From the NCBI RefSeq assembly GCF_000244875.1, contig NC_016791.1, forward strand, positions 4,345,001 to 4,409,000: a DNA stretch of 64,000 nucleotides, written 5' to 3'. The translations under genes were made by a program, and so were the position numbers. The notes under the pieces are model-generated. The model had not been told where the DNA came from, searched no databases, and saw only the letters and a list, made by a program, of their open reading frames with translations. Origin of the DNA: Clostridium sp. BNL1100. Lineage in GTDB: Bacteria > Bacillota > Clostridia > Acetivibrionales > DSM-1351. Position 1 is the stretch's first letter. Every line of letters begins with the position of its first letter. Shown in pieces: positions 1-64,000 of the stretch.

Positions 1-185
1 TCATCACACCATTCAAACCAGCAAATATCAGCCCAGTTCATCCATTCTTCCAACTTTTCCATATGCAACATATTGATAGTTATTTTCTGAATGTCATAAT
101 ACGCTGATAGTTTATTAGCTATATCCCCGATGAATTTGTCATCACCCTTTGAAAATAAAGCTAGTTTTATATTTTTGTCTCCCAT
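1..185 (-). CDS. Probable glycosyltransferase, N-terminal fragment (runs off the left edge)
   Basis: This open frame starts at an ATG at 183-185 and leaves the window after 61 codons, so only the N-terminus is visible. It has a beta-strand/loop opening (KLALFSKGDDKFIGDI) and then a tryptophan-rich stretch with WADICWFEWCD. This is the pattern seen at the start of GT-B type glycosyltransferases, but the catalytic part is outside the window. It is divergent from the collagen-like gene at 381. A second glycosyltransferase gene lies on the other side of that gene, which suggests a glycosylation role (inference). The upstream SD is weak (TTGGGG). Function is uncertain. Confidence 0.5.
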   Translation of the reverse strand, partial: MGDKNIKLALFSKGDDKFIGDIANKLSAYYDIQKITINMLHMEKLEEWMNWADICWFEWCD

Positions 186-380
186 GATAACCCCAAGCAT
201 AATAAATGTATCTGTTACTATTTATATGCTGCATATATGTTACACATAACGTCACTTTTTAATGTTTTTTGTTAACATAAGGAACAAATTGTGCTATACA
301 CCCATATACTGTATCGTAGCATACTAAATATTTAGAGTATGTCTATCACCAAAAACTTTCAAGGAGGTGACAAATTAAAA

Positions 381-2600
<2,220 letters not shown>

Positions 2601-2614
2601 TATTGTATTTTTAC

Positions 2615-2648
2615 ATTAGGATACCTCTTAGGGTATCCTAATGTTTTA
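2615..2648 (+). terminator. Intrinsic terminator of the collagen-like gene
   Basis: An 11-bp perfect stem (ATTAGGATACC / GGTATCCTAAT) with a 6-nt loop lies 14 bases after the stop codon, followed by GTTTT. The U-tract is short. Confidence 0.75.
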
Positions 2649-2731
2649 CCTATTACACCATAAAATAAATAAACAATATATTTGTTAATCTGAATATAAT
2701 ATTATAACTGTACATTAGAAAGGATTGGAAA

Positions 2732-3820
2732 ATGATAAGTATCAGTCTGTGTATGATTGTAAAGAATGAGGAAGAAACTCTTGCACGTTGTTTGGACACA
2801 GTAAAGGAGATAGTGGATGAGATTAACATTGTTGACACGGGTTCAACTGATAAGACAAAGGAAATAGCCTCCAGATATACCGACCGTGTTTTTGATTTTC
2901 CCTGGACTAACAGCTTTGCGGATGCTCGGAATGAATCATACAAGTATGCTACAAAGGACTATATCCTATACCTGGATGCAGATGATGTGCTATTAGAGGC
3001 TGATCAGGTTAAATTTAAAGAGTTAAAGGAAAGCCTCGACCCATCCGTAGAATCAGTATCAATGTATTATGATGCTGGAACGGATGAATTTGGTAATGTT
3101 ACTTTAAGATATAGACGTAACCGTCTTGTTAAAAGAGAGAAAAATTTTCGATGGTATGGAGATTGCCACAACTATATAGAAGTCAGCGGAAAAATTATTA
3201 ATTCAGAAGTAGCCATCACTCATAAAAAGATACGTCATTCAGTTGGGCGTACCGTGTCCATATTTGAAACAAAAAAACAGCGTGGGGATGCCTTTAGTGC
3301 CAGAGACTACTTCTATTACGGAAATGAATTAAGAGAAAATGGTCGTTATCAGGAAGCGATAGATAGTTATAATCAAAACCTTGCTTTGAAAGAGGGTTGG
3401 GTTGAAGACAAGATTTTTTCCTGTATATTCAAGGGGGACTGTTATCGGTATTTAAATGACAAAGAGAATGAGCTAACGGCTTTATTCCAATCATTTCAAT
3501 TTGCACCTCCAAGGGCAGAGGCCTGCTGCCGTATAGGGTATAATTTTCATCGTAACCGTCAGTATAAAACAGCTATTTTCTGGTATGAGCTTGCAACACA
3601 GCAAGTTCCTGATCCCGACAGGTGGAGCTTTATATATATGGCATATTACACCTGGTATCCACATTTACAGCTATGCGTATGTTACTACAATACAGGCGAT
3701 ATGCAAAAGGCCTATGAACATAATGAAATCGCTGCAGGGTACAGGCCGTCAGACTCCAGCGTTTTGTACAACAAAGAACTGTTTGCAAAAATGATAGAAG
3801 AAGGCAGGATCAAGCCATAA
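2732..3820 (+). CDS. Family 2 glycosyltransferase with C-terminal TPR-like region
   Basis: The 362-residue protein opens with the GT-A signature of GT2 enzymes: SLCMIVKNEEETLARCL, then DTGSTDKT, then a DXD-type metal/nucleotide-sugar motif LYLDADDV near residue 83. From about residue 190 it contains helical repeats such as YYGNELRENGRYQEAIDSY that look like tetratricopeptide units. There is no transmembrane segment, so it should be cytoplasmic. GAAAGGA precedes the ATG. It lies directly downstream of the collagen-like gene but behind its terminator. The obvious acceptor candidate is the threonine-rich repeat (inference). Sugar donor unknown. Confidence 0.85.
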   Translation: MISISLCMIVKNEEETLARCLDTVKEIVDEINIVDTGSTDKTKEIASRYTDRVFDFPWTNSFADARNESYKYATKDYILYLDADDVLLEADQVKFKELKESLDPSVESVSMYYDAGTDEFGNVTLRYRRNRLVKREKNFRWYGDCHNYIEVSGKIINSEVAITHKKIRHSVGRTVSIFETKKQRGDAFSARDYFYYGNELRENGRYQEAIDSYNQNLALKEGWVEDKIFSCIFKGDCYRYLNDKENELTALFQSFQFAPPRAEACCRIGYNFHRNRQYKTAIFWYELATQQVPDPDRWSFIYMAYYTWYPHLQLCVCYYNTGDMQKAYEHNEIAAGYRPSDSSVLYNKELFAKMIEEGRIKP

Positions 3821-3865
3821 ACAAAACAGCTGTTGCCCGTACTGCAACAGCTGTTTTGTTATATT
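3820..3865 (+). terminator. Strong hairpin terminator after the GT2 gene
   Basis: A 17-bp perfect stem with a 7-nt loop starts in the last base of the stop codon (AACAAAACAGCTGTTGC, 3820-3836) and ends TTTTGTT at 3860. It lies between convergent genes, and the A/T ends of the stem would allow it to work on both strands. Confidence 0.85.
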
Positions 3866-3883
3866 AGTTAATATGGTCTATTT

Positions 3884-4801
3884 TTATGGGAGTTTATTAC
3901 CTGCCGCCAAATATATCTCATACCACTCCTGTCTGGTAAGCTCGATTGTCGATGCCTTGCAAATATCCTTGAGACGGGATACATTGGTTGTGCCCACAAT
4001 TGGCTGCATTTTAGCAGGGTGTCTCAAAAGCCATGCAATAGCTATTGCTGTATTTGCAACACCTTTTTCCTGTGCCAGTTCATCTATTTTTTTATTGAGT
4101 TCAGGGAATTTAGCATTATTGAGAAATACCCCCTCGAAAAAACCGTACTGGAAAGGTGACCATGGCTGGATTGTAATGTCATTTAACCTGCAATAGTCCA
4201 ATATGCTTCCGTCTCTGTCAATAGAACCTTCGACTTTCATATTTACATTGATTCCTGCGTCTATCATTCCGGTATTTGTAATACTAAGCTGTAACTGATT
4301 TATAATTAGTTTCTGATTAAGGTATTTTTTCAGCAGCTCAATCTGCATTGGGTTCTGATTGCTTACTCCAAAATTTCTTACCTTTCCGTTACTTTGAAGA
4401 ATTGAAAAGGCCTCAGCAACTTCTTCCGGTTCAACAAGTGCATCCGGACGGTGCAGCAGCAGAACATCTATATAATCGGTCTGCAAACGTTTAAGGCTTC
4501 CGTCAACAGTTTCTAAAATATGCTCTTTTGAAAAATCATAATACCCTTGTCTTATCCCGCATTTTGTCTGAATTACGAACTTTTCCCTTATGCTTGGACG
4601 CATATCAACTGCCTGTGCAAATACTTCTTCTGATTTTCCGCCGCCGTAGATATCAGCATGGTCAAAAAAATCTATTCCCTCTTCCAAAGCAGTATTAATA
4701 AGGTTGGCTGCATCATTTTTAGACATCTCACTTATCCTCATACAGCCTAAAGAAATTTCAGAAGAAGTAAGTGCTCCGTTTCCAATGCTAATTCGTCTCA
4801 T
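3884..4801 (-). CDS. Aldo/keto reductase, YdhF-like
   Basis: 305 residues, the full length of the family. This is an NADPH-dependent carbonyl reductase fold. The catalytic tetrad is visible as D47, Y52 (HADIYGGGKSE), K80 (IQTKCG) and H117 (LLLHRPD). The C-terminal NADPH-binding part includes PIVGTTNVSRL. AGGAGG lies 8 nt before the ATG. The promoter upstream has the 19-bp spacer and dyad typical of MerR-activated genes. The same element precedes the iron alcohol dehydrogenase at 47713, so the enzyme probably serves aldehyde/ketone detoxification (inference). Substrate unknown. Confidence 0.92.
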   Translation of the reverse strand: MRRISIGNGALTSSEISLGCMRISEMSKNDAANLINTALEEGIDFFDHADIYGGGKSEEVFAQAVDMRPSIREKFVIQTKCGIRQGYYDFSKEHILETVDGSLKRLQTDYIDVLLLHRPDALVEPEEVAEAFSILQSNGKVRNFGVSNQNPMQIELLKKYLNQKLIINQLQLSITNTGMIDAGINVNMKVEGSIDRDGSILDYCRLNDITIQPWSPFQYGFFEGVFLNNAKFPELNKKIDELAQEKGVANTAIAIAWLLRHPAKMQPIVGTTNVSRLKDICKASTIELTRQEWYEIYLAAGNKLP

Positions 4802-4837
4802 AAAATCATCCTCCTGATATATTAAAACAATAACTGA

Positions 4838-4868
4838 ATTCTACACCTTAAAGTAAACTTTAAGTCAA
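4838..4868 (-). promoter_or_regulatory. MerR-type promoter of the aldo/keto reductase gene
   Basis: Read on the minus strand, TTGACT (4863-4868) and TAGAAT (4838-4843) are separated by 19 bp. The spacer carries the dyad CTTAAAGTTTACTTTAAG. A 19-bp spacer with a centred dyad is the hallmark of MerR-family activation. It is nearly identical to the element at 49014-49044. Confidence 0.8.
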
Positions 4869-4884
4869 TACTACTATTGTGTAC

Positions 4885-4937
4885 AAAAAATAGCTGCCGT
4901 AAAACCTGTTTTCTTTTTGGCTTTAATGCAGCTATTT
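4885..4937 (-). terminator. Terminator of the hexokinase gene
   Basis: A perfect 10-bp stem (AAATAGCTGC / GCAGCTATTT) is followed on the minus strand by a T-run. The loop is about 30 nt, unusually long. Confidence 0.6.
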
Positions 4938-4955
4938 GATCTTAAAAATTATCAA

Positions 4956-6251
4956 TTATTGTGTTACTGCAAACGCAGCAGCTATTGCAGCACCTAAACC
5001 TGAACCATCCTTTACAAGTCTTATTTCAATATTGGATGCGTCATCTCCAAGTGCATCTTTAAATGCCTCCTCCATAAGCTTCGGAGCGTTAGGCATTTTT
5101 TCATATATAGTTCCGTCTATTGCAATTACATGCTTATTATTTACCGAAGTACCGCTGTTTTCCTGATGGAAAAGGATTCCCATATGTGACACTGCTACAA
5201 GCCTAACAGTTCTTTTTAATATGGCCTCAGATACCTTCTTTATTACCTCAGCATCTTCTAATGTGCAATTATATTGTTCCTTTGTATTTGATGGATATAG
5301 AATAAAATTCTCAACCATTAATGCATTAAAGCTCTGGCTAAAAAATGCATCTGTATCGACACCTTCTGATGTAAATATTGCTTTGTTTTTATATAAATCC
5401 TGACAAACCTCTTTTAAAAGGCTTCCCATATAGTAACCTGAAACCATTTTTTCAAGCAGCTGCGCTCCCGGTATCTGACTATTTTTATCTATTATCTCAT
5501 CGTACTTAGTTACAGGAAGTCCAACATTGTAGTTACCTGATTCCATGTTTACAATCATCTTCTGACCGTTAAGAGGATGATTGTTCTCCAGATAACATGT
5601 GTTATGGCCTGTCCCCATAATAGAGCCAATATCCGCTGCCTGATAACTGTACATGGCTACCAGCAAGGTACCTACAGTATCATTCAGTATTGCAACCGGC
5701 TTAACATTTATGTTTCTTGCCTTCAAAGCCTGTCCAAGCAGCTTATTTATATTCTGACCCTCAACCCCGGAGGTTGTTATTTCCTTTGTCCACTGGATAA
5801 GGTAAGCATCGTTTATTCCTTCCTGCCTGCAAGGGAATGAAAATGTGTTTCCGAGATACAAAGTTTCCCCCGGCTCAACCATTTTACCTATACATTCGGC
5901 CATATAACCAAAAAGCTGCTTTTCATCGGAATCTGACTTTGTAAGGTCATAATTTTTTTCCTTATTTATAAGCTTCTCTTTTATTTCAGAAACTTTTTCA
6001 AAATTTCCACTGCTTATCTTATACTTTGTACATCTAAAATTAGTGCCACCCATGTCTATGGTCATAAAAGTACCCTGTTCTTTTCCAGTAGGCTTTCCAA
6101 TGTATGAAGGAAGCATTTTAAGACAGGTTTTTTCGCCTTTCAGGCTTTTTTCCATAGTTTCCTTAAACAGTGTTGCTATTCTCAGCATACTTTCTCTGTC
6201 AACCTCAAAATTATTAATAACATCTTTTATTATTTCAGAATTGAACCCCAT
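4956..6251 (-). CDS. Eukaryotic-type hexokinase
   Basis: 431 residues, matching a single hexokinase_1 + hexokinase_2 unit rather than the shorter ROK or Glk-type bacterial glucokinases. Visible motifs are the phosphate-1 loop IDMGGTNFR (65-73), WTKEITTSGVEG (154-165) and NDTVGT (190-195) with D191 as the expected catalytic base. Further on are GTGHNTCY (213-220), then NMESGNYN, EKMVSGYYMG and the C-terminal IAIDGTIYEKMP. It should phosphorylate glucose or another hexose at C6 with ATP. GAGAGGTG precedes the ATG. It is apparently monocistronic. In an organism living on cellulose breakdown products it would act on glucose released from cellodextrins (inference). Confidence 0.92.
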   Translation of the reverse strand: MGFNSEIIKDVINNFEVDRESMLRIATLFKETMEKSLKGEKTCLKMLPSYIGKPTGKEQGTFMTIDMGGTNFRCTKYKISSGNFEKVSEIKEKLINKEKNYDLTKSDSDEKQLFGYMAECIGKMVEPGETLYLGNTFSFPCRQEGINDAYLIQWTKEITTSGVEGQNINKLLGQALKARNINVKPVAILNDTVGTLLVAMYSYQAADIGSIMGTGHNTCYLENNHPLNGQKMIVNMESGNYNVGLPVTKYDEIIDKNSQIPGAQLLEKMVSGYYMGSLLKEVCQDLYKNKAIFTSEGVDTDAFFSQSFNALMVENFILYPSNTKEQYNCTLEDAEVIKKVSEAILKRTVRLVAVSHMGILFHQENSGTSVNNKHVIAIDGTIYEKMPNAPKLMEEAFKDALGDDASNIEIRLVKDGSGLGAAIAAAFAVTQ

Positions 6252-6315
6252 TACGCACCTCTCAAATGTATAATTTTAAATATTAACCTGATTGTATTGT
6301 AACTTTTGTATGCGG

Positions 6316-7161
6316 TCAAGCTTGAATTACTCCATTTATAAATGACATTGCCTTTAGAAGTTCATCCGTTTTTTCATTTTGGTAAAATAATTCAAAGGTT
6401 TTCTTAGTACAGAACATATATTTCAGTACCATTCCCTTTTCCGTTGATTCAAGGGATACGCTTTTTACGGAATTCAAAGGTATAAATATCAAATCTCCAC
6501 ATATGTCCTTTTCGTCCATTGGTTCATACTTTTCCTTGAAAACTACTATCTCATTATTACTTACAATTGAGTAGTGCGTTTGAGTAATGATTTTCCTGAA
6601 TATTGACCAGTATCTGTCATATACTCTCCTTTGATAGAGTTCCAATACAGATATCTGATTTTTAAATAATGCCTCGGTTGTCAAAACCTTGCCTACATAT
6701 GCCGGTTCATGGCTGGTGTATTCACCCAATTTAACGGCATCGGCAGGGCCTCTCCCCTGTATAATAAACTCCCGCATTTCCTTTACCAATCGGTTCATAA
6801 TTTCTTCTGCAAAAGAATCAAAGAATATTCTTTCCCTGCCTTCTTCCCTATAGTAAATATTAAGACAAACAGGCTTGGGAAGTCCTTCTATAACTATGTA
6901 ATTAATTTCGTTATATTCAATAGTATATTTCGATATACTTCCGTTTACTTTTTTTAAAATGACAATTCTATTTTCGTATATTAATAAAAATTTTTCAAAT
7001 GCATTATGCTTTTCGTTTGTAAGAGAGGAACACATTATTATATTGACAGGGCTGAGTTCAGCTTGCATCAGAATATTATAATATTCCTCGTATTCATTTT
7101 TAAGAAGTTCTATATCATTCTCAATAAAGTCTTTTGCATTTGACCCATCGGTATAAAACAT
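6316..7161 (-). CDS. Conserved hypothetical protein
   Basis: The start is the ATG at 7161 behind AAAGGAG; a longer frame to 7242 has no SD. The 281-residue product has no signal peptide or membrane segment. Two stretches (about residues 45-140 and 185-275) look like small beta-rich modules with alternating hydrophobic residues (FEKFLLIYENRIVILKK and YSIVSNNEIVVFKEKY), reminiscent of PH/GRAM-type domains. That resemblance is only by eye and I do not recognise the family. It lies between hexokinase and the amidase, on the same strand. Confidence 0.7.
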   Translation of the reverse strand: MFYTDGSNAKDFIENDIELLKNEYEEYYNILMQAELSPVNIIMCSSLTNEKHNAFEKFLLIYENRIVILKKVNGSISKYTIEYNEINYIVIEGLPKPVCLNIYYREEGRERIFFDSFAEEIMNRLVKEMREFIIQGRGPADAVKLGEYTSHEPAYVGKVLTTEALFKNQISVLELYQRRVYDRYWSIFRKIITQTHYSIVSNNEIVVFKEKYEPMDEKDICGDLIFIPLNSVKSVSLESTEKGMVLKYMFCTKKTFELFYQNEKTDELLKAMSFINGVIQA

Positions 7162-7255
7162 ATCTTCACTCCTTTTACAGCTGGGATTAAAAAATTCCCC
7201 GTAAGTATAATTGTACAAAATTATATAATATTTGTAAAACAAAAAAATATGTCTG

Positions 7256-8038
7256 TTATTTTTCCTTTACGTATTTAATAAGCCCCTCTGTAATACCTGC
7301 TACCATTTTGTTCTGATAATCATCTGTATTAAGACGCTTATCTTCCTCCGGGTTAGTCATAAATCCCATTTCAAGAAGAATTACAGGTACCCTTGACCAA
7401 TTAAACCCTGTCAATTCTGATGTCTCTTGGATACCTCTTGATTTGGCTTTTGTGTGTTCTATTACACCTGCTAGAACAAGTTCCCCTGCTTTTCTGCTAT
7501 TTTTCAGAAGTTCTTTATCCTTTATATACTTATTTCCGGGTATCATCATCAGTACTCCGGACACACTGCTGTCATTTGTGCCGTTCCCATGTATACGTAT
7601 GGTAAGATCCACTTTAGAGGAATTCCAGAATTTTGCCCGTTCTACATTTGTGAGCCCGCATACTTCAGTTTCCCTAACCATAATTACTTTTGCACCATTT
7701 TGTTTCAACGATTCTCTAAGCTTTTTAGCTACCGTAAGATTAAGACTTGCTTCCGATATCCCTGTAGCTACGCCCATTGTACCGCTTGCATTTGCTGCTT
7801 TTTGAATTTCAGCGTTGGGAGCTATAGGCTCAGTTTCCTTATTTGAACCTGTGGTTTTGCCATGCCCCGGATCTATGCACACAGTAAGGTCTTTAAGTGG
7901 AGTACTGCTAACAGTCTGAACCTCTTTACCTACTTGATGTGAAAAATCCCGATTTATGTCAACATGATTGGCAACCCCATATCCTAAAATTATAGAAACG
8001 GCTAGGGCTATTACGTATATTTTTATATTTCTCATCAT
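7256..8038 (-). CDS. N-acetylmuramoyl-L-alanine amidase (Amidase_3), membrane-anchored or secreted
   Basis: 260 residues. An N-terminal hydrophobic segment (IYVIALAVSIILGYGVA) serves as signal or anchor. The catalytic domain carries the zinc ligands and base of the CwlB/AmiC family: DPGHG with H59, E96 in GISEASLNL, H150 in IRIHGNG, and E223 in LLEMGFMTNPEED. It should cleave the amide bond between MurNAc and L-alanine in peptidoglycan. GGGAG lies 7 nt before the first of two tandem ATG codons. No cell-wall binding repeat is present. A spore-related role is possible but not shown. Confidence 0.92.
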   Translation of the reverse strand: MMRNIKIYVIALAVSIILGYGVANHVDINRDFSHQVGKEVQTVSSTPLKDLTVCIDPGHGKTTGSNKETEPIAPNAEIQKAANASGTMGVATGISEASLNLTVAKKLRESLKQNGAKVIMVRETEVCGLTNVERAKFWNSSKVDLTIRIHGNGTNDSSVSGVLMMIPGNKYIKDKELLKNSRKAGELVLAGVIEHTKAKSRGIQETSELTGFNWSRVPVILLEMGFMTNPEEDKRLNTDDYQNKMVAGITEGLIKYVKEK

Positions 8039-8167
8039 ATAAACTCCCTGTTATTTTTTTAGTATAATAGTAGTTTTTGTATTTTTATCTAATTTTATTA
8101 TAAAAAAGATATTACAATCATTATATTTTATAAGTTAACCCAGTGATTGTTTTCATTTTCACGTTAA

Positions 8168-8203
8168 ACAAAGAGCCAATCACAATAGTGATTAGCTCTT
8201 TGT
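8168..8203 (-). terminator. Terminator of the chemoreceptor gene
   Basis: A 16-bp stem with one wobble and a 4-nt loop (ACAAAGAGC... / ...GCTCTTTGT) lies 38 bases after the chemoreceptor stop codon on the minus strand. Confidence 0.7.
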
Positions 8204-8240
8204 CTTTATAATATAAAGTTATATTTGATTTGCTAACAAT

Positions 8241-10436
8241 TTACTCTGTCTTAAATTTAGAAATCTGGCTTCTTAAATTAACTGACAGATCATTAAGAGT
8301 CTTAGCATGGTTTGCCAGATCCTCCGCCGATGCCATCTGCTCTTGTGTGCTGGCTGATATTTCTTCGGTGGTAGCTGCTGATTCCTCAGCCACAGCTGAA
8401 ATGTTCTCCATGGATTCCATTACTTTTTCTTTCGAAACCATTATATTCTCAACTGATTTTTCAGTTCTTTCAATATTTTCAATAACTTCATCCATAGCAC
8501 TAAATACAGTTTTGAACAATTCCTGAGTATTATTTACTGCATTTATCTGCTCACTCACAACCTCATTTGATTTAAGAACTTCCTGTACAGTATCATTTGT
8601 TTTTTGTTCAATATCGGCAATAATACTGTTAATACTTCCGGTAAACTCTTTTGACTGGTCAGCAAGCTTTTTAACTTCGTTTGCTACAACCGCAAAGCCC
8701 TTTCCTGCCTCGCCTGCACGTGCGGCTTCAATAGCAGCATTAAGTGATAAAAGGTTCGTTTGCTCGGATATATTCACCATCATTTTAAGTATTTTTTGTA
8801 TTTCCTTCATGCTGGAACTTAAATCATTAATATTTTCAGAAACTTTAGCTGTAGTATTGCTTACCTGGCTCGACTTAGTATTAAGTTCCTTGATAGTTGC
8901 ACTTGCTGTTTTGTTCAACCCGCTGATTTCACGTGCAATTGATGTAACCTTGGACACATCCTCTTCAACATATACAATACCTTGAGCCAGTTTGTCCATA
9001 TGGCTTACACTTTCATTTATCTCTTCTGCCTGATCTGTAGAACCCTTTGCAATCTGTTCTATTGTAAGAGCTACCTGTTCCGAAGAACTATAGGCTGCTT
9101 CAGAGGCAGTTGCTATCTTCTGTGCAGAATTAAGCACACCTTGCGAAGAACCTCTTACACTTGCTACCAGCTTGTTTATATTGGTTATCATTTCATTAAA
9201 GTTATGACACACATCTGAAATTTCGTCGTTTTCATTGTCATTTATAGTACCGGTTAAATCGCCTTCTTTTGCCCTTTTCATTGCAGCTGTTACCTTTTCC
9301 AACGGTGTTGAAACACTTCTGGCAATTACAATACATAGGAGTATAGCTATGAGGAAGCAAATAATTCCGATTATAATTGTCTTAGTTCTAAGGCTGTTTG
9401 CTTCTTTGTTTAAATATGAATAAGGTACAACTGAAGCAAGATACCAGTCTTTATTGCCTATCTTCGTATATGTAATCAAACTTTTACTTCCGCCAACCTT
9501 CAAATCAATATGTCCTGACTTTACATCACCCTTTATAGCCTTAGTGATGTTAGTAGCCAGATTTTTGGAGTCATCATTCGACTTATTTACGGGATACATG
9601 TCTTCCATTCTTGAGGATACGATTTTACCGTTTGAGTCTACAACTAAAATCGGAAAACCCTTACCCTTATCATCTTTTCCCGTCTCCATATCTTCATAGC
9701 TGTCTGCAAGGAAATTTACTTTAGGTATTAAAACAATTTTAGCAATATCTTTACCAAAAGTAGTTGATTTAACATTGCTGATAACTCCTGTATATGAGCC
9801 GTTATTAACTTCAATATCTGCCCACTTCATCTTGTTTTCAGCCAGTTTAATTGCCTTTTCCTTGTTGACTTCTAGACTGTTGCTTGTGTATACCTGCGCT
9901 CGCCCAAAGTTGTTTCCGTACATAACAGTACAGTTTAGTATACCACCTGCTACTGTGAACTTATTTGTCAGGATTGTCTGAAGTTCTCTTTCCTTGGTCA
10001 TCTCTTCAAATTGATCCCCTGTCCCATATGTATTCAGTATGTTTTGTACTGAGGTATTCATACCAATATCGTTAATATAACTTTCTATATTTTTTATTTG
10101 GCTGCTAAGTACTACACCAGTTTGTTTAATTGTCTCTAAAGAATATGTTTTTACATTAGTGTCAATTGTATTGGTTGAGCTCGTATAAGAAAATATACCT
10201 GTAACCAAAAGCATAATCATCAGAAGTAAATTGAAAGACATTATTAATCTATTCTTAATCTTGAACCTTCTCAGGAAGACAGATTTCCCGGAAAACGTGT
10301 TACCTACAGCTCCCTTGGTTTTACCTGCTTTACCTACCGGCTTTTTCTCTAGCAATTTCTTTACAGTTGATATCACAGCCGATACAGCCGAAGAAAAGAA
10401 TAATGTGATTTTCTTACCGATACCGTTCATTTTCAT
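8241..10436 (-). CDS. Methyl-accepting chemotaxis protein with periplasmic sensor
   Basis: The start is the ATG at 10436 behind GGAGG (7 nt); a longer open frame to 10637 has no SD. The 731-residue protein has a basic cytoplasmic N-terminus of about 60 residues, longer than usual. Then come transmembrane helix 1 ([19 protein letters not shown]), an extracellular sensor of roughly 250 residues of the Cache type, helix 2 ([20 protein letters not shown]) and HAMP. The long methyl-accepting coiled coil ends with the CheA/CheW-binding hairpin ([21 protein letters not shown]). No CheR/CheB-tethering pentapeptide is seen. The ligand is unknown. Confidence 0.93.
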
Positions 10437-10753
10437 ATGCTTACCTCCACAATTTAAACTTGTATTATAACAATTTAAGTCTTCTACAATTACTTTGTCT
10501 CTGGTACCATAATTACATAATATGACCTGTGGAACATTAGCAGAGTATTCAAAAAAGCCAAAAATATCAGAATACTCATTAATTTTTACAATTCTATCAT
10601 ACTTCACCAAAGGTATTTTATCAAGTACTTTAGTCATATATTAACAAATCCAGAGAATTTGTCAGATTGTTTTTTTGTCTAAATATACTAAATTATTTAT
10701 TTTTTTATAATTTATGGTAACATTATAGGTAAACATGCGGAATTATCTTCCAA
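10437..10753. other. Intergenic region upstream of the chemoreceptor
   Basis: 317 bases between the chemoreceptor and the DUF4179 gene. It holds the SD of the chemoreceptor, an in-frame open but SD-less 67-codon extension judged non-coding, and an AT-rich segment (10640-10720) suited to a promoter. I see no other gene, repeat or clear terminator. Confidence 0.5.
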
Positions 10754-12136
10754 TTATAAGATGTTATTCAGTTTTAAACTGTACTCCCCAAGAAGAAAAT
10801 ACTCCGGATCTTTTATTCCCAGTCTCAATACATCCCCATTCGGTTCATCCAAACTATAATCTATTGACTGTGGAATTCCTTCTTTAAGGTTTGTAGAGTA
10901 TCCTCCGCCCTGCTCCATACCGAGAATATTCACTCTTCTGAATTGTGCATTGAACATTACCATGTTTTTATCCTCGTTTTCAAATTTAAAATATATTCTC
11001 AAAGCTCCGTTAGGGTTTCCATTTTTTATCCTTTCAACATCGCTTATAACCATAGTTGAATTCTTGAATTTTACCTTTTTATTTATTGTGACCCGTTTCC
11101 CCTCTTCCGGTATTTTTAAAGTGACTTTTTTCATTTTTTCCTGACTCTTTACAATTAAATAAGGTATTTTGAGTGTTAGGTTTTTTTCTTGAGGCAATAC
11201 ATTAAAATAAAATTTGTTATTGACGCCCATAAAGCCCTCAGGTATTGTGTATGAGTGACTTGTTTTATCTGTTTCAAGTGTCAGCTCCTTTTTTTCATAG
11301 CCGAAATCATATTCCTTGGTGAAAGAGGTTATTGTTAGGCCGCTTTTATTAACAGGGTACAGTTCTACAAGCAGTTTATTGTCTTGGCGACTGGATACTG
11401 CTGTTATGGATATATTGTTTTTGGTATCTGTTGGCCCTATCTCTTCCAAAGAGTCATAGCCCTCCGGAACTTTTAGTCTGAACTCTACTGAAAGGTTATA
11501 TTTGTTATAGTTAAATCTATAGACATCTCTTGTACTTAAATTATCCTGTTCAATTTGGTAAGCTGCCGAAATATATTCTACTTTTCCGCCACTTCCAATA
11601 CTACATCCGGAAGGACGATACTCCTTTCCGTTTACAGCCATAACTAAATTGTTCTTATCATGCTGTATATTGTTTTCAATATTTGATAAGTTCTTTTCCT
11701 CATGGAAACTCTTCAATTTAATGAGACAATTTAAAGTAAGATTATTCTTCGTTGCAATTACACTGTTTATTGTAAGAATTGCCTGACTGTTTTCGGAACT
11801 TATATTGCGTCCGTCTATGATATATTGAATACTTTGATTGTCTTCCATAATCCCGTATCCCGGTATAAATCCAAACAGCCTCCCCATAGCACTTACGACA
11901 TTGTCAAAACCTATTGAAAATATTGAAACTACAATTATTATTATTGCTGCCGCTATGGCTGACAATCCTCTGGTCACAAAAGTTTTCCGCCTCATAATTC
12001 CTGCTTTTGAGTAAGTGGATTTCTTAATCCTTTTAATGCTATTGGAATCAAGTTTAAATTTTAGCTCCTTTTCAAGGAGCTTGTCTGTTTCCTTTATGTC
12101 AAGTAAATCCAATGTGTGTGATATTTTTTTATCCAT
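10754..12136 (-). CDS. DUF4179-type membrane anti-sigma/regulatory protein
   Basis: 460 residues. A cytoplasmic N-terminus of about 65 residues is followed by one transmembrane helix (GLSAIAAAIIIIVVSIFSIGF) and a large extracytoplasmic domain of about 370 residues with many beta strands. This matches DUF4179 proteins, which are encoded next to sigma factors and act as presumed membrane anti-sigma factors. The ATG directly abuts the TGA of the sigma gene, with its SD (GGAGGG) inside that gene, so the two are translationally coupled. The signal sensed outside is unknown. Confidence 0.8.
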   Translation of the reverse strand: MDKKISHTLDLLDIKETDKLLEKELKFKLDSNSIKRIKKSTYSKAGIMRRKTFVTRGLSAIAAAIIIIVVSIFSIGFDNVVSAMGRLFGFIPGYGIMEDNQSIQYIIDGRNISSENSQAILTINSVIATKNNLTLNCLIKLKSFHEEKNLSNIENNIQHDKNNLVMAVNGKEYRPSGCSIGSGGKVEYISAAYQIEQDNLSTRDVYRFNYNKYNLSVEFRLKVPEGYDSLEEIGPTDTKNNISITAVSSRQDNKLLVELYPVNKSGLTITSFTKEYDFGYEKKELTLETDKTSHSYTIPEGFMGVNNKFYFNVLPQEKNLTLKIPYLIVKSQEKMKKVTLKIPEEGKRVTINKKVKFKNSTMVISDVERIKNGNPNGALRIYFKFENEDKNMVMFNAQFRRVNILGMEQGGGYSTNLKEGIPQSIDYSLDEPNGDVLRLGIKDPEYFLLGEYSLKLNNIL

Positions 12137-12718
12137 TCATTTTCCCTCCATTTCTTGGGGCTTTTCCATATTGCCCACTATTGCCCTTAGCTTCGACAGC
12201 CCTCTTGACAGCCTTTTGTCTATTGTATTTTGTTTAATTCCCATCAGCTCGGATATTTTCTTGGAGTTCTGACCAAGGTAGTATTTACGGATAAATATTT
12301 CACTATCAGGTTCACCCAAGGCCTTTATAGCCTGTATAAGCATATCCTTGGTCTCGGTGTCCACTTCATCTTCAACATTGAAAAGTTGGTTCACAGCACA
12401 GTCTTCCAATTCTTGTGTTTCCAGAGAAATCAGATTTGTCACATGCTTCGAGTTTTTTCTAAACAAATCTATCGCCCTGCGTTTAGATAGAACAGCAATA
12501 TAAGCCTTCAGCGTCCCTTTTGAGAGGTCTATTACACTTCTGTTTTTATATACCTCATAGAAAACTGAGCTGACACACTCTTCTATATCCTCTACCGAAA
12601 AGTATTGATTCAGCTTGTTATAAATTATTGTATACACTAGGCCTGAATAAGTATTAATAAGCTTTTCCAGACCTTTTTCGGGTTTATTATTTAATAAATC
12701 CAGTATTTTTTTATCCAA
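12137..12718 (-). CDS. ECF-like sigma-70 family RNA polymerase sigma factor
   Basis: I favour the TTG at 12718 as start, since AAGGGAAGG lies 8 nt upstream. A TTG at 12745 (nine codons longer) is the other option. The product of about 193 residues has region 2 (LINTYSGLVYTIIYNKLNQYFSVEDIEE, then AYIAVLSKRRAIDLFRKN) and region 4 with an HTH (NSKKISELMGIKQNTIDKRLSRG). The family normally activates its own operon. Partner: the DUF4179 protein immediately downstream. Target genes unknown. Confidence 0.88.
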   Translation of the reverse strand: MDKKILDLLNNKPEKGLEKLINTYSGLVYTIIYNKLNQYFSVEDIEECVSSVFYEVYKNRSVIDLSKGTLKAYIAVLSKRRAIDLFRKNSKHVTNLISLETQELEDCAVNQLFNVEDEVDTETKDMLIQAIKALGEPDSEIFIRKYYLGQNSKKISELMGIKQNTIDKRLSRGLSKLRAIVGNMEKPQEMEGK

Positions 12719-12805
12719 ATCTTGTACCTTCCCTTCAAAATTCAAACCGGTTCATTTATTAGTTCGTAGATACTAAAAAAAATCTGACAATAAACATTAA
12801 AAATT

Positions 12806-12844
12806 ATTCTAAAAATAAAAAAAGCAGCCCTATTCGAGCTGCTT
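12806..12844 (-). terminator. Terminator of the small alarmone synthetase gene
   Basis: A 7-bp stem AAGCAGC / GCTGCTT is followed on the minus strand by a T-rich run (TTTTTTTATTTTTAG). Confidence 0.7.
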
Positions 12845-12865
12845 CGCCTCTTAGATAGCATTTTT

Positions 12866-13558
12866 CTATAAATCACCCTTATTTAATTCTTCGATTGATT
12901 TATATATGCTTTGCATTTTAAGATCAGTTTTTGCTATGGTATCTGCACATTCCTGAAGTTCCTGTGCAACAGAGTGCGGTACGGTATCATTGGTTTTGTA
13001 TCTCAGCTGATGCTCCAGACTTGCCCAGAAATCCATGGCCATTGTCCTTATCTGTATTTCTACAGGTACTACTTCCTTCCTGTCCGAGAAGAAAACGGGT
13101 ACGGACACAACCAAATGCAAGCTGCGGTAGCCATTCTCTTTGGGGTTCTGTATATAGTCTGTTATACGCAGCAGAACAATATCGTCCTGCTGTGTAAGCA
13201 TTTTCGCTATCATGTATATATCATCAATGTAATAACACACTACCCTGATTCCGGCTATATCATGAAGGTTTGTTTTAGCCGATTCAAGACTTATATCGTT
13301 ATCTCTTCTGCTTAACTTTTCAAAGATGCTTTTTATGGATTTAATACGGCTTTGCATATGATGTATAGGGTTTCTTTTATGTATAACCTGAAACTCATCA
13401 TCCAAAATTTCTAATTTTGTACTTACCTCACGTATCGCTGATTGATACAAATGCTGCATCTCGAAAAAGCTGTTTTTAAGGCTGTTAATATCTTCTCCCG
13501 TAAATAATTGCTCCATACCGTTTAAGGAGCTGATAGTTGCGGTTTTTTTCATTATCAT
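12866..13558 (-). CDS. Small alarmone synthetase, RelA/SpoT domain (RelQ/YjbM-like)
   Basis: 230 residues containing only the (p)ppGpp synthetase domain, with no HD hydrolase and no TGS or ACT regulatory domains. Recognisable blocks are HDIAGIR (99-105), the substrate-loop segment NPKENGYRSLH (138-148) and EIQIRT (167-172), followed by an EHQLRYK segment. It should transfer pyrophosphate from ATP to GDP or GTP. A C-terminal helix may mediate oligomer formation as in RelQ. AAGGAG lies 13 nt before the first ATG, and a second in-frame ATG follows two codons later. Apparently a single-gene unit. Confidence 0.93.
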   Translation of the reverse strand: MIMKKTATISSLNGMEQLFTGEDINSLKNSFFEMQHLYQSAIREVSTKLEILDDEFQVIHKRNPIHHMQSRIKSIKSIFEKLSRRDNDISLESAKTNLHDIAGIRVVCYYIDDIYMIAKMLTQQDDIVLLRITDYIQNPKENGYRSLHLVVSVPVFFSDRKEVVPVEIQIRTMAMDFWASLEHQLRYKTNDTVPHSVAQELQECADTIAKTDLKMQSIYKSIEELNKGDL

Positions 13559-13699
13559 GCTTAATTGTACTCTCCTTTGTATTCGATAGGTTAGTTACCT
13601 ATACCATCCGTACATTGTTTGGACAAAAAGTGCATCCACTTATATTATATCGGTACAAAGTTAAATATGTATGAAAAAAATATGAATATTTTAAATAAA

Positions 13700-13939
13700 C
13701 TACATGTTTTTCCACGCAGGAAGTTTCTTCATCATTGCTTCTGCGGCAGAACCGGCAGCTTTTTTATCTAATCCCTGTGTTTTTATTATAAAATTCGTCA
13801 AGGAATCCAATTTTTCCTGGTATGACTGCATTGTGCCGTCAGGTCGTGCGCAAAATTTGCAGTAATCTTTTGACTCATCACCTGATGCGTAATCAGAAAC
13901 TTCTTGCATAGGCATTCCGCATGCTATACATTTTTTCAT
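13700..13939 (-). CDS. Small zinc-ribbon protein
   Basis: 79 residues. Two Cys-X2-Cys knuckles (CIACGMPM and CKFCARPDG) separated by 20 residues form a zinc ribbon, followed by a helical tail. It resembles the putative zinc-ribbon family PF12674. GAGAGG precedes the ATG, and it follows the TetR gene by 18 nt, so the two form an operon. Molecular role unknown. Confidence 0.85.
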   Translation of the reverse strand: MKKCIACGMPMQEVSDYASGDESKDYCKFCARPDGTMQSYQEKLDSLTNFIIKTQGLDKKAAGSAAEAMMKKLPAWKNM

Positions 13940-13957
13940 TTTAAATCATCCTCTCTT

Positions 13958-14551
13958 TTATTTGTTGTAATTTACCATGTTGAGGTAAAATTCAATCATT
14001 TTTTCACCACAAGTCTTTAAAACAGAATCCTCCGGTGCAAATAAGTCACTGTTGGCGATATAGTAGTGAACAAGCCCAATCCATCCGTTAAAAACCATAT
14101 CTTCAGGAAGTTTTTTCATGACCCCTGCCTCAACTTCCTTTTGAATCGTCTGACTAAGGTGAAAGGATACTGTTGACTGAAGCATTAAAAAAGTATCCCT
14201 TGCCTCTTTCGGAAGCAATCTGTTTTCTATTACCAGTCTTGTATAAAATGGCTCAAATTCCGTCAGTACTTCTATATGAGCTTTAAGAGCCAAGTTAAAA
14301 CCTTTTTGACCACCTGCAACCTCGTGGAGACGAGTGTTAATTCTTTCTCCAACATCTTCTATGACCGCAGTCAGGAGCTCTTCCTGAGTATGAAAGTGTG
14401 CAAATATTGTTCCATGAGACACACCTGCTTCTCCGGCAACGTCTGCGGTACGAGTGGTTGTCAGACCATTTATGGCAAACTGTTTGACTGCTGCTTCAAT
14501 AATCTTCTTTCTTGTTGAATTTTTTTGTAGCTGTCTCTTATTTTCTTTCAC
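13958..14551 (-). CDS. TetR/AcrR family transcriptional regulator
   Basis: 197 residues starting at GTG, with GGAAG 7 nt upstream. The N-terminal HTH is typical (TRTADVAGEAGVSHGTIFAHF); the rest is an all-helical ligand-binding region. It forms an operon with the zinc-ribbon gene and is divergent from the alpha/beta hydrolase at 14821. Repeats over its promoter suggest autoregulation and possibly control of the hydrolase (inference). Confidence 0.92.
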   Translation of the reverse strand: MKENKRQLQKNSTRKKIIEAAVKQFAINGLTTTRTADVAGEAGVSHGTIFAHFHTQEELLTAVIEDVGERINTRLHEVAGGQKGFNLALKAHIEVLTEFEPFYTRLVIENRLLPKEARDTFLMLQSTVSFHLSQTIQKEVEAGVMKKLPEDMVFNGWIGLVHYYIANSDLFAPEDSVLKTCGEKMIEFYLNMVNYNK

Positions 14552-14581
14552 TTAATCACTTCCGGTTATTTTATTGACTTG

Positions 14582-14632
14582 CTACTCATTGACTACTCAC
14601 TCATTATAACTCTTTAGAGAATGTATTGTCAA
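14582..14632 (-). promoter_or_regulatory. Promoter and probable operator of the TetR operon
   Basis: On the minus strand TTGACA (14627-14632) and TATAAT (14603-14608), both perfect, are separated by 18 bp. Immediately downstream are CTACTCA direct repeats 11 bp apart (14582-14588 and 14593-14599, plus strand), roughly one helical turn. They are placed to block transcription when bound. Confidence 0.7.
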
Positions 14633-14820
14633 TATCTCCGCAATATTCTCTTGTTATAACTGGAAAGGTATGTTTATTGCACTGTTTGAGCATTTTCAGG
14701 TATAATTTATGTATACTTAATTTCAATCTTTTTTATATTCAGAAATATTTGCAAGTCATAATTTTAATCACTTTATAATAAATTTATCTGATATTGGTCG
14801 AGATATAGTGGGAGATATCC

Positions 14821-15792
14821 ATGAAAATTTTTGTAAAAGCATGCATTATAATTGTATTAATAGCTTTTGTTGTAGTTTTGGTTGCCGGTTTCTATTTTTA
14901 TGATCTTTCCGTTGCCCGTACTAAAAAAGCATTTCTTGCTGAAGACGTAGCCCTTAAAAAGTCCGTTATGGTAAACAGCGAAATTGAACTAAAAAAAACG
15001 TCATCAGAATTCACAGATGACGTTGATTGGTTGAGCAGCCAGGCCTATGAGACAGTTGATATTGTATCTTACGACGGGTTGAACCTAAAGGGATATTATC
15101 TTAGCGCTGAATCTCCATCTATGAATACAGTTATATTGTCTCACGGTTATTCCTCAAAAGGTCTGTGGATGGGCTTATATGCCAAGCTGTATAATATGTT
15201 TGGTTATAACGTTCTTATGCCTGACAACAGAGGGCATGGCAGCAGCGAAGGCAATTACATTGGGTTTGGCTGGATGGACAGGAACGATTATTTAAAATGG
15301 ATTGATTTCGTTATTAAAAAATCAGGCCCTGATACCAAGATAGTTCTTCATGGAGTTTCCATGGGAGGAGCAACGGTTCTCATGACCGGCGGAGAAAACC
15401 TCCCCTCCAATGTAAAGGCTATTGTTTCTGACTGTGCTTATACGTCGGTAAAGGATGAACTCTCATATCAAATGTCAAGAATGTATCACCTTCCTTCTTT
15501 TCCTCTGCTTAATGCCACAAGTATTATTACCAAAATAAAGGCAGGGTTTACCTTTGAGGAAGCATCAGCTCTTAAACAGGTTAAAAAAAGTAAGACCCCT
15601 ACACTTTTTATTCATGGCGGTAATGACGAATTCGTTCCTACCAGTATGGTAAACAAGTTGTTTGAGGCATGCAGCAGTGAAAAAGAACTTTTTATCGTTC
15701 CCGGTGCAGGCCACGGAGCTGCATTAAATGCAGACCCCGATGGTTACATTGCAAAGGTAAAGGACTTTACCGAAAAATATATTAATAAATAA
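14821..15792 (+). CDS. Membrane-anchored alpha/beta hydrolase
   Basis: 323 residues. One N-terminal transmembrane helix (ACIIIVLIAFVVVLVAGFYF) precedes an alpha/beta-hydrolase domain. The nucleophile elbow is GVSMGG (S180), the acid is D269 in HGGNDEFVP and the base is H298 in GAGHG. The oxyanion-side motif LSHGYSSKG is also present. It belongs to the BAAT/YqkD-like group of serine hydrolases; the substrate cannot be read from sequence. GGGAGA precedes the ATG. It is divergent from the TetR gene. Confidence 0.88.
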   Translation: MKIFVKACIIIVLIAFVVVLVAGFYFYDLSVARTKKAFLAEDVALKKSVMVNSEIELKKTSSEFTDDVDWLSSQAYETVDIVSYDGLNLKGYYLSAESPSMNTVILSHGYSSKGLWMGLYAKLYNMFGYNVLMPDNRGHGSSEGNYIGFGWMDRNDYLKWIDFVIKKSGPDTKIVLHGVSMGGATVLMTGGENLPSNVKAIVSDCAYTSVKDELSYQMSRMYHLPSFPLLNATSIITKIKAGFTFEEASALKQVKKSKTPTLFIHGGNDEFVPTSMVNKLFEACSSEKELFIVPGAGHGAALNADPDGYIAKVKDFTEKYINK

Positions 15793-15813
15793 ATTAAGCA
15801 TGATAATACGCCT

Positions 15814-17367
15814 TTAGGGTACTGCCATTTCAAATGCTACACAGAAGTTTGGGAGGGGCTTTCCGCTGTTATATCCCACAAGTGGGTCTGAATCCCGGAG
15901 AAGTCCCCACCTGCATGTTCCTCCTGTTCTGTTTGTTCCGGCTGTGAAAGCATACCCGACCTTAACTCCGGTTGACGGCACATCTCCATCACAGGTTATT
16001 TTCACTGAATCACCTATTATTGCAACTGATTGTATGGTTATTCTCTTACTTTGTGTGTATACTTCAAAGCCTTTTCCGTTTTTCCATTCTGCTAGGGTGC
16101 TTTGATTTGGTTCAGGTAGAGAAGTATCCCAAACCAAAGGCCCGGCAGGCACATGGAACCTCACCGTTATAACATTTCCGCTTCTTTCTACTACTGTTGG
16201 CTGTAAAGGCTGCCAGTCATGCCCAAGGACGACCCTTTCGTAATAAACCTTGGCAAACTGCTCTCCTAACTGCTGATATCCGCTTGCTGTCAAATGCACA
16301 CCATCGGCGGCATATTGTCTTTGATAGTTTGGCCCCACGCAAACCATATCCCCGGGGTAATCTAAGCCAGCCTTCCATTGCACCAGTGTAGATGTAGCAG
16401 TTCCCGTACTCCCGCATGAATTCTGCTGAACAATGAACATGGGTATATTCTGGGTTTGTCCGGTAATAGCCTTAATATCCTGATTGTAGTCTGCCCATAA
16501 TGTGTGCAGCTGATTTTCATAGTTTGTGTTGCCTGCATCCCTTTCACCATGGGTCATTATAACAGCACCTACTCCATAGGTTTTACCCGCCTGTTGTGCA
16601 AGGCGTTTTATTGCTTTGACTTCAAATAAAGTGGCTGCATATGCACGTCCTGAATAAGTTGTTTCGGGTGCACCCTTACTGAGGGCATCGATCCCCTGCC
16701 CTGTTTCGCCAACCGCAGTATGTACAGAAACATAGTCTTTTCCCGAAGCATTTCTGACCAGAGATGTTATTTGGTTAGCCATTGCTGAATGTGGAGTTTC
16801 TCCAAATATGTTCCCCGGATAAGCACCTCCATAGTAATAGCCGTATTCCCTTACGGGTTCAATCAGAGGAATCATCTTAAACAGGCTATTATTGGGTTCA
16901 AATGGCGGAACCATAACCTTTTCCAATGAAAGTTTCAGATTGCTAAAGGGCTGTTGGGTTGTAACCGGAGGGTTCCCTTCAGCACCAACCGCAAGGCTTT
17001 GTCCGGTACCAATAATCCCGGCCCAGTCCCAAGGGATTTTTACATTGCTTATAGATTCCGCAGGAAATTTGTTAATAATTCCAAGTAAATAGCTTTTCAA
17101 CAAAGCATAATCCAGAACATCAACAACCCCGTCCCCGTTTAAATCGGCATACTTAAAGCGATTATCTCCCGGGAAACCCCTGTCGTTATCCAATAAATAA
17201 ATTTTAAATGCTGCGAAGTCAAGTCCGTCAACACTGCCATCACTGTTCAAATCCCCGTAAATATCCGTTGATACAGCGGCATTGGAAAGGGAAATATTAC
17301 TTGTGATCGAGCAGATAAAAGCGAGAATTGTTAAAAAGACAAGAACCTTTTGACTTGTTTTTTTCAT
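15814..17367 (-). CDS. Cellulosomal SGNH-type carbohydrate esterase with N-terminal dockerin
   Basis: The start is the ATG at 17367 behind AAAGGA; a TTG 21 nt upstream is not favoured. The 517-residue protein has a signal peptide (cleavage after SNA-A near residue 31). A type I dockerin follows directly, made of two 22-residue calcium-binding repeats (DLNSDGSVDGLDFAAFKIYL and DLNGDGVVDVLDYALLKSYL). The rest is an SGNH/sialate-O-acetylesterase-like catalytic domain: GTGQSL (Ser block), THGERDAGN (block III) and DGVHLTASGY (Asp-X-X-His). It should deacetylate a plant polysaccharide while docked on a scaffoldin (inference). The dockerin is at the N-terminus, not the more common C-terminus. Confidence 0.88.
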   Translation of the reverse strand: MKKTSQKVLVFLTILAFICSITSNISLSNAAVSTDIYGDLNSDGSVDGLDFAAFKIYLLDNDRGFPGDNRFKYADLNGDGVVDVLDYALLKSYLLGIINKFPAESISNVKIPWDWAGIIGTGQSLAVGAEGNPPVTTQQPFSNLKLSLEKVMVPPFEPNNSLFKMIPLIEPVREYGYYYGGAYPGNIFGETPHSAMANQITSLVRNASGKDYVSVHTAVGETGQGIDALSKGAPETTYSGRAYAATLFEVKAIKRLAQQAGKTYGVGAVIMTHGERDAGNTNYENQLHTLWADYNQDIKAITGQTQNIPMFIVQQNSCGSTGTATSTLVQWKAGLDYPGDMVCVGPNYQRQYAADGVHLTASGYQQLGEQFAKVYYERVVLGHDWQPLQPTVVERSGNVITVRFHVPAGPLVWDTSLPEPNQSTLAEWKNGKGFEVYTQSKRITIQSVAIIGDSVKITCDGDVPSTGVKVGYAFTAGTNRTGGTCRWGLLRDSDPLVGYNSGKPLPNFCVAFEMAVP

Positions 17368-17502
17368 ATATCCACGTCCTTTTTGCAATTTTGTTAATTC
17401 TTTGTTGTGTATACATTAATTGTATTTACTTACATATTCTATTTTTAGTGCAATAAATCCTCCAAAGCAATTATCTACCTATAATTTAAAGTTGTTTATT
17501 TA

Positions 17503-17531
17503 TTGAATTACAGCTATGTGTGTGGTATGCT
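17503..17531 (+). promoter_or_regulatory. Promoter of the ABC-F leader transcript
   Basis: TTGAAT (17503-17508), a 17-bp spacer and TATGCT (17526-17531). The predicted transcript start near 17538 gives a 250-nt leader before the ABC-F gene. Confidence 0.6.
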
Positions 17532-17537
17532 ATTTAC

Positions 17538-17770
17538 AAATAAATGATTGGAGTTGAAAAGATGAAGTAATATTTCTTGCTGATTTTAAACATAACTAAA
17601 CAATAATTTTTATGGGAGTAATCCCTTGTTTTGTTGTGTACGCAAGAAAGTTACTTATTCTTTTTGGCTCATTCGGCATAATCCTTTGTTCCCTGTCTCC
17701 GGTAGACGGGGCCTTGCTGTATTTATATGAGCTGCGGAAAAATTAACTTTCTTGCAGCTCATATTTTTTT
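17538..17770 (+). promoter_or_regulatory. Ribosome-mediated transcription attenuator of the ABC-F gene
   Basis: Three complementary segments are visible. Segment 1 (17573-17580, TTTCTTGC) lies 2 nt after the leader ORF stop. Segment 2 (17642-17653, GCAAGAAAGTTA) can pair with it. Segment 3 (17744-17755) is the exact 12-base complement of segment 2. The terminator is an 11-bp perfect stem (17725-17735 with 17754-17764) followed by T7; segment 3 fills most of its loop and the first two bases of its right arm. A ribosome stalled on the leader ORF would cover segment 1, free segment 2 to pair with segment 3, and prevent termination. A further hairpin sits at 17691-17711. Confidence 0.75.
17562..17570 (+). 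CDS. Two-codon leader ORF (Met-Lys-stop)
   Basis: ATG AAG TAA is preceded by GGAG at 17550-17553 with an ideal 8-nt spacing. It lies at the start of a leader with alternative hairpins, where a drug-stalled ribosome would act as the switch. Known ABC-F resistance genes use very short leader ORFs in the same way. A real translation start is inferred, not shown. Confidence 0.55.
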   Translation: MK

Positions 17771-17787
17771 GTACAGGAGGGTATTTT

Positions 17788-19254
17788 ATGTCTTTAATTA
17801 ACGTTACAAATCTGACTTTTGCCTATGACGGCAGTTATGATAATATATTTGAAAATGTAAGCTTCCAGATAGATACTGATTGGAAGCTGGGCTTTACAGG
17901 GAGGAATGGCAGGGGAAAAACTACATTCCTCAATCTCCTGCTGGGCAAGTATGAATACAGCGGTAGTATTTCGTCAAAAGTTCCCTTTGAATATTTCCCT
18001 TATGAGGTAAAAAATAAAGAAAACAATACCATAGATATTATTGAAGAAGTTTTTCCCAATTATGTTCTGTGGGAGGTTATGCGTGAGCTGTCCTTATTGG
18101 AGGTTGACGACGATGTTTTATACAGGCCTTTTGATACTTTGTCCAACGGAGAGCAGACAAAGGTTTTGCTTGCAGCACTTTTTCTGAAAGAGAACAGTTT
18201 TTTGCTTATTGATGAACCTACAAATCATTTGGATATAAATGCAAGAAAAGTTGTCAGCGATTATATCAGTACAAAGCATGGATTTATCTTGGTTTCCCAT
18301 GACAGGGCTTTTTTAGATAATTGTGTTGATCATATTCTTTCTATTAATAAAACTAATATTGAAATACAGAAAGGAAATTTTTCTTCCTGGTGGGAAAATA
18401 AAGAGATGCAGGATAGCTATGAACGTGCGGAAAACGACAAGCTCAAAAAGGATATCAAAAGACTTTCCGAAGCGGCAAAACGGACATCTGACTGGTCAGA
18501 TAAAACTGAGAAATCCAAGATTGGCAATCACGCACCTGACAGAGGTTTCATAGGTCATAAGGCTGCAAAAATGATGAGCCGTTCAAAAGCTATACAAGCA
18601 AGACAGCAGTCGGCAATTGAGGATAAATCCAATCTTCTCAAGAACATAGAAAGCTCTGAAAAGCTTAAAATTGCACAACTGAATTTTCATACAGACAGAC
18701 TTGTTGAGTTGGAAAATGTCTCTATCTTCTATGGTGATAAAACAGCTTGTGATAACGTGACCTTCACCATAGAACAAGGGGACAGGATAGCCCTGATGGG
18801 TAAAAACGGTTCGGGCAAGTCAAGTATAATAAAGCTTATTTGCGGTGAGGATATTAATTATTCCGGGACTATCAGGAAGTCAAACCAGTTGAAGATTTCC
18901 TATGTATCCCAGAATACCACCCAACTTTGCGGAAATCTAAGTGACTATGCCAGGGCTAACGAAATTGACGAGAGCCTTTTCAAGGCTATTTTAAGGAAGC
19001 TTGATTTTTCCAGAGTACAGTTTGAGAAAGATATTTCTGATTTCAGCGGAGGACAAAAGAAAAAGGTATTGATTGCTAAAAGCCTTTGTGATAAAGCCCA
19101 CCTGCATATATGGGACGAACCGCTGAATTTTATTGACGTAATTTCACGTATGCAGATTGAAGAACTGCTATTGGAACATCAGCCGACTATTCTCTTTGTA
19201 GAACATGATATTGAGTTTTGTAATAACATTGCCACTAAGATTGTCCAGCTGTAA
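17788..19254 (+). CDS. ABC-F ribosomal protection protein, Lsa/CplR-like
   Basis: The start is the ATG at 17788 with GGAGG upstream; the frame opens earlier inside the terminator and is not used. The 488-residue protein has two ABC ATPase domains and no membrane segment. Domain 1 carries GRNGRGKTTFL, LSNGEQTK and LLIDEPTNHLD; domain 2 carries GKNGSGKSSII, FSGGQKKK and IWDEPLNFID. The interdomain linker (about 185-290) is long and charged, as in antibiotic-resistance ABC-F proteins. By family it should dislodge lincosamides, streptogramin A or pleuromutilins from the ribosome. The attenuator upstream supports drug-induced expression. The Lsa/CplR assignment comes from the N-terminal sequence style and is not confirmed. 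Confidence 0.88.
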   Translation: MSLINVTNLTFAYDGSYDNIFENVSFQIDTDWKLGFTGRNGRGKTTFLNLLLGKYEYSGSISSKVPFEYFPYEVKNKENNTIDIIEEVFPNYVLWEVMRELSLLEVDDDVLYRPFDTLSNGEQTKVLLAALFLKENSFLLIDEPTNHLDINARKVVSDYISTKHGFILVSHDRAFLDNCVDHILSINKTNIEIQKGNFSSWWENKEMQDSYERAENDKLKKDIKRLSEAAKRTSDWSDKTEKSKIGNHAPDRGFIGHKAAKMMSRSKAIQARQQSAIEDKSNLLKNIESSEKLKIAQLNFHTDRLVELENVSIFYGDKTACDNVTFTIEQGDRIALMGKNGSGKSSIIKLICGEDINYSGTIRKSNQLKISYVSQNTTQLCGNLSDYARANEIDESLFKAILRKLDFSRVQFEKDISDFSGGQKKKVLIAKSLCDKAHLHIWDEPLNFIDVISRMQIEELLLEHQPTILFVEHDIEFCNNIATKIVQL

Positions 19255-19262
19255 GTTATGCT

Positions 19263-19297
19263 AAAAAACCGGGAAGGGTTTCTCTTCCCGGTTTTTT
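19263..19297 (+). terminator. Terminator of the ABC-F gene
   Basis: A 14-bp perfect stem (AAAAAACCGGGAAG / CTTCCCGGTTTTTT) with a 7-nt loop lies 8 bases after the stop codon. Confidence 0.92.
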
Positions 19298-19350
19298 ACC
19301 GTTTATATGAAAACTGTTACGGCAATACTGAATACAAGGAGAAAAGATAT

Positions 19351-19932
19351 ATGAATCAAGATTTTTCACCTGTAATATGGCCGGAAGAAAAAGTACCGGA
19401 ACAAGCAACCAACTGTCAAAAATGTGAATTACACTGTCAGAGGTCCCGCATTATATGGGGAGAAGGCAACCCCAAAGCTCCAATACTAGTATTGCTGGAT
19501 AACCCGGGAGCCCGTGAGGATAAATCCGGTATTGAATTTGTCTGTGGCACCAGACAAACCCTTCAACGTGCAGTTTTTGAAACCGGCCTTCAAATGAAGG
19601 ATTTATATGTAACATATGTTTTGAAATGCCGTCCTTTACGTCGCTATGACAAAGAAACGGCAAGAAGTGCTTGCCTGGAATATCTTGTGGAACAAATTGA
19701 CCGACAGAAGCCAATGTTTGTATTCTGCCTTGGCAATATAGCTGCCCAGTGGTTTTTTGGGGAAAAGGATGCAGAGGTCAAAAACCTTAGAGGTGCATGG
19801 CATTCCGTGAGAGGATATACCACAACCACTACCTATCATCCTCTTGCCGTCAGAAGACGCCCCAACCTATACTCTACCTTTCTTTGTGATTGGAAGATGC
19901 TGGCGGAGCGTTATTTTAAAGAGATACATTGA
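19351..19932 (+). CDS. Uracil-DNA glycosylase family protein, family 4-like (Fe-S)
   Basis: The start is the ATG at 19351 behind AAGGAG; the frame continues upstream through the terminator without SD. In the 193 residues, NCQKCELH gives the first Cys pair and further cysteines lie in VLKCRP and SACLEYL, the pattern of [4Fe-4S] family 4 enzymes. The active-site region reads GEGNPKAPILVLLDNPGARED, with LDNPG where GEAPG is usual. The second motif is TTYHPLAVRRRP. The altered first motif leaves open whether it still removes uracil. The gene overlaps the 3' end of bioY by 17 bp, tail to tail. Confidence 0.82.
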   Translation: MNQDFSPVIWPEEKVPEQATNCQKCELHCQRSRIIWGEGNPKAPILVLLDNPGAREDKSGIEFVCGTRQTLQRAVFETGLQMKDLYVTYVLKCRPLRRYDKETARSACLEYLVEQIDRQKPMFVFCLGNIAAQWFFGEKDAEVKNLRGAWHSVRGYTTTTTYHPLAVRRRPNLYSTFLCDWKMLAERYFKEIH

Positions 19933-20470
19933 ATAAATTAGCTTTCATCAAGCCTCTACGAATTTGAGGCCCTGCAAAAGCAGCTATCAGAACTTTTACC
20001 ATATCTCCCGGAATAAAAGGAATCACACCTGCCGAGAATGCTGCTCCCAAAGACATATGTGCCTGATATGCCAGCCATACAGTACCGAACAAATAGCAAA
20101 CTGCTGTACCCACCACCATTCCTATTAAAGACAAGTACCATTTATTCCAAAACCTGTCTATAAACCAACCTCCAATTATTGCCATGAAAATAAAGCCTAT
20201 GATATAGCCTCCCGTTGGGCCAACGAGTTTTGACAGACCTCCTGAAAAACCTGAAAACACTGGAATACCTACCAATCCTATCAGCATATAAACTATGTAG
20301 CTGAGAGTTCCTTTTCTCATACCAAGGGTATAAAGTGCAAAGTATATTGCAAGATTTGTAAAGGAAATAGGCACTACACCTATCGGTATGGATAATGGCC
20401 CTAAAATACAGATTACAGCCGTTATAACACCTATAATTGCAATTTGACGTATGTTCATATTGTTTTTCAT
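19916..20470 (-). CDS. bioY: Biotin transporter BioY (ECF S-component)
   Basis: The start is the ATG at 20470 with GGAGGAGAG upstream; the longer frame to 20560 is not used. The 184-residue protein has about six hydrophobic helices. It has the BioY hallmarks GPTGGYIIGF and IPFIPGDMVK, and the early LSIPIGVVPISFTNLAIY motif. It binds biotin in the membrane and works with a shared energising module (EcfAA'T), which is not in this window. A BirA-type operator overlaps its promoter, so it is expected to be repressed when biotin is sufficient. Confidence 0.95.
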   Translation of the reverse strand: MKNNMNIRQIAIIGVITAVICILGPLSIPIGVVPISFTNLAIYFALYTLGMRKGTLSYIVYMLIGLVGIPVFSGFSGGLSKLVGPTGGYIIGFIFMAIIGGWFIDRFWNKWYLSLIGMVVGTAVCYLFGTVWLAYQAHMSLGAAFSAGVIPFIPGDMVKVLIAAFAGPQIRRGLMKANLFNVSL

Positions 20471-20522
20471 AGCTCTCCTCCGAAACTCTTTATGTATATT
20501 ATATTTATTACCACGTAATATG

Positions 20523-20587
20523 AGTATATATTTAAGAGAGGCTATTGTCAACCAAAACATTTGTTTAGGTTGACAATAGCCTCTCTT
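20523..20587 (-). promoter_or_regulatory. bioY promoter with BirA-type operator
   Basis: Minus-strand TTGACA (20546-20551) and TATACT (20523-20528) have a 17-bp spacer. The -35 box is part of the inverted repeat TTGTCAACC-N14-GGTTGACAA, which fits the Firmicutes BirA site. The repeat extends outward to 20 bp per arm (20534-20553 and 20568-20587), so it could also fold as a hairpin at the end of the C45 peptidase transcript. Confidence 0.75.
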
Positions 20588-20612
20588 TCATTAACCAAAG
20601 AGCTATATTTTC

Positions 20613-21890
20613 TTAAAATAAAACAGATATTTTTTCAAAAACCGGAACTTTGGGCAAGTCACCTGAAACAGGTCTGAAAAATACCTCATATCTGTTTTTT
20701 GCAGGCTCAAAAACCATTATTTGTTGAGTACTTGTGTTATACAAATCTCCTTCTATTTGAGGCCCCGGTTCCTCACCTTGATAATATGATGCTACAGCTT
20801 TCATGTTATCAAATGTAACCTTTTCACCTTGTTCCTTTAGTACTTTTTTCATACCGTAAAACCTATTGGTGTTAGAAGGGTTATCAGAGTGGTTATCTAA
20901 ATTTCCCTTTAAAATAAATGAATTTACACAACCTATTGCGTTCTTGATATCCCATGAAATACCATCATTTAATCCTGACTTTTCAGCCCTGACCTCTCTA
21001 AGGCTGTTTTCTTTTCCGCTTATATTATTTTCCAATACCCTAGTTACTTCGGCATCACTTAAAAATATTAAATGACCATATGTATAATTTCTAACAGGAG
21101 ATTTAAGATAAGCTGCAACCCCATTGAGTGTTGTATAATTTTCAAGTGCATGTCTTAAGTCAAAGGGATATGATCGTTTTTCTTGGGAGGTATAAGGTTC
21201 TCCTGTATGTGAGTCCAGAATTGCACCAAATACCTTATTATCATTGAATGCCGATATACATCCCATATATCCCAAATACCCTATAGTACAGATAGACTTT
21301 TTAGAATTTTTATATGTAACGACTGATTGGATCCGTGCCAGTTGATTTTCAGACCCTGCATGCCAATCCAATATTCTCATGCTTATATTGTCCTTGTTTT
21401 CAGATTTGTCTCCATATACTCCTGCCGCACAGCACTGTGAAGGCCTGACTACATCGGGACATAAATTCATTAAAAATATCTCTTCTGTTGAGAGTTTGCC
21501 ATCCCCTCTTACATTATCATTCTTCCCGGTGAAATTTGATGCAATTCCCTTTATTTCATCAACATAGTCTTTATCTACTTGAGGTATAATGTCATTTACC
21601 CTTTGCAGCATTAAGCTGTATACTTCATCATTTGAGGTAATTTCCGCCAAGTATGAGTCTACAAGGGCTTCATATTGCGGAACTGATTTTAGAATTTGGG
21701 AACCGTATTCCTTTCCGATTTTTTCATGAGATTTTTCACCTTTAAAATTTAGTATTACTTCATAGTGTGAACCCTTGTCAGTGATAGTAACTCTTTGGGT
21801 AGTTTCTGCTGCGTTTATTGTAATGGCACCCAAATTTAAGCCCGTTACCAAAACAATAACAGACAATAGATATAATAGTTTTTTTCGCAT
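20613..21890 (-). CDS. Secreted C45-family autoproteolytic acyltransferase/hydrolase
   Basis: 425 residues with a signal peptide (cleavage near INA-AE, residue 28). The domain has the Ntn-hydrolase pattern of peptidase family C45 (penicillin acyltransferase/phospholipase B-like). The self-cleavage/nucleophile site is probably C153 or C154 in RPSQCCAAGVYG; RILDWHAG and a late segment GCVNSFILKGNLDNHSDN fit the family. It should act outside the cell on an amide bond; the substrate is unknown. Apparently monocistronic. Confidence 0.8.
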   Translation of the reverse strand: MRKKLLYLLSVIVLVTGLNLGAITINAAETTQRVTITDKGSHYEVILNFKGEKSHEKIGKEYGSQILKSVPQYEALVDSYLAEITSNDEVYSLMLQRVNDIIPQVDKDYVDEIKGIASNFTGKNDNVRGDGKLSTEEIFLMNLCPDVVRPSQCCAAGVYGDKSENKDNISMRILDWHAGSENQLARIQSVVTYKNSKKSICTIGYLGYMGCISAFNDNKVFGAILDSHTGEPYTSQEKRSYPFDLRHALENYTTLNGVAAYLKSPVRNYTYGHLIFLSDAEVTRVLENNISGKENSLREVRAEKSGLNDGISWDIKNAIGCVNSFILKGNLDNHSDNPSNTNRFYGMKKVLKEQGEKVTFDNMKAVASYYQGEEPGPQIEGDLYNTSTQQIMVFEPAKNRYEVFFRPVSGDLPKVPVFEKISVLF

Positions 21891-22022
21891 ACTTTCCTCC
21901 TCGTGTAACCATTTTTGTAATATTATAACATGTATTTGGTACTTCTTGCTTTTTTTCCGTGATTCATATAATATTATTATATGAATGATTGTTCATATAT
22001 TCAATTATAGGAGGGTTTTAGT

Positions 22023-22670
22023 ATGCAGATAACTGATTTTATTTCTTTGATGTTGTTTTTTATTTTTGGATTAAGCTATATTTTAAAGCTTGTAATATTA
22101 AATAAAAACAACAGAATTAAAGCAAATGTACTTGCTAAAGGCAATAAAGAATTTTCAATTTACTCTACGGAACTGTTTGTTAGGACTTCGAGTATGTTGT
22201 GGCTGCTGACCTGGATATCTGAAATTGTATTTCATAATAAGATTTCTCATATTGCAGGCAATATCTTCAAAAGTATGTTTATTACATATACAGGTATCCT
22301 TATAACCGCTTTAGGTGCAGGCGTTTTTATTTTGGCAGTGGTTTTTATGAAAACTTCATGGAGAGTAGGCATAGACAAAAATACGCAAACAGCTCTTATT
22401 ACAAACGGCATTTACAAATTCAGCAGAAATCCTGCTTTTGTTGGCTTCAATCTAATGTTTTTAGGTGTTTTCCTTACTTATTCCAACATTATAACCTTGG
22501 GCATATGGTTTATTAATATGATTGCTTTTCATTTACTTATTCTGCAAGAAGAACAGCACCTGTCTACTGTGTTTGGAAAGGAATATGAAAAATACAAAAG
22601 TAATGTTCCAAGGTACTTTTTAAAGTTCAATTATTTAGTTTATAAAGTTAAAGAATCTTGTAGAAAATGA
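22023..22670 (+). CDS. Membrane methyltransferase, isoprenylcysteine methyltransferase/PEMT family
   Basis: 215 residues with about five hydrophobic helices. The C-terminal signature of the ICMT/phospholipid methyltransferase family is clear: TNGIYKFSRNPAFVGF, then EEQHLSTVFGKEYEKYKSNV and PRYF. These residues bind S-adenosylmethionine and the lipid at the membrane face. The methyl acceptor is unknown; bacteria lack prenyl-cysteine proteins, so a lipid or small molecule is likely. GGAGG lies just before the ATG. Confidence 0.85.
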   Translation: MQITDFISLMLFFIFGLSYILKLVILNKNNRIKANVLAKGNKEFSIYSTELFVRTSSMLWLLTWISEIVFHNKISHIAGNIFKSMFITYTGILITALGAGVFILAVVFMKTSWRVGIDKNTQTALITNGIYKFSRNPAFVGFNLMFLGVFLTYSNIITLGIWFINMIAFHLLILQEEQHLSTVFGKEYEKYKSNVPRYFLKFNYLVYKVKESCRK

Positions 22671-22934
22671 AGGATTTTAGGATAATTTGTCGAATAATAA
22701 ACAATGTAAATCTTAAAGCTACTCTTCTACTTTAATAATTTGTTCCTTAAAATTCAAATAAACTAGGTAAGTACACGGCAATAGCAGATAATACGATGTT
22801 ATGAATTCAATTGCTTCTACTATGTAATTGTTCGGTAAAGCTGTACCAGGATAATGTACTGCCGATAATCAAATTAATACTTTGCTTATCCGGTGTAAAT
22901 TATACAATATTCTTCAATTAACAGGAGGTAACAA

Positions 22935-24971
22935 ATGCGTATCAAAGGTGCAATTAAATTCAGGGGGTTGAGTTGGAAGATATTCATGGTATCTGTGCTG
23001 TGTATGTTAATACCTATGCTGATAAGTTTGTTTATAGCCAGTTATTTTTCCGAAAAGTATTTAGGTAACTCGGCCAGTAATTCGTTATTAAATATTGCTG
23101 TTGAAAAGACAAACCAAATAGAATTGGCCTTGTCTGACCTGGAGAAGCAGGCCCAGTCAATTGCAATTCAACCTAGTATAGTTGATCCTCTAACCGAGGC
23201 CGCTATCAATTCCACTAATCCAATCGGAACAGATGTGGAGAAGATTTCAAAGAATTTGCAGAATAATTTTAATCTGTCAAACGGGCTTTTTGAAAATATA
23301 TTCTTAATGTACAAAAACAAAGATATAGCTGACGGTATCGGTGGCAAATCTGTCGGTTGGGAAAATGAAACAATGGGAAGTACGGATAAGTTGCTGATAC
23401 GAGAAGCTAAAGCATCACCTACTACCGGACGTCCTGTTATTACAATAGTTACCCCTGTAAAAAACAATGAAAAACACCTCGGTACAATAGCAATGGCAAT
23501 AGAATTGAACAATGTATCTAAAAATATAATTGATAGTAATTCTTCTAAGAATGATTTTAAAACACTAATTTTAAATTCAGAAGGACTTGTTATTTCATCA
23601 ATAGATCAAAAACAAGTTTTATCTTTAAACTTTCAGGATAAAGCTGTAGGACTGCAAGATTTTTATAATACAATTAAATCTAATAAATCAGGTATCGGTA
23701 ATTTTACCCTCGATGGAAATAAATATATTGCAGCCTACAGCAACAGTGACAAGTATGGTATGTACATATTGACTTACAAGCCGGTTTCAGCACATATGGA
23801 AATGATAGATAATCTGAAATTAATATTATTTGGGGTTATTCTAATAAGCATTATACTGGCACCAATTATTATTTATTTATTAACCAGAAAAATGACAAAA
23901 CCTATACTTGCAGCTGCCAACCAAGCAGAACGTTTGGCAAATGGAGATTTAACGGTTTATATTCCGGAAGCTTCTCTGAAAAGGAAGGATGAGCTTGGTA
24001 TGCTGGCGAATTCTTTTTCTGCTATGATTAAGAATTTTAAAACAATAATTACTCAGATAAACGAAACGTCTGACAAAGTGGCTGCATCCAGTCAGGAATT
24101 GTATGCATCCGGTGAGCAGGTTGGTACTGCGGCTGAGGATGTAGGCAACACAATTCTTGGTATTTCCACCGGTGCGGAAGAACAATCCGCCAATATTGAT
24201 TCGGCATTGTCAAACCTGAAAAATTTAATCAACCATATCAATGAAGTAAATACAAGTACTCATAATATGCAAAAAACTACTGTGCATATGATAGATGATA
24301 TTACAAGAGGAAGCAAGACGGCTAGTGAATCCATTAATAGCATCAATAACCTAAAAGCTGATACAGAAGGTGTTTCAAAGGTTATTTTCAATTTGGGGAA
24401 CACTTCTAATCAAATAGGACAGATTATTGAATTAATCACCGGCATAGCTGAACAGACCAACTTACTTGCTTTAAATGCAGCTATTGAGGCGGCAAGAGCA
24501 GGAGAAGCCGGTAGAGGCTTTAGTGTGGTGGCAGATGAAATCAGGAAACTGGCCGAAGAATCTGCTGACGCCAGCGGCAGGATAGCAAAGTTAATTGTAG
24601 AAGTAAGAAGTGGAGTTGACACAGCCGTTACTAAGATGGATAGCAGTATAAAATCCGTAAATTCAAGTGTAAAAGCCATCCAGGAAAATGGTGATACTTT
24701 CTCCGTAATTTTTGGACAAGCAGAACAACTAAAGGATATCGTAGCTAATGTAACTGAAAGTGTAAAAATAATGACCGAAAGCAGCCATGACTTTGAGCAT
24801 ACAATGCAGCAAATAAATGAGACAAGCCATGAGTTTGCCGCTAATGCCGAAGGGGTATCGGCAGCTAGTGAAGAACAAATTGCTTTAACAGAAGAAATAG
24901 TCTCTTCTTCAAAAGCAATGGCGGAAATGTCTGAAGAACTATCGGGCCTTATCAAAAATTTCAAACTATAA
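22935..24971 (+). CDS. Methyl-accepting chemotaxis protein (Cache sensor)
   Basis: 678 residues. Helix 1 ([20 protein letters not shown]) is followed by an extracytoplasmic Cache-type sensor of about 250 residues and helix 2 ([21 protein letters not shown]). A HAMP domain ([19 protein letters not shown]...) leads into a long coiled coil with the conserved signalling tip [22 protein letters not shown]. No terminal pentapeptide tether is seen. Its sensor sequence is unlike that of the other receptor at 8241, so the ligand differs. GGAGG precedes the ATG. It is a lone gene with its own terminator. Confidence 0.95.
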
Positions 24972-24982
24972 AACCTTATAAT

Positions 24983-25017
24983 AAAGGCTATAGGCAGTTT
25001 GCCTATAGCCTTTTGTT
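24983..25017 (+). terminator. Terminator between chemoreceptor and convergent membrane protein
   Basis: A 14-bp perfect stem (AAAGGCTATAGGCA / TGCCTATAGCCTTT) with a 3-nt loop, followed by TGTTTTA. It lies between convergent genes and may serve both. Confidence 0.85.
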
Positions 25018-25905
25018 TTATATTATGACAAATCCTACTGCGATTGATGCGACATTGGCAATAAAGGTGTAAGCTGCAATTTGTCTTTTTTCTGCTTTAC
25101 CGAACAGTTTAACATAAATTAAATACTCTGCTAAAAATACCAGAATCTCTCCTATAAGCAAGATTACAAGATAGCCTGTATTAAAAGGCATTTTATGTAA
25201 AATTGGATAATTAAATATCATTCCAAAGGTAAGAAAAGTCTGAGTTATGATATTTACTCCCGCAATAATCAATAATCTCTTGGCTTTATTATAGAAGAAC
25301 GGAATAGCCAAAAATATCTCTATTATCAAGGTTAATAGGAGCCTTATTAAATAGTCTTTGAAAAACTTTTTATCTAATTTTATACCGTTTTTAAGTATGT
25401 TTCCACTTATAGACAATACCTGATTGGTCTTCATGTCATATTTTACGTGGGCATTGAAGTACCCATTCCGGATAATATCCGATACCTGTATTGACCCATC
25501 AGACTTCTGGATTATTATTTTGAATTTTTGTGGAACGCCAACATAACCAAAGGAATGTCTCATTGTAAGGACTTTCCCGTTTTTATCTTTTTCTACAGGG
25601 TCTCCCGTAAGTTTTCCGTTCAGAACCCAAGTTCTCATATGTATAGCCTTCCAGCCATCCTTGTTATATTTATAGATTGGCTGGTCATGCATATTGTCGT
25701 ACTCTTGGTTGCCATCCGTTGCATCAAAGTATCCATACTCACCTTCCTTGCCAAGAAGGTCCAGATAGTAGCTAGTATCCTGAGGATTTAAAACTGTTAT
25801 CTCCAGTGTAGGCTTTGGCCCGGAATCTGCATTGACTGTACTATAACTTAATATGAATATAACAAACATTAGAAGTAGTATAATGTGCTTTCTCATTTTT
25901 ACCAT
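25018..25905 (-). CDS. Secreted-N-terminus, multi-pass membrane protein of unknown function
   Basis: 295 residues. A signal peptide (HIILLLMFVIFILSYSTVNA) leads into an extracytoplasmic domain of about 150 residues with aromatic motifs such as GKEGEYGYFDATDGNQEYD. About four transmembrane helices then occupy residues 180-295. I recognise no family. GAGG lies 9 nt before the first ATG; a second ATG three codons on is possible. No operon partner. Confidence 0.75.
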   Translation of the reverse strand: MVKMRKHIILLLMFVIFILSYSTVNADSGPKPTLEITVLNPQDTSYYLDLLGKEGEYGYFDATDGNQEYDNMHDQPIYKYNKDGWKAIHMRTWVLNGKLTGDPVEKDKNGKVLTMRHSFGYVGVPQKFKIIIQKSDGSIQVSDIIRNGYFNAHVKYDMKTNQVLSISGNILKNGIKLDKKFFKDYLIRLLLTLIIEIFLAIPFFYNKAKRLLIIAGVNIITQTFLTFGMIFNYPILHKMPFNTGYLVILLIGEILVFLAEYLIYVKLFGKAEKRQIAAYTFIANVASIAVGFVII

Positions 25906-25998
25906 TATGCTTTACCTCAATTTTTCGCTTTATTATATTTACCATTATAATACATATTACTCATTAACAACCATGCTAAAATTCATCTTATAAACTTG

Positions 25999-26027
25999 TT
26001 GCAAAATTCTCCCATAATAGATATAAT
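25999..26027 (+). promoter_or_regulatory. Promoter of the 26-kb structured leader RNA
   Basis: TTGCAA (25999-26004), a 17-bp spacer and a perfect TATAAT (26022-26027). The predicted start near 26034 is about 15 nt before the first conserved-looking helix. Confidence 0.7.
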
Positions 26028-26033
26028 CTTTTT

Positions 26034-26182
26034 AGGGAAAATTAAATAGTTGCCGTGATTTCTAAGTGTTGGAGCACTTAGAAACTCATGCAGGTGTCAA
26101 CACCACCCACACGTATGGACGAAAGTCCACCACAGCAACCAGTTTTTATTATACTTGGTTTTGTTTCTTTTTGCAATCAAAC
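26034..26182 (+). ncRNA. Multi-hairpin structured leader RNA, candidate riboswitch
   Basis: A closing helix P1 (GTTGC-c-GTG 26049-26057 with CAC-a-GCAAC 26131-26139) encloses three hairpins. P2 is a perfect 10-bp stem (26059-26068 with 26075-26084). P3 is GGTG-TCAA-CACC (26093-26104). P4 is GGAC-GAAA-GTCC (26117-26128), a GNRA tetraloop. Between P3 and P4 is the unpaired stretch CCCACACG (26106-26113). It can pair, with one bulge, with CGTGTAGGG (26188-26196) in the left arm of the following terminator. That gives mutually exclusive terminator and antiterminator forms. I do not recognise it as a known riboswitch class. Confidence 0.6.
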
Positions 26183-26218
26183 AAGTGCGTGTAGGGTCAC
26201 ACCTATCCGCACTTTTTA
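26183..26218 (+). terminator. Intrinsic terminator within the structured leader
   Basis: AAGTGCG (26183-26189) pairs with CGCACTT (26208-26214), with an inner TAGG/CCTA helix, followed by TTTAATTTT. It lies 36 nt before the start codon of the small downstream gene, so it acts as an attenuator rather than a gene end. Confidence 0.75.
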
Positions 26219-26220
26219 AT

Positions 26221-26249
26221 TTTCCCTCCATTTTTTCTTTGGAGGGAAA
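26221..26249 (+). promoter_or_regulatory. Hairpin masking the Shine-Dalgarno of the small gene at 26254
   Basis: TTTCCCTCCA (26221-26230) is the exact complement of TGGAGGGAAA (26240-26249), with a 9-nt loop. The right arm contains the SD (GGAGGG) of the gene at 26254. The stem would block ribosome binding unless opened. Confidence 0.7.
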
Positions 26250-26253
26250 TTAT

Positions 26254-26550
26254 ATGTGTTTTAAGAATAACGTTGGTTTTAAGGACAGGGAAACTTTCAT
26301 TCTATCTTGTATGGATAGCCGAATTGATAAGTTGAGCGACGAATTCATTAATTCCGCTTCATATTTGGAGTTTTCCGCTAAGTATCAAGACATCTTAAAG
26401 AAGTTGGCAAATTTATTGCCTTCTGAAACCTTTGCACTGGTTTTGGAGCTTGACAGCTTAAATGGAAAACTATCCTCCGACAATCAAACCTTCTTTTATA
26501 AGCAAGGATTTTTTGACTGTCGGATGGTTTTTAATTTTTTGAGGAGATGA
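26254..26550 (+). CDS. Small protein of unknown function behind the structured leader
   Basis: 98 residues, starting at the ATG at 26254 with GGAGGG 7 nt upstream. The frame continues upstream through the terminator hairpin, but that part is not believed. The protein is mostly helical and acidic, with the motif LLPSETFALVLELDSLNGKL and then TFFYKQGFFDCRMVF. This looks like small Firmicutes proteins made of a helical bundle, but I cannot name a family. It has two cysteines besides C2 and no membrane segment. Its control by both a terminator and a masked SD suggests expression only under a specific condition. Confidence 0.7.
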   Translation: MCFKNNVGFKDRETFILSCMDSRIDKLSDEFINSASYLEFSAKYQDILKKLANLLPSETFALVLELDSLNGKLSSDNQTFFYKQGFFDCRMVFNFLRR

Positions 26551-26572
26551 AGTATCTCTTTATCAGCGTAAT

Positions 26573-26608
26573 AAATCCTTCAGGCTAACTTATGCCTGTA
26601 GGATTTTC
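26573..26608 (+). terminator. Terminator of the small gene
   Basis: AAATCCT-t-CAGGC (26573-26585) pairs with GCCTG-t-AGGATTT (26594-26606), with one T-T mismatch, followed by TTC. The 146 bases after it up to the DinB gene show no further feature. Confidence 0.75.
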
Positions 26609-26754
26609 TAATGTTAAATCATTTTGTCTTAACCGGTATCCATATTTCACCTGTGCAATGTCCGCTCATACCATAATACATTTCAAAACTCGGTCCCTCA
26701 ACCTGTTCATTGCCTTGCATTTCATGCACAGGAAAGTCAGATGTATGCTAATAG

Positions 26755-27447
26755 CTAAACTTTGGCCGTATGTGATGTCTGGCACCTCTTTTTTATTCGT
26801 AAAGACTCATTTAGATGCACCATATGATGACGGGTTACAGGCATTAATAAAATTCCTGCTACATTTTTCCTACCCCAAAAATCAATTAACCAATTAGCAC
26901 CTTCAACGTCCAATACGGCACCTTCATCTATAACCCTCTTCAGTTTGTTCTTTTCTATTTTTCTTTTTAAATCTTCAGGTTTAAAGTCTCTTATAATCTC
27001 ACGAGTCCTTTTTCCTACTGCAATTCTATATTTACGTAACTCATTCATATCAATATTAGTACTAAAGTGAACAATTTCTTCATTTGTCATAGCATTACCG
27101 GTATCACAAATTACATTATTCATTTTTTGAATCCATTGCCCTGAACTGATTACTTGAGCTCCGTCTGCCACCAATATATTCATTGTTATATCTTCTATTC
27201 TTGTTGAATGCCATATACACCATGCAATAGTATTATTTTCACTTGCCAACATAGTACGAAATGTTGATTCATCTAGTCCTTGCCACAATTCATCTTCAAA
27301 TGTTGTAATATTTTTTTGTGACATATCAGAAGAGTGTACCATTTCATGTTGATTCAGACATAATTCAATTACCTCGTCAAATTTGTCTGGTTTTAAAATT
27401 ATGCTTCTTAATAAATTCTGTTGAGATCCCCATGCTTTTTTATCCAT
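26755..27447 (-). CDS. DinB-family protein
   Basis: The start is the ATG at 27447 behind AGGTGG; a GTG three codons upstream is within the SD. The 230 residues form a DinB/YfiT-like four-helix bundle. Visible are the N-terminal WGSQQNLLRSII and the central TIAWCIWHSTRIEDITM with its His and acidic residues. The late MPVTRHHMVHLNE should supply the other metal-binding histidines. Such proteins are metal-dependent and often act as thiol-dependent transferases. The specific reaction is unknown. Confidence 0.8.
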   Translation of the reverse strand: MDKKAWGSQQNLLRSIILKPDKFDEVIELCLNQHEMVHSSDMSQKNITTFEDELWQGLDESTFRTMLASENNTIAWCIWHSTRIEDITMNILVADGAQVISSGQWIQKMNNVICDTGNAMTNEEIVHFSTNIDMNELRKYRIAVGKRTREIIRDFKPEDLKRKIEKNKLKRVIDEGAVLDVEGANWLIDFWGRKNVAGILLMPVTRHHMVHLNESLRIKKRCQTSHTAKV

Positions 27448-27477
27448 TTTGACCACCTGATTACTTTTGTAATGGCT

Positions 27478-27544
27478 GCCCCAAGTTTACAATATATAAG
27501 GTTTAATTGGGGCTGATTATATGCGATTATCATACCATGAACAA
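27478..27544 (-). promoter_or_regulatory. Promoter and downstream dyad of the DinB-family gene
   Basis: Minus-strand TTGTTC (27539-27544) and TATAAT (27516-27521) are 17 bp apart. Just downstream an inverted repeat GCCCCAA (27478-27484) / TTGGGGC (27507-27513) flanks the expected transcript start. It may be an operator. Confidence 0.5.
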
Positions 27545-27660
27545 CTTAAATTTTCCATATAATATGAAAAGAGAGGAGAATAAAGGCTTCACCGGCTCAG
27601 CCCGGCAGAGCGTACACACATTAATGAATTGAGGTCAGTCCGAGTCGAGTCATAGCCCCA

Positions 27661-27700
27661 AAAAAGAAATACCTCCGACTTTGTCGAAGGTATTTCTTTT
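27661..27700 (-). terminator. Terminator of the tRNA operon
   Basis: A stem of about 18 bp with a 3-nt loop directly follows the 3' end of tRNA-Thr on the minus strand and ends in a TTTTTT run. Confidence 0.9.
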
Positions 27701-27776
27701 TGGAGCTCCCAATCGGAATCGGACCGATGACCTCATCCTTACCATGGATGCGCTCTGCCAACTGAGCTATGGGAGC
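27701..27776 (-). tRNA. tRNA-Thr (GGT)
   Basis: 76 nt including an encoded CCA. A cloverleaf is readable: acceptor GCTCCCA / TGGGAGC, D-loop AGCTCAGTTGGCAGAGC, anticodon loop ATGGTAA giving anticodon GGT, T-arm GGTCCGATTCC. It is cotranscribed with tRNA-Gly, 6 nt upstream. Confidence 0.95.
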
Positions 27777-27782
27777 ATATAT

Positions 27783-27856
27783 TGGAGCGGGTGATGGGAA
27801 TCGAACCCACGCTGTCAGCTTGGGAAGCTGATGTTCTACCATTGAACTACACCCGC
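27783..27856 (-). tRNA. tRNA-Gly (CCC)
   Basis: 74 nt including CCA. Acceptor GCGGGTG / CACCCGC, D-arm AGTTCAATGGTAGAAC, anticodon loop TTCCCAA giving anticodon CCC, T-loop GGTTCGATTCC. CCC reads only GGG codons and is the less common glycine isoacceptor in low-GC Firmicutes. Confidence 0.95.
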
Positions 27857-27939
27857 ATACGTGCGGGACACTAGAACGAACGTATTATAGCATGTTATGA
27901 ACAATATAGTCCAGTGCTGAAAACGCCAATTTAACCAAA

Positions 27940-28584
27940 TTAGGCTTTCTGTTCTTCTAGATATTTCTCCAATTTACGTTTTACACGCTGTAACGCATTG
28001 TCTATGGATTTTACATGCCTGTCCAAATCTTCCGCAATTTCCTGATATGATTTACCGTCAAGGTATGAAGTCAAAACTTCCCATTCAAGGGAACTCAAAA
28101 TCTCACCCATCTTATTTTCTATGCCACGGAATTCTTCCCTGTTTATAATCAGTTCTTCGGGGTCGCTTATACTCTCCTCACTGATTATGTCCATCAAAGT
28201 ACGGTCTGATTCTTCGTCAAAAATGGGTTTGTTTAAAGAGACATATGAATTTAATGGAATATGTTTTTGTCTGGTAGCAGTTTTAATAGCGGTAATTATT
28301 TGTCTGGTAATACAGAGTTCTGCAAATGCTCTGAAGGATGAAAGCTTGTCCCCTTTATAGTCCCGGATAGCCTTAAAAAGTCCAATCATACCTTCCTGAA
28401 TAATGTCTTCTCTGTCTGCACCTATCAGGAAGTACGTTCTGGCTTTTGCCCGAACAAAGCTTTTATACTTGTTAATAAGATATTCCAGAGCTTGTTGGTC
28501 ACCTGCTCTAGCCTCTAATATTACATCTTCGTCAACCATACCAGAATATGTTTGATAGACCTCAGCCTTTAAGTTTATTTTCAA
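27940..28584 (-). CDS. sigH: RNA polymerase sigma-H factor (stationary phase/sporulation)
   Basis: Region 2 contains YLINKYKSFVRAKARTYF and GADREDIIQEGMIGLFKAIRDY, almost a family signature for SigH. Region 4 ends with the HTH SYQEIAEDLDRHVKSIDNAL. I favour TTG at 28584, which has GGGGG 8 nt upstream; an ATG at 28599 has no SD. The product is about 214 residues. It directs early sporulation and competence-type genes in Bacilli and Clostridia. The position next to rlmB and mrnC is the conserved Firmicutes order. Its promoter is a perfect sigma-A type with a dyad over the -10. Confidence 0.93.
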   Translation of the reverse strand: MKINLKAEVYQTYSGMVDEDVILEARAGDQQALEYLINKYKSFVRAKARTYFLIGADREDIIQEGMIGLFKAIRDYKGDKLSSFRAFAELCITRQIITAIKTATRQKHIPLNSYVSLNKPIFDEESDRTLMDIISEESISDPEELIINREEFRGIENKMGEILSSLEWEVLTSYLDGKSYQEIAEDLDRHVKSIDNALQRVKRKLEKYLEEQKA

Positions 28585-28643
28585 TACAGTTGCCCCCATT
28601 TTGGCTTACATAAGTATGGTAAGAATTACAACTAAATAAAGAT

Positions 28644-28689
28644 ATAGACACTCATTTAAAATTATAAGTGTCTATGTCCCATATGTCAA
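28644..28689 (-). promoter_or_regulatory. sigH promoter with dyad
   Basis: Minus-strand TTGACA (28684-28689), 17-bp spacer, TATAAT (28661-28666), both boxes perfect. A 9-bp inverted repeat (ATAGACACT 28644-28652 / AGTGTCTAT 28667-28675) flanks the -10, with one arm in the spacer and the other at the transcript start. This suggests a repressor site, although the RNA end could also fold. Confidence 0.7.
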
Positions 28690-28792
28690 GTTACTTTACT
28701 TTACTGAATTTATCCGGCTCCCGAAAACCCCAGTTTTCCTGCCGAATATACTTTTATTGTGCTTTTATGGGGTTTACTTAAAAAATGTACTT

Positions 28793-29752
28793 CTATTTAC
28801 CTCTTTGTTTTAGTATCTCATACATAACTATAGCTGCTGCAACAGATGCATTTAATGAGCTGATTTCCCCCTGCATAGGGATATTAACAACAAAATCACA
28901 TTTCTCTCTTACAAGTTTACCCATTCCTTCGCCTTCACTTCCCACGACAAGAGCCATCGGGCCTTTCAAGTCGCTTTCGTAAAAAGCTTTTTCTCCTGTA
29001 GAATCAGTTCCAACAACCCAGACATTATTTTTCTTGAGATATTCTATAGTCTGGGAAATATTTGTTACCCTTGAAACCGGTACATACTCCACCGCCCCGG
29101 CTGATGCCTTTGACACTGCCGAAGTAAGTCCTATGGCCCTTCTCTTTGGAATAATTACCCCATGAGCTCCTACAGCATTGGCTGTTCTTAAGATTGCACC
29201 GAAATTATGGGGGTCAGAAATCTCATCCAGTATGATAATAAACGGAGGCTGGCCCTTCTCCTGAGCAGCTGCAAGTATATCGTCTACTTCCACATAATCC
29301 TTAACTGCAACATAAGCTATAACTCCCTGATGAGATCTGGTTGTAGACATTCCGTCAAGTATATTTTTGTCAACCTCAGTAGTAATAATCCCTTTTTGCC
29401 TTGCCATAGCTATAATCTGGCGAATAGAGCCTTCCTTTTCGCCCTTTGCTATAAACAGCTTATTTATTGTTCTGTTCGCTTTCAGAGCCTCCATTACGGA
29501 GTTTCTTCCCTCAAGCTTGTCACTTTCCTCTGGGACAACATTATCTTTTTCAATGTTTTCAAACTCGGTATCTTTTACAGGTGTCGCATAGGTTCCTCTC
29601 TTTGCAGGCTCACTCTTGAACCCCTTGCGTTCTTCCGGCTTTACCCCACGTTTTTTACTGTCTCCAGAAAAATTCTTCCTTCCATAGTCAGAAGTGGGGC
29701 CCTTTTTATCATAACGGGCATTACCTGGTCTTCTGTTTCTTGATTCTGCCAT
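28793..29752 (-). CDS. rlmB: 23S rRNA (guanosine-2'-O-)-methyltransferase RlmB / TrmH family
   Basis: 319 residues. The first about 75 residues are a basic, low-complexity extension (SRNRRPGNARYDKKG...) not found in short homologues. Then comes the SpoU substrate-binding domain (EGRNSVMEALKANRTINKLF) and the SPOUT knot: LDEISDPHNFGAILRTANA, then LVVGSEGEGMGKLV and the SLNASVAAAIVMYE motif. It methylates a ribose in 23S rRNA with SAM. It follows mrnC by 31 nt. The SD is weak. Confidence 0.93.
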   Translation of the reverse strand: MAESRNRRPGNARYDKKGPTSDYGRKNFSGDSKKRGVKPEERKGFKSEPAKRGTYATPVKDTEFENIEKDNVVPEESDKLEGRNSVMEALKANRTINKLFIAKGEKEGSIRQIIAMARQKGIITTEVDKNILDGMSTTRSHQGVIAYVAVKDYVEVDDILAAAQEKGQPPFIIILDEISDPHNFGAILRTANAVGAHGVIIPKRRAIGLTSAVSKASAGAVEYVPVSRVTNISQTIEYLKKNNVWVVGTDSTGEKAFYESDLKGPMALVVGSEGEGMGKLVREKCDFVVNIPMQGEISSLNASVAAAIVMYEILKQRGK

Positions 29753-29783
29753 ATTCTTAATTCCACGCTTTCATCGTTATTTG

Positions 29784-30203
29784 TTATTCTTCAACTGCCA
29801 GTCTTAAAATTTCCATAAGCCGTTCGTAGTTGTTTGTTAGGTATAAATATCCTATCAATGCCTCAAAGCCGGTAGAATACCTGTAATCTGTAACATCTGC
29901 ATGTTTCGGAACAGTTGCCGATTTGGCATTGCGGCCTCTCCTGACAATATCCTGCTCGTCCGCAGTAAGTCTGTCGTTAACACGGTGAACTATATCTGCC
30001 TGAGACTTTGCTTTAACATACTTGACAGACATCTTATGAAGCATATTTACATTTGACTTGCTGTTTACTACAAGCATAGTACGTATATAAACTTCATAAA
30101 CCGCATCCCCTATATAAGCTAAAACCAATGGCTGAAGATTCATCACATCCATCGGTTTAATATCGAAATCTTTGCGCATGTTTTGTATAGTTTCTTCAAA
30201 CAT
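29784..30203 (-). CDS. mrnC: Mini-ribonuclease 3 (MrnC)
   Basis: 139 residues, a single RNase III catalytic domain with no dsRNA-binding domain. LVLAYIGDAVYEVYIR contains the conserved Asp of the catalytic motif. RGRNAKSATVPKHADVTDYRYSTGFEALIGYLYL contains the second acidic cluster. It matures 23S rRNA in Firmicutes. GGAG lies 7 nt before the ATG. Operon with rlmB. Confidence 0.95.
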   Translation of the reverse strand: MFEETIQNMRKDFDIKPMDVMNLQPLVLAYIGDAVYEVYIRTMLVVNSKSNVNMLHKMSVKYVKAKSQADIVHRVNDRLTADEQDIVRRGRNAKSATVPKHADVTDYRYSTGFEALIGYLYLTNNYERLMEILRLAVEE

Positions 30204-30303
30204 TCATTTTCTCCAACTCTAATATGCCTTTTTATGCATATTTATTATACACGAAAGTAGCATATGTTAAAACAATTTTTATCCATCATTCCTTTTTGCT
30301 TAC

Positions 30304-30472
30304 TTATCCACAGCTAAAACGTAAATAGAGTGATATTTAACACGTTATCCACATTGTCTTTATGTTGTGGACATGTTTTTCTGTGGATAATGTGTATAAA
30401 TCTGTGTATATATTTAAAATAGGCTTATCCACCATGTGAATAATTCCGGGATAAATTACTGAATTATTCACA
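30304..30472. promoter_or_regulatory. Cluster of DnaA boxes between mrnC and xth
   Basis: Six perfect TTATNCACA 9-mers: 30304-30312 (+), 30345-30353 (+), 30382-30390 (-), 30391-30399 (-), 30435-30443 (-) and 30464-30472 (+). Two more match 8 of 9 (30403-30411 on the minus strand, 30425-30433 on the plus), and a weaker one is at 30366-30374. The last perfect box overlaps the xth stop codon. DnaA binding is expected from the density. No dnaA or dnaN is nearby, so this is probably not oriC but a titration or regulatory cluster. Confidence 0.8.
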
Positions 30473-31225
30473 CTTAATTGTCAATCCTACAGGACAATGA
30501 TCGGAACCCATAATGTCACAGTATATTTCAGCAGCTTCAATTCTATCCTTTAATGCCTCCGATATGCAGAAATAATCTATTCTCCAGCCTACATTCTTTT
30601 CTCTGGCTTTGAACATATATGACCACCATGTGTAGGCTCCCGTTTTATCCGGATACAGAGTTCTGAAAGTGTCCACAAACCCCTGCTCCAGAAGCTCGGA
30701 GAATTTTTCTCTTTCCTCCATGGTAAAGCCTGCACTTCTTTTATTTGAACGCGGATTCTTTATATCGATCTCCTGGTGAGCCACATTCATATCGCCGCAA
30801 ATTATAACAGGTTTAGTCTGCTCCAGCTGCTTCAGGTACACCCTGAAATCATCTTCCCACTTCATACGATATTCCAGTCTTTCAAGCTCTCTCTTGGAGT
30901 TTGGTGTATACACATTTACAAGAAAGTACTCCTCAAACTCCAGAGTTATAACCCTTCCTTCATTGTCGTGTTCCTCTATACCGATGCCGCAGGAAGATGA
31001 TACAGGCTTTATTTTTGTGAAAATAGCCGTACCAGAGTATCCTTTTTTAACAGCATAATTCCAATAATGTTCATAACCTTCAAGCTCCAGTTCAATCTGT
31101 CCTTCCTGAAGCTTTGTTTCCTGAACGCAGAATATATCCGCATCTACCTCTTTGAAAAAATCCCAAAAGCCCTTGCCAATACACGCCCTAAGCCCATTGA
31201 CATTCCATGAAACCAGCTTTGTCAT
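30464..31225 (-). CDS. xth: Exodeoxyribonuclease III (AP endonuclease)
   Basis: 253 residues, full length for the Xth/ExoA family. Motifs in order: SWNVNGLRACI, FCVQETKLQEGQ (catalytic Glu), VNVYTPNSKRELERLEYR, ICGDMNVAH (Asp/Asn), WRIDYFCIS and MGSDHCPVGL (catalytic His). It removes 3' blocking groups and nicks abasic sites. GGGAGA precedes the ATG. It is inserted, with the NlpC/P60 gene, between mrnC and cysS, a departure from the usual cysS-mrnC adjacency. Confidence 0.95.
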   Translation of the reverse strand: MTKLVSWNVNGLRACIGKGFWDFFKEVDADIFCVQETKLQEGQIELELEGYEHYWNYAVKKGYSGTAIFTKIKPVSSSCGIGIEEHDNEGRVITLEFEEYFLVNVYTPNSKRELERLEYRMKWEDDFRVYLKQLEQTKPVIICGDMNVAHQEIDIKNPRSNKRSAGFTMEEREKFSELLEQGFVDTFRTLYPDKTGAYTWWSYMFKAREKNVGWRIDYFCISEALKDRIEAAEIYCDIMGSDHCPVGLTIKCE

Positions 31226-31289
31226 AAGTATTTTCTCCCGTTGTAAAATAAATTAAATAAAGTATATCATAAACGTAAAAAAATTTCTT

Positions 31290-32123
31290 CTAGTTGAGAT
31301 TTGCCCCGAATGCCTTTGCAATTTTAATTAAGCAGACATCCAGCCATTTAACATCTCCAGCATGATTATACCAGTATACATTGTCAATACCTGCATTTTG
31401 GCTCAAAAAAGCAATAGCTTTAGCAAGCTCATTATAGTCATCAAGTACAGCCACCTTTACAAAACCGATTTTTCCGTTTAAATTTATCTGATACCATCCG
31501 TTGTCTGTTTCCCCTGTCACATGTACAAGGCTCCCCACATTTATGATTCCTATGCCTGCTGTATTATCAAATGGCTGTTCATTTACCGTAGTTTTAACTT
31601 TTGCCTTTTTAATTGCATTTACAGGTTTAATAATCGCTTCGGGCTTTTGGTCTTCGAAGAAGTTCAGTCTGCCGAAAGTATTAAATGATGGAAAAACCTG
31701 TGTTTCAACCACCCCATAAAAAGTTCCTCTTGCATGAATAATTCTGCCGTTTCCCATAAATACACCTACATGAACTATACCCGAACTCGTTTTATTAAAA
31801 CATAAATCTCCTGCCTGTAAATCCTTTGATTCTATAGGCTTGCATAGCTGAGAATAAATTGCCTGTGCAGTATAATCAGCGGTATTTGCAATAAGCCCCA
31901 TTTTCCTCAGGGTATAAACAATTAGTCCTGAACAGTCATAATATTCTTTTCCCAACCATCTTTCAGCGGAAAAGCTGTTAAAATAGTAATGGGATTTCCC
32001 AAACCGTTTAACCAGTTCTGCCAAGGCTTCCTTCGTCAAAGGCTTATCGTTCTGTCCTCCAAAAACATAGCCGCTGCCAAGCTTTGACCTGACAATTCCT
32101 ATAAATTCCTGCAACCTGTTCAT
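31290..32123 (-). CDS. NlpC/P60-type cysteine hydrolase with C-terminal SH3-like domain
   Basis: 277 residues. The N-terminal half carries the NlpC/P60 triad: Cys in YYDCSGLIVYTLRKMG, His in GIVHVGVFMGNG and a third polar residue in RIIHARG. The C-terminal half (about 185-230) has a bacterial SH3-like stretch (GSLVHVTGETDNGWYQINLNGKIGFVK). No signal peptide or membrane helix is present, unusual for a peptidoglycan endopeptidase. It could be released by lysis, exported otherwise, or act on an intracellular or spore substrate. GGAG precedes the ATG. Confidence 0.85.
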   Translation of the reverse strand: MNRLQEFIGIVRSKLGSGYVFGGQNDKPLTKEALAELVKRFGKSHYYFNSFSAERWLGKEYYDCSGLIVYTLRKMGLIANTADYTAQAIYSQLCKPIESKDLQAGDLCFNKTSSGIVHVGVFMGNGRIIHARGTFYGVVETQVFPSFNTFGRLNFFEDQKPEAIIKPVNAIKKAKVKTTVNEQPFDNTAGIGIINVGSLVHVTGETDNGWYQINLNGKIGFVKVAVLDDYNELAKAIAFLSQNAGIDNVYWYNHAGDVKWLDVCLIKIAKAFGANLN

Positions 32124-32183
32124 TAAATCACTCCTTCATATACTATTAAAAAATGTCTATTAACATAATATGAAGGAAAGCGC

Positions 32184-32216
32184 AAAAAAACACACCTTGG
32201 TTTTGCCCAAGGTGTG
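32184..32216 (-). terminator. Terminator after cysS
   Basis: A 10-bp perfect stem (CACACCTTGG / CCAAGGTGTG) with a 6-nt loop, followed on the minus strand by T7. Confidence 0.92.
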
Positions 32217-32256
32217 AAAGGATTTGAGAAATATATAAATTTTACTTGTTATCAAA

Positions 32257-33642
32257 TTACAAAAGCTTTAATTTAGGCCCATTTGCAGTATCTTCTACTG
32301 CATACCCCATAGCCTTTAATTCGTCTCTTATCTCATCTGAACGTTTCCAGTTCTTTTGGGCTCTGGCTTCTTGTCTTTCTTCCAGTAGTTTCTGAACCTC
32401 GGGACTTATTTCCGTTTCACCTGTGTTGTCCTTCTTTTTCTCCAGATTAAATCCGAATATTTTGTTCATTTTAGTAAGAAGCTCATATATCTCCTGTGAC
32501 TTTTTACCGTATCTGATTGCGTTCCAAGCCACTCCCAGAGCCTTTGGAATATTCAGGTCATCATTTACGGCATCTTCAAAATCACTGAGGAGTTCTTTTA
32601 CAACGGCACTGTCAATCTGTTCCTTTCCATCCTTGTGAGAAAGTACACCTTCCACAAACCTGTCATAGGAAACCTGTGCCGACTGCATAACATCCCATGT
32701 AAAGTTCAGCTTGTTTCTGTAGTGGGCGTTCAGACACATATATCTGAATGCCATAGGGTCGTAACCCTTTTCCTTTAAATTGTCTATGGTATAAGTATTA
32801 CCAAGGCTCTTTGACATTTTACCGTTGTTAACCATCATAAATTCACCGTGCATCCAGTAATTTACTGCCGGTTTTTCAAGAAGTGCCTCTGACTGGGCAA
32901 TTTCATTTTCATGATGAACGGGTATATGGTCAACTCCGCCTGTATGAATATCAAAGGTATCTCCAAGATATTTTCTTCCCATTGCAGAACACTCAATATG
33001 CCAACCGGGATATCCCATTCCCCATTCGCTTGGCCACTGCATGATGTGTTCCTTTGGAGCCTTTTTCCATATAGCAAAGTCCGCAGGATGATGCTTTTCC
33101 TCATTTACCTCAACTCTTGCTCCTGCAATCTGGTCTTCAAGGTTGGCCCTTGAAAGCTTTCCGTATTCGTCAAATTTTTGTATGTCAAAATATATTCCAT
33201 CGCTGGTTTCATATCCATAGCCCTTGTCAACAAGACCATGAACAAATTCCAACATTTCCGGAATATGCTCAGTTGCTTTTGGTACTATTTCAGGAATCTG
33301 TATATTAAGAGCCTTTATATCTTTCATAAAAATGTTAGTATAGTATTCTGCGATTTCCCAGGGCGTCTTTTTCTGTTCACGGGCACCCTTTACCATTTTG
33401 TCCTCGCCCTCGTCCTCATCTGAAACAAGATGACCTACGTCTGTAATATTCATAACATGTTTAAGGCTGTATCCGTTATATTCCAGAACCCTCCTGAGTA
33501 TATCCATAAATACATATGTGCGGAGGTTTCCTATATGTGCATAATTATAAACGGTAGGACCACAGGAATATATACGTACCTCTTTATCATCAATAGGCTT
33601 GAAATCTTCTTTTTGCCTTGAAAGTGTATTGTAGACCTTCAT
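32257..33642 (-). CDS. cysS: Cysteinyl-tRNA synthetase
   Basis: 461 residues, class I. CGPTVYNYAHIGNLRTY holds the zinc-binding Cys27 and the HIGH-type motif (HIGN). WHIECSAMGRKYLG and HHENEIAQSEA carry further zinc and anticodon-recognition residues. NGKMSKSLGN is the KMSKS loop. GAGGAG precedes the ATG. It is 23 nt downstream of cysE, the conserved Firmicutes pair linking cysteine synthesis to its tRNA charging. No T-box is seen upstream of the pair. Confidence 0.97.
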   Translation of the reverse strand: MKVYNTLSRQKEDFKPIDDKEVRIYSCGPTVYNYAHIGNLRTYVFMDILRRVLEYNGYSLKHVMNITDVGHLVSDEDEGEDKMVKGAREQKKTPWEIAEYYTNIFMKDIKALNIQIPEIVPKATEHIPEMLEFVHGLVDKGYGYETSDGIYFDIQKFDEYGKLSRANLEDQIAGARVEVNEEKHHPADFAIWKKAPKEHIMQWPSEWGMGYPGWHIECSAMGRKYLGDTFDIHTGGVDHIPVHHENEIAQSEALLEKPAVNYWMHGEFMMVNNGKMSKSLGNTYTIDNLKEKGYDPMAFRYMCLNAHYRNKLNFTWDVMQSAQVSYDRFVEGVLSHKDGKEQIDSAVVKELLSDFEDAVNDDLNIPKALGVAWNAIRYGKKSQEIYELLTKMNKIFGFNLEKKKDNTGETEISPEVQKLLEERQEARAQKNWKRSDEIRDELKAMGYAVEDTANGPKLKLL

Positions 33643-33665
33643 TTCTCTTCTCCTCTCATGTACAT

Positions 33666-34373
33666 CTATTTATTAATTGTATTATTATCATTCTTTTTAT
33701 TCAAGGGCTGAGAATTCCCACCTGACACCCTTTCACTGTTGCATATCATATTTTCAAAATGCTGCAAACGATTTGCGAGTTTACATATCTCCTGTGACAA
33801 TGGATCCGGCATGTGTATCTGATCCAGAGACTCGGACGGACAATCAACTCTCTTACCTGCCTTTTTAACAGTTCTCCCTTTTACCCCTACCACTGTGGAA
33901 TATGGCTCAACCTCAAAGGATACAAAAGTATTTGCTCCTATGGTTGAATTATCTCCAATATTGAAGGGCCCTAACACCTTTGCTCCTGCCCCAATAAGTA
34001 CATTATTCCCAACTGTGGGATGACGTTTCCTGCCCTTGTCCTTACCTGTTCCTCCAAGGGTAACTCCGTGGTAAATTGTACAGTTATCCCCTATTTCCGC
34101 TGACTCTCCTATAACAACACCCATTCCGTGATCTATAAACAAACCGCTACCTATTTTGGCACCGGGATGTATCTCTATACCTGTAAAATGTCTGCCAAAC
34201 TGCGATATAAACCTGGCTATAAAAAACCTTTTCTTTTTATAAAACCAATGAGCTATCCTATGATATACAAGAGCATGAAAACCCGGATACAGTAAAACGA
34301 CCTCCAGTGTACTCTTCGCAGCAGGGTCACGACTCGCTATTGATTTCGCATCATACATCAGACCTTTTTTCAT
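33666..34373 (-). CDS. cysE: Serine O-acetyltransferase
   Basis: 235 residues. The short N-terminal helical region of the Gram-positive CysE form leads to a left-handed beta-helix of hexapeptide repeats. Key stretches are [32 protein letters not shown] and [19 protein letters not shown], with the catalytic His residues. It makes O-acetylserine for cysteine synthesis. AAAGGA lies 6 nt before the ATG. First gene of the cysE-cysS operon. Confidence 0.96.
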
Positions 34374-34509
34374 ACTTTATCCTTTATATATAAATTAAAT
34401 TCTAAATCATTATATTCTTAATTCAAAAAATCAATCCTGTACAGCTATAGTAATTTTAACAGTTTTAATTTTCTATGTAAATAAGGATACATTGACAGTA
34501 TAAAGCATA

Positions 34510-34537
34510 ATAAAAAAGGAAGGAACTAAATCCTTCC
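34510..34537 (-). terminator. Terminator of the gene at 34561
   Basis: A 7-bp stem GGAAGGA / TCCTTCC with a 6-nt loop, followed on the minus strand by TTTTTTATTATG. Confidence 0.8.
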
Positions 34538-34560
34538 TCTTTCACCTTACAGTTGCTACG

Positions 34561-35439
34561 CTAGTCCTCGCATCCATTCACATCTTCAAGTAAAAGCCTT
34601 TCTTGATCTGTCGCACCGGGGAAATCAAATTTTTGAGGTGGATAGAACTCATCATATGGAAAATCGAACGTATCAAACAATTCACATGCGTTGTCATCTG
34701 TTCCTGCAGGACAGTGCTTATGCGGATATGAAAAATCGAAAGCAGGTATTAAGAGTGGTACAACCCTTGCAAGACTAACTATTGAGAATAATCCTACTGT
34801 AACGTACACTCTTCTTGTAAGTACAGGTCCAGGCTGTGGGCCGGGTCCTCTTTCCATTTCCCTGTCATCATCCAGTTTGTCTAAACAGCTCTTTGTTCTT
34901 GCAGTTAACGGAATAGGCTCAGCAACTTCTATCTTACAGAAAGGCAGGTTACTTTGCTGCAGCTCGGCATTTGATTGGATGTCCAGTGCCCTTGGCTGGT
35001 AAAGTGACTTAAATATCTTAACTCCGCCTTCTGAACCGAATAATATTATTTTCTTGTCGTAGGATATGTTGCCTTCTACTGAAGTTATCTGAATTCTTTC
35101 TCTGCCTCCCACAGTTATTCTGGTAAAGAAATCAAGTGTTACAGCTATAATAAATTTGACATCTACAGCATAAAAGCCTCTCTTAAATGGAACTGCTTCT
35201 ATATCCGTTATAACATCATTTACCTCTGCCGTTCTAATTTTAACGTTAAAGGAATCATTGATAGCACGAACTTCAGCATCCGTAAGACGATCAAAATATA
35301 CTCTTGCATTTTCTATACAATCCCTATCCTTACATGAATCGTATATTTTTTCAGCATGTACACCGACGGCTTCTCTTATTTTACTGAGATCTCTCTCACA
35401 AATAAGCCCCGAGACCACTCTGTCATTATCTTGACCCAT
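34561..35439 (-). CDS. Conserved protein of spore-forming Clostridia, function unknown
   Basis: 292 residues, no signal peptide or clear membrane helix. It resembles a family I recall from Clostridia genomes, opening RVVSGLICERDLSKIREAV with a cysteine-containing KDRDCIENARVYF segment. VPFKRGFYAVDVKFIIAVTLDFF and KKIILFGSEGGVKIFKS follow. The C-terminal third is rich in Pro, Asp and Phe (GPGPQPGPVL, FDFPYDEFYPP). Distribution in spore formers suggests a spore-coat or sporulation role, but that is recollection rather than proof. It is divergent from the gene at 35580. Confidence 0.75.
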   Translation of the reverse strand: MGQDNDRVVSGLICERDLSKIREAVGVHAEKIYDSCKDRDCIENARVYFDRLTDAEVRAINDSFNVKIRTAEVNDVITDIEAVPFKRGFYAVDVKFIIAVTLDFFTRITVGGRERIQITSVEGNISYDKKIILFGSEGGVKIFKSLYQPRALDIQSNAELQQSNLPFCKIEVAEPIPLTARTKSCLDKLDDDREMERGPGPQPGPVLTRRVYVTVGLFSIVSLARVVPLLIPAFDFSYPHKHCPAGTDDNACELFDTFDFPYDEFYPPQKFDFPGATDQERLLLEDVNGCED

Positions 35440-35579
35440 AAAAATCCCCCTTAATTGCAGTTGTTTGATGATTTCCCTTAATTACATATTATGTTATTTA
35501 AACAAATGTGTGATTACTTTGTTTTGTTACTAAACAGCTAATTTTAAGCATATATATTAATGATTGGAGGCCGATAAAT

Positions 35580-37016
35580 ATGTACAATCCCAACAACAAA
35601 CAATTTGTATTTAAAGATTCCGAGGGCAAGCTTTGGAATTTTTACTATGATACCAATCAGGGAATATGTTACAGCGTATTTTCTAAAAGATTCGCCTGGT
35701 CGGAGCCCAGAGTAGTGCAGTCAGAAGCCTATGAGCAATTCTATGTGGAAATCGATGAAAAGGATTGCTTCCATATCATTTATCAGGATAAGAAAGGTAA
35801 TATTATTTATTGTTTTATGCAGCAAAATGAAACAGTTAAGGCGTTACCCGTCCTTACCAGTAAATCACACTCTGTATTTAACAAACATTTATCGTTGATT
35901 GTTGCAAATAGTTCCGTACATATTTTCTTTATAATTGAACATAACGGAATATATATGCTGTCCTATCAGACAATAACCGATGGTGTTCCTGTTGCACCCA
36001 AAAAAGTGGATAATATAACTATACTCCCAAACCCTTACACGGTTGTTTATGACTTGAATGATGATATATATGTCTTTTACCATATATCTGACGGAAAGAA
36101 TAACCAAATAGGTTACAAGAAGTATTCTACGGTTAATAAAACCTGGAGCGAGTATTCACAAATTACCATGTTTTCCTCCAACAGTCAGAATCCGAGAGTA
36201 GTCGTTGACAGAAACGGTATCTTCCATATCTGTTATGTAAGAAAACAGGATAAACAGTTTCAGTTGGTATATCAACAAAAAATACCGGACAGAAACATGT
36301 GGACATCTGAAAGCATTCTGGCAGCTTCGGGTACTCCTATTTCCAACTTTTCAATACTATCCGTAAAGAGTAGCCTGGTGATATATTACCTTAAGGATGA
36401 TGCCCTTAATTCATTTATATCAAATGATTCCGGAGCCAGTTTCACAAAATCCCCTAAAAGCACCTCTCTTTCAAGGCAGCATATTTGTGTCAGATATAAG
36501 TCAAATAGCCTATATGAGCATGTCCAGTCCAACGAAATACCAGCCACATTTGTAAACGGCTTTAAGTTAATGTTTACACATGATTCCATGGATTGGGAAA
36601 GCGGTCTTAGCACTGATGAAATGAGAGCCATTATAACAACGGAACTTAAATTATTGAAAAGACAGGTAGCAGATTTAAAAGAAGCCCAAAATATTATTTT
36701 TAATAATATTAAAGCTATTGAGTCAAATCAACAGAATATGGAGCTCTCTCTTATGAAAGAAATATCTAAAATACTGATAGGCATGAAACCGGGAAACCCG
36801 AGTACCGAACCGATAGAGGCAAATAGAAGCACCTACGTAGCAGACCTTCCGAATAATATAAAGCGAACTAACAATCCCTATACCCAATCCTTTACCAATC
36901 TCCCAAAATCCCGAGAAGAATTGAAGCGTCTATTTTCAGACAGGGTTAAGAGAAAGGTACGCTTGATTAAAAATTTTAAAGGAGTATGGAAAATAAAAAG
37001 AAAAAAAGATAAGTAA
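35580..37016 (+). CDS. Predicted beta-propeller protein with C-terminal coiled coil
   Basis: 478 residues, no signal peptide. Residues 1-335 contain repeated blocks of alternating strands with aromatic turns, such as FHIIYQDKKGNIIYCF, VHIFFIIEHNGIYMLSYQ, DIYVFYHISDGKNNQIGYK and FHICYVRKQDKQFQLVYQ. The spacing (about 45-50 residues) suggests a propeller of the sialidase-like kind. Residues 345-395 form a coiled coil (ELKLLKRQVADLKEAQNIIFNNIKAIESNQQ). The last 30 residues are strongly basic. Function unknown; the basic tail may bind nucleic acid or an anionic surface (inference). GGAGG precedes the ATG. Confidence 0.7.
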   Translation: MYNPNNKQFVFKDSEGKLWNFYYDTNQGICYSVFSKRFAWSEPRVVQSEAYEQFYVEIDEKDCFHIIYQDKKGNIIYCFMQQNETVKALPVLTSKSHSVFNKHLSLIVANSSVHIFFIIEHNGIYMLSYQTITDGVPVAPKKVDNITILPNPYTVVYDLNDDIYVFYHISDGKNNQIGYKKYSTVNKTWSEYSQITMFSSNSQNPRVVVDRNGIFHICYVRKQDKQFQLVYQQKIPDRNMWTSESILAASGTPISNFSILSVKSSLVIYYLKDDALNSFISNDSGASFTKSPKSTSLSRQHICVRYKSNSLYEHVQSNEIPATFVNGFKLMFTHDSMDWESGLSTDEMRAIITTELKLLKRQVADLKEAQNIIFNNIKAIESNQQNMELSLMKEISKILIGMKPGNPSTEPIEANRSTYVADLPNNIKRTNNPYTQSFTNLPKSREELKRLFSDRVKRKVRLIKNFKGVWKIKRKKDK

Positions 37017-37036
37017 AAGGGGCATATAAATGCCCC
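37012..37036 (-). terminator. Terminator of the 6S RNA
   Basis: GGGGCAT / ATGCCCC with a 4-nt loop, followed on the minus strand by TTTT. On the plus strand there is no T-run, so it serves the minus-strand RNA. It overlaps the stop codon of the gene at 35580. Confidence 0.8.
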
Positions 37037-37044
37037 TCGTCACT

Positions 37045-37265
37045 TTAAGTTAGTCCCAAAATGGCGTCCCCAGTATTTTGACACCTAGCCCGAAGCTAGG
37101 TGGGTGTCCCGGTGGTATCTTCAGCCTTCCTTCGCCGTTGCACAACGTTCACGCCGTGTGTCGGAATTACATAAGGCCTGACATCGTATACCAGACAGCA
37201 GACTCCCTTATGAAAGATGTAGGTTCAAAATAAAGGTTTCATTCGCTCATTTCAGGATAACTGTT
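37045..37265 (-). ncRNA. ssrS: Probable 6S RNA
   Basis: A gene-free region with a 6S-like layout on the minus strand. A long closing stem joins the ends: AGTTA-T-CCTGAAATG-a-GCG (37262 downward) pairs with CGCCATTTTGGG-AC-TAACT (ending 37048), about 17 pairs with two wobbles. Inside, the 5' side of the central bubble reads TTTGAACCTACATCTTTCAT, close to the conserved TTGAGCCGACAT-type segment of 6S RNAs. Beyond it an interrupted apical arm (CATAAGG / CCTTATG and other helices) follows. A strong promoter lies upstream and a terminator downstream. 6S RNA binds and regulates the main RNA polymerase holoenzyme. Identified by eye, not by a covariance search. Confidence 0.72.
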
Positions 37266-37318
37266 ATTCAATTTTTGAAAGTTCACCAGTCGTATATCTG
37301 ACTGCTTTCGATGGATTT

Positions 37319-37347
37319 ATTATAACATCGGTTCCTATCCATGTAAA
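37319..37347 (-). promoter_or_regulatory. Promoter of the 6S RNA
   Basis: Minus-strand TTTACA (37342-37347), 17-bp spacer, perfect TATAAT (37319-37324). The predicted start near 37312 lies about 50 nt before the 6S closing stem. The leader folds into a hairpin (GAAAG-CAGTC ... GACTG ... CTTTC), so 5' processing is likely. Confidence 0.75.
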
Positions 37348-37403
37348 ACAGAATCTAAATAATATATCGGGTAATAGCGACTGTTTTCTCCCTTATAATT
37401 TGT

Positions 37404-37661
37404 CTAATATAATCTTTCATACTTATTCTTTGAAAACCCCGAAATAACTCTGTATACTTCCTTTACGGGAGTATTGATACGAGCGGCTTCCGCCTTTATT
37501 ACGCCAAGAAATTCTTCTGGAAATTTCAGACAAAGCCCACATCCTCCTTTAGCAATGCTGCACGGAGTAGACAAAATTTCAAAATCATATCCTTTTTTTT
37601 CAAGCTCAGAATTCAGCTTGTAAACATAATTTCCAGATTCTAATATTGCAATACACTTCAT
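37404..37661 (-). CDS. DUF3343-type putative Se/S carrier-like protein
   Basis: The start is the ATG at 37661 behind GGAG; the longer frame to 37751 is not used. In 85 residues it has the DUF3343 pattern: a hydrophobic beta strand with CIAILESGNYVYKLNSELE, then FEILSTPCSIAKGGCGLCLKF with cysteines as CSIAKGGCGLC. The family occurs near selenium and sulfur metabolism genes and is proposed to carry Se or S. No such neighbours are seen here. Confidence 0.8.
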   Translation of the reverse strand: MKCIAILESGNYVYKLNSELEKKGYDFEILSTPCSIAKGGCGLCLKFPEEFLGVIKAEAARINTPVKEVYRVISGFSKNKYERLY

Positions 37662-37757
37662 AAAATCCACTCCAATTCCGTAATATCCTATACCCACAAT
37701 TAGTTGCTCTACATTACATAATATTGAAATGGCTTTTAAAAAGTTCCGCAAATGTTT

Positions 37758-38645
37758 TTATTTCGACATACCTATTTTATTTAACCTTGCATGATAAAAT
37801 AAATACTGTTGGGCGTACCCTGTAAGGTTTCCGAACTGCTTTGAGGCAAATTGCTGTATTTCTTTGAGACCTGATTCCTTTTTAAGATACAGTTCCTCCA
37901 TGACACGTTTCACCCAAACGTCAATTGGAAAAACATCATATTTCAATCCGCTGAAAAGCAATATACAATCGGCAACCTTGGGCCCAACACCGGGAAGCTT
38001 CATTAGCTCCTTACGTGCCATAGCTGTGTCCATGCCCCTTAAATTTTCTTCTGTTAAAATACCTTGTGCCATCAAGGCAGATGTCTTGTGAATATATTTG
38101 CATCTGAATCCTGCCTTACACTGCTGTATATCCTCCAATGACATATTTGAAAGTGTTTCAACATCCGGAAAGCTGTATGCGTTCAGTTGCGGGTCAATAC
38201 ACTTGCCTTTTAAAACAGAAAGAGTGTCTACTGTTTTCATTATTCTTGGTATCATGTTATTTGCAGATATTATAAATGAGATTAGTATTTCCCAGAAATC
38301 CTGTTTTAGAAGACGTATACCCCAGCCTGTTTTTATTGCTTCTTTCATTATTTCATCCTGCTCAAGGATAGTTTTGATTTTTGAATAATTAGTACCAAGG
38401 TCAAAATATTCATACCAAATGTCTATAAAATCCTGCTCTCTGGAGTTGGTTATACATAGAATCTCGTTATTATAGCTTACATTTACCAGCCGACCTCCCG
38501 CTATTCCTCTATAGCTTCCGTCCTCCTGTCTTATCCATCTGAAACACTGTCCGCAGTCGAATATGTGCGTTAAATTGAAGTCCTTAACATTCTTTACGTA
38601 AAGGTTTCCATCTGCGGTTTCAAGTGTATAGCCTTTATATTCCAT
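37758..38645 (-). CDS. ogg: 8-oxoguanine DNA glycosylase, Ogg1-type
   Basis: The start is the ATG at 38645, 7 nt after GGAGG; an ATG two codons upstream is too close to the SD. In 295 residues the N-terminal domain is followed by an HhH-GPD domain: KLPGVGPKVADCILLF with the Schiff-base lysine K223, and FPIDVWVKRV with the catalytic aspartate D242. The early motif CGQCFRW is the counterpart of the Ogg1 GQSFRW segment. It removes oxidised guanine and can nick the DNA. The tail WVKRVMEELY...GYAQQYLFYHAR is typical of bacterial Ogg1 forms. Confidence 0.93.
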   Translation of the reverse strand: MEYKGYTLETADGNLYVKNVKDFNLTHIFDCGQCFRWIRQEDGSYRGIAGGRLVNVSYNNEILCITNSREQDFIDIWYEYFDLGTNYSKIKTILEQDEIMKEAIKTGWGIRLLKQDFWEILISFIISANNMIPRIMKTVDTLSVLKGKCIDPQLNAYSFPDVETLSNMSLEDIQQCKAGFRCKYIHKTSALMAQGILTEENLRGMDTAMARKELMKLPGVGPKVADCILLFSGLKYDVFPIDVWVKRVMEELYLKKESGLKEIQQFASKQFGNLTGYAQQYLFYHARLNKIGMSK

Positions 38646-38854
38646 TTTCATTCCTCCCCATTACAATAGTACCCGTCATATGATCGGCAAAACAATATGT
38701 TATATCCATAAAGACATTATATTAAGAATATTAATTACAACCCGGAATATCAATGGTTATGTGTGGGAGAAATATTTCTTTAAAGCGCATTGTTTCAATG
38801 ATATAATTTGAAAATATGGTGTATTTCACTTTTCATATTATAGCGGAGGTTACA

Positions 38855-39634
38855 ATGAAGGAGAAAATATATACAATACCTGTGTCAGATGCTTTTGCAG
38901 AGGACTGCGAGTGTCCCCTTTGCGTTTTGGAAAATAAGCTGGAGAATGAGTGTATAGAATATGCTCTTGGACCATCCCTGATGGAACCTGATATGAGACA
39001 GGAAACAAATGAAAAAGGGTTTTGCAAAGACCATTTTGAGGCTATGTTCAATAGTCAGGCTAACCGCCTTGGCCTTGCCCTCATGATTGATACTTTTATG
39101 CAGGAAAAAAACAAAAAGTTTCAAAACATATTTGAACAACGTGTTGGCTCACTAAAAAAGGATGCTAATGCTGGGCTTATGAAGAATATATCAAATAAAA
39201 TTTCATCAAAGCAGACGGAAACGGACAAGTTGGTGCAGGAGCTTGTAGGCGAGCTTGATAAGATAGAACACAGCTGTTCAATATGCAGTAAGCTTGAACA
39301 CACAATGGACAGATATATAGATGTTATTTTTTATTTGTATTTCCGGGAGCCTGATTTCAGGGAAGTCTTTGATTCTAAAAAAGGTTTTTGTCTGAAACAC
39401 CTTAAACAATTGCTTGTATCAACAAAGAAATATCTTAATACAAGCGAGACAGCTATATTTACTAAAAAGCTCATGGAAATGCAAATCTCCAACCTCGATA
39501 GAGTAGAAAAGGAAGTTGATTGGTTTACAAAGAAATTTGACTACAGGTATAACGACGCACCTTGGGGAAACTCAAAGGATGCTGTTTTAAGAAGCATTCA
39601 AAAAATAAGAGGAAATTGCAATTTAAAACAGTAA
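38855..39634 (+). CDS. DUF6062-like cysteine-motif protein
   Basis: The start is the ATG at 38855 with GCGGAGG upstream; the frame opens at 38816 without SD. 259 residues, mostly helical, soluble. Cysteine pairs occur early (ECPLC) and mid-protein (CSIC), each followed some 40-50 residues later by GFCKDHFEAMF or GFCLKHLKQLL. The protein is thus an internal duplication of a C-X2-C ... FC-X2-H unit, suggesting two metal-binding sites. This layout fits DUF6062; function unknown. Confidence 0.8.
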   Translation: MKEKIYTIPVSDAFAEDCECPLCVLENKLENECIEYALGPSLMEPDMRQETNEKGFCKDHFEAMFNSQANRLGLALMIDTFMQEKNKKFQNIFEQRVGSLKKDANAGLMKNISNKISSKQTETDKLVQELVGELDKIEHSCSICSKLEHTMDRYIDVIFYLYFREPDFREVFDSKKGFCLKHLKQLLVSTKKYLNTSETAIFTKKLMEMQISNLDRVEKEVDWFTKKFDYRYNDAPWGNSKDAVLRSIQKIRGNCNLKQ

Positions 39635-39665
39635 CATTTTATATAAAAAATAATATTATGTAAAG

Positions 39666-39811
39666 TAGATAGACAAATGTCTATCTAGCCTTGAGCACCA
39701 AGTGACTACCACCAATCCTGTACCGGCCCTCCCCCTGGCACAGTTATCGAGTCGTAACATGCTATGCCCGTCAAAAAGGTTATGATTTATCACCCTTTCA
39801 GGTGCTCAAGG
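39666..39811. ncRNA. Unidentified structured element between convergent genes
   Basis: A perfect 11-bp closing stem CCTTGAGCACC (39689-39699) / GGTGCTCAAGG (39801-39811) encloses 101 bases. Internal helices include (minus-strand reading) AAAGG-G-TGAT / ATCA-TAA-CCTTT and GGCATAG / CTGTGCC with an inner GTTA / TAAC. A 9-bp hairpin (39666-39674 / 39679-39687) abuts it. The interior is GC-rich compared with its surroundings (GGGGGAGGGCCGG on the minus strand). It begins about 20 nt after the metA stop on the minus strand. Strand and class are unknown; it matches no riboswitch I know. Confidence 0.55.
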
Positions 39812-39832
39812 TATTTATTTAATTCATTTTTA

Positions 39833-40753
39833 TTACTTTCCTATGCTAGTTAAATCGTAAGGTGTTTCCTGATATACATAATAGTTGAGCCAATTTAAAA
39901 ATAAAAGGTTTCCATGGCCTCGCCATCTTACGATAGGCTCCTTTGTTGGATCATCCCCGGGGAAGTAGTTTTTTGGAACCTCTATATCCATATCCCTTTC
40001 TACATCTCTCTCGTACTCAAATTTGAGTGTGTAGGGATCATATTCAGAATGTCCTGTAGCAAATATGTGACGTCCATCTTTTGATGCTACCAGATATACC
40101 CCTGCTTCTTTGGATTCAGCCAGTATTTCCAGTTTGTCAATCTTTGCTACATCCTCATGAGTAATCTCCGTATGTCTGGAATGGGGTACAAAAAACACAT
40201 CGTCAAAGCCTCTGAGTAGTTTGACATGCTCCTTTATTTTAGTGTGTTCAAATACACCAAACATTTTCTTAGGCAAATCACGTTTTGCTACGCCGTAGTG
40301 ATAATACAGACCTGCCTGTGCGCCCCAGCATATGTGCAGTGTAGAGTATACGTTTTTCTTACTCCAATCCATTATCCGTTCAAGCTCTTCCCAGTAATTT
40401 ACGTCTTCAAAGGGCATTTGTTCAACAGGCGCTCCTGTGATAATCAGTCCGTCAAAATGCTCTCCTTGTATCTCGTCAAAGGTTTTATAAAAAGTTTCAA
40501 GGTGTTCCTCAGGAGTATTTTTTGACATATGGGATGCGGGATGCAGCAGTACAATTTCCACCTGAAGAGGTGTGTTTCCAAGAAGTCTGAGCAGCTGCGT
40601 CTCCGTGGTTATTTTAGTCGGCATTATATTTAAAATTGCAATTTTAAGCGGTCTTATATCCTGATGGTATGCCCTGTCCTCAGACATGACAAATATGTTC
40701 TCACTATTCAGGGTTTCCACCGCAGGTAGATTGTCAGGGATTCTGATTGGCAT
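39833..40753 (-). CDS. metA: Homoserine O-acyltransferase MetA (probably acetyltransferase)
   Basis: The start is the ATG at 40753; GGAGG lies 5 nt upstream, inside the four-codon-longer frame. 306 residues. The catalytic Cys is C142 ([11 protein letters not shown]) and the His/Glu pair lies in ATGHSEYDP. Residue 111 is Glu (ITGAPVEQM). In characterised MetA enzymes Glu at this position marks acetyl-CoA and Gly marks succinyl-CoA, so O-acetylhomoserine is the expected product. It agrees with metY next door, which uses O-acetylhomoserine. Confidence 0.95.
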
Positions 40754-40854
40754 ATTGACCTCCATCTATTAAATAAATAAAATGTAAAAAAAGTGCATAG
40801 TATAAATTATATTATTCAATAAGGAAAAGTCAACAGCCAGTCAATATAGGTTTT

Positions 40855-42135
40855 TTACCTGCTCTTCTCAAGTGCCTGTTCTATGTCATATATAAGATCA
40901 TCCGAATCTTCAATACCTATAGAAAGTCTAATTGTTCCGGGCGTTATTCCTGATTTTAAAAGTTCATCTTCCGAAAGCTGGGAATGAGTAGTGCTTGCAG
41001 GATGTATTACCAGAGATTTAGCATCTGCGACATTTGCAAGTAATGAGAATATTTCCAAGTTGTCTATAAATTTCTTTGCAGCTTCAAGGCCTCCTTTTAT
41101 TTCAAAAGTAAATATTGATCCTGAACCCTTTGGAAAATATTTTTGTGCGAGTTCAAAGTATTTATTTCCTTTCAGGCTTGGGTAATTTACTTTCTCCACC
41201 AAGGAGTGTTTTTCAAGATATTCCGCTATCTTTTTAGAATTGCTTACATGTCTTTCCACCCTTAGAGATAGTGTCTCCAGTCCCTGTATAAATAAGAAGG
41301 AATTAAAGGGGCTGATAGCTGCGCCTGTGTCTCTAAGCAGCTGAACTCTGGCTTTTGTTATAAATGCCACCCCGCCTAACTGACTGAATACAACCCCGTG
41401 GTAGCTTGCATCAGGTGTTGTAAAACCGGGGAATTTATCTCCAGCAGAATAGTCAAATTTACCTCCGTCAATGATTACTCCACCAATAGAAGTTCCGTGT
41501 CCTCCTATGAATTTTGTTGCAGAATGTACAACTACGTCTGCTCCGAAATCTATAGGCCTTACCAGATATGGTGAGCCAAAGGTGTTATCAACTATAAGGG
41601 GGATACCATGCTTATGTGCAATGTCTGCTACAGCTTGAATATCAATTAGATTTGCATTTGGGTTACCTATTGATTCAATGTATAGTGCTTTTGTTTTGTC
41701 AGTAATAGCGTCTTCAAAGTTCTGGATGTTATCAGGATCTACAAAGGTTGTTTTTACTCCATATCTTGGAAAGGTTGCCGCAAAAAGGTTATAAGTTCCT
41801 CCATACAGGGTGTTGGCAGCTACTATCTCGTCTCCGACTCCGGCAACATTTAATACAGAATATGTTATTGCCGCTGATCCTGATGCAACCGCAAGTGCCC
41901 CGCTACCGCCTTCAAGTGCTGCAATCCTTTTTTCAAATACGTCGGTTGTAGGGTTCATCATTCTTGTGTAAACATTACCGGATTCCCTTAATCCGAATAA
42001 ATCTGCTGCATTATCTGAATCTTTGAATACATAGGATGTTGTCTGGTATATAGGCACTGCCCTTGACCTTGTGGTCGGATCTACTTCCTGTCCTGCGTGA
42101 ACCTGTAATGTGTCAAAACTGAGTTTTCTGCTCAT
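40855..42135 (-). CDS. metY: O-acetylhomoserine sulfhydrylase (aminocarboxypropyltransferase)
   Basis: 426 residues, PLP-dependent Cys/Met metabolism family. The Schiff-base lysine lies in [13 protein letters not shown], with the PLP phosphate-binding [15 protein letters not shown] upstream and [13 protein letters not shown] near the end. It makes homocysteine from O-acetylhomoserine and sulfide. It is 101 nt upstream of metA on the same strand. GGGGG lies 8 nt before the ATG. The promoter has a perfect dyad over its -10. No SAM riboswitch or T-box is visible. Confidence 0.95.
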
Positions 42136-42171
42136 ATATGGTATCCCCCTTTATATGCTAGTAAGTTTATA

Positions 42172-42217
42172 GGTTTTATTATATTAATATAATAAAACCA
42201 AATTATATTTTAGTCAA
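42172..42217 (-). promoter_or_regulatory. metY promoter with palindromic operator
   Basis: Minus-strand TTGACT (42212-42217), 17-bp spacer, TATTAT (42189-42194). A perfect 28-bp palindrome (42172-42199, half-site GGTTTTATTATATT) covers the -10. Its position suits a repressor; the regulator is not identified. Confidence 0.6.
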
Positions 42218-42339
42218 TACCTTTTTTATAAAATTTAAAATTATTTTATTTATATTTATACGAATTATATATTATATTTATTTTAAATGCCCGAATTTTG
42301 TTTTTTGTACGTCAAGCATTATATCAATAACTTTTAAGT

Positions 42340-42376
42340 ATAAAAAAAGGAATACCTCTTTTGTGAAGTATTCCTT
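42340..42376 (-). terminator. Terminator of the secreted protein gene at 42402
   Basis: AAGGAATAC / GTATTCCTT 9-bp stem, followed on the minus strand by T7. Confidence 0.85.
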
Positions 42377-42401
42377 CTACTCTTAAATTATTTTACTTAT
42401 T

Positions 42402-43457
42402 TTACTGCAATTTAAAATATATAAAGCTTCCGTCATAATCTATATCTCGTACCTGTTCATTCTGCATAACGAGATAGTTTGTTTTATTCTTATACAGGTC
42501 AATTATGACTTTACCTTCCGCAGTAAATGATTCTGTTATACCGGGAGTTACTTTTCTAAATTCTGTAGCTTCATCCATAGCATCATCCAGACTTCCATCA
42601 AAGCCATAATCCATAGTCCCTATTATTGATGCATTGTCAGAGGTTTTTATTCCCCATATGTAGGGATCCCAACCGACACTAAGATAAGCTGATCCTTCTC
42701 CTTTAACCTTTGTAAGCTGAGCGTTTTGAACTTCCCATAGAACATCTATTACAGCATACTCATGGTCAGCCCTATCCTTCGCAGTGATTCCCATTTGTTC
42801 CAGTTCATCCAGTGTCACCTTTTTAAAACTTTTAACAGTCATTGAGAAGGTAGCAGATATTTTGTCACTTAGGAAGTCCTTTGTTTCACTCCAAGTATAT
42901 TTTTGGTTCAATGGAACCGGGTTATTAATAGTTCCGAGAACTGTTGACGGATTAATAAGATTGTTTGCGGTCTTTTCTCCGTATATGGAGCTTAAATGTT
43001 TCTTAACTTCAGTTTTCTGACTACTTGTAAGACTCTTTACCTGAATTGCCTTTGTTGTTGTTGCTACTGCATTATAGGCGTATGTCTTCTTGTTTTTTGT
43101 TTTGAGATAAACACCACCGCTGATATTAGAAACACTTAATGTAGTCTTACTGCTAATTACCAGCAAGCCTTTCAGGTTAGCGGTATTCAACTTCTGTTTT
43201 GAATCGTAGCCCTTTGAATACTGCGGAGTAAGTATCTTTGCTGTTGAGCCGTTTGGTATGTTCAGCATTTTGTAGGTAACACCGCTATACTTGTAACTAT
43301 TGATATACTGTAGATTTTTTGTTTCAAGGGTTTTTTGATATGCCTTTATGATGTTAAGCTCTGAAGATGTCAGTTTTGCTGATGCAGCCGTTATGGGAAC
43401 AGCAAATACAGATAATACAAGACAAACACTTAATACAAATGCTAATATCTTTTTCAT
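42402..43457 (-). CDS. Secreted protein of unknown function
   Basis: The start is the ATG at 43457 with GGAGG 6 nt upstream. The 351-residue product has a clear signal peptide (FVLSVCLVLSVFAVPITA, cleavage near ASA). The mature part is Lys/Thr/Ser-rich and mostly beta in its first half, with no cysteine, SLH, LPXTG or dockerin. It ends in a tyrosine-rich YDGSFIYFKL. I do not recognise a family. No operon partners. Confidence 0.75.
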   Translation of the reverse strand: MKKILAFVLSVCLVLSVFAVPITAASAKLTSSELNIIKAYQKTLETKNLQYINSYKYSGVTYKMLNIPNGSTAKILTPQYSKGYDSKQKLNTANLKGLLVISSKTTLSVSNISGGVYLKTKNKKTYAYNAVATTTKAIQVKSLTSSQKTEVKKHLSSIYGEKTANNLINPSTVLGTINNPVPLNQKYTWSETKDFLSDKISATFSMTVKSFKKVTLDELEQMGITAKDRADHEYAVIDVLWEVQNAQLTKVKGEGSAYLSVGWDPYIWGIKTSDNASIIGTMDYGFDGSLDDAMDEATEFRKVTPGITESFTAEGKVIIDLYKNKTNYLVMQNEQVRDIDYDGSFIYFKLQ

Positions 43458-43527
43458 ATCCAACCTCCTAGGTTTTTATATCCAAATAATAGCATTGTGT
43501 TAAAATCTAGTCAATATATGCCTTTTT

Positions 43528-44619
43528 TCACTTATTAGCAAGAGGTTGTCTCGATTGTTTTATCTCCGCAATAATCCAAGTAATAACCGGTATTATCACC
43601 TGCATTGGGAATGCATAGTACGGATAAACTTTGAGGACCCAGTAATTCATTTCAATTATATTGTGATAAACAAAATATGAAAAATAAATCATCAGTAGTC
43701 CTATTTGAATAACAATTGACTTGTAATCCTTTAAGTTGAACATTTGACTGATTCCTTTACAAGCTCCCAATAAACATACTGAAGTTTTCACAAAAATGCC
43801 TATTATGAATACAAAGGATACCGTAACCTCCACCCCTTGTAAAAAATCACCAACCCTGATTCTGCTGACAGCTTCATAAGAAGGAAAATAGAAGCTGCCT
43901 GCCAGATTCCCTAGTACTGCGATATTCCTCATTGTTACTATGATAATCATAAATGATGCAATAAAGGTTCCCCATAAGTAAACCTTTTTTGGTGATTTTT
44001 TGGTCTGAAGAGAATTAAAAATGAAAAGGAAGACGACAGTCTCAGCCATGGGAAAGGAAAAACTTATAAACGATCCTCTCATCACCGGGGCCAATCCATT
44101 CCCGAGAACAGGTTTAATGTAATTTAGGTGAAGCTGGGGTATTCCTAATATCAATACAACCACTACAATAAAAATAATCAACGGTACAAAAATAGATGCA
44201 GTCCTGCTCATAACCTCAACCCCAAGATAAACTGCAGCTATACACACCAGTCCCAGACAAAACAAGGAAATAAACATAGGGGTTTCAGGCAAAGCTACTA
44301 CTTTGATGAACTCCCCAAAATTCCGCAGTACAAGTGCTCCCAGATGAAAGGTGTACCATATGTATATGGCGGATAAAATTTTACCAGCTATTTTTCCAAA
44401 TAAAATACTGAAAATTTCAAACAAATCCTTTCCCGGAAAAAGTGCCAACAATCTTGAAAATATAAAAAGAAGCGGAATAAAGAATACAGTTCCTAATACG
44501 CCCGAAATCCATGCATCATTTTGAGCATCTCCACCTGTTCCTATAATCATAGTGCTGCCGATAATAAATATAATTAGCGTGATTATTGCTTCTTTATCTG
44601 ATATTTGCTCTCTTCCCAT
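43528..44619 (-). CDS. Spore germination permease GerAB/GerB family
   Basis: 363 residues with about ten transmembrane helices, amino-acid-permease-like (APC superfamily). The start MGREQISDKEAIITLIIFIIG is typical for GerB proteins. It is the B subunit of a germinant receptor in the spore inner membrane and should bind the germinant. Last gene of the operon gerA-gerC-small gene-gerB; 10 nt separate it from the small gene. Confidence 0.93.
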   Translation of the reverse strand: MGREQISDKEAIITLIIFIIGSTMIIGTGGDAQNDAWISGVLGTVFFIPLLFIFSRLLALFPGKDLFEIFSILFGKIAGKILSAIYIWYTFHLGALVLRNFGEFIKVVALPETPMFISLFCLGLVCIAAVYLGVEVMSRTASIFVPLIIFIVVVVLILGIPQLHLNYIKPVLGNGLAPVMRGSFISFSFPMAETVVFLFIFNSLQTKKSPKKVYLWGTFIASFMIIIVTMRNIAVLGNLAGSFYFPSYEAVSRIRVGDFLQGVEVTVSFVFIIGIFVKTSVCLLGACKGISQMFNLKDYKSIVIQIGLLMIYFSYFVYHNIIEMNYWVLKVYPYYAFPMQVIIPVITWIIAEIKQSRQPLANK

Positions 44620-44629
44620 TTCAAAAAAC

Positions 44630-44839
44630 CTACTTTCCGAATATTGAAGTAATCAAAGTCTCTATAGGCTTAGCTGGACTCGGTATTTTAACATTAAAGG
44701 ATATTAAAGCGGCTATGATAAAAGATAGTAACCCTAAGAAACTATTGAGCCAGAAGTCATGCCATAATTTCTTCTTATATAACGGAATAAAATCAAATAT
44801 AACCAATAATGTATAACCGATTACTACAAAAGTTATCAA
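44630..44839 (-). CDS. Small two-helix membrane protein in the germination operon (D-subunit-like)
   Basis: About 69 residues. The preferred start is TTG at 44839 with AAGGTGG 8 nt upstream; a GTG at 44851, overlapping gerC by 8 bp, is the alternative. It has two transmembrane helices (LITFVVIGYTLLVIFDFIPLY and FWLNSFLGLLSFIIAALISF) joined by a short charged loop. Small two-helix proteins encoded within ger operons are known as receptor D subunits that modulate germination; the match here is by size, topology and position. Confidence 0.75.
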   Translation of the reverse strand: MITFVVIGYTLLVIFDFIPLYKKKLWHDFWLNSFLGLLSFIIAALISFNVKIPSPAKPIETLITSIFGK

Positions 44840-44843
44840 TGCT

Positions 44844-45995
44844 TTAGCCACCTTTTTTTAATGTTTTCACTAAAATAGAGCTGTTTTTTATACGTACTTT
44901 AACATTAACATCTACCTCTAAATCTCTAAAAACGTCATCCCATTTGTCTGATACCCTATTCCATTCCTTTATATTATTTTCCCTAAGCTTCTCGCCAAAC
45001 TTAAACACATCTGCACCATATTCCGATTGGATTTTCTTAATCAAACCGGTTATATTTTCTTTTGTTGATTCTGAAGCTCCGGCCTCCAGTTCACTTACAG
45101 CTTTTTCCTCTATAAAGTTCTCATTCCCTTCAACTTCATCAACTCCCACACTTGTTTTGATGTCTATTCTAAATTTAAGCTTACCTGCCTCGACAACCGG
45201 TTTTACTTTTGTTTTGTTGCCGAATATTTCAAGGGAAACAGGAGCCGATATATTTTCTCCCTTTTGTTCAACCAGAACTCCTCCCTTTAACTGGTCTCTT
45301 ATAAATAGGAGAAATTTTGTTTCATCCCCGCTTAACTCGCCGGCAATTTTATCATTTTTTATAATCGCTGTGCCTATTACCTTAGGAACTATACTGCCGT
45401 TTATTTCCTCAAGATGTACAGTGGGAATTACAGTTGAAATACCTTTAGTCTGCCTTTCTATACTAAAATTTAATATATCCATTTTGGGGGCTTTGCTAAG
45501 GCTATTTTGATTTTTTATTATATCTTCCAGCGCAAAAGACTTTATGCTCTCGGTTATTTCCTCTCCCTCAAATATTTCTTTCGCCGTATCCTGTTGTGAG
45601 TATAATATATTTACGTCATCCCTTATTTCAGCATCCCGAACGAAAACATCAATAAACTTTGTAATTCCTTCCTCTGCCACGTCTTTGCTTAAAATTACCA
45701 CTTTACAATGGCTCCAGTAAAGTTTCTTTCCGGTTGTTGATATTCCGTTTCTAATGGCATCCAATACGGTTTTTCCGTTCATTGATACCAGTTTTGGCGT
45801 TGATTTTGTTTCAACTCCGCCACCTACCTGTACAATTTCAGCAGTTACGATGTATAGTCCGTCAGAATCTTTATCTATAGCTGCTCCCGCAACTATTGCG
45901 AGCTTGTCTAATTCTCTGTAGTTCCAGCATCCGGCAGTAATAATTAAATTTATAAAAATAATGCTTGCCATAATAACAAATTTAAGTTTTTTCAT
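44844..45995 (-). CDS. Spore germination lipoprotein GerC family
   Basis: 383 residues. A lipoprotein signal ends in IITAGC-WNYRELD, with Cys as lipidation site and the family-typical CWNYREL motif. Domains I to III of GerC follow; the C-terminal part holds the HxxW-like region as NNIKEWNRVSDKWDDVF. It sits on the outer face of the spore inner membrane. The ATG overlaps the gerA stop by 4 bp. Confidence 0.93.
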   Translation of the reverse strand: MKKLKFVIMASIIFINLIITAGCWNYRELDKLAIVAGAAIDKDSDGLYIVTAEIVQVGGGVETKSTPKLVSMNGKTVLDAIRNGISTTGKKLYWSHCKVVILSKDVAEEGITKFIDVFVRDAEIRDDVNILYSQQDTAKEIFEGEEITESIKSFALEDIIKNQNSLSKAPKMDILNFSIERQTKGISTVIPTVHLEEINGSIVPKVIGTAIIKNDKIAGELSGDETKFLLFIRDQLKGGVLVEQKGENISAPVSLEIFGNKTKVKPVVEAGKLKFRIDIKTSVGVDEVEGNENFIEEKAVSELEAGASESTKENITGLIKKIQSEYGADVFKFGEKLRENNIKEWNRVSDKWDDVFRDLEVDVNVKVRIKNSSILVKTLKKGG

Positions 45996-47560
45996 TTATT
46001 TTTATTTCCATTGTTTTTATTTGAGACTTGTCTTGTCAAATCCTTTGAAAAGATTTTGGGTCTTAGGGTCATATCCCACCAGGGTGCACGAATCCAAGCA
46101 TCTTGTCCGTCATGGTTTTTAGCCCGGGTACTACCCATCATGTATGGAATACCAAAAGAGCGAATACTCATCATGTGAAGGTACATGACAATAATACACA
46201 TCAGTAATCCGTATATACCTAGGAATGACGCTCCCAGCAAATAAAAAGTACGAAATACAATAGTGGAACCAATTATGTTCATGTTTATTAATGTTGTAAT
46301 TCCCGTAAGTGCGGTAATTATGATTACCGGAGCACTGACCAGTTTTGCCTGAACTGCAGCCTGCCCTAAAACCAGTGTCCCTACAATGTTTACTGCCTGA
46401 CCTACAGGCCCGGGCATTCTTGTACCTACTTCCCTTAAAATATCAAATATAAATAGCATAATGAACAATGAAAGAGATGTCGGAAATGGAACACCCTGTC
46501 TGGAAGAAGAAATGCTTACCAGCAACGGAGTCGGAAGCATCTCCTGATGAAATGTCACAAGAGCTAAAAATATTGCCGGTATAGTAGTGGAAGTTACCGC
46601 TGTAAAGCCTCTTATTAAACGATTTATGTTTGCGAAAATATAGTTATTGTAATAGTCTTCACTGGCCTGAAAATTCTCCCCGCCAGTAAATGGCATTGTT
46701 AATACAAACGGGCTTCCGTCTACAAATAAAGCAACTCGCCCTTCAAGAAGTTTAGACGCTACAACATCCGGCCTCTCATATGCTCCTACAGTCTCAAAAG
46801 GCGAATAGGGAGCATCCTTAATAAGCTCCTGAATATAACCTGAATCCAAGATTCCGTCAATCTTTATTTTATTTAAACGTTGGTCAAGTTCAGTTAATAC
46901 TTCTTCTATTGCCAAACCTTCCACATAGCATATACAGATGGATGTATGCGTTCTTTCTCCCAATTCCCTGAATTTGAACTTCAAATCAGGATTTTGGATT
47001 TTTCTACGTACCAACGAAAGGTTTACCGTCAGTGATTCCGTAAAACCCTCTCTGGGGCCACGCACAACCTTTGAGGATTCAGGCTCCTCAATTGACCTTT
47101 TTTCCCAGCCCTTGGACCCAATGACCAGACCTTTATCATATCCCTCCAAAATAAAAAGGGTATCCCCTTTAATTATAGAGCTCACCATCTTATTGATATC
47201 TGTCTCAATTTTTACATTGTTTGATACAATGACGTTTTCCTTTAGGGCCTCCAACAGATTATTAACATTAATATCTTCAGCAAGATTATTGCGTAAAACA
47301 GGCTGAATGATATTTTCATTTACAACCTCTGTATTAATCATTCCCGATATATAAACAATACAGCACTTGGCTTCCTTAACAGATTTATTCTGAAATTCCC
47401 TTGTTATAAGGGTCTGATCATCCTTAAATATGTTTTTAAACAGTGATATGTTCTCCTCCAAAGATACCGTCAAATTTTTTGCTTGAGGAGAAGTTCCGGC
47501 TTGCTCAGCACTATCTTCAGGATGGTTCATCTTATACTTTTTCGAGCCTTTTTTATACAT
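45992..47560 (-). CDS. Spore germination protein GerA family
   Basis: The start is taken as the ATG at 47560 (weak SD, GGTGATG). 522 residues: a soluble N-terminal domain of about 290 residues, then about five transmembrane helices from FTAVTSTTIPAIFLALVTFH onward, ending in a basic, Asn/Lys-rich tail. PDVVASKLLEGRVALFVDGSPFVLTMP is the family hallmark. It forms the oligomeric A subunit of the germinant receptor. First gene of the operon. No clear SigG promoter was found upstream. Confidence 0.94.
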   Translation of the reverse strand: MYKKGSKKYKMNHPEDSAEQAGTSPQAKNLTVSLEENISLFKNIFKDDQTLITREFQNKSVKEAKCCIVYISGMINTEVVNENIIQPVLRNNLAEDINVNNLLEALKENVIVSNNVKIETDINKMVSSIIKGDTLFILEGYDKGLVIGSKGWEKRSIEEPESSKVVRGPREGFTESLTVNLSLVRRKIQNPDLKFKFRELGERTHTSICICYVEGLAIEEVLTELDQRLNKIKIDGILDSGYIQELIKDAPYSPFETVGAYERPDVVASKLLEGRVALFVDGSPFVLTMPFTGGENFQASEDYYNNYIFANINRLIRGFTAVTSTTIPAIFLALVTFHQEMLPTPLLVSISSSRQGVPFPTSLSLFIMLFIFDILREVGTRMPGPVGQAVNIVGTLVLGQAAVQAKLVSAPVIIITALTGITTLINMNIIGSTIVFRTFYLLGASFLGIYGLLMCIIVMYLHMMSIRSFGIPYMMGSTRAKNHDGQDAWIRAPWWDMTLRPKIFSKDLTRQVSNKNNGNKNK

Positions 47561-47656
47561 AACATCATCACCGATCAAATTTTCTAAAATAACAATTTTA
47601 GTTATTTGCAATTTAGTGATAAATTAAACAAATTTTATAAATTTTTCATATAGATA

Positions 47657-47706
47657 AAATAAAACCCTAAAAAGCTAGAATAATCAGCCTTTCAGGGTTT
47701 ATTTCA
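47657..47706 (-). terminator. Terminator of the iron alcohol dehydrogenase gene
   Basis: A stem of about 11 bp (AAATAAAACCCT / AGGGTTTATTT with one bulged A) and a 25-nt loop, followed on the minus strand by TTTTATC. Confidence 0.6.
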
Positions 47707-47712
47707 CGTTTT

Positions 47713-48888
47713 TTACTTTGCAAGCTTATATATTTCAAGTACATCCTGCCAGTAAAGTTTTTTGAGGCCTCCGATTGAATGTTCTCTACCATATGCCTCA
47801 CCGGTCGCTTTTTGGGCCATAAGCTCATATTTGCTTTCCTCTATACCGATTTCTGTGAGAGTTGCCGGGAGACCCATTTTTTTATAAAATTCACGGAGTC
47901 TTGCGATTCCTTCCATTACTATGGCATCAGGGTCACGATAGCTGCCTTCTACGCCCATTACGTTAACAGCGAACTGTACAAACATATTAATGTTTGTCTT
48001 ATAAACATACTGCATCCATGCAGGAGTTAATATTGCTAGACCCGCACCATGTGCAATATCATATATGGCACTCAGTTCATGTTCCATATCATGACAAGCC
48101 CAATCCTGAGCCCTTCCTAGACCCAGTATGTCATTGTGTGCTATAGTACCTCCAAAACCAACCTGACACCATGCATCATAATTTTCAGGGTTTTGTGAAA
48201 CTATTAATGCATTTTTCATAATGGTTTTAAGAGTTGTTTCACACAAGCCGTCTGTAAGGTCTGTATGAGTGGTATTTGTGAAATATCTCTCAAAAATATG
48301 GCTCATCATATCAGCTACGCCATTAGCAATTTGATTTTTTGGAAGTGTAAAAAACAATTCCGGATTTACTATACTAAGAACAGGTTTAAGATAATTACTG
48401 CCATATCCCTTTTTAATCTGTTTTTCTTCGTTGGTAATTACTGTATGCGGGCTGGATTCACTTCCTGCTGCTGGTATTGTCAGAATTGTGGCAACGGTTA
48501 GAGCAGCTTTAATTTCACCGCCCTCTTCATAAAACTTCCATATATCATCATTGCATGCGCCTAGCGCTATCGCCTTTGCAGAGTCTATTACACTTCCTCC
48601 GCCTACTGCAAGTATCAGGTCTACGCCTTCTTTTTTACAAAGTTCGGCCCCTTCCTCAGCTAAAGACAACCGTGGATTGGGAACTACACCGCCCAGTTCA
48701 ACAAATTCTATGTTATTTTCCTTCAGGGAAGCAACCACCTGATCGTATAGTCCGCTTTTCTTGATACTATTTCCGCCATAATGTAAAAGTGCTTTTTGGG
48801 TATATGGTTTAATTAAACTGCCTATCATTTTTTGGGTGTCCTTACCAAATACAATACGTGTGGGTAGATGCATATCAAAGTTTAGCAT
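47713..48888 (-). CDS. Iron-containing alcohol dehydrogenase (YqhD/BDH-like)
   Basis: The start is the ATG at 48888, 8 nt after AGGA; an ATG two codons upstream is too close to the SD. 391 residues, group III ADH. The nucleotide-binding motif is VGGGSVIDSAKAIALG. Metal ligands lie in DMMSHIFERYF and the later HDMEHELSAIYDIAHGAGLAIL region (Asp and three His). NADPH-dependent reduction of aldehydes, including butyraldehyde or toxic short aldehydes, is expected for this group. It is divergent from the merR-type gene, and its promoter is a classic MerR target. Confidence 0.93.
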   Translation of the reverse strand: MLNFDMHLPTRIVFGKDTQKMIGSLIKPYTQKALLHYGGNSIKKSGLYDQVVASLKENNIEFVELGGVVPNPRLSLAEEGAELCKKEGVDLILAVGGGSVIDSAKAIALGACNDDIWKFYEEGGEIKAALTVATILTIPAAGSESSPHTVITNEEKQIKKGYGSNYLKPVLSIVNPELFFTLPKNQIANGVADMMSHIFERYFTNTTHTDLTDGLCETTLKTIMKNALIVSQNPENYDAWCQVGFGGTIAHNDILGLGRAQDWACHDMEHELSAIYDIAHGAGLAILTPAWMQYVYKTNINMFVQFAVNVMGVEGSYRDPDAIVMEGIARLREFYKKMGLPATLTEIGIEESKYELMAQKATGEAYGREHSIGGLKKLYWQDVLEIYKLAK

Positions 48889-48981
48889 AGTCATTTTCCT
48901 TTCTCACTTACTATTAATTTTCCAAGTATTATTATACTTATTTTTTACCTTAATTATTTGGCCCCATCTTCAATTAGGATG

Positions 48982-49010
48982 TTGATGAAGCCTAATATTT
49001 TAAGTATAAT
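48982..49010 (+). promoter_or_regulatory. Promoter of the MerR-family gene
   Basis: TTGATG (48982-48987), 17-bp spacer, perfect TATAAT (49005-49010) on the plus strand. The transcript would start near 49017, just before the MerR dyad, so the regulator bound there could also limit its own synthesis. Confidence 0.6.
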
Positions 49011-49013
49011 AAA

Positions 49014-49044
49014 ATTGTAAACCTTAACGTAAACTTTAAGTCAA
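49014..49044 (-). promoter_or_regulatory. MerR-type promoter of the iron alcohol dehydrogenase gene
   Basis: Minus-strand TTGACT (49039-49044), 19-bp spacer, TACAAT (49014-49019). The spacer dyad CTTAAAGTTTACGTTAAG differs at one base from that of the aldo/keto reductase promoter at 4838-4868. Confidence 0.85.
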
Positions 49045-49074
49045 TAGTAATTTTAATATACAGGAGGATATTTA

Positions 49075-49449
49075 ATGGACTATTCTATAAAGCAAGTATC
49101 TGAAAAGACAAATTTAAAAGCCCATGTTTTACGCTATTATGAAAGAGAAGGACTGCTTCCTAATGTATCCAGAAGTGAAAGCGGAATACGTCGGTATTCG
49201 GAAGAAGACCTCGAATGGCTTGGTCTTATCTGCTGTCTCAAGAATACCGGAATGTCCATTAAACAGATCAGAGAATTTGTCGCACTGAGCACTCAAGGAA
49301 AGGGAACTCTGAAGCAGCGTTGTGATATGCTCATAGAGCATAAAAAGACCGTTAAAAGTCAAATTGAGGAAATGAATAACCATTTGAAAAAAGTTACTCA
49401 TAAAATAGAGTATTTCACTTCCCAGTATGAGGAGTATTTGGGTAAATAG
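49075..49449 (+). CDS. MerR-family transcriptional regulator (AdhR-like)
   Basis: 124 residues. The winged HTH reads YSIKQVSEKTNLKAHVLRYY, then EREGLLPNVSRSESGIRRY. A dimerisation helix (IEEMNNHLKKVTHKIEYF) closes the protein. There is no metal-binding cysteine set in the C-terminal part. Two adjacent cysteines C53-C54 (LICCLKNTGMS) lie where the single reactive Cys of the aldehyde sensor AdhR of Bacillus sits (inference from memory). GGAGG precedes the ATG. It probably activates the divergent dehydrogenase and the distant aldo/keto reductase. Confidence 0.9.
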   Translation: MDYSIKQVSEKTNLKAHVLRYYEREGLLPNVSRSESGIRRYSEEDLEWLGLICCLKNTGMSIKQIREFVALSTQGKGTLKQRCDMLIEHKKTVKSQIEEMNNHLKKVTHKIEYFTSQYEEYLGK

Positions 49450-49459
49450 AAGGGTGAAA

Positions 49460-49642
49460 TTAATCAATAATTTCACCCGAACAACCCTCATAACTTTTAC
49501 CGTTTTTACTTTTACATTTAAAATACGGAGAATAGTTTATTTTATGATAGTTCAAGATATCTATTTTATGCAAATTGCAATAGCCTTGAACACCCTTTAC
49601 TCGTTTTATTAGTTTTGCCTTTTCAAAATGTCTGCAATTCAT
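49460..49642 (-). CDS. Small cysteine-rich protein downstream of the response regulator
   Basis: 60 residues from the ATG at 49642 with AGAAAGG 7 nt upstream. It has four cysteines and two histidines (MNCRHFEKAK, GYCNLHK, YFKCKSKNGKSYEGC), which could form a small zinc or redox site. It follows the response-regulator gene by 27 nt on the same strand, so it is likely the third gene of that operon. Its stop codon lies in an 11-bp hairpin (49452-49478) shared with the convergent merR end. Family unknown. Confidence 0.65.
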   Translation of the reverse strand: MNCRHFEKAKLIKRVKGVQGYCNLHKIDILNYHKINYSPYFKCKSKNGKSYEGCSGEIID

Positions 49643-49669
49643 TTTTTTCACCTTTCTCTTTTATTTTTT

Positions 49670-50257
49670 TTAATTTTCCGTAAAAGTCTTATAAAACTGA
49701 TAAAACCTCTCTGCACTCTTTTCATTCCCGAGTCCTCTATAAGCCCTGCTTATCAGCAAATATACCTCCGGATTTTCAATATCCTTTCCAAGGGCTCTTT
49801 GGGCCAATTCCAGTGATTTTTCATAGTTGTTAGCATCAAGAAAAGCCTTTGCCCTTAAAATAAAATTTTCTAAATTCTCTTCATTCTTATTATTCAAATG
49901 GGAGTTTTCAAATTCCATTAGTACATTTCTTATTTTGTCTGCTGAAAACGGTTTCTGTACATATGCAACGGCACCTAAATTGGTACAGTCCACGGCATTC
50001 TTTACGGTTGCATATGCTGTGATAATTATTACAGGTGTCTTTATACCGTTTTCCCTTATCCTCTTTAAAACCTCAGTTCCTCTTACCCCCGGTAGTTTTA
50101 TATCAAGGAAGGCCAAATCAAAGGTGTGGGTGGTAAATAACTCCAGAGCCTGTGTTCCGTCACTTGCAGTCAAAACCTCATATCCTTCAAGTTCAAGGCA
50201 CTTTGTTAATATCATCCTAATATTCTTTGTATCATCAACTACAAGAACTTTCTTCAT
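49670..50257 (-). CDS. Response regulator with C-terminal TPR-like region, no DNA-binding domain
   Basis: 195 residues. The receiver domain has D8/D9, phospho-acceptor D52 (LAFLDIKLPG), T80 and K102. Residues 130-190 are helical with a TPR-like repeat (ILRAKAFLDANNYEKSLELAQRAL) instead of a DNA-binding output, so it probably acts by protein-protein contact. The ATG directly abuts the stop of the histidine kinase gene. Although next to kdp, it is not a KdpE-type regulator. Confidence 0.9.
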   Translation of the reverse strand: MKKVLVVDDTKNIRMILTKCLELEGYEVLTASDGTQALELFTTHTFDLAFLDIKLPGVRGTEVLKRIRENGIKTPVIIITAYATVKNAVDCTNLGAVAYVQKPFSADKIRNVLMEFENSHLNNKNEENLENFILRAKAFLDANNYEKSLELAQRALGKDIENPEVYLLISRAYRGLGNEKSAERFYQFYKTFTEN

Positions 50258-52105
50258 TTAATATTTGTTCCTTCCTGCTATGTTCAGTGTAAAGCCGAAA
50301 CTGCTTCCAACGTCAAGACGGCTCTCGCACCATATCCTTCCATGGTGTGCCTCAATTATTTCTCTTACTACTGCAAGCCCCAATCCTGTTCCTCTTACCT
50401 CAAAATCAGCATCCTTTACCTGTACAAACTTTTCAAATATATTATCGATGTATTCCTCCGGAATACCCAGTCCTGTGTCTTTAACGGTGACGCACATCAT
50501 ATTATTCTTATCTACACTGGCTGTTACGCTTATTTCATCTCCAGCATTGGTATACTTTAATGCATTTGAAATCAGGTTATTCAAGACCCAGGTTATTTTT
50601 TCAAAATCTGCTACAACGTAAGGCATATCTTCTTTACATTTAAAATAAAGTGTTTTATCCTGTTGCTCTGCAATTTGATAAAATGGTTTTATGGCACATT
50701 CGATAATATCGTCAATTGCATATTCCTTAATTTTAAATATTGCTTTTCCTGACTCAATTCTTGTTAATTCAAGCAAATCATTCACAAGCTTTGTAAGCCT
50801 GTCACTATCTTCACGTATGGCCTTGATAATTTGCTTCTGGTCATCATTCAAATGCCCCATTCCTTCATCAGACAATATATCCGTTCCCATGACAATAGAT
50901 GTTAAAGGTGTCTTAAATTCATGAGATATTGTGGCAATAAAATCAGTTCTTATTTTTTCAAGTTCTTTTAGATGAGTTACATTCTGAAAGACTGCTATTA
51001 TTCCTGAAAGATTGGCATTATTATCTTTGACGGTTGTAACAATAATATTAAAATAGTAATCCTCCCTGTTTGCTTTCACCGCAAATATTTTTTGCTCCGT
51101 CTCACTCCCGGACCTAAAGGTGTCTGAAATAAAATCAAATATCTCTCCATTTCTTATTCCTTCAAGGAAATGCTTGTTTGTGAGTATTTCCTCGCTGACA
51201 TTGAATATCTTTTCAAATGCATCATTCAGTAAAATTATCCTGTACTCAGTGTCAAGAAACACCAGGGGGTCAGAAATACATTTAACAATTGCCACAGACT
51301 TGTTTTTTTCTGCAAGTAGGTCTCCCATGGTGCTCTGTTCATATTGCTGCAGCCGTTTAGTCATGTTATTAAATTCTGCCGAAAGCTCACCGATTTCATC
51401 TTTTACAAATATATCTGCCTCCTGATTAAGGTCCCCGGCTTTTACCATTTTCATTGTCTGAGTCAAAAGGGTTATGGGTTTTAAAAATCTATCCGTAAAA
51501 TACCTTGATACTGCAAATCCTCCTATAAAAGCCACGGTAGATATTCCAAGGACAAGGTACATTGAATCCTGAGCATTTTTAGTAGCTTCAGCCTTGCTTT
51601 TAAACATTGACTTTTCATTTAGAACGCTCAGTTGTCTAAGCTCGTTTTTAGTATTGTTAAACTCTTTGCTCATTTGGGTATTAAAAAATTCATTTGCTTT
51701 TGATATACCCTGTTGACTGTGTATTTCTTCTAAATCAAGGAAAAACTTCATATATCTTGTGTAGGATGCCTTAATGGCATTTACTATGTCTTTTTCCCCT
51801 TTTTCAGTAATATTATTGGAATCTACATTGTACCATTTAAAAAACACTTCACTATTGTTTGTAAAAAGCTCTTTGCCCTTTTGGGTATCAACATTTATAT
51901 ATAATAACGCTGCGCTGTCCTGCCGTTCTATAGCTTCCATCATCATATTGGTAGCATTTATACTCTTATAGTTGGATATCATCAGGCCATCAATGGCTCT
52001 GCTTAACCTAAACAAATTCACTGAAGCAGTTATCCCCACTACAGCAATAAGTATAACGAGACTTAAATATAATAGCGAAACCTTACCTTTAAGTGTCTTA
52101 ATCAT
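50258..52105 (-). CDS. Membrane sensor histidine kinase (HAMP-PAS-HisKA-HATPase)
   Basis: 615 residues. Transmembrane helices at about 10-32 and 180-200 flank a helical extracytoplasmic sensor of the four-helix-bundle kind. HAMP (TQTMKMVKAGDLNQ...), then a PAS domain (DPLVFLDTEYRIILLNDAFEKIF), the H-box ATISHEFKTPLTSI, and an ATPase with DTGLGIP and GTGLGLAVVREII follow. It should phosphorylate the adjacent response regulator. Its own promoter is divergent from kdpA. The stimulus is unknown. Confidence 0.94.
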   Translation of the reverse strand: MIKTLKGKVSLLYLSLVILIAVVGITASVNLFRLSRAIDGLMISNYKSINATNMMMEAIERQDSAALLYINVDTQKGKELFTNNSEVFFKWYNVDSNNITEKGEKDIVNAIKASYTRYMKFFLDLEEIHSQQGISKANEFFNTQMSKEFNNTKNELRQLSVLNEKSMFKSKAEATKNAQDSMYLVLGISTVAFIGGFAVSRYFTDRFLKPITLLTQTMKMVKAGDLNQEADIFVKDEIGELSAEFNNMTKRLQQYEQSTMGDLLAEKNKSVAIVKCISDPLVFLDTEYRIILLNDAFEKIFNVSEEILTNKHFLEGIRNGEIFDFISDTFRSGSETEQKIFAVKANREDYYFNIIVTTVKDNNANLSGIIAVFQNVTHLKELEKIRTDFIATISHEFKTPLTSIVMGTDILSDEGMGHLNDDQKQIIKAIREDSDRLTKLVNDLLELTRIESGKAIFKIKEYAIDDIIECAIKPFYQIAEQQDKTLYFKCKEDMPYVVADFEKITWVLNNLISNALKYTNAGDEISVTASVDKNNMMCVTVKDTGLGIPEEYIDNIFEKFVQVKDADFEVRGTGLGLAVVREIIEAHHGRIWCESRLDVGSSFGFTLNIAGRNKY

Positions 52106-52137
52106 TATTTATCCCCTGATTTAAATATCTTGTATTT

Positions 52138-52166
52138 AGTATATTGTCTGGGCTGTTTTTTATCAA
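52138..52166 (-). promoter_or_regulatory. Promoter of the histidine kinase operon
   Basis: Minus-strand TTGATA (52161-52166), 17-bp spacer, TATACT (52138-52143). Confidence 0.65.
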
Positions 52167-52372
52167 CAAACCATACTATAGCTTTATATTAAAAATACGA
52201 GATAATGCTTCGAGTAAGTGTGATAAACTAATTTCATCCCCCCTAAAGGTGTGAGCAAAAGACTGAATTGAAAATTCTCAAGCTTTAGTAATACAGCCTT
52301 TTAGAATTATAATCTAACAGACATCAGAATATGGAAACCGGAAGAAATTTTAATTTTAGGGGGGTTAATTCT

Positions 52373-54052
52373 TTGGAAATTATTCAAATATTAATAACAC
52401 TGGGTATACTTATGGTTCTGGTTATACCTATGGGAAAGTATCTTTCCAAGGTTATATCAGGTGAGAAATCCTTTATAGATCCATGCTTTGACAGGATTGA
52501 CGGAGTAATATACAAGCTTACGGGGATTAAAAAGTCTGAAATGAACTGGAAGCAGTACGCTGTTTCCCTTGTTGCAACAAATTTGATAATGGTATTACTT
52601 GTGTATATACTTTTCAGGCTTCAGGGAGCTCTTGTACTGAATCCTAGCGGAAATAAAAGCATGAATCCGCTGCTTGCTCTTAATACTGCCATTAGTTTCA
52701 TTACAAATACCAACCTCCAGCATTACAGCGGAGAATGGGGAATGACTTACTTTACTCAAATGGCAGCGGTCACCTTTTTAATGTTCACATCAGCTGCATC
52801 CGGGTTTTCAGTTGCAGCTGCATTTATTCGTGGTATTACAGGCAAGTCGGAAACTGTCGGTAATTTTTTCGTAGATATGGTACGTGTCATTACGAGAGTT
52901 CTTTTGCCCCTTTCAATTATAGTAACATTGATTCTTGTATGGCAGGGCGTACCACAGACATTAGTGGGAACTAAAACTATAACTACCTTGCAGGGAAGTT
53001 ATCAGGATATTCCCCTTGGCCCGGTTGCCAGTATGGAATCCATTAAGCATTTAGGTACAAACGGAGGCGGATTCTTCGGGGCAAATTCCGCACATCCCTT
53101 TGAAAACCCGACTCCTTTTTCCAATTTGATTGAAATTATATCTATGATGTTAATTCCCGCATCACTCGTTTATGCCTTTGGTATAATGCTCAAAAACAAA
53201 AAGCAGGCGTGGGTATTATTTGCCGCAATGTTGGTTTTATTTCTGATATCTTTACCGGTATGCTATTTTTCTGAAGCAGGAGGTAATCCGATTCTTGCTG
53301 ATGCAGGTCTCTCCCAGTCAATGGGTAATATGGAAGGAAAAGAGGTAAGGTTTGGAATAGGCCAATCCTCACTTTTTACTACCGTAACTACAGCATTTAC
53401 CACAGGTTCAGTTAACAACATGCACGACTCTCTTACACCGCTGGGGGGACTGGTACCACTGTTCCAAATGATGCTTAATGTTGTGTTCGGCGGTGAAGGC
53501 GTTGGCTTTATGAATATTATTATGTATGCGATATTAGCTGTTTTCCTTTCCGGGTTAATGGTAGGAAGAACTCCGGAATTTCTGGGAAAGAAAATAGAAG
53601 GCCGGGAGATGAAATTAATTGCTATAGCCATTCTTATTCATCCTTTTATAATCCTTATGCCTACTGCAATATCACTTATTTCACATCAGGGACTGTCGGC
53701 AATAACCAACCCGGGATTTCACGGATTATCGCAGGTTCTTTATGAGTTTACGTCATCAGCAGCTAACAATGGTTCAGGGTTTGAAGGTCTGGTGGATAAT
53801 ACACCATTTTGGAACATTCTAACAGCCATTGTCATGTCTGCAGGTCGTTATCTATCAATTATTATATTACTTGCAGTTGCAGGTTCTCTGGCCTCAAAAA
53901 GGCTTATACCCGCCGGAATCGGTACTTTCAGAACAGATAAAACTATTTTTGCTTTTATTCTTGTGGCTGTAGTACTTATTGTAGGAGCATTGACATTTTT
54001 TCCGGCACTGGCTTTAGGCCCTATAGCCGAGCAACTAACGTTGGGAAAGTAG
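52373..54052 (+). CDS. kdpA: Potassium-transporting ATPase subunit KdpA
   Basis: The start is TTG at 52373 with AGGGGGG 8 nt upstream; the in-frame ATG at 52331 has no SD and would add hydrophilic residues before the first helix. 559 residues with about ten transmembrane helices and the KdpA selectivity-filter segments, such as [47 protein letters not shown] and [16 protein letters not shown]. It is the K+-selective channel-like subunit of the high-affinity Kdp pump. No kdpF is seen ahead of it. Confidence 0.97.
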
Positions 54053-54065
54053 GAGGATGGAGTTT

Positions 54066-56126
54066 ATGAATGAGAATTTAAAAAAGAAAAAAAGTTGGAT
54101 AACTAAGGACATTTTAAAAAATGCAGTAAAGGATTCATTTAAAAAGCTTAATCCTAAAGATATGGTAAAAAACCCGGTCATGTTTGTAGTAGAAGTTGGA
54201 TTTATTATTACTTTGGTTCTGACTGTCTTTCCAAACCTACTTGAGAAAAATGGAAATTCCTTGTATAACGGAATAGTTTCTGGAATCTTATTTATAACCC
54301 TGCTTTTTGCTAACTTTGCCGAGGCGGTTGCCGAGGGCAGAGGGAAAGCTCAGGCTGATAGTATGAAGAAAACTAAGAAGGATACCAAAGCAAAGCTTGT
54401 AGACAAAAGCGGCAGCATTAAAATTTTAAGCTCCAATGAAATAAAAAAAGGAGATATCGTTTTATGCGAACCCGGGGATATCATTCCAAATGACGGTGAG
54501 GTTGTGGAAGGCCTAGCATTCGTTGATGAATCGGCCATTACAGGGGAATCTGCTCCCGTTCTTAAGGAAGCAGGAGGCGACTTTAGCTCTGTAACAGGCG
54601 GAACTAAAGTAACCAGCGACTGGCTTAAAATCAAAATAACAGCGACCCCCGGAGAATCCTTTCTTGATAAGATGATTAGCCTTGTAGAAGGTGCTTCAAG
54701 GCAGAAGACGCCCAACGAAATAGCCTTATCAACAATTCTAATAAGCCTTACCGTAATTTTTTTGATTGTAGTTATAACACTCTACCCAATGGCTCATTAT
54801 GCGGGTGTAACAATCTCCGTTTCGTCTCTAATTGCCTTGCTTGTCTGCCTGATACCTACCACCATAGGAGGTCTTTTATCAGCCATTGGCATTGCCGGCA
54901 TGGACAGGGTAACACGTTTCAACGTTATTGCTATGTCAGGAAAAGCCGTTGAAGCCTGTGGAGACGTGGACACAATGATACTCGATAAAACCGGAACTAT
55001 TACCTATGGAAACAGGCTGGCGGCGGAGTTTATTCCTGTAGGCAAGTTCACCCAGGAAAACATTGCAAGGTTTGCTGTAATTGCCTCCTTGAAGGATGAC
55101 ACTCCGGAAGGCCGTTCTGTTGTTGAATTGGCAGCTAAACAGGGAATCAATATTGACAAATCAGAGTACGATAAAGCCGAAAATATAGAATTTACAAGTC
55201 AGACACGGATGAGTGGTCTAAATCTGCCCAATGGAACCCCGGTAAGAAAAGGTGCTTCAGATACTATCCAGAAGTACATTTCGGAGCTTGGAGGAACTGT
55301 GCCTGAGGACCTTCAGCCAAACGTTGATAAAATTTCAAAACTTGGGGGAACTCCTCTTGTTGTATGTGTTGACAAGGAGATAATAGGAGTCATATACCTG
55401 AAAGATACTGTTAAGCCCGGCCTTGTTGACAGGTTCCAGCGTTTGCGTCAAATCGGGATAAAAACAATTATGTGTACCGGGGATAATCCCCTTACTGCGG
55501 AAACAATTGCAAAAGAAGCCGGAGTTGATGACTTTATAGCAGAATGTAAGCCGGAGGACAAAATAGACGTAATTAAGCGTGAGCAGGCTCTGGGAAGGCT
55601 TGTGGCAATGACCGGTGACGGAACAAACGATGCCCCTGCTCTGGCACAGGCTGATGTTGGTCTTGCCATGAACAGCGGTACTGTAGCCGCAAAGGAAGCC
55701 GCCAACATGGTGGACCTGGATTCTGACCCCACAAAGATTATTGAAGTTGTGGAAATCGGGAAGCAACTCCTTATTACCCGCGGTTCATTAACAACCTTCA
55801 GCATTGCAAATGATGTTGCAAAATATTTTGCAATTATTCCGGCTATGTTTACATTATCAATACCACAAATGAGAGTATTGAATGTAATGGGGCTTTCCAC
55901 TCCCAATAGTGCAATTCTGTCGGCACTGATATTTAATGCCGTTATTATACCTGCACTAATTCCTATCGCCATGAGGGGTGTTAAATATAAGCCTATGAGT
56001 GCTGAAGCTATGCTTGCTAAAAATATGCTGATTTACGGATTAGGCGGGATGGCAGTACCCTTTATAGGAATTAAATTGATAGATGTTTTAATAAGTCCTA
56101 TTCTGAAAGCTTTAAATTTGGGTTAA
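54066..56126 (+). CDS. kdpB: Potassium-transporting ATPase ATP-binding subunit KdpB
   Basis: The start is the ATG at 54066, 9 nt after GGAGG; an ATG at 54057 abuts the SD. 686 residues, P-type ATPase. Motifs: ITGESAPV (actuator domain), [10 protein letters not shown] (phosphorylated Asp), [10 protein letters not shown] and [18 protein letters not shown] (hinge). It energises K+ uptake by KdpA. 13 nt follow kdpA. Confidence 0.97.
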
Positions 56127-56145
56127 TGTGTCAAGGAGGTACTTT

Positions 56146-56745
56146 ATGAAATTACTTTTACGAGCTGTAACAATAACTATTGCTTTATTTATAATTTGTG
56201 GATTAGTATATCCGCTTGCTATGACCGGGATAAGTCAGCTGCTATTCCACCATGAGGCAAACGGCAGTATCATGGAAAACAACGGTAAGCAGATTGGTTC
56301 CGAGCTGCTGGGCCAGAGTTTTACCGATTCAAGATTTTTTCACGGAAGAATTTCCGCAGTTAACTACAATACTTATAATTCAAAGGATAAAACTGCTTAT
56401 TCCGGGCCTGGTTCAGGGTCCGCCAATCTTGCACCGTCCAACCCTGAACTTGTAAAACGTGTAAAAAAGGATATCGATGCCTTTTTAAAGGCCAACCCGG
56501 AAGTAAGAAAGGAGGATATTCCCACCGATTTGTTGACAAGCTCCGGCTCAGGTCTTGACCCGGATATAAGTCCCGAAGCAGCCAGAATTCAGATACCTGC
56601 AATTTCAAAAGCCACAGGTATTAGTATAAGTGATTTGGAGAAAATTGTAGAGAAGTATACTACCGGAAGGACTCTTGGCATATTCGGTGAACCGAGGTTC
56701 AACGTTCTTAAAGCAAATATTGAGATATCAGAGAAAATAAAGTAA
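56146..56745 (+). CDS. kdpC: Potassium-transporting ATPase subunit KdpC
   Basis: The start is the ATG at 56146 with GGAGG 6 nt upstream. 199 residues: one N-terminal transmembrane helix ([20 protein letters not shown]) and an extracytoplasmic domain with [18 protein letters not shown] and [18 protein letters not shown], both KdpC signatures. It completes the Kdp complex. 19 nt follow kdpB. Confidence 0.97.
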
Positions 56746-56749
56746 TATA

Positions 56750-56789
56750 AAAAACTGTCCGTGGATATACAATCTTCCGGGCAGTTTTT
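56750..56789 (+). terminator. Terminator between kdpC and the convergent kdpD-like gene
   Basis: AAAAACTGTCCG (56750-56761) / CGGGCAGTTTTT (56778-56789), 12 bp with one wobble. A T-run on the plus strand and an A-run on the other side allow bidirectional use. Confidence 0.85.
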
Positions 56790-56798
56790 GTCTGTGTA

Positions 56799-57941
56799 CT
56801 ATAAATCGTTGGGAATTACATGAACTTCTATATTCTTTGTCTGTTTTAACAATTTTGTAACCGTTGAGCCCCGTAAAAATGTTTGAAGCTTTGTCCTTCT
56901 GGAATGACCTATAATTATCTGAGTTATATGCCTTTCATGTGCAAACTTGGCAAGCTCGCCGGATACACTTTTGCCTTTTAGTCTCTCAACCTCTGCTCCA
57001 AGCTGTCTTGCAAGCTTATGGTAATTTTCAAGCATTTCAAGCTGTTTGGGCGTGGTTTTTGGGGCAAAGGTATTTGTACAATCTACACTAACCACCAGCC
57101 ATTCACACTTGTACCTTCTGGCTATTCTAGCCCCTCTGCGTATAAGTTTCTTTGCAGAAGGACTCGAACCGATACATACCATTACCCTTTCAACAATCCG
57201 CCAGTTATCTTTTATACCATGCTCCTTCATGTACTCTTCGAGTTCTTCGTCCACCTCTTCGGCTGTCTGACGCAGAGCCAATTCCCTGAGAGCATTCAGG
57301 TTTCCTTTTCTAAAAAAGTTTTTCAGGGCCTGAGGTACCTTTTCCAGATTATATACATTTCCTCTTTTAAGCCTGTTTTGAAGGGCATCGGGAGTTATGT
57401 CAACAACAACGACTTCGTCAGCTTTTTCTACAATATAGTCGGGAATAGTCTCCCTTACGGCTATGCCGGTTATCTGCCTTACCACATCGTTAAGGCTTTC
57501 CATGTGCTGAATATTTAGGGTTGCTATTACATTGATCCCGCGACAAAGAATTTCTTCTACATCCTCATAACGCTTTTGGTTTTTTGAACCGGGGACATTA
57601 GTATGCGCAAGTTCATCAACCAGCACTATCTGTGGTCTCCTTGCTATTATGGAATCTGTATCCATTTCTTCCATAACTACGCCATTATATTCGATCTTCT
57701 TTCTAGGTATTATTTCAAGTTGTCCGATTTGCCGGTCGGTTTCTTCTCTTTGATGAGATTCAACATAGCCGATGACAATATCCTTTCCCCTCTTTGCCCT
57801 TCTGTTGCCTTCATTGAGCATAGAGTAGGTTTTACCGACTCCCGGTGCATAACCAATAAATATTTTCAGCTTACCCCTGTATTCGTGATTACATTGCTTT
57901 AATGCTTCTTCAGGAGTAATACGCTTAAATTCTTCACTCAT
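56799..57941 (-). CDS. kdpD: Truncated KdpD: sensor and USP domains only, no kinase
   Basis: The start is the ATG at 57941; AAAGGA lies 12 nt upstream. 380 residues. Residues 15-225 are the KdpD N-terminal domain with a Walker A-like GYAPGVGKTYSML and VLVDELAHTNVPGSKNQKR. Residues about 240-375 form a universal-stress-protein domain (VMVCIGSSPSAKKLIRRGARIA, IIIGHSRRTKLQTFLRGS). The four membrane helices and the histidine kinase of full KdpD are absent and not encoded next to it. In Staphylococcus the USP domain of KdpD binds c-di-AMP. Here it may be a soluble sensor for kdp control (inference). It follows the Asp23-like gene. Confidence 0.9.
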   Translation of the reverse strand: MSEEFKRITPEEALKQCNHEYRGKLKIFIGYAPGVGKTYSMLNEGNRRAKRGKDIVIGYVESHQREETDRQIGQLEIIPRKKIEYNGVVMEEMDTDSIIARRPQIVLVDELAHTNVPGSKNQKRYEDVEEILCRGINVIATLNIQHMESLNDVVRQITGIAVRETIPDYIVEKADEVVVVDITPDALQNRLKRGNVYNLEKVPQALKNFFRKGNLNALRELALRQTAEEVDEELEEYMKEHGIKDNWRIVERVMVCIGSSPSAKKLIRRGARIARRYKCEWLVVSVDCTNTFAPKTTPKQLEMLENYHKLARQLGAEVERLKGKSVSGELAKFAHERHITQIIIGHSRRTKLQTFLRGSTVTKLLKQTKNIEVHVIPNDL

Positions 57942-57957
57942 GCTAAAAATGTATCCT

Positions 57958-58782
57958 TTATTTCTTATTCTCAACTACAAGGCTTTTCGCCACAACATTC
58001 ATTCTCTGGATATTAAGTGCTGTCAAATGCTTTATCTGTTCACTTACTTTTTCCTGTACCTCTCTTAAAAGAGGCTTAATCATATAACCGTAAATCAGAA
58101 CCAGATCCATCTCAATATATATTCCATCCGGCCTGTTCTCTGCTCTGAATCTGGATATTTTTGACACACCCGGGATATTTGCAGTTACATACTCAACTAT
58201 CTGGTAAATTGTATAATCCGATATGGTATAATTTCCCATATAACTGAATGTGGGACGAACAACGGATTTTTCTCCTACCAGCTGATAGCTGCCTTTTCCT
58301 TTTCGTCTGAATATCTGAAGCGGGTCAAGAAAATAACCCGAGAAATCTTTCTTTATTTCGAAGGTTGGCACAGGTATGACATGCTTTCCCTGTTCCCGTC
58401 TTGTTGCCAAAGCCTGTTTGATTTCATATTCGCTGGCAACATCGGTAATATATACTTTCTCATCTACAGGGCCTATCCCAAGCCTTTCAGCTATGGTTTC
58501 TACCATCCCGTCGGAGGTTCCCAGAATTAGAAGTGCTTGTGCATTGTAGAGAGTAAGTGCGTTTGCTACGTCTTCCGTATGTTTTTTGTCCGTGAATAAA
58601 GCCCTTTTAATTGAGGCAATCTTAGTGCTTTCCTTTTTTGCTGAAACACCTGCAATAATCTGATTGCCCTTTATAAGAAGCCCGTCATCTATAATAAAAT
58701 CAGTTCCGCGTTCTCTGGCAACCCATGAAGCTCTGTGGCTTTTGCCTGTCCCACTCGGGCCTACAAATCCTATTACTTTCAA
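57958..58782 (-). CDS. P-loop protein with Asp23/Gls24-like C-terminal domain
   Basis: 274 residues. The N-terminus has a Walker A motif GPSGTGKSHRASW and a nucleotide-binding fold to about residue 115 (ALLILGTSDGMVETIAERLG). The C-terminal 90 residues resemble the Asp23/Gls24 alkaline-shock fold (GNYTISDYTIYQIVEYVTA, GIYIEMDLVLIYG, SEQIKHLTALNIQRMNV). GGAGG lies upstream and the start is ATG. It is the gene before kdpD-like, 16 nt apart, so the two are probably cotranscribed. The substrate of the ATPase part is unknown. Confidence 0.8.
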   Translation of the reverse strand: MKVIGFVGPSGTGKSHRASWVARERGTDFIIDDGLLIKGNQIIAGVSAKKESTKIASIKRALFTDKKHTEDVANALTLYNAQALLILGTSDGMVETIAERLGIGPVDEKVYITDVASEYEIKQALATRREQGKHVIPVPTFEIKKDFSGYFLDPLQIFRRKGKGSYQLVGEKSVVRPTFSYMGNYTISDYTIYQIVEYVTANIPGVSKISRFRAENRPDGIYIEMDLVLIYGYMIKPLLREVQEKVSEQIKHLTALNIQRMNVVAKSLVVENKK

Positions 58783-59143
58783 AAAGTACTCCTCCTAAGA
58801 ATTTCCCGTTTATTTTATTATTTTGTACTTACTTAGTGTATCCTTGTTATATTAATATAGCACAAAATGCGTAAAAAGGGAAAAGAGAGTCACAAGACTC
58901 TCTTTTCTTTTCCCCGGACATTCTTCTTTTGTAATTTTGTTTTTTGTCTTTGGTAAGTAAGTTATATTTTGTCATTTGTACATTTAAAATAAGCTATATT
59001 AGCATATTGCCAATACATGTTATTTATTATCAATATATTGTAATTACACAATATATTGTATTTATATACCGACTTTTTGTCAATATATAATGACCTCAAA
59101 AGGTCTAGTACTATATTACTATTTTTCCCGACGTTTGTAAATA
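58783..59143 (-). promoter_or_regulatory. Long leader with internal terminator-like hairpin upstream of the Asp23-like gene
   Basis: A gene-free stretch of 361 bases. A strong minus-strand promoter, TTGACA (59078-59083), 17-bp spacer, TACAAT (59055-59060), would give a transcript leader of about 265 nt. Two palindromes CAATATATTG (59031-59040 and 59049-59058) overlap the -10 and start, as operator half-sites might. Downstream a perfect 11-bp hairpin lies at 58881-58906. Flanking it, ACTTACTTA (minus strand, 58957-58965 region) and TAAGTAAGT (58828-58836 region) can pair. This may be an attenuator. Confidence 0.5.
58881..58906 (-). terminator. Hairpin terminator or attenuator in the leader of the Asp23-like gene
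   Basis: AAAAGAGAGTC / GACTCTCTTTT perfect 11-bp stem, 4-nt loop, followed on the minus strand by CCCTTTTTACG. It lies about 100 bases before the gene start. Confidence 0.6.
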
Positions 59144-60061
59144 TTATTCTTTACTGTCTGTTTTTACCATTACAATGGAGCATATGTCACATCCATTACA
59201 TAAAACAACTTTTCCTGAAAAAACGTTTTTTATAGTATCAAGAAGCTTCTTATTTTTAAACCTCTCCCAGTTGTGAACTATAATGTTTCTGGGAGCCAGT
59301 GTTATCAGAGAACTAACCAAAAGGTCGTCATGGCTTATATCTGCCTCAGACAGCTCAGTTACAAATTCCTGAATACATTCATTGGTTATTTCATGCTTTT
59401 TTTCATCTAAAAGCATGTAGTTATCATCATACTCCATAACAACATGAACAACGTCAAATTTGGAATCCTGTATTTCAACGAAATATTTCAAAAGCCTTAT
59501 AAACTCCTTGTATTCACGTTCAATTAAAAAATCATCAACTGCATTATCAATAATTTCTTCCAGCTCTTTGTTATAATCTTTTAATCTGAAATTTACAAAT
59601 CCGTCAAGTATAATACTATTAGAACCTTCAAAGTATTCTAACAACTTCTTTACAATGAGATTTCTTCTGCGTATTTGAAATAGTGTATTAAAAAAAACCT
59701 TGTCATCATTTCTAATAATCTTCTTACATATTTCCAATATTTCCCGTTTATCCATAGAATTAAAATAACCATAGTTGCTGTTTATTATCCTGATTAGAAG
59801 ACGTTCCTCATACTGCTGTATTATATAATCCGCAAGTGCATTAGATATATGGTATTTTAACAGCTCATACTGACTGGTTTTTTTTGAAAACAGTCCCTCC
59901 TCCTCCAAATTGCATAGGACGGAAGTTGCACCTTCAATATCAACCACTTTTATTGAGTAATTAATTCTTTTTTCCTTTAATTGCTGAAGTTCTTGATCTA
60001 TATGCTGTATAACGTTTTCTGCGCTATCATTAACTCCGATTGAGAGGTATTGATACTGCAT
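59144..60061 (-). CDS. ytxC: Putative sporulation protein YtxC
   Basis: The start is the ATG at 60061. The longer frame to 60115 begins inside the promoter. 305 residues, soluble. It follows the YtxC family layout: an N-terminal region, a central RRRNLIVKKLLEYFEGSNSIILDGFVNFRLKDYNKELE block and a C-terminal acidic/hydrophobic domain with VSSLITLAPRNIIVHNWERF. The last residues have a Cys pair (CNGCDIC). YtxC is linked to sporulation in Firmicutes but its activity is unknown. A SigE-like promoter lies directly upstream. Confidence 0.88.
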   Translation of the reverse strand: MQYQYLSIGVNDSAENVIQHIDQELQQLKEKRINYSIKVVDIEGATSVLCNLEEEGLFSKKTSQYELLKYHISNALADYIIQQYEERLLIRIINSNYGYFNSMDKREILEICKKIIRNDDKVFFNTLFQIRRRNLIVKKLLEYFEGSNSIILDGFVNFRLKDYNKELEEIIDNAVDDFLIEREYKEFIRLLKYFVEIQDSKFDVVHVVMEYDDNYMLLDEKKHEITNECIQEFVTELSEADISHDDLLVSSLITLAPRNIIVHNWERFKNKKLLDTIKNVFSGKVVLCNGCDICSIVMVKTDSKE

Positions 60062-60084
60062 CAACTTCACTTCCCTTCGTGTGT

Positions 60085-60111
60085 AGTATATGTTTTCGTA
60101 TAATGTTGTAT
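60085..60111 (-). promoter_or_regulatory. SigE-like sporulation promoter of ytxC
   Basis: Minus-strand CATATACT (60085-60092) matches 7 of 8 positions of the SigE -10 (CATACAHT). An ATA (60109-60111, in GAATACA) stands 16 bp upstream as -35. The spacing to the ATG at 60061 is suitable. Confidence 0.55.
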
Positions 60112-60208
60112 TCAATAGGCGTTTAGCAGTTTATTCTAAGTTATGTTACATTATATGCATCGCATATTTTATAGGTACTACACACATTAAGATTTATTTG
60201 TATGGTAA

Positions 60209-60964
60209 CTATTCCTGAGTAACGGGAATGATTGTCCCTAAATCAGTCAAATGTTCATCTTTAATAATAACCATGTCCACAGCTTTTAAACTTAAAAAAT
60301 CATTTATTTCTTTATAATTTTTATGAAGAGTTATATCTCCCGTAAAAAGCAGTTTATTTTTTGATATCAATCCCGTTGCTCCTCCGATAAATCCCATATC
60401 AAAAGGTTCAAGCTTAATAGATTTATCCGGCTCGATTAAAAGCACATCCAGTCCTACTCCTGCCGCTTTCCTGTAGATCTCTCGGTCTGAGGTTATAATG
60501 CTTTTACTGTCAACAACACATGTAAGACACTTGGAGTACCCCTGTTTTACATGTATCAGGCGGATTTCCTGCTCCTCCAGCAGCTTTTTAATAATAGGGT
60601 CCGTGTATTTAGTATTATGAAATGCAAAACTTCCTACCCTTGCAACATTGTAAGCAATAGTTCCCGGATATTTGTTTTGAAGGAAAGTTTCTCCCTTTAT
60701 CATTTCAAAGCCTTTTTTGCAAAGAAATTCCATTATCTTTAATGGTGTGTTAGGTGCATATACGATAATATTTCCCGAAATATGGTGAAACATAATATCA
60801 GGATGGCATGATACGGCAGAATATACGTCCGGATGTTCAAATACCGGGATTATCTCTATATTTCTATTTTTTAATTCATCAATCAGTTTTTTTGGAGCTC
60901 TCGCATCCAATAAAACGCAGGAAACATTTCCATCCGGAAGGTTAGGTATTTTGACTATTTTCAT
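60209..60964 (-). CDS. DUF6873-like protein (guanidino-group-modifying-enzyme fold)
   Basis: 251 residues, soluble. Repeated beta-beta-alpha units and motifs such as PDIMFHHISGN, KQGYSKCLTCVVDSKSIITSD, GLDVLLI and GFIGGATGLIS suggest the five-bladed GME fold used by arginine deiminase-like enzymes. A conserved Cys-containing block (KCLTCVVD) takes a central position. No reaction can be assigned. A probable TTGATT-N18-TATAAT promoter is upstream, near 61034 on the minus strand. Confidence 0.75.
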   Translation of the reverse strand: MKIVKIPNLPDGNVSCVLLDARAPKKLIDELKNRNIEIIPVFEHPDVYSAVSCHPDIMFHHISGNIIVYAPNTPLKIMEFLCKKGFEMIKGETFLQNKYPGTIAYNVARVGSFAFHNTKYTDPIIKKLLEEQEIRLIHVKQGYSKCLTCVVDSKSIITSDREIYRKAAGVGLDVLLIEPDKSIKLEPFDMGFIGGATGLISKNKLLFTGDITLHKNYKEINDFLSLKAVDMVIIKDEHLTDLGTIIPVTQE

Positions 60965-61083
60965 ATTTTCCTCTCTTATAACCTTTTATCTTAAGTTAAA
61001 TTTTAGTATCACACATATTTTTAAAATTTCATATTATACTAAAGAAAGAATCTTAAAATCAAAAATCTTCATATTCCAGTACT

Positions 61084-61155
61084 AACTGCTCTGCGAAAGC
61101 GGACAGTTATTCAAATACACCGCATTTCCAAAAACGGAGATGCGGTTATTTTATT
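61084..61155 (+). other. Two hairpins upstream of DUF378, possible small RNA
   Basis: The 292-base gap between 60964 and 61257 holds AACTG-c-TCTGC-gaaa-GCGGA-CAGTT (61084-61108), a GAAA-tetraloop hairpin. ACCGCAT-t-TCC / GGA-g-ATGCGGT (61119-61146) follows, then TATTTTATTT, which looks like an intrinsic terminator on the plus strand. No gene ends just before it on the plus strand and no clear promoter was found, so its transcript is unknown. Confidence 0.4.
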
Positions 61156-61256
61156 TATGGTATCTTTTTTCCACTGAATAAAATCTGTTTATTTAATAAT
61201 AATATAGAACTGTAACAGAATCTAATTAAATTTTAAAAAAGAAGGGAGTTGGTAAT

Positions 61257-61472
61257 ATGAGAACACCATTGGATAGAGTTGCATTAGTACTCATTATAAT
61301 CGGAGCTCTTAACTGGCTTTCTGTAGGGTTATTCCGCTATGATCTTGTAGGTGCAATTTTTGGACCCGCTTCACTAATTACAAGAGCAATTTTTGTTATC
61401 GTCGGTATTGCAGGACTGTACAGCATCAGTCTTCTTTTCAGGGAAAATGATCAAGCTGTACGTCAGCAATAA
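61257..61472 (+). CDS. DUF378 family small membrane protein
   Basis: 71 residues with two transmembrane helices (VALVLIIIGALNWLSVGLF and RAIFVIVGIAGLYSISLLF). The family motif GALNWLSVGLFRYDLV is exact for DUF378. AAGGGAG precedes the ATG. A TGAATA (61175-61180), 17 bases, AATAATA (61198-61204) arrangement resembles a SigG promoter, which would fit the SASP gene next door. Function unknown. Confidence 0.93.
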   Translation: MRTPLDRVALVLIIIGALNWLSVGLFRYDLVGAIFGPASLITRAIFVIVGIAGLYSISLLFRENDQAVRQQ

Positions 61473-61479
61473 TCAATCA

Positions 61480-61507
61480 AAGTGGCGTGTTTACGCCACT
61501 TGATTTC
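61480..61507 (+). terminator. Terminator of the DUF378 gene
   Basis: AAGTGGCGT / ACGCCACTT 9-bp stem with a 4-nt loop, followed by GATTTC; the T-run is short. Confidence 0.6.
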
Positions 61508-61618
61508 GGGAAGAGACAGCAAGTAGACATAAATTTCCGTTATATTTTAAGTAATATTGCAAATTATATTAGTACACCGGTAAATCACAGGTGAAAATCA
61601 CAAAGGAGGAATTTAATT

Positions 61619-61810
61619 ATGGCTAATAACAATAGTAATAACAGACCTTCAGGATTTGAAAACTTGAAATATGAAATAGCTTCTCAGGTTGGTGTAAACC
61701 TCAAAGAGGGCTATAATGGTGATTTAACTTCAAGAGAAGCTGGTAAAGTCGGTGGAAATATCACTAAGAGAGTATTCCAGGTATTTAGGGATCAACACCA
61801 GAATCAGTAA
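61619..61810 (+). CDS. Small acid-soluble spore protein, alpha/beta type
   Basis: 63 residues. It has the two family blocks FENLKYEIASQVGV and SREAGKVGGNITKRVFQ. It coats and protects DNA in the dormant spore. The GPR protease region reads YEIASQ, where an acidic residue usually follows (EIASE or EIAQE), so cleavage efficiency may differ. AAAGGAGG lies upstream of the ATG. Confidence 0.96.
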   Translation: MANNNSNNRPSGFENLKYEIASQVGVNLKEGYNGDLTSREAGKVGGNITKRVFQVFRDQHQNQ

Positions 61811-61837
61811 GAATGAATTTTATGCTGAGTAATAAAT

Positions 61838-61885
61838 AAATAAAAGGATGCCCGTCTTTTCTGACGTGCATCCTTTTATTTTAAA
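61838..61885 (+). terminator. Terminator of the SASP gene
   Basis: A 14-bp perfect outer stem (AAATAAAAGGATGC / GCATCCTTTTATTT) with an internal partial stem in the loop. Confidence 0.9.
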
Positions 61886-62020
61886 ATTAACACTATAGTA
61901 CTTTATTACTTGATAATCTTTATATATAATTTATATAAGTTAGTACATCACTTTTGCACGGAATATAATCAGCAGAAGTTCCTATGTATTTCCAAATATA
62001 AACGATAAGGAAACAACACT

Positions 62021-63067
62021 ATGACCGACTTTAAATCCATTTTGTCCAAGAAAATAACCAAGAGAGTACTAATCCTTGCAGCATTCGCACTTCTGATATA
62101 CTTCATGCGGGGTATGGCGAACATGTTTCTGCTGACCTTCATATTTGCATATCTGGGGTATACCGCACAAAGCTACGTATTTAAACGGACTAAAATCATT
62201 AATTCAAGACTGCTGAAGGCAATAATAATAACCTTTTATCTTGTGGCTGTAACATTGGCTGTCCTGGTACTTTACAAGTATATTCCGGTAATTATATCGG
62301 AGCTTAAAACCCTCATAGTGCAAGTAACAACCTTTTATAATATGACTTACGAAAACGATACTCTGAACTACATTATTTCATTATCAAAAGAAATCAAGAT
62401 TTCTTCCTATATACGGGATAATTTTGAAGTTCTCTATAAATCAATTTCAAATATAGGTAAAATAGGTTTTGACTTTGTTATGGCAATTGTGCTTAGCTTG
62501 TTCTTTATATTGGAGAAAAATAGAATTGTCAGATTTACATCAGGTTTTAAAAACAGCAAACTGTCTGTAGTTTATGATGAGCTTTCATTCTTTGGACGTA
62601 AATTTCTCCAGTCTTTCGGAAAGGTAATACAGACTCAGATAACTATTTCATTCATAAATGCCATTTTATCCATGATAATGCTTTATATACTCAAATTTCC
62701 GCAGATTTTCGGACTTGGCTTCATGATTTTTGTTCTTGGCCTCGTCCCTGTGGCTGGCGTCGTAATATCCCTTCTTCCGCTTTCCATGATAGCACTCAGA
62801 ATCGGCGGGCCTACGATGATTCTTTATGTTTTGGTACTGGTTATAATACTTCATGCTCTTGAAAGCTATATTCTTAACCCAAAACTCATGTCCCAAAAAA
62901 CAAAATTGCCTGTGTTCTATACATTTGTGGTATTAATAGTTTCAGAGCATATACTGGGAATATGGGGGCTTATTATAGGTATTCCGATTTTTATATTTAT
63001 ACTTGATGTTCTGGAGGTTAAAAATCCTGATGCAGCTCCCGCTACATCAGATTCAAATAACGATTAA
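62021..63067 (+). CDS. AI-2E family (PerM/UPF0118) membrane transporter
   Basis: 348 residues with about eight transmembrane helices and a central soluble stretch. The family hallmark GLGFMIFVLGLVPVAGVVISLLPLSMIAL and the C-terminal HALESYILNPKLMSQKTKLP are both present. Members export or move small molecules or ions; the substrate cannot be told. AAGGA lies 9 nt before the ATG. Confidence 0.92.
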   Translation: MTDFKSILSKKITKRVLILAAFALLIYFMRGMANMFLLTFIFAYLGYTAQSYVFKRTKIINSRLLKAIIITFYLVAVTLAVLVLYKYIPVIISELKTLIVQVTTFYNMTYENDTLNYIISLSKEIKISSYIRDNFEVLYKSISNIGKIGFDFVMAIVLSLFFILEKNRIVRFTSGFKNSKLSVVYDELSFFGRKFLQSFGKVIQTQITISFINAILSMIMLYILKFPQIFGLGFMIFVLGLVPVAGVVISLLPLSMIALRIGGPTMILYVLVLVIILHALESYILNPKLMSQKTKLPVFYTFVVLIVSEHILGIWGLIIGIPIFIFILDVLEVKNPDAAPATSDSNND

Positions 63068-63114
63068 TGGGGTATACTTTCCTTATTATATAAAAAACTT
63101 TAGGAGGCAATACA

Positions 63115-63381
63115 ATGGCAAAATACAATGTTATGTCTGTTCTGACAAATAAAAGAGTGCAAAATGTAAATCTAATGCAAAATGTTCTCACTGAGTCCGG
63201 CTGTATAATTAAAACCCGACTTGGTATACATGATGCAAGCGAAGACAACTGTTCAAATGAGGGCCTTATAATACTTCATCTGACAGGCTCTGACGATGAA
63301 ATAGAGAGACTGGAAAGCAAATTAAATGAAATTCCGGGCGTAAAAGCCAAAAATATCCTGCTAAGCTCGGAAGATGCATAG
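63115..63381 (+). CDS. TM1266/ACT-like iron-only hydrogenase system regulator
   Basis: 88 residues. The ACT-like beta-alpha-beta fold is suggested by YNVMSVLTNKRVQNVNLMQNVL, then CIIKTRLGIHDA, then EGLIILHLTGSDDEIERLESKL and PGVKAKNILL. It resembles the TM1266 type encoded near FeFe-hydrogenase maturation genes, none of which lie here. GGAGG precedes the ATG. Confidence 0.75.
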   Translation: MAKYNVMSVLTNKRVQNVNLMQNVLTESGCIIKTRLGIHDASEDNCSNEGLIILHLTGSDDEIERLESKLNEIPGVKAKNILLSSEDA

Positions 63382-63411
63382 ATTAATTTATTCTATCAGG
63401 GGGGAAATTGG

Positions 63412-63645
63412 GTGGCTGAACCAAAACGCTGCAAAGAGTGTAACTGCACCTTCCAATATGTAAACAGTGAACAATTATGTTTTAGCTGTAGTCAGAAAAA
63501 CGATTCCGAATTCCGGAGGATTAAAGAATTTTTAAAGGATAATCCAAAGTCATCGGTCAGTATGGTAGCAACTTCTCTTGATATAAGCGTATCCCATATA
63601 CAAAAGTTTATTGATGAAGGAAGGCTGGAAATTATCGACAAGTGA
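63412..63645 (+). CDS. yvyF: YvyF-like flagellar operon protein
   Basis: 77 residues from a GTG start with GGGGGG 7 nt upstream. A zinc ribbon (CKECNCTF ... CFSC) is followed by a C-terminal HTH-like region (FLKDNPKSSVSMVATSLDISVSHIQKFIDEGRLEI). This is the layout of YvyF proteins, encoded at the start of the flgM-flgN-flgK operon in Firmicutes. It suggests that flagellar genes follow beyond the window. Confidence 0.78.
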   Translation: MAEPKRCKECNCTFQYVNSEQLCFSCSQKNDSEFRRIKEFLKDNPKSSVSMVATSLDISVSHIQKFIDEGRLEIIDK

Positions 63646-63670
63646 CAGGAAAATTCAGGTATATTGTTAC

Positions 63671-63698
63671 TAATAGCTTATGTACATTTAGCCGATAA
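63671..63698 (+). promoter_or_regulatory. Possible SigD (flagellar) promoter
   Basis: GCCGATAA at 63691-63698 is an exact SigD/FliA -10. TAAT (63671-63674), 16 bp upstream, matches 3 of 4 bases of the TAAA -35. It stands ahead of the partial gene at 63736. Confidence 0.4.
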
Positions 63699-63735
63699 AT
63701 AAAATGAAAACACAATTATTTTAAGGGGTGCCAAT

Positions 63736-64000
63736 ATGGATATTTTTGAACTTATTGCATATCTCAAGGAAACTCAAGGCTACATAGAGTATTCTTTTTA
63801 TAAACATTCATCTGAAATTATGAACGCTATTTCCAACAAAGGTATAGATGAAGTATTAAATATTATTTCCATGAGAGAAATTAAAAAAGGGGCATATGAA
63901 TGTGTTACCACATGGGAAGTTGATAACAATTCCTGTTTCAGCAAAACTGTAATAATTGACATATCCAATGAAATGCTTTATATTACCGAAACTCTGGATG
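63736..64000 (+). CDS. Unknown protein, C-terminus beyond the window
   Basis: The ATG at 63736 has AAGGGG upstream, and the frame stays open for 88 codons to the window end. The visible part is soluble and acidic (MDIFELIAYLKETQGYIEYS; SCFSKTVIIDISNEMLYI). It does not look like FlgM, which commonly follows yvyF. I do not recognise it. Confidence 0.7.
   Translation, partial: MDIFELIAYLKETQGYIEYSFYKHSSEIMNAISNKGIDEVLNIISMREIKKGAYECVTTWEVDNNSCFSKTVIIDISNEMLYITETLD

Follow-up and report, generated by a model that had tools for sequence, protein, structure and literature searches.

A putative two-lock leader precedes a 98-codon gene

The window analyzed here is a 64,000-nucleotide stretch of Clostridium sp. 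BNL1100 DNA (G000:C1:4345001-4409000), and all positions below are window positions. At 25999-26550 lies a small locus for which a preliminary description had proposed a candidate riboswitch. A promoter scan located the proposed plus-strand promoter, TTGCAA-17-TATAAT, at 25999-26027, with similar promoters in aligned copies, and the 5' end of the leader RNA would lie at about 26034. The hairpins P2 (an uninterrupted 10-bp stem), P3, and P4 (with a GAAA loop) were all found where they had been placed. Downstream, we found a terminator-type hairpin at 26183-26214 followed by five T residues, then a perfect 10-bp hairpin (26221-26249), TTTCCCTCCA / TGGAGGGAAA (26221-26230/26240-26249), that covers the Shine-Dalgarno (SD) sequence of a 98-codon open reading frame (ORF) at 26254-26550. 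These features support the earlier proposal that two control layers, a terminator and a masked SD, act on one small gene. The terminator was not listed by the promoter/terminator scanner, which applies its own rules, and is present in the predicted leader folds. The predicted fold of the leader was compared with folds of dinucleotide shuffles for 26034-26220 (z -4.12) and for 26034-26256 (z -6.05), and in both cases none of 200 shuffles equaled it.

In the window the leader stands alone, flanked on one side by a 295-residue gene that had no Pfam match (25018-25905, minus strand) and on the other by a gene of the DinB superfamily (PF12867). The same site is also occupied in two other genomes (G005 and G009); in G002 the upstream gene is present, and neither the RNA nor the ORF had a match. 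The genome of the window carries three intact copies of the leader and a broken fourth. A piece of the start of the 295-residue gene (89% over about 70 bases) lies directly upstream of the copy own_c, which hints at segmental duplication. The broken fourth copy (L004 1501-1841; G000:C1:256983-257323, minus strand) has kept its terminator and has lost the promoter, P1-P4, and an intact ORF.

The leader belongs to a family found in Bacillota genomes and prophages

Used as a DNA query, the window leader was found in 7 of 60 genomes, its own included. R1, a covariance model built on the core of the plus strand, matched 13 of 391 genomes of the class Clostridia, and a model of the minus strand (R3) matched 16 of 391 in the class and 5 of 398 in the phylum, each R3 count including the window's genome, with at most eight copies per genome. 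Ruminiclostridium papyrosolvens C7 carries two close copies. Nine IMG/VR contigs matched a prophage-type pattern and the RNA was present in all nine; a second prophage-type pattern matched three of the same nine contigs, and a window-type pattern matched none of the viral contigs. By blastn, the window element had no match in plasmids or phages, nor had two prophage-type relatives in phages.

The analyses below use 51 loci unless stated otherwise. The viral copies L127, L133, L134, and L135 shared scores and neighbors with G3p, G5p, G7p, and V128, and were therefore treated as their duplicates. Seven further loci were kept apart from the 51: five were seen with R3 only and two (L037 and L038, there named G359 and G424b) were also weak R1 matches; four of the seven were read by eye. 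Three other R3 loci (G090:C158, G139:C45, and G424:831324) lie outside this extra set.

The RNA class had been called unrecognized, and a search of Rfam 15 bore this out, with no family match at gathering scores. Each of 14 low-scoring matches fell far below its gathering score. The best sub-threshold overlap was L20_leader (23.6 of 58.7 bits), on the terminator, and known RNA families are unsupported. We found no report of this RNA family in open-licence papers. The accessible main text of three genome-wide surveys of structured RNAs (PMC11109978, PMC8632094, PMC6429828) held no relevant passage, and the accessible parts of PMC5171806 and PMC11318856 held nothing on this RNA.

Two mutually exclusive predicted folds are conserved

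The pairing of CCCACACG (26106-26113, segment d) with CGTGTAGGG (26188-26196, d') in the terminator, proposed in the preliminary description, is present with one bulged A. Two more long-range pairs are predicted. Segment c (AGGTGT, 26092-26097) is complementary to c' (26199-26204), which like d' is contained in the arms of the terminator hairpin. Segment a, at the 5' end of the leader (26034-26050), is complementary to a' (26211-26227), which is made up of the T-tract and the anti-SD. This last complementarity had been overlooked, and it means that segment a competes with both locks. To evaluate the pairs, we compared own with swapped partners in 21 lineage representatives of the 51 loci. None of 10,000 permutations was as good for a/a', nor for d with the terminator, and 72 of 10,000 were as good for c with the terminator, which is the weaker long-range pair. 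Segment d thus shows the complementarity to a terminator 5' arm, with covariation, that is expected of a pre-emptor in an attenuator.

In 51 loci, the best downstream complement of segment a was located, and it lies at the terminator T-tract and the bases beyond. Dinucleotide-shuffled downstream DNA (200 shuffles per locus) never equaled the a/a' pairing in 17 of the 23 loci used for this comparison; one to four shuffles did so in five loci, and 20 did so in one (G5p), where the pairing is no better than chance. The pairing was also weak in four of the seven extra loci. Of the 51 loci, 43 had a hairpin over the SD region that exceeded the threshold of the script, and 37 had an ORF start directly behind it (34 long ORFs and three of 22 codons); the hairpin was absent from 8 of the 11 loci of G764 and G802.

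The earlier claim of two mutually exclusive folds is supported by these results, and we conclude that the two predicted folds are conserved. The ON fold would combine a/a', c/c', and d/d', and the OFF fold would combine the terminator and the SD hairpin, between which a' is then split. Energies were computed for 19 loci, and in all 19 a fold constrained to contain both a/a' and d/d' was less favorable, by 0.6 to 17.6 kcal/mol. Predicted energies favor OFF, and ON must therefore be kinetic or helped.

A second candidate promoter lies within the leader on the opposite strand

Also missing from the preliminary description was a promoter on the minus strand within the leader, reading from 26176 to 26148, with a -35 TTGCAA (26176-26171), a spacer of 17, and a -10 TATAAT (26153-26148). 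Its hexamers and spacer are identical to those of the sense promoter. The -10 was a perfect TATAAT in all 51 loci. A TTG was found 17 bp upstream of it in 49 loci, 16 bp in one, and 18 bp in one; the other spacers from 8 to 29 had a TTG in no locus or one locus each, except 21 (8 loci) and 25 (13 loci). The -10 had been part of one search model, R2, by which 12 of the 51 loci were found, and is absent from R1 and R3; the -35 is in none of the three models. Among the seven extra loci, six had a TTG 17 bp from a -10-like hexamer, which was TATAAT in three, and the seventh (G139a) had a -10 without a -35. As read from the DNA, the leader has a candidate promoter for a counter-transcribed RNA, as attenuators of the pT181/pIP501 type do.

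The covarying structure is best explained by the minus strand

The RNA made from this promoter would be about 104 nt long (26036-26141, minus strand; both ends are predictions) and would fold into a four-way cloverleaf with a U-rich tail. Its stems are P1' (26131-26141/26047-26057), P4' (26125-26130/26115-26120), P3' (26104-26113/26087-26096), and P2' (26075-26085/26058-26068). The minus strand from 26141 to 26036 had a predicted fold of -49.8 kcal/mol (z -8.32), with the cloverleaf making up 53% of the ensemble, and model R3 matched 26143-26038 with 105.5 bits. After the P1' arm, at least five T in nine were found in 45 of 51 loci; this U-rich tail, the complement of segment a, is plausibly a terminator. 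With its predicted ends, the antisense RNA spans the pre-emptor and stops short of the leader terminator, the arrangement that an attenuator calls for. A predicted antisense RNA opposite the mRNA of a small gene is also a feature shared with type I toxin-antitoxin loci.

We next asked which strand carries the structure. In all 52 loci compared (the 51 plus L144, a third copy in G072), the minus strand gave the more stable fold of the two, by a mean of 16.0 kcal/mol, and it likewise folded better in the seven extra loci. In alignment A9, which holds the minus strands of 38 of the 52 loci, the 38 pairs of the cloverleaf formed in 93.6% of cells, versus 76.9% when read as plus strand; the structure was derived from the window's own minus strand, and the count therefore leans toward minus. 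Among these 38 sequences, G-U cells numbered 250 on the minus strand versus 12 on the plus strand. Both sides had changed in 24 of the 38 pairs, and cells with both-side changes numbered 207, whereas shuffles gave 63.9 and slid structures no more than 49. The plus-strand reading of P1-P4 covaries too, with both-side changes in 19 of 30 pairs (28 sequences), as is expected if its complement does. For the closing stem P1, the plus-strand model has 5 pairs and the minus strand 11, and the conserved CCACA at 26130-26134, unpaired in the plus-strand model, lies within P1' on the minus strand. The described features are retained, with compensatory changes, by homologues across Clostridia and other Bacillota and in prophages. 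An aptamer on the mRNA strand that would account for the covariation was not found in the strand test.

Paralogous copies differ in their hairpin loops

We compared same-genus paralogues within each of five genomes. The loops varied between copies: 25 of 30 columns in the P2 loop (26069-26074), 23 of 35 in the P3 loop (26097-26103), and 7 of 20 in the P4 loop (26121-26124), which differs among some copies. No column differed in P1 (50 columns), the P3 stem (40), or the antisense -10 (30); one of 80 did so in a', and 397 of 1491 did so in the ORF. Across 11 paralogue groups (G764 and G802 are pooled in one of them), loops varied in 116 of 184 columns versus 121 of 1513 for the remainder, and the excess had the same direction in all 11 groups (Fisher p-value = 0.024 to 2.6e-14). 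The copy-specific loops match perfectly in cis only. A YUNR loop motif was present in 23 of 51 loci, compared with 13.3 in shuffled loops; because the loops were parsed crudely, we place no weight on this figure.

Loop divergence exceeded synonymous divergence in 7 of 14 paralogue pairs, one a near tie, and we therefore do not claim selection for loop change. The pattern fits loops that change early and then keep to a limited set, as in an address change after duplication; this fit is no proof of selection.

Downstream genes differ between branches of the family

The leader precedes the window-protein family within the window's genus, as it also does in G040 and G043, and each of the 14 same-genus loci of alignment A2, like G040 and G043, has both leader and window-type protein. 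Elsewhere the leader precedes DUF6809-like proteins, Spo0E-like proteins (PF09388; two tested, 32.5 and 34.0 bits, cut-off 23), or, in G249, SymE (PF08845; one tested, 43.0 bits, cut-off 29), with SymE-like ORFs after the leader in other prophage copies. In G5p, a serine recombinase follows directly, of which a 200-residue piece matched NCBIfam recombinase models below their cut-offs. At three loci of G163 (L120, L121, L106) the first ORF is a conserved 22-codon peptide overlapped by an ORF of about 60 codons, and by eye G764 and G802 have 55-codon or response-regulator-like ORFs after the leader. At G656, the leader precedes a small ORF and, next to it, a TnpB-family gene (NF040570, 169.8 bits, cut-off 100), so that L124/L061 (G656:C53) may possibly represent antisense control of an RNA-guided nuclease operon. 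In G005, G249, G016, and viral contigs, the leader lies just behind holin and amidase genes (named by eye) and precedes DUF6809-like, SymE-like, or serine-recombinase genes.

The protein encoded in the window gave a confident soluble three-helix model (pLDDT 90.1), and its alignment with relatives suggests that it is distantly related to DUF6809. The window protein itself did not match the DUF6809 model (PF20648, Pfam cut-off 27 bits); 8 of 19 aligned relatives matched at E up to 0.05, one of them above the cut-off (28.8 bits). A comparison with solved structures gave no useful sequence match (best E 0.018), PADLOC returned nothing for the four proteins submitted, and "DUF6809" occurred in no open-licence paper. 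The protein is under purifying selection, with pN < pS in 14 of 14 paralogue pairs. DUF6809-type proteins also occur without the leader, including in the window's genome.

Several neighboring genes were noted by eye or in passing. The ORF of about 60 codons in G163 looks membrane-bound. In G230, the Spo0E-like gene has a gene resembling a REP-associated-type transposase downstream of it (L122, 645-1427 past the RNA start), and a similar one lies upstream of the leader at L120. At L143 (1255-2341, minus strand), DUF6809-like, SymE-like, and resolvase-like genes stand in a row without a leader, and this gene partnership thus exists independently of the RNA.

A model of antisense-controlled attenuation with two locks

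Taken together, we conclude that the locus is very probably an attenuator under the control of a cis-encoded antisense RNA, with two locks and a design like that of pT181 and pIP501, and not a riboswitch. The elements of this model are those read from the loci above: both promoters, the predicted cloverleaf, the long-range helices, the putative terminator and SD hairpins, and the copy-specific loops. The strong sense promoter would produce the leader of the 98-codon gene, and the second promoter, on the opposite strand, would produce the cloverleaf RNA. The latter would cover the leader's 5' half, with a, c, d, and P1-P4, but would not reach c', d', a', or the SD. As long as the leader is free of antisense RNA, c and d would occupy both arms of the terminator and a would hold the T-tract and anti-SD, so that transcription continues with the SD free. 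When the antisense RNA meets the nascent leader, presumably making its first contacts with the loops of P2, P3, and P4, it would sequester a, c, and d; the terminator would then form, and any read-through RNA would have its SD locked by the second hairpin. We infer that the cell produces both RNAs, that pairing begins at the loops, and that the switch has this polarity. Its purpose would presumably be to control the dosage of small genes or to silence them; many of these genes lie on mobile elements.

The best-known examples of antisense-driven attenuation control the copy number of plasmids. According to the accessible text of PMC5703833, the antisense RNAI of pT181 blocks a pre-emptor, whereupon a terminator hairpin that includes the ribosome binding site forms, and the RNAIII/repR pair of pIP501 has a design similar to RNAI/repC of pT181. 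The leader family shares with these systems, as described there, a counter-transcribed RNA complementary to an untranslated leader, a pre-emptor that binds the terminator 5' arm when antisense RNA is absent, and a ribosome binding site masked in the OFF state. In contrast to the plasmid systems in that account (PMC5703833), it is found on chromosomes and prophages before non-Rep genes, has the terminator and the SD mask as two hairpins, adds the helix between the 5' end and the anti-SD (a/a'), and has a predicted cloverleaf antisense RNA in several loop-different copies per genome. The family also has no match to an Rfam ctRNA model, since ctRNA_pT181 and the other ctRNA families were not among the covariance-model matches.

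We weighed four other explanations. The first, in line with the original proposal, was a ligand-binding riboswitch, in which a small molecule or ion would bind at the plus-strand P1-P4 junction and thereby select the fold. Orphan riboswitch candidates resemble the locus in having two exclusive 5'-leader folds with terminator and SD control, and a conserved four-helix leader whose plus-strand pairs covary could be read in the same way. However, the minus strand explains the covariation better, the antisense promoter is present at every one of the 51 loci, the downstream genes have no common pathway, and no Rfam riboswitch matched. Here the sensor would be an opposite-strand RNA, and the hairpin loops are variable and address-like. 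We dropped the riboswitch reading once the antisense promoter had been found and the strand tests had followed, and we now regard it as improbable. What stands of the preliminary description is the structured, conserved leader with exclusive folds and two locks; nothing found here calls for a ligand, and a ligand- or protein-sensing aptamer is unsupported, both because the covarying four-helix structure belongs to a minus strand with its own promoter and because copy-to-copy variation sits in the hairpin loops, as antisense recognition predicts. Autoregulation, in which the DUF6809-like protein binds its own leader, would suit the constant company of protein and leader in the 14 same-genus loci, G040, and G043, yet the same leader stands before unrelated proteins and such proteins occur without it, which makes this the least credible of the explanations.

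The cloverleaf could also be a small RNA that acts in trans on other targets and overlaps the leader only secondarily. Its very stable stand-alone fold and its own promoter would be expected of such an RNA, but a complement of the leader's 5' end lies at the expression platform in 51 loci with partner-specific changes, and the perfect loop matches in cis only argue against it further; we consider this very unlikely. A possible reading, if still an unlikely one, is a type I toxin-antitoxin system, which would employ the same RNA mechanism for another purpose, with the antisense RNA as antitoxin and the small proteins as toxins. In E. coli, SymE is controlled by the cis-antisense RNA SymR (accessible text of PMC5415839), and SymE or SymE-like ORFs follow the leader in G249 and in other prophage copies. 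As in that account of SymR (PMC5415839), a cis-encoded antisense RNA would lie opposite the upstream part of the gene; in contrast to it, conserved attenuator folds precede the gene here and most downstream genes are not SymE. Type I loci of clostridia and Bacillus likewise comprise small genes with antisense RNAs, several on prophages, and in C. difficile the pairs are convergent and overlapping (accessible text of PMC6563280), whereas the antisense RNA here lies opposite the 5' leader; the words 'attenuation' and 'terminator' are absent from the main text of that review of Clostridia type I systems, as accessible (PMC6563280). Against toxins, the copies with Spo0E-like, recombinase, or TnpB-operon genes do not encode known toxins, and the window protein is modeled as soluble.

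Two minor candidates were rejected. Attenuation by an upstream ORF was suggested by the start-like GCCATG/GCCGTG and was discarded by eye, because a P2 loop of 6 or 7 nt breaks the frame; in G40 and G163 the frame happens to stay open far. For a transposon end acting at the DNA level, the covariation of P1-P4 and the partner-specific long-range pairs argue instead for RNA.

Possible significance of a probable antisense attenuator family

Returning to antisense attenuation, we tentatively suggest, as a rather doubtful extension, that these Bacillota cassettes are mobile and self-diversifying, that their loops change after duplication so that copies do not cross-talk, and that prophages use them for RNA-based homo-immunity. 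If true, near-identical switches with three altered recognition loops would coexist in parallel, like compatible plasmids, and at prophage copies, which sit after lysis genes and before SymE or serine recombinases, a resident antisense RNA could silence a matching incomer. A covarying chromosomal and prophage family would show the plasmid device to be a general small-gene switch in bacteria and phages, and would supply a natural set of potentially orthogonal antisense/attenuator pairs. The family also holds a caution for riboswitch discovery, in that covariation on one strand may stem from an RNA on the opposite strand; counts of G-U versus A-C cells settle which strand carries the structured RNA.

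Two RNAs of known families were recognized elsewhere in the window. A tRNA gene lies just past the DinB-family gene at 27786-27856 (minus strand; RF00005, 74.6 bits), and a 6S RNA lies at 37049-37261 (minus strand; RF00013, 61.5 bits, gathering score 46.4).
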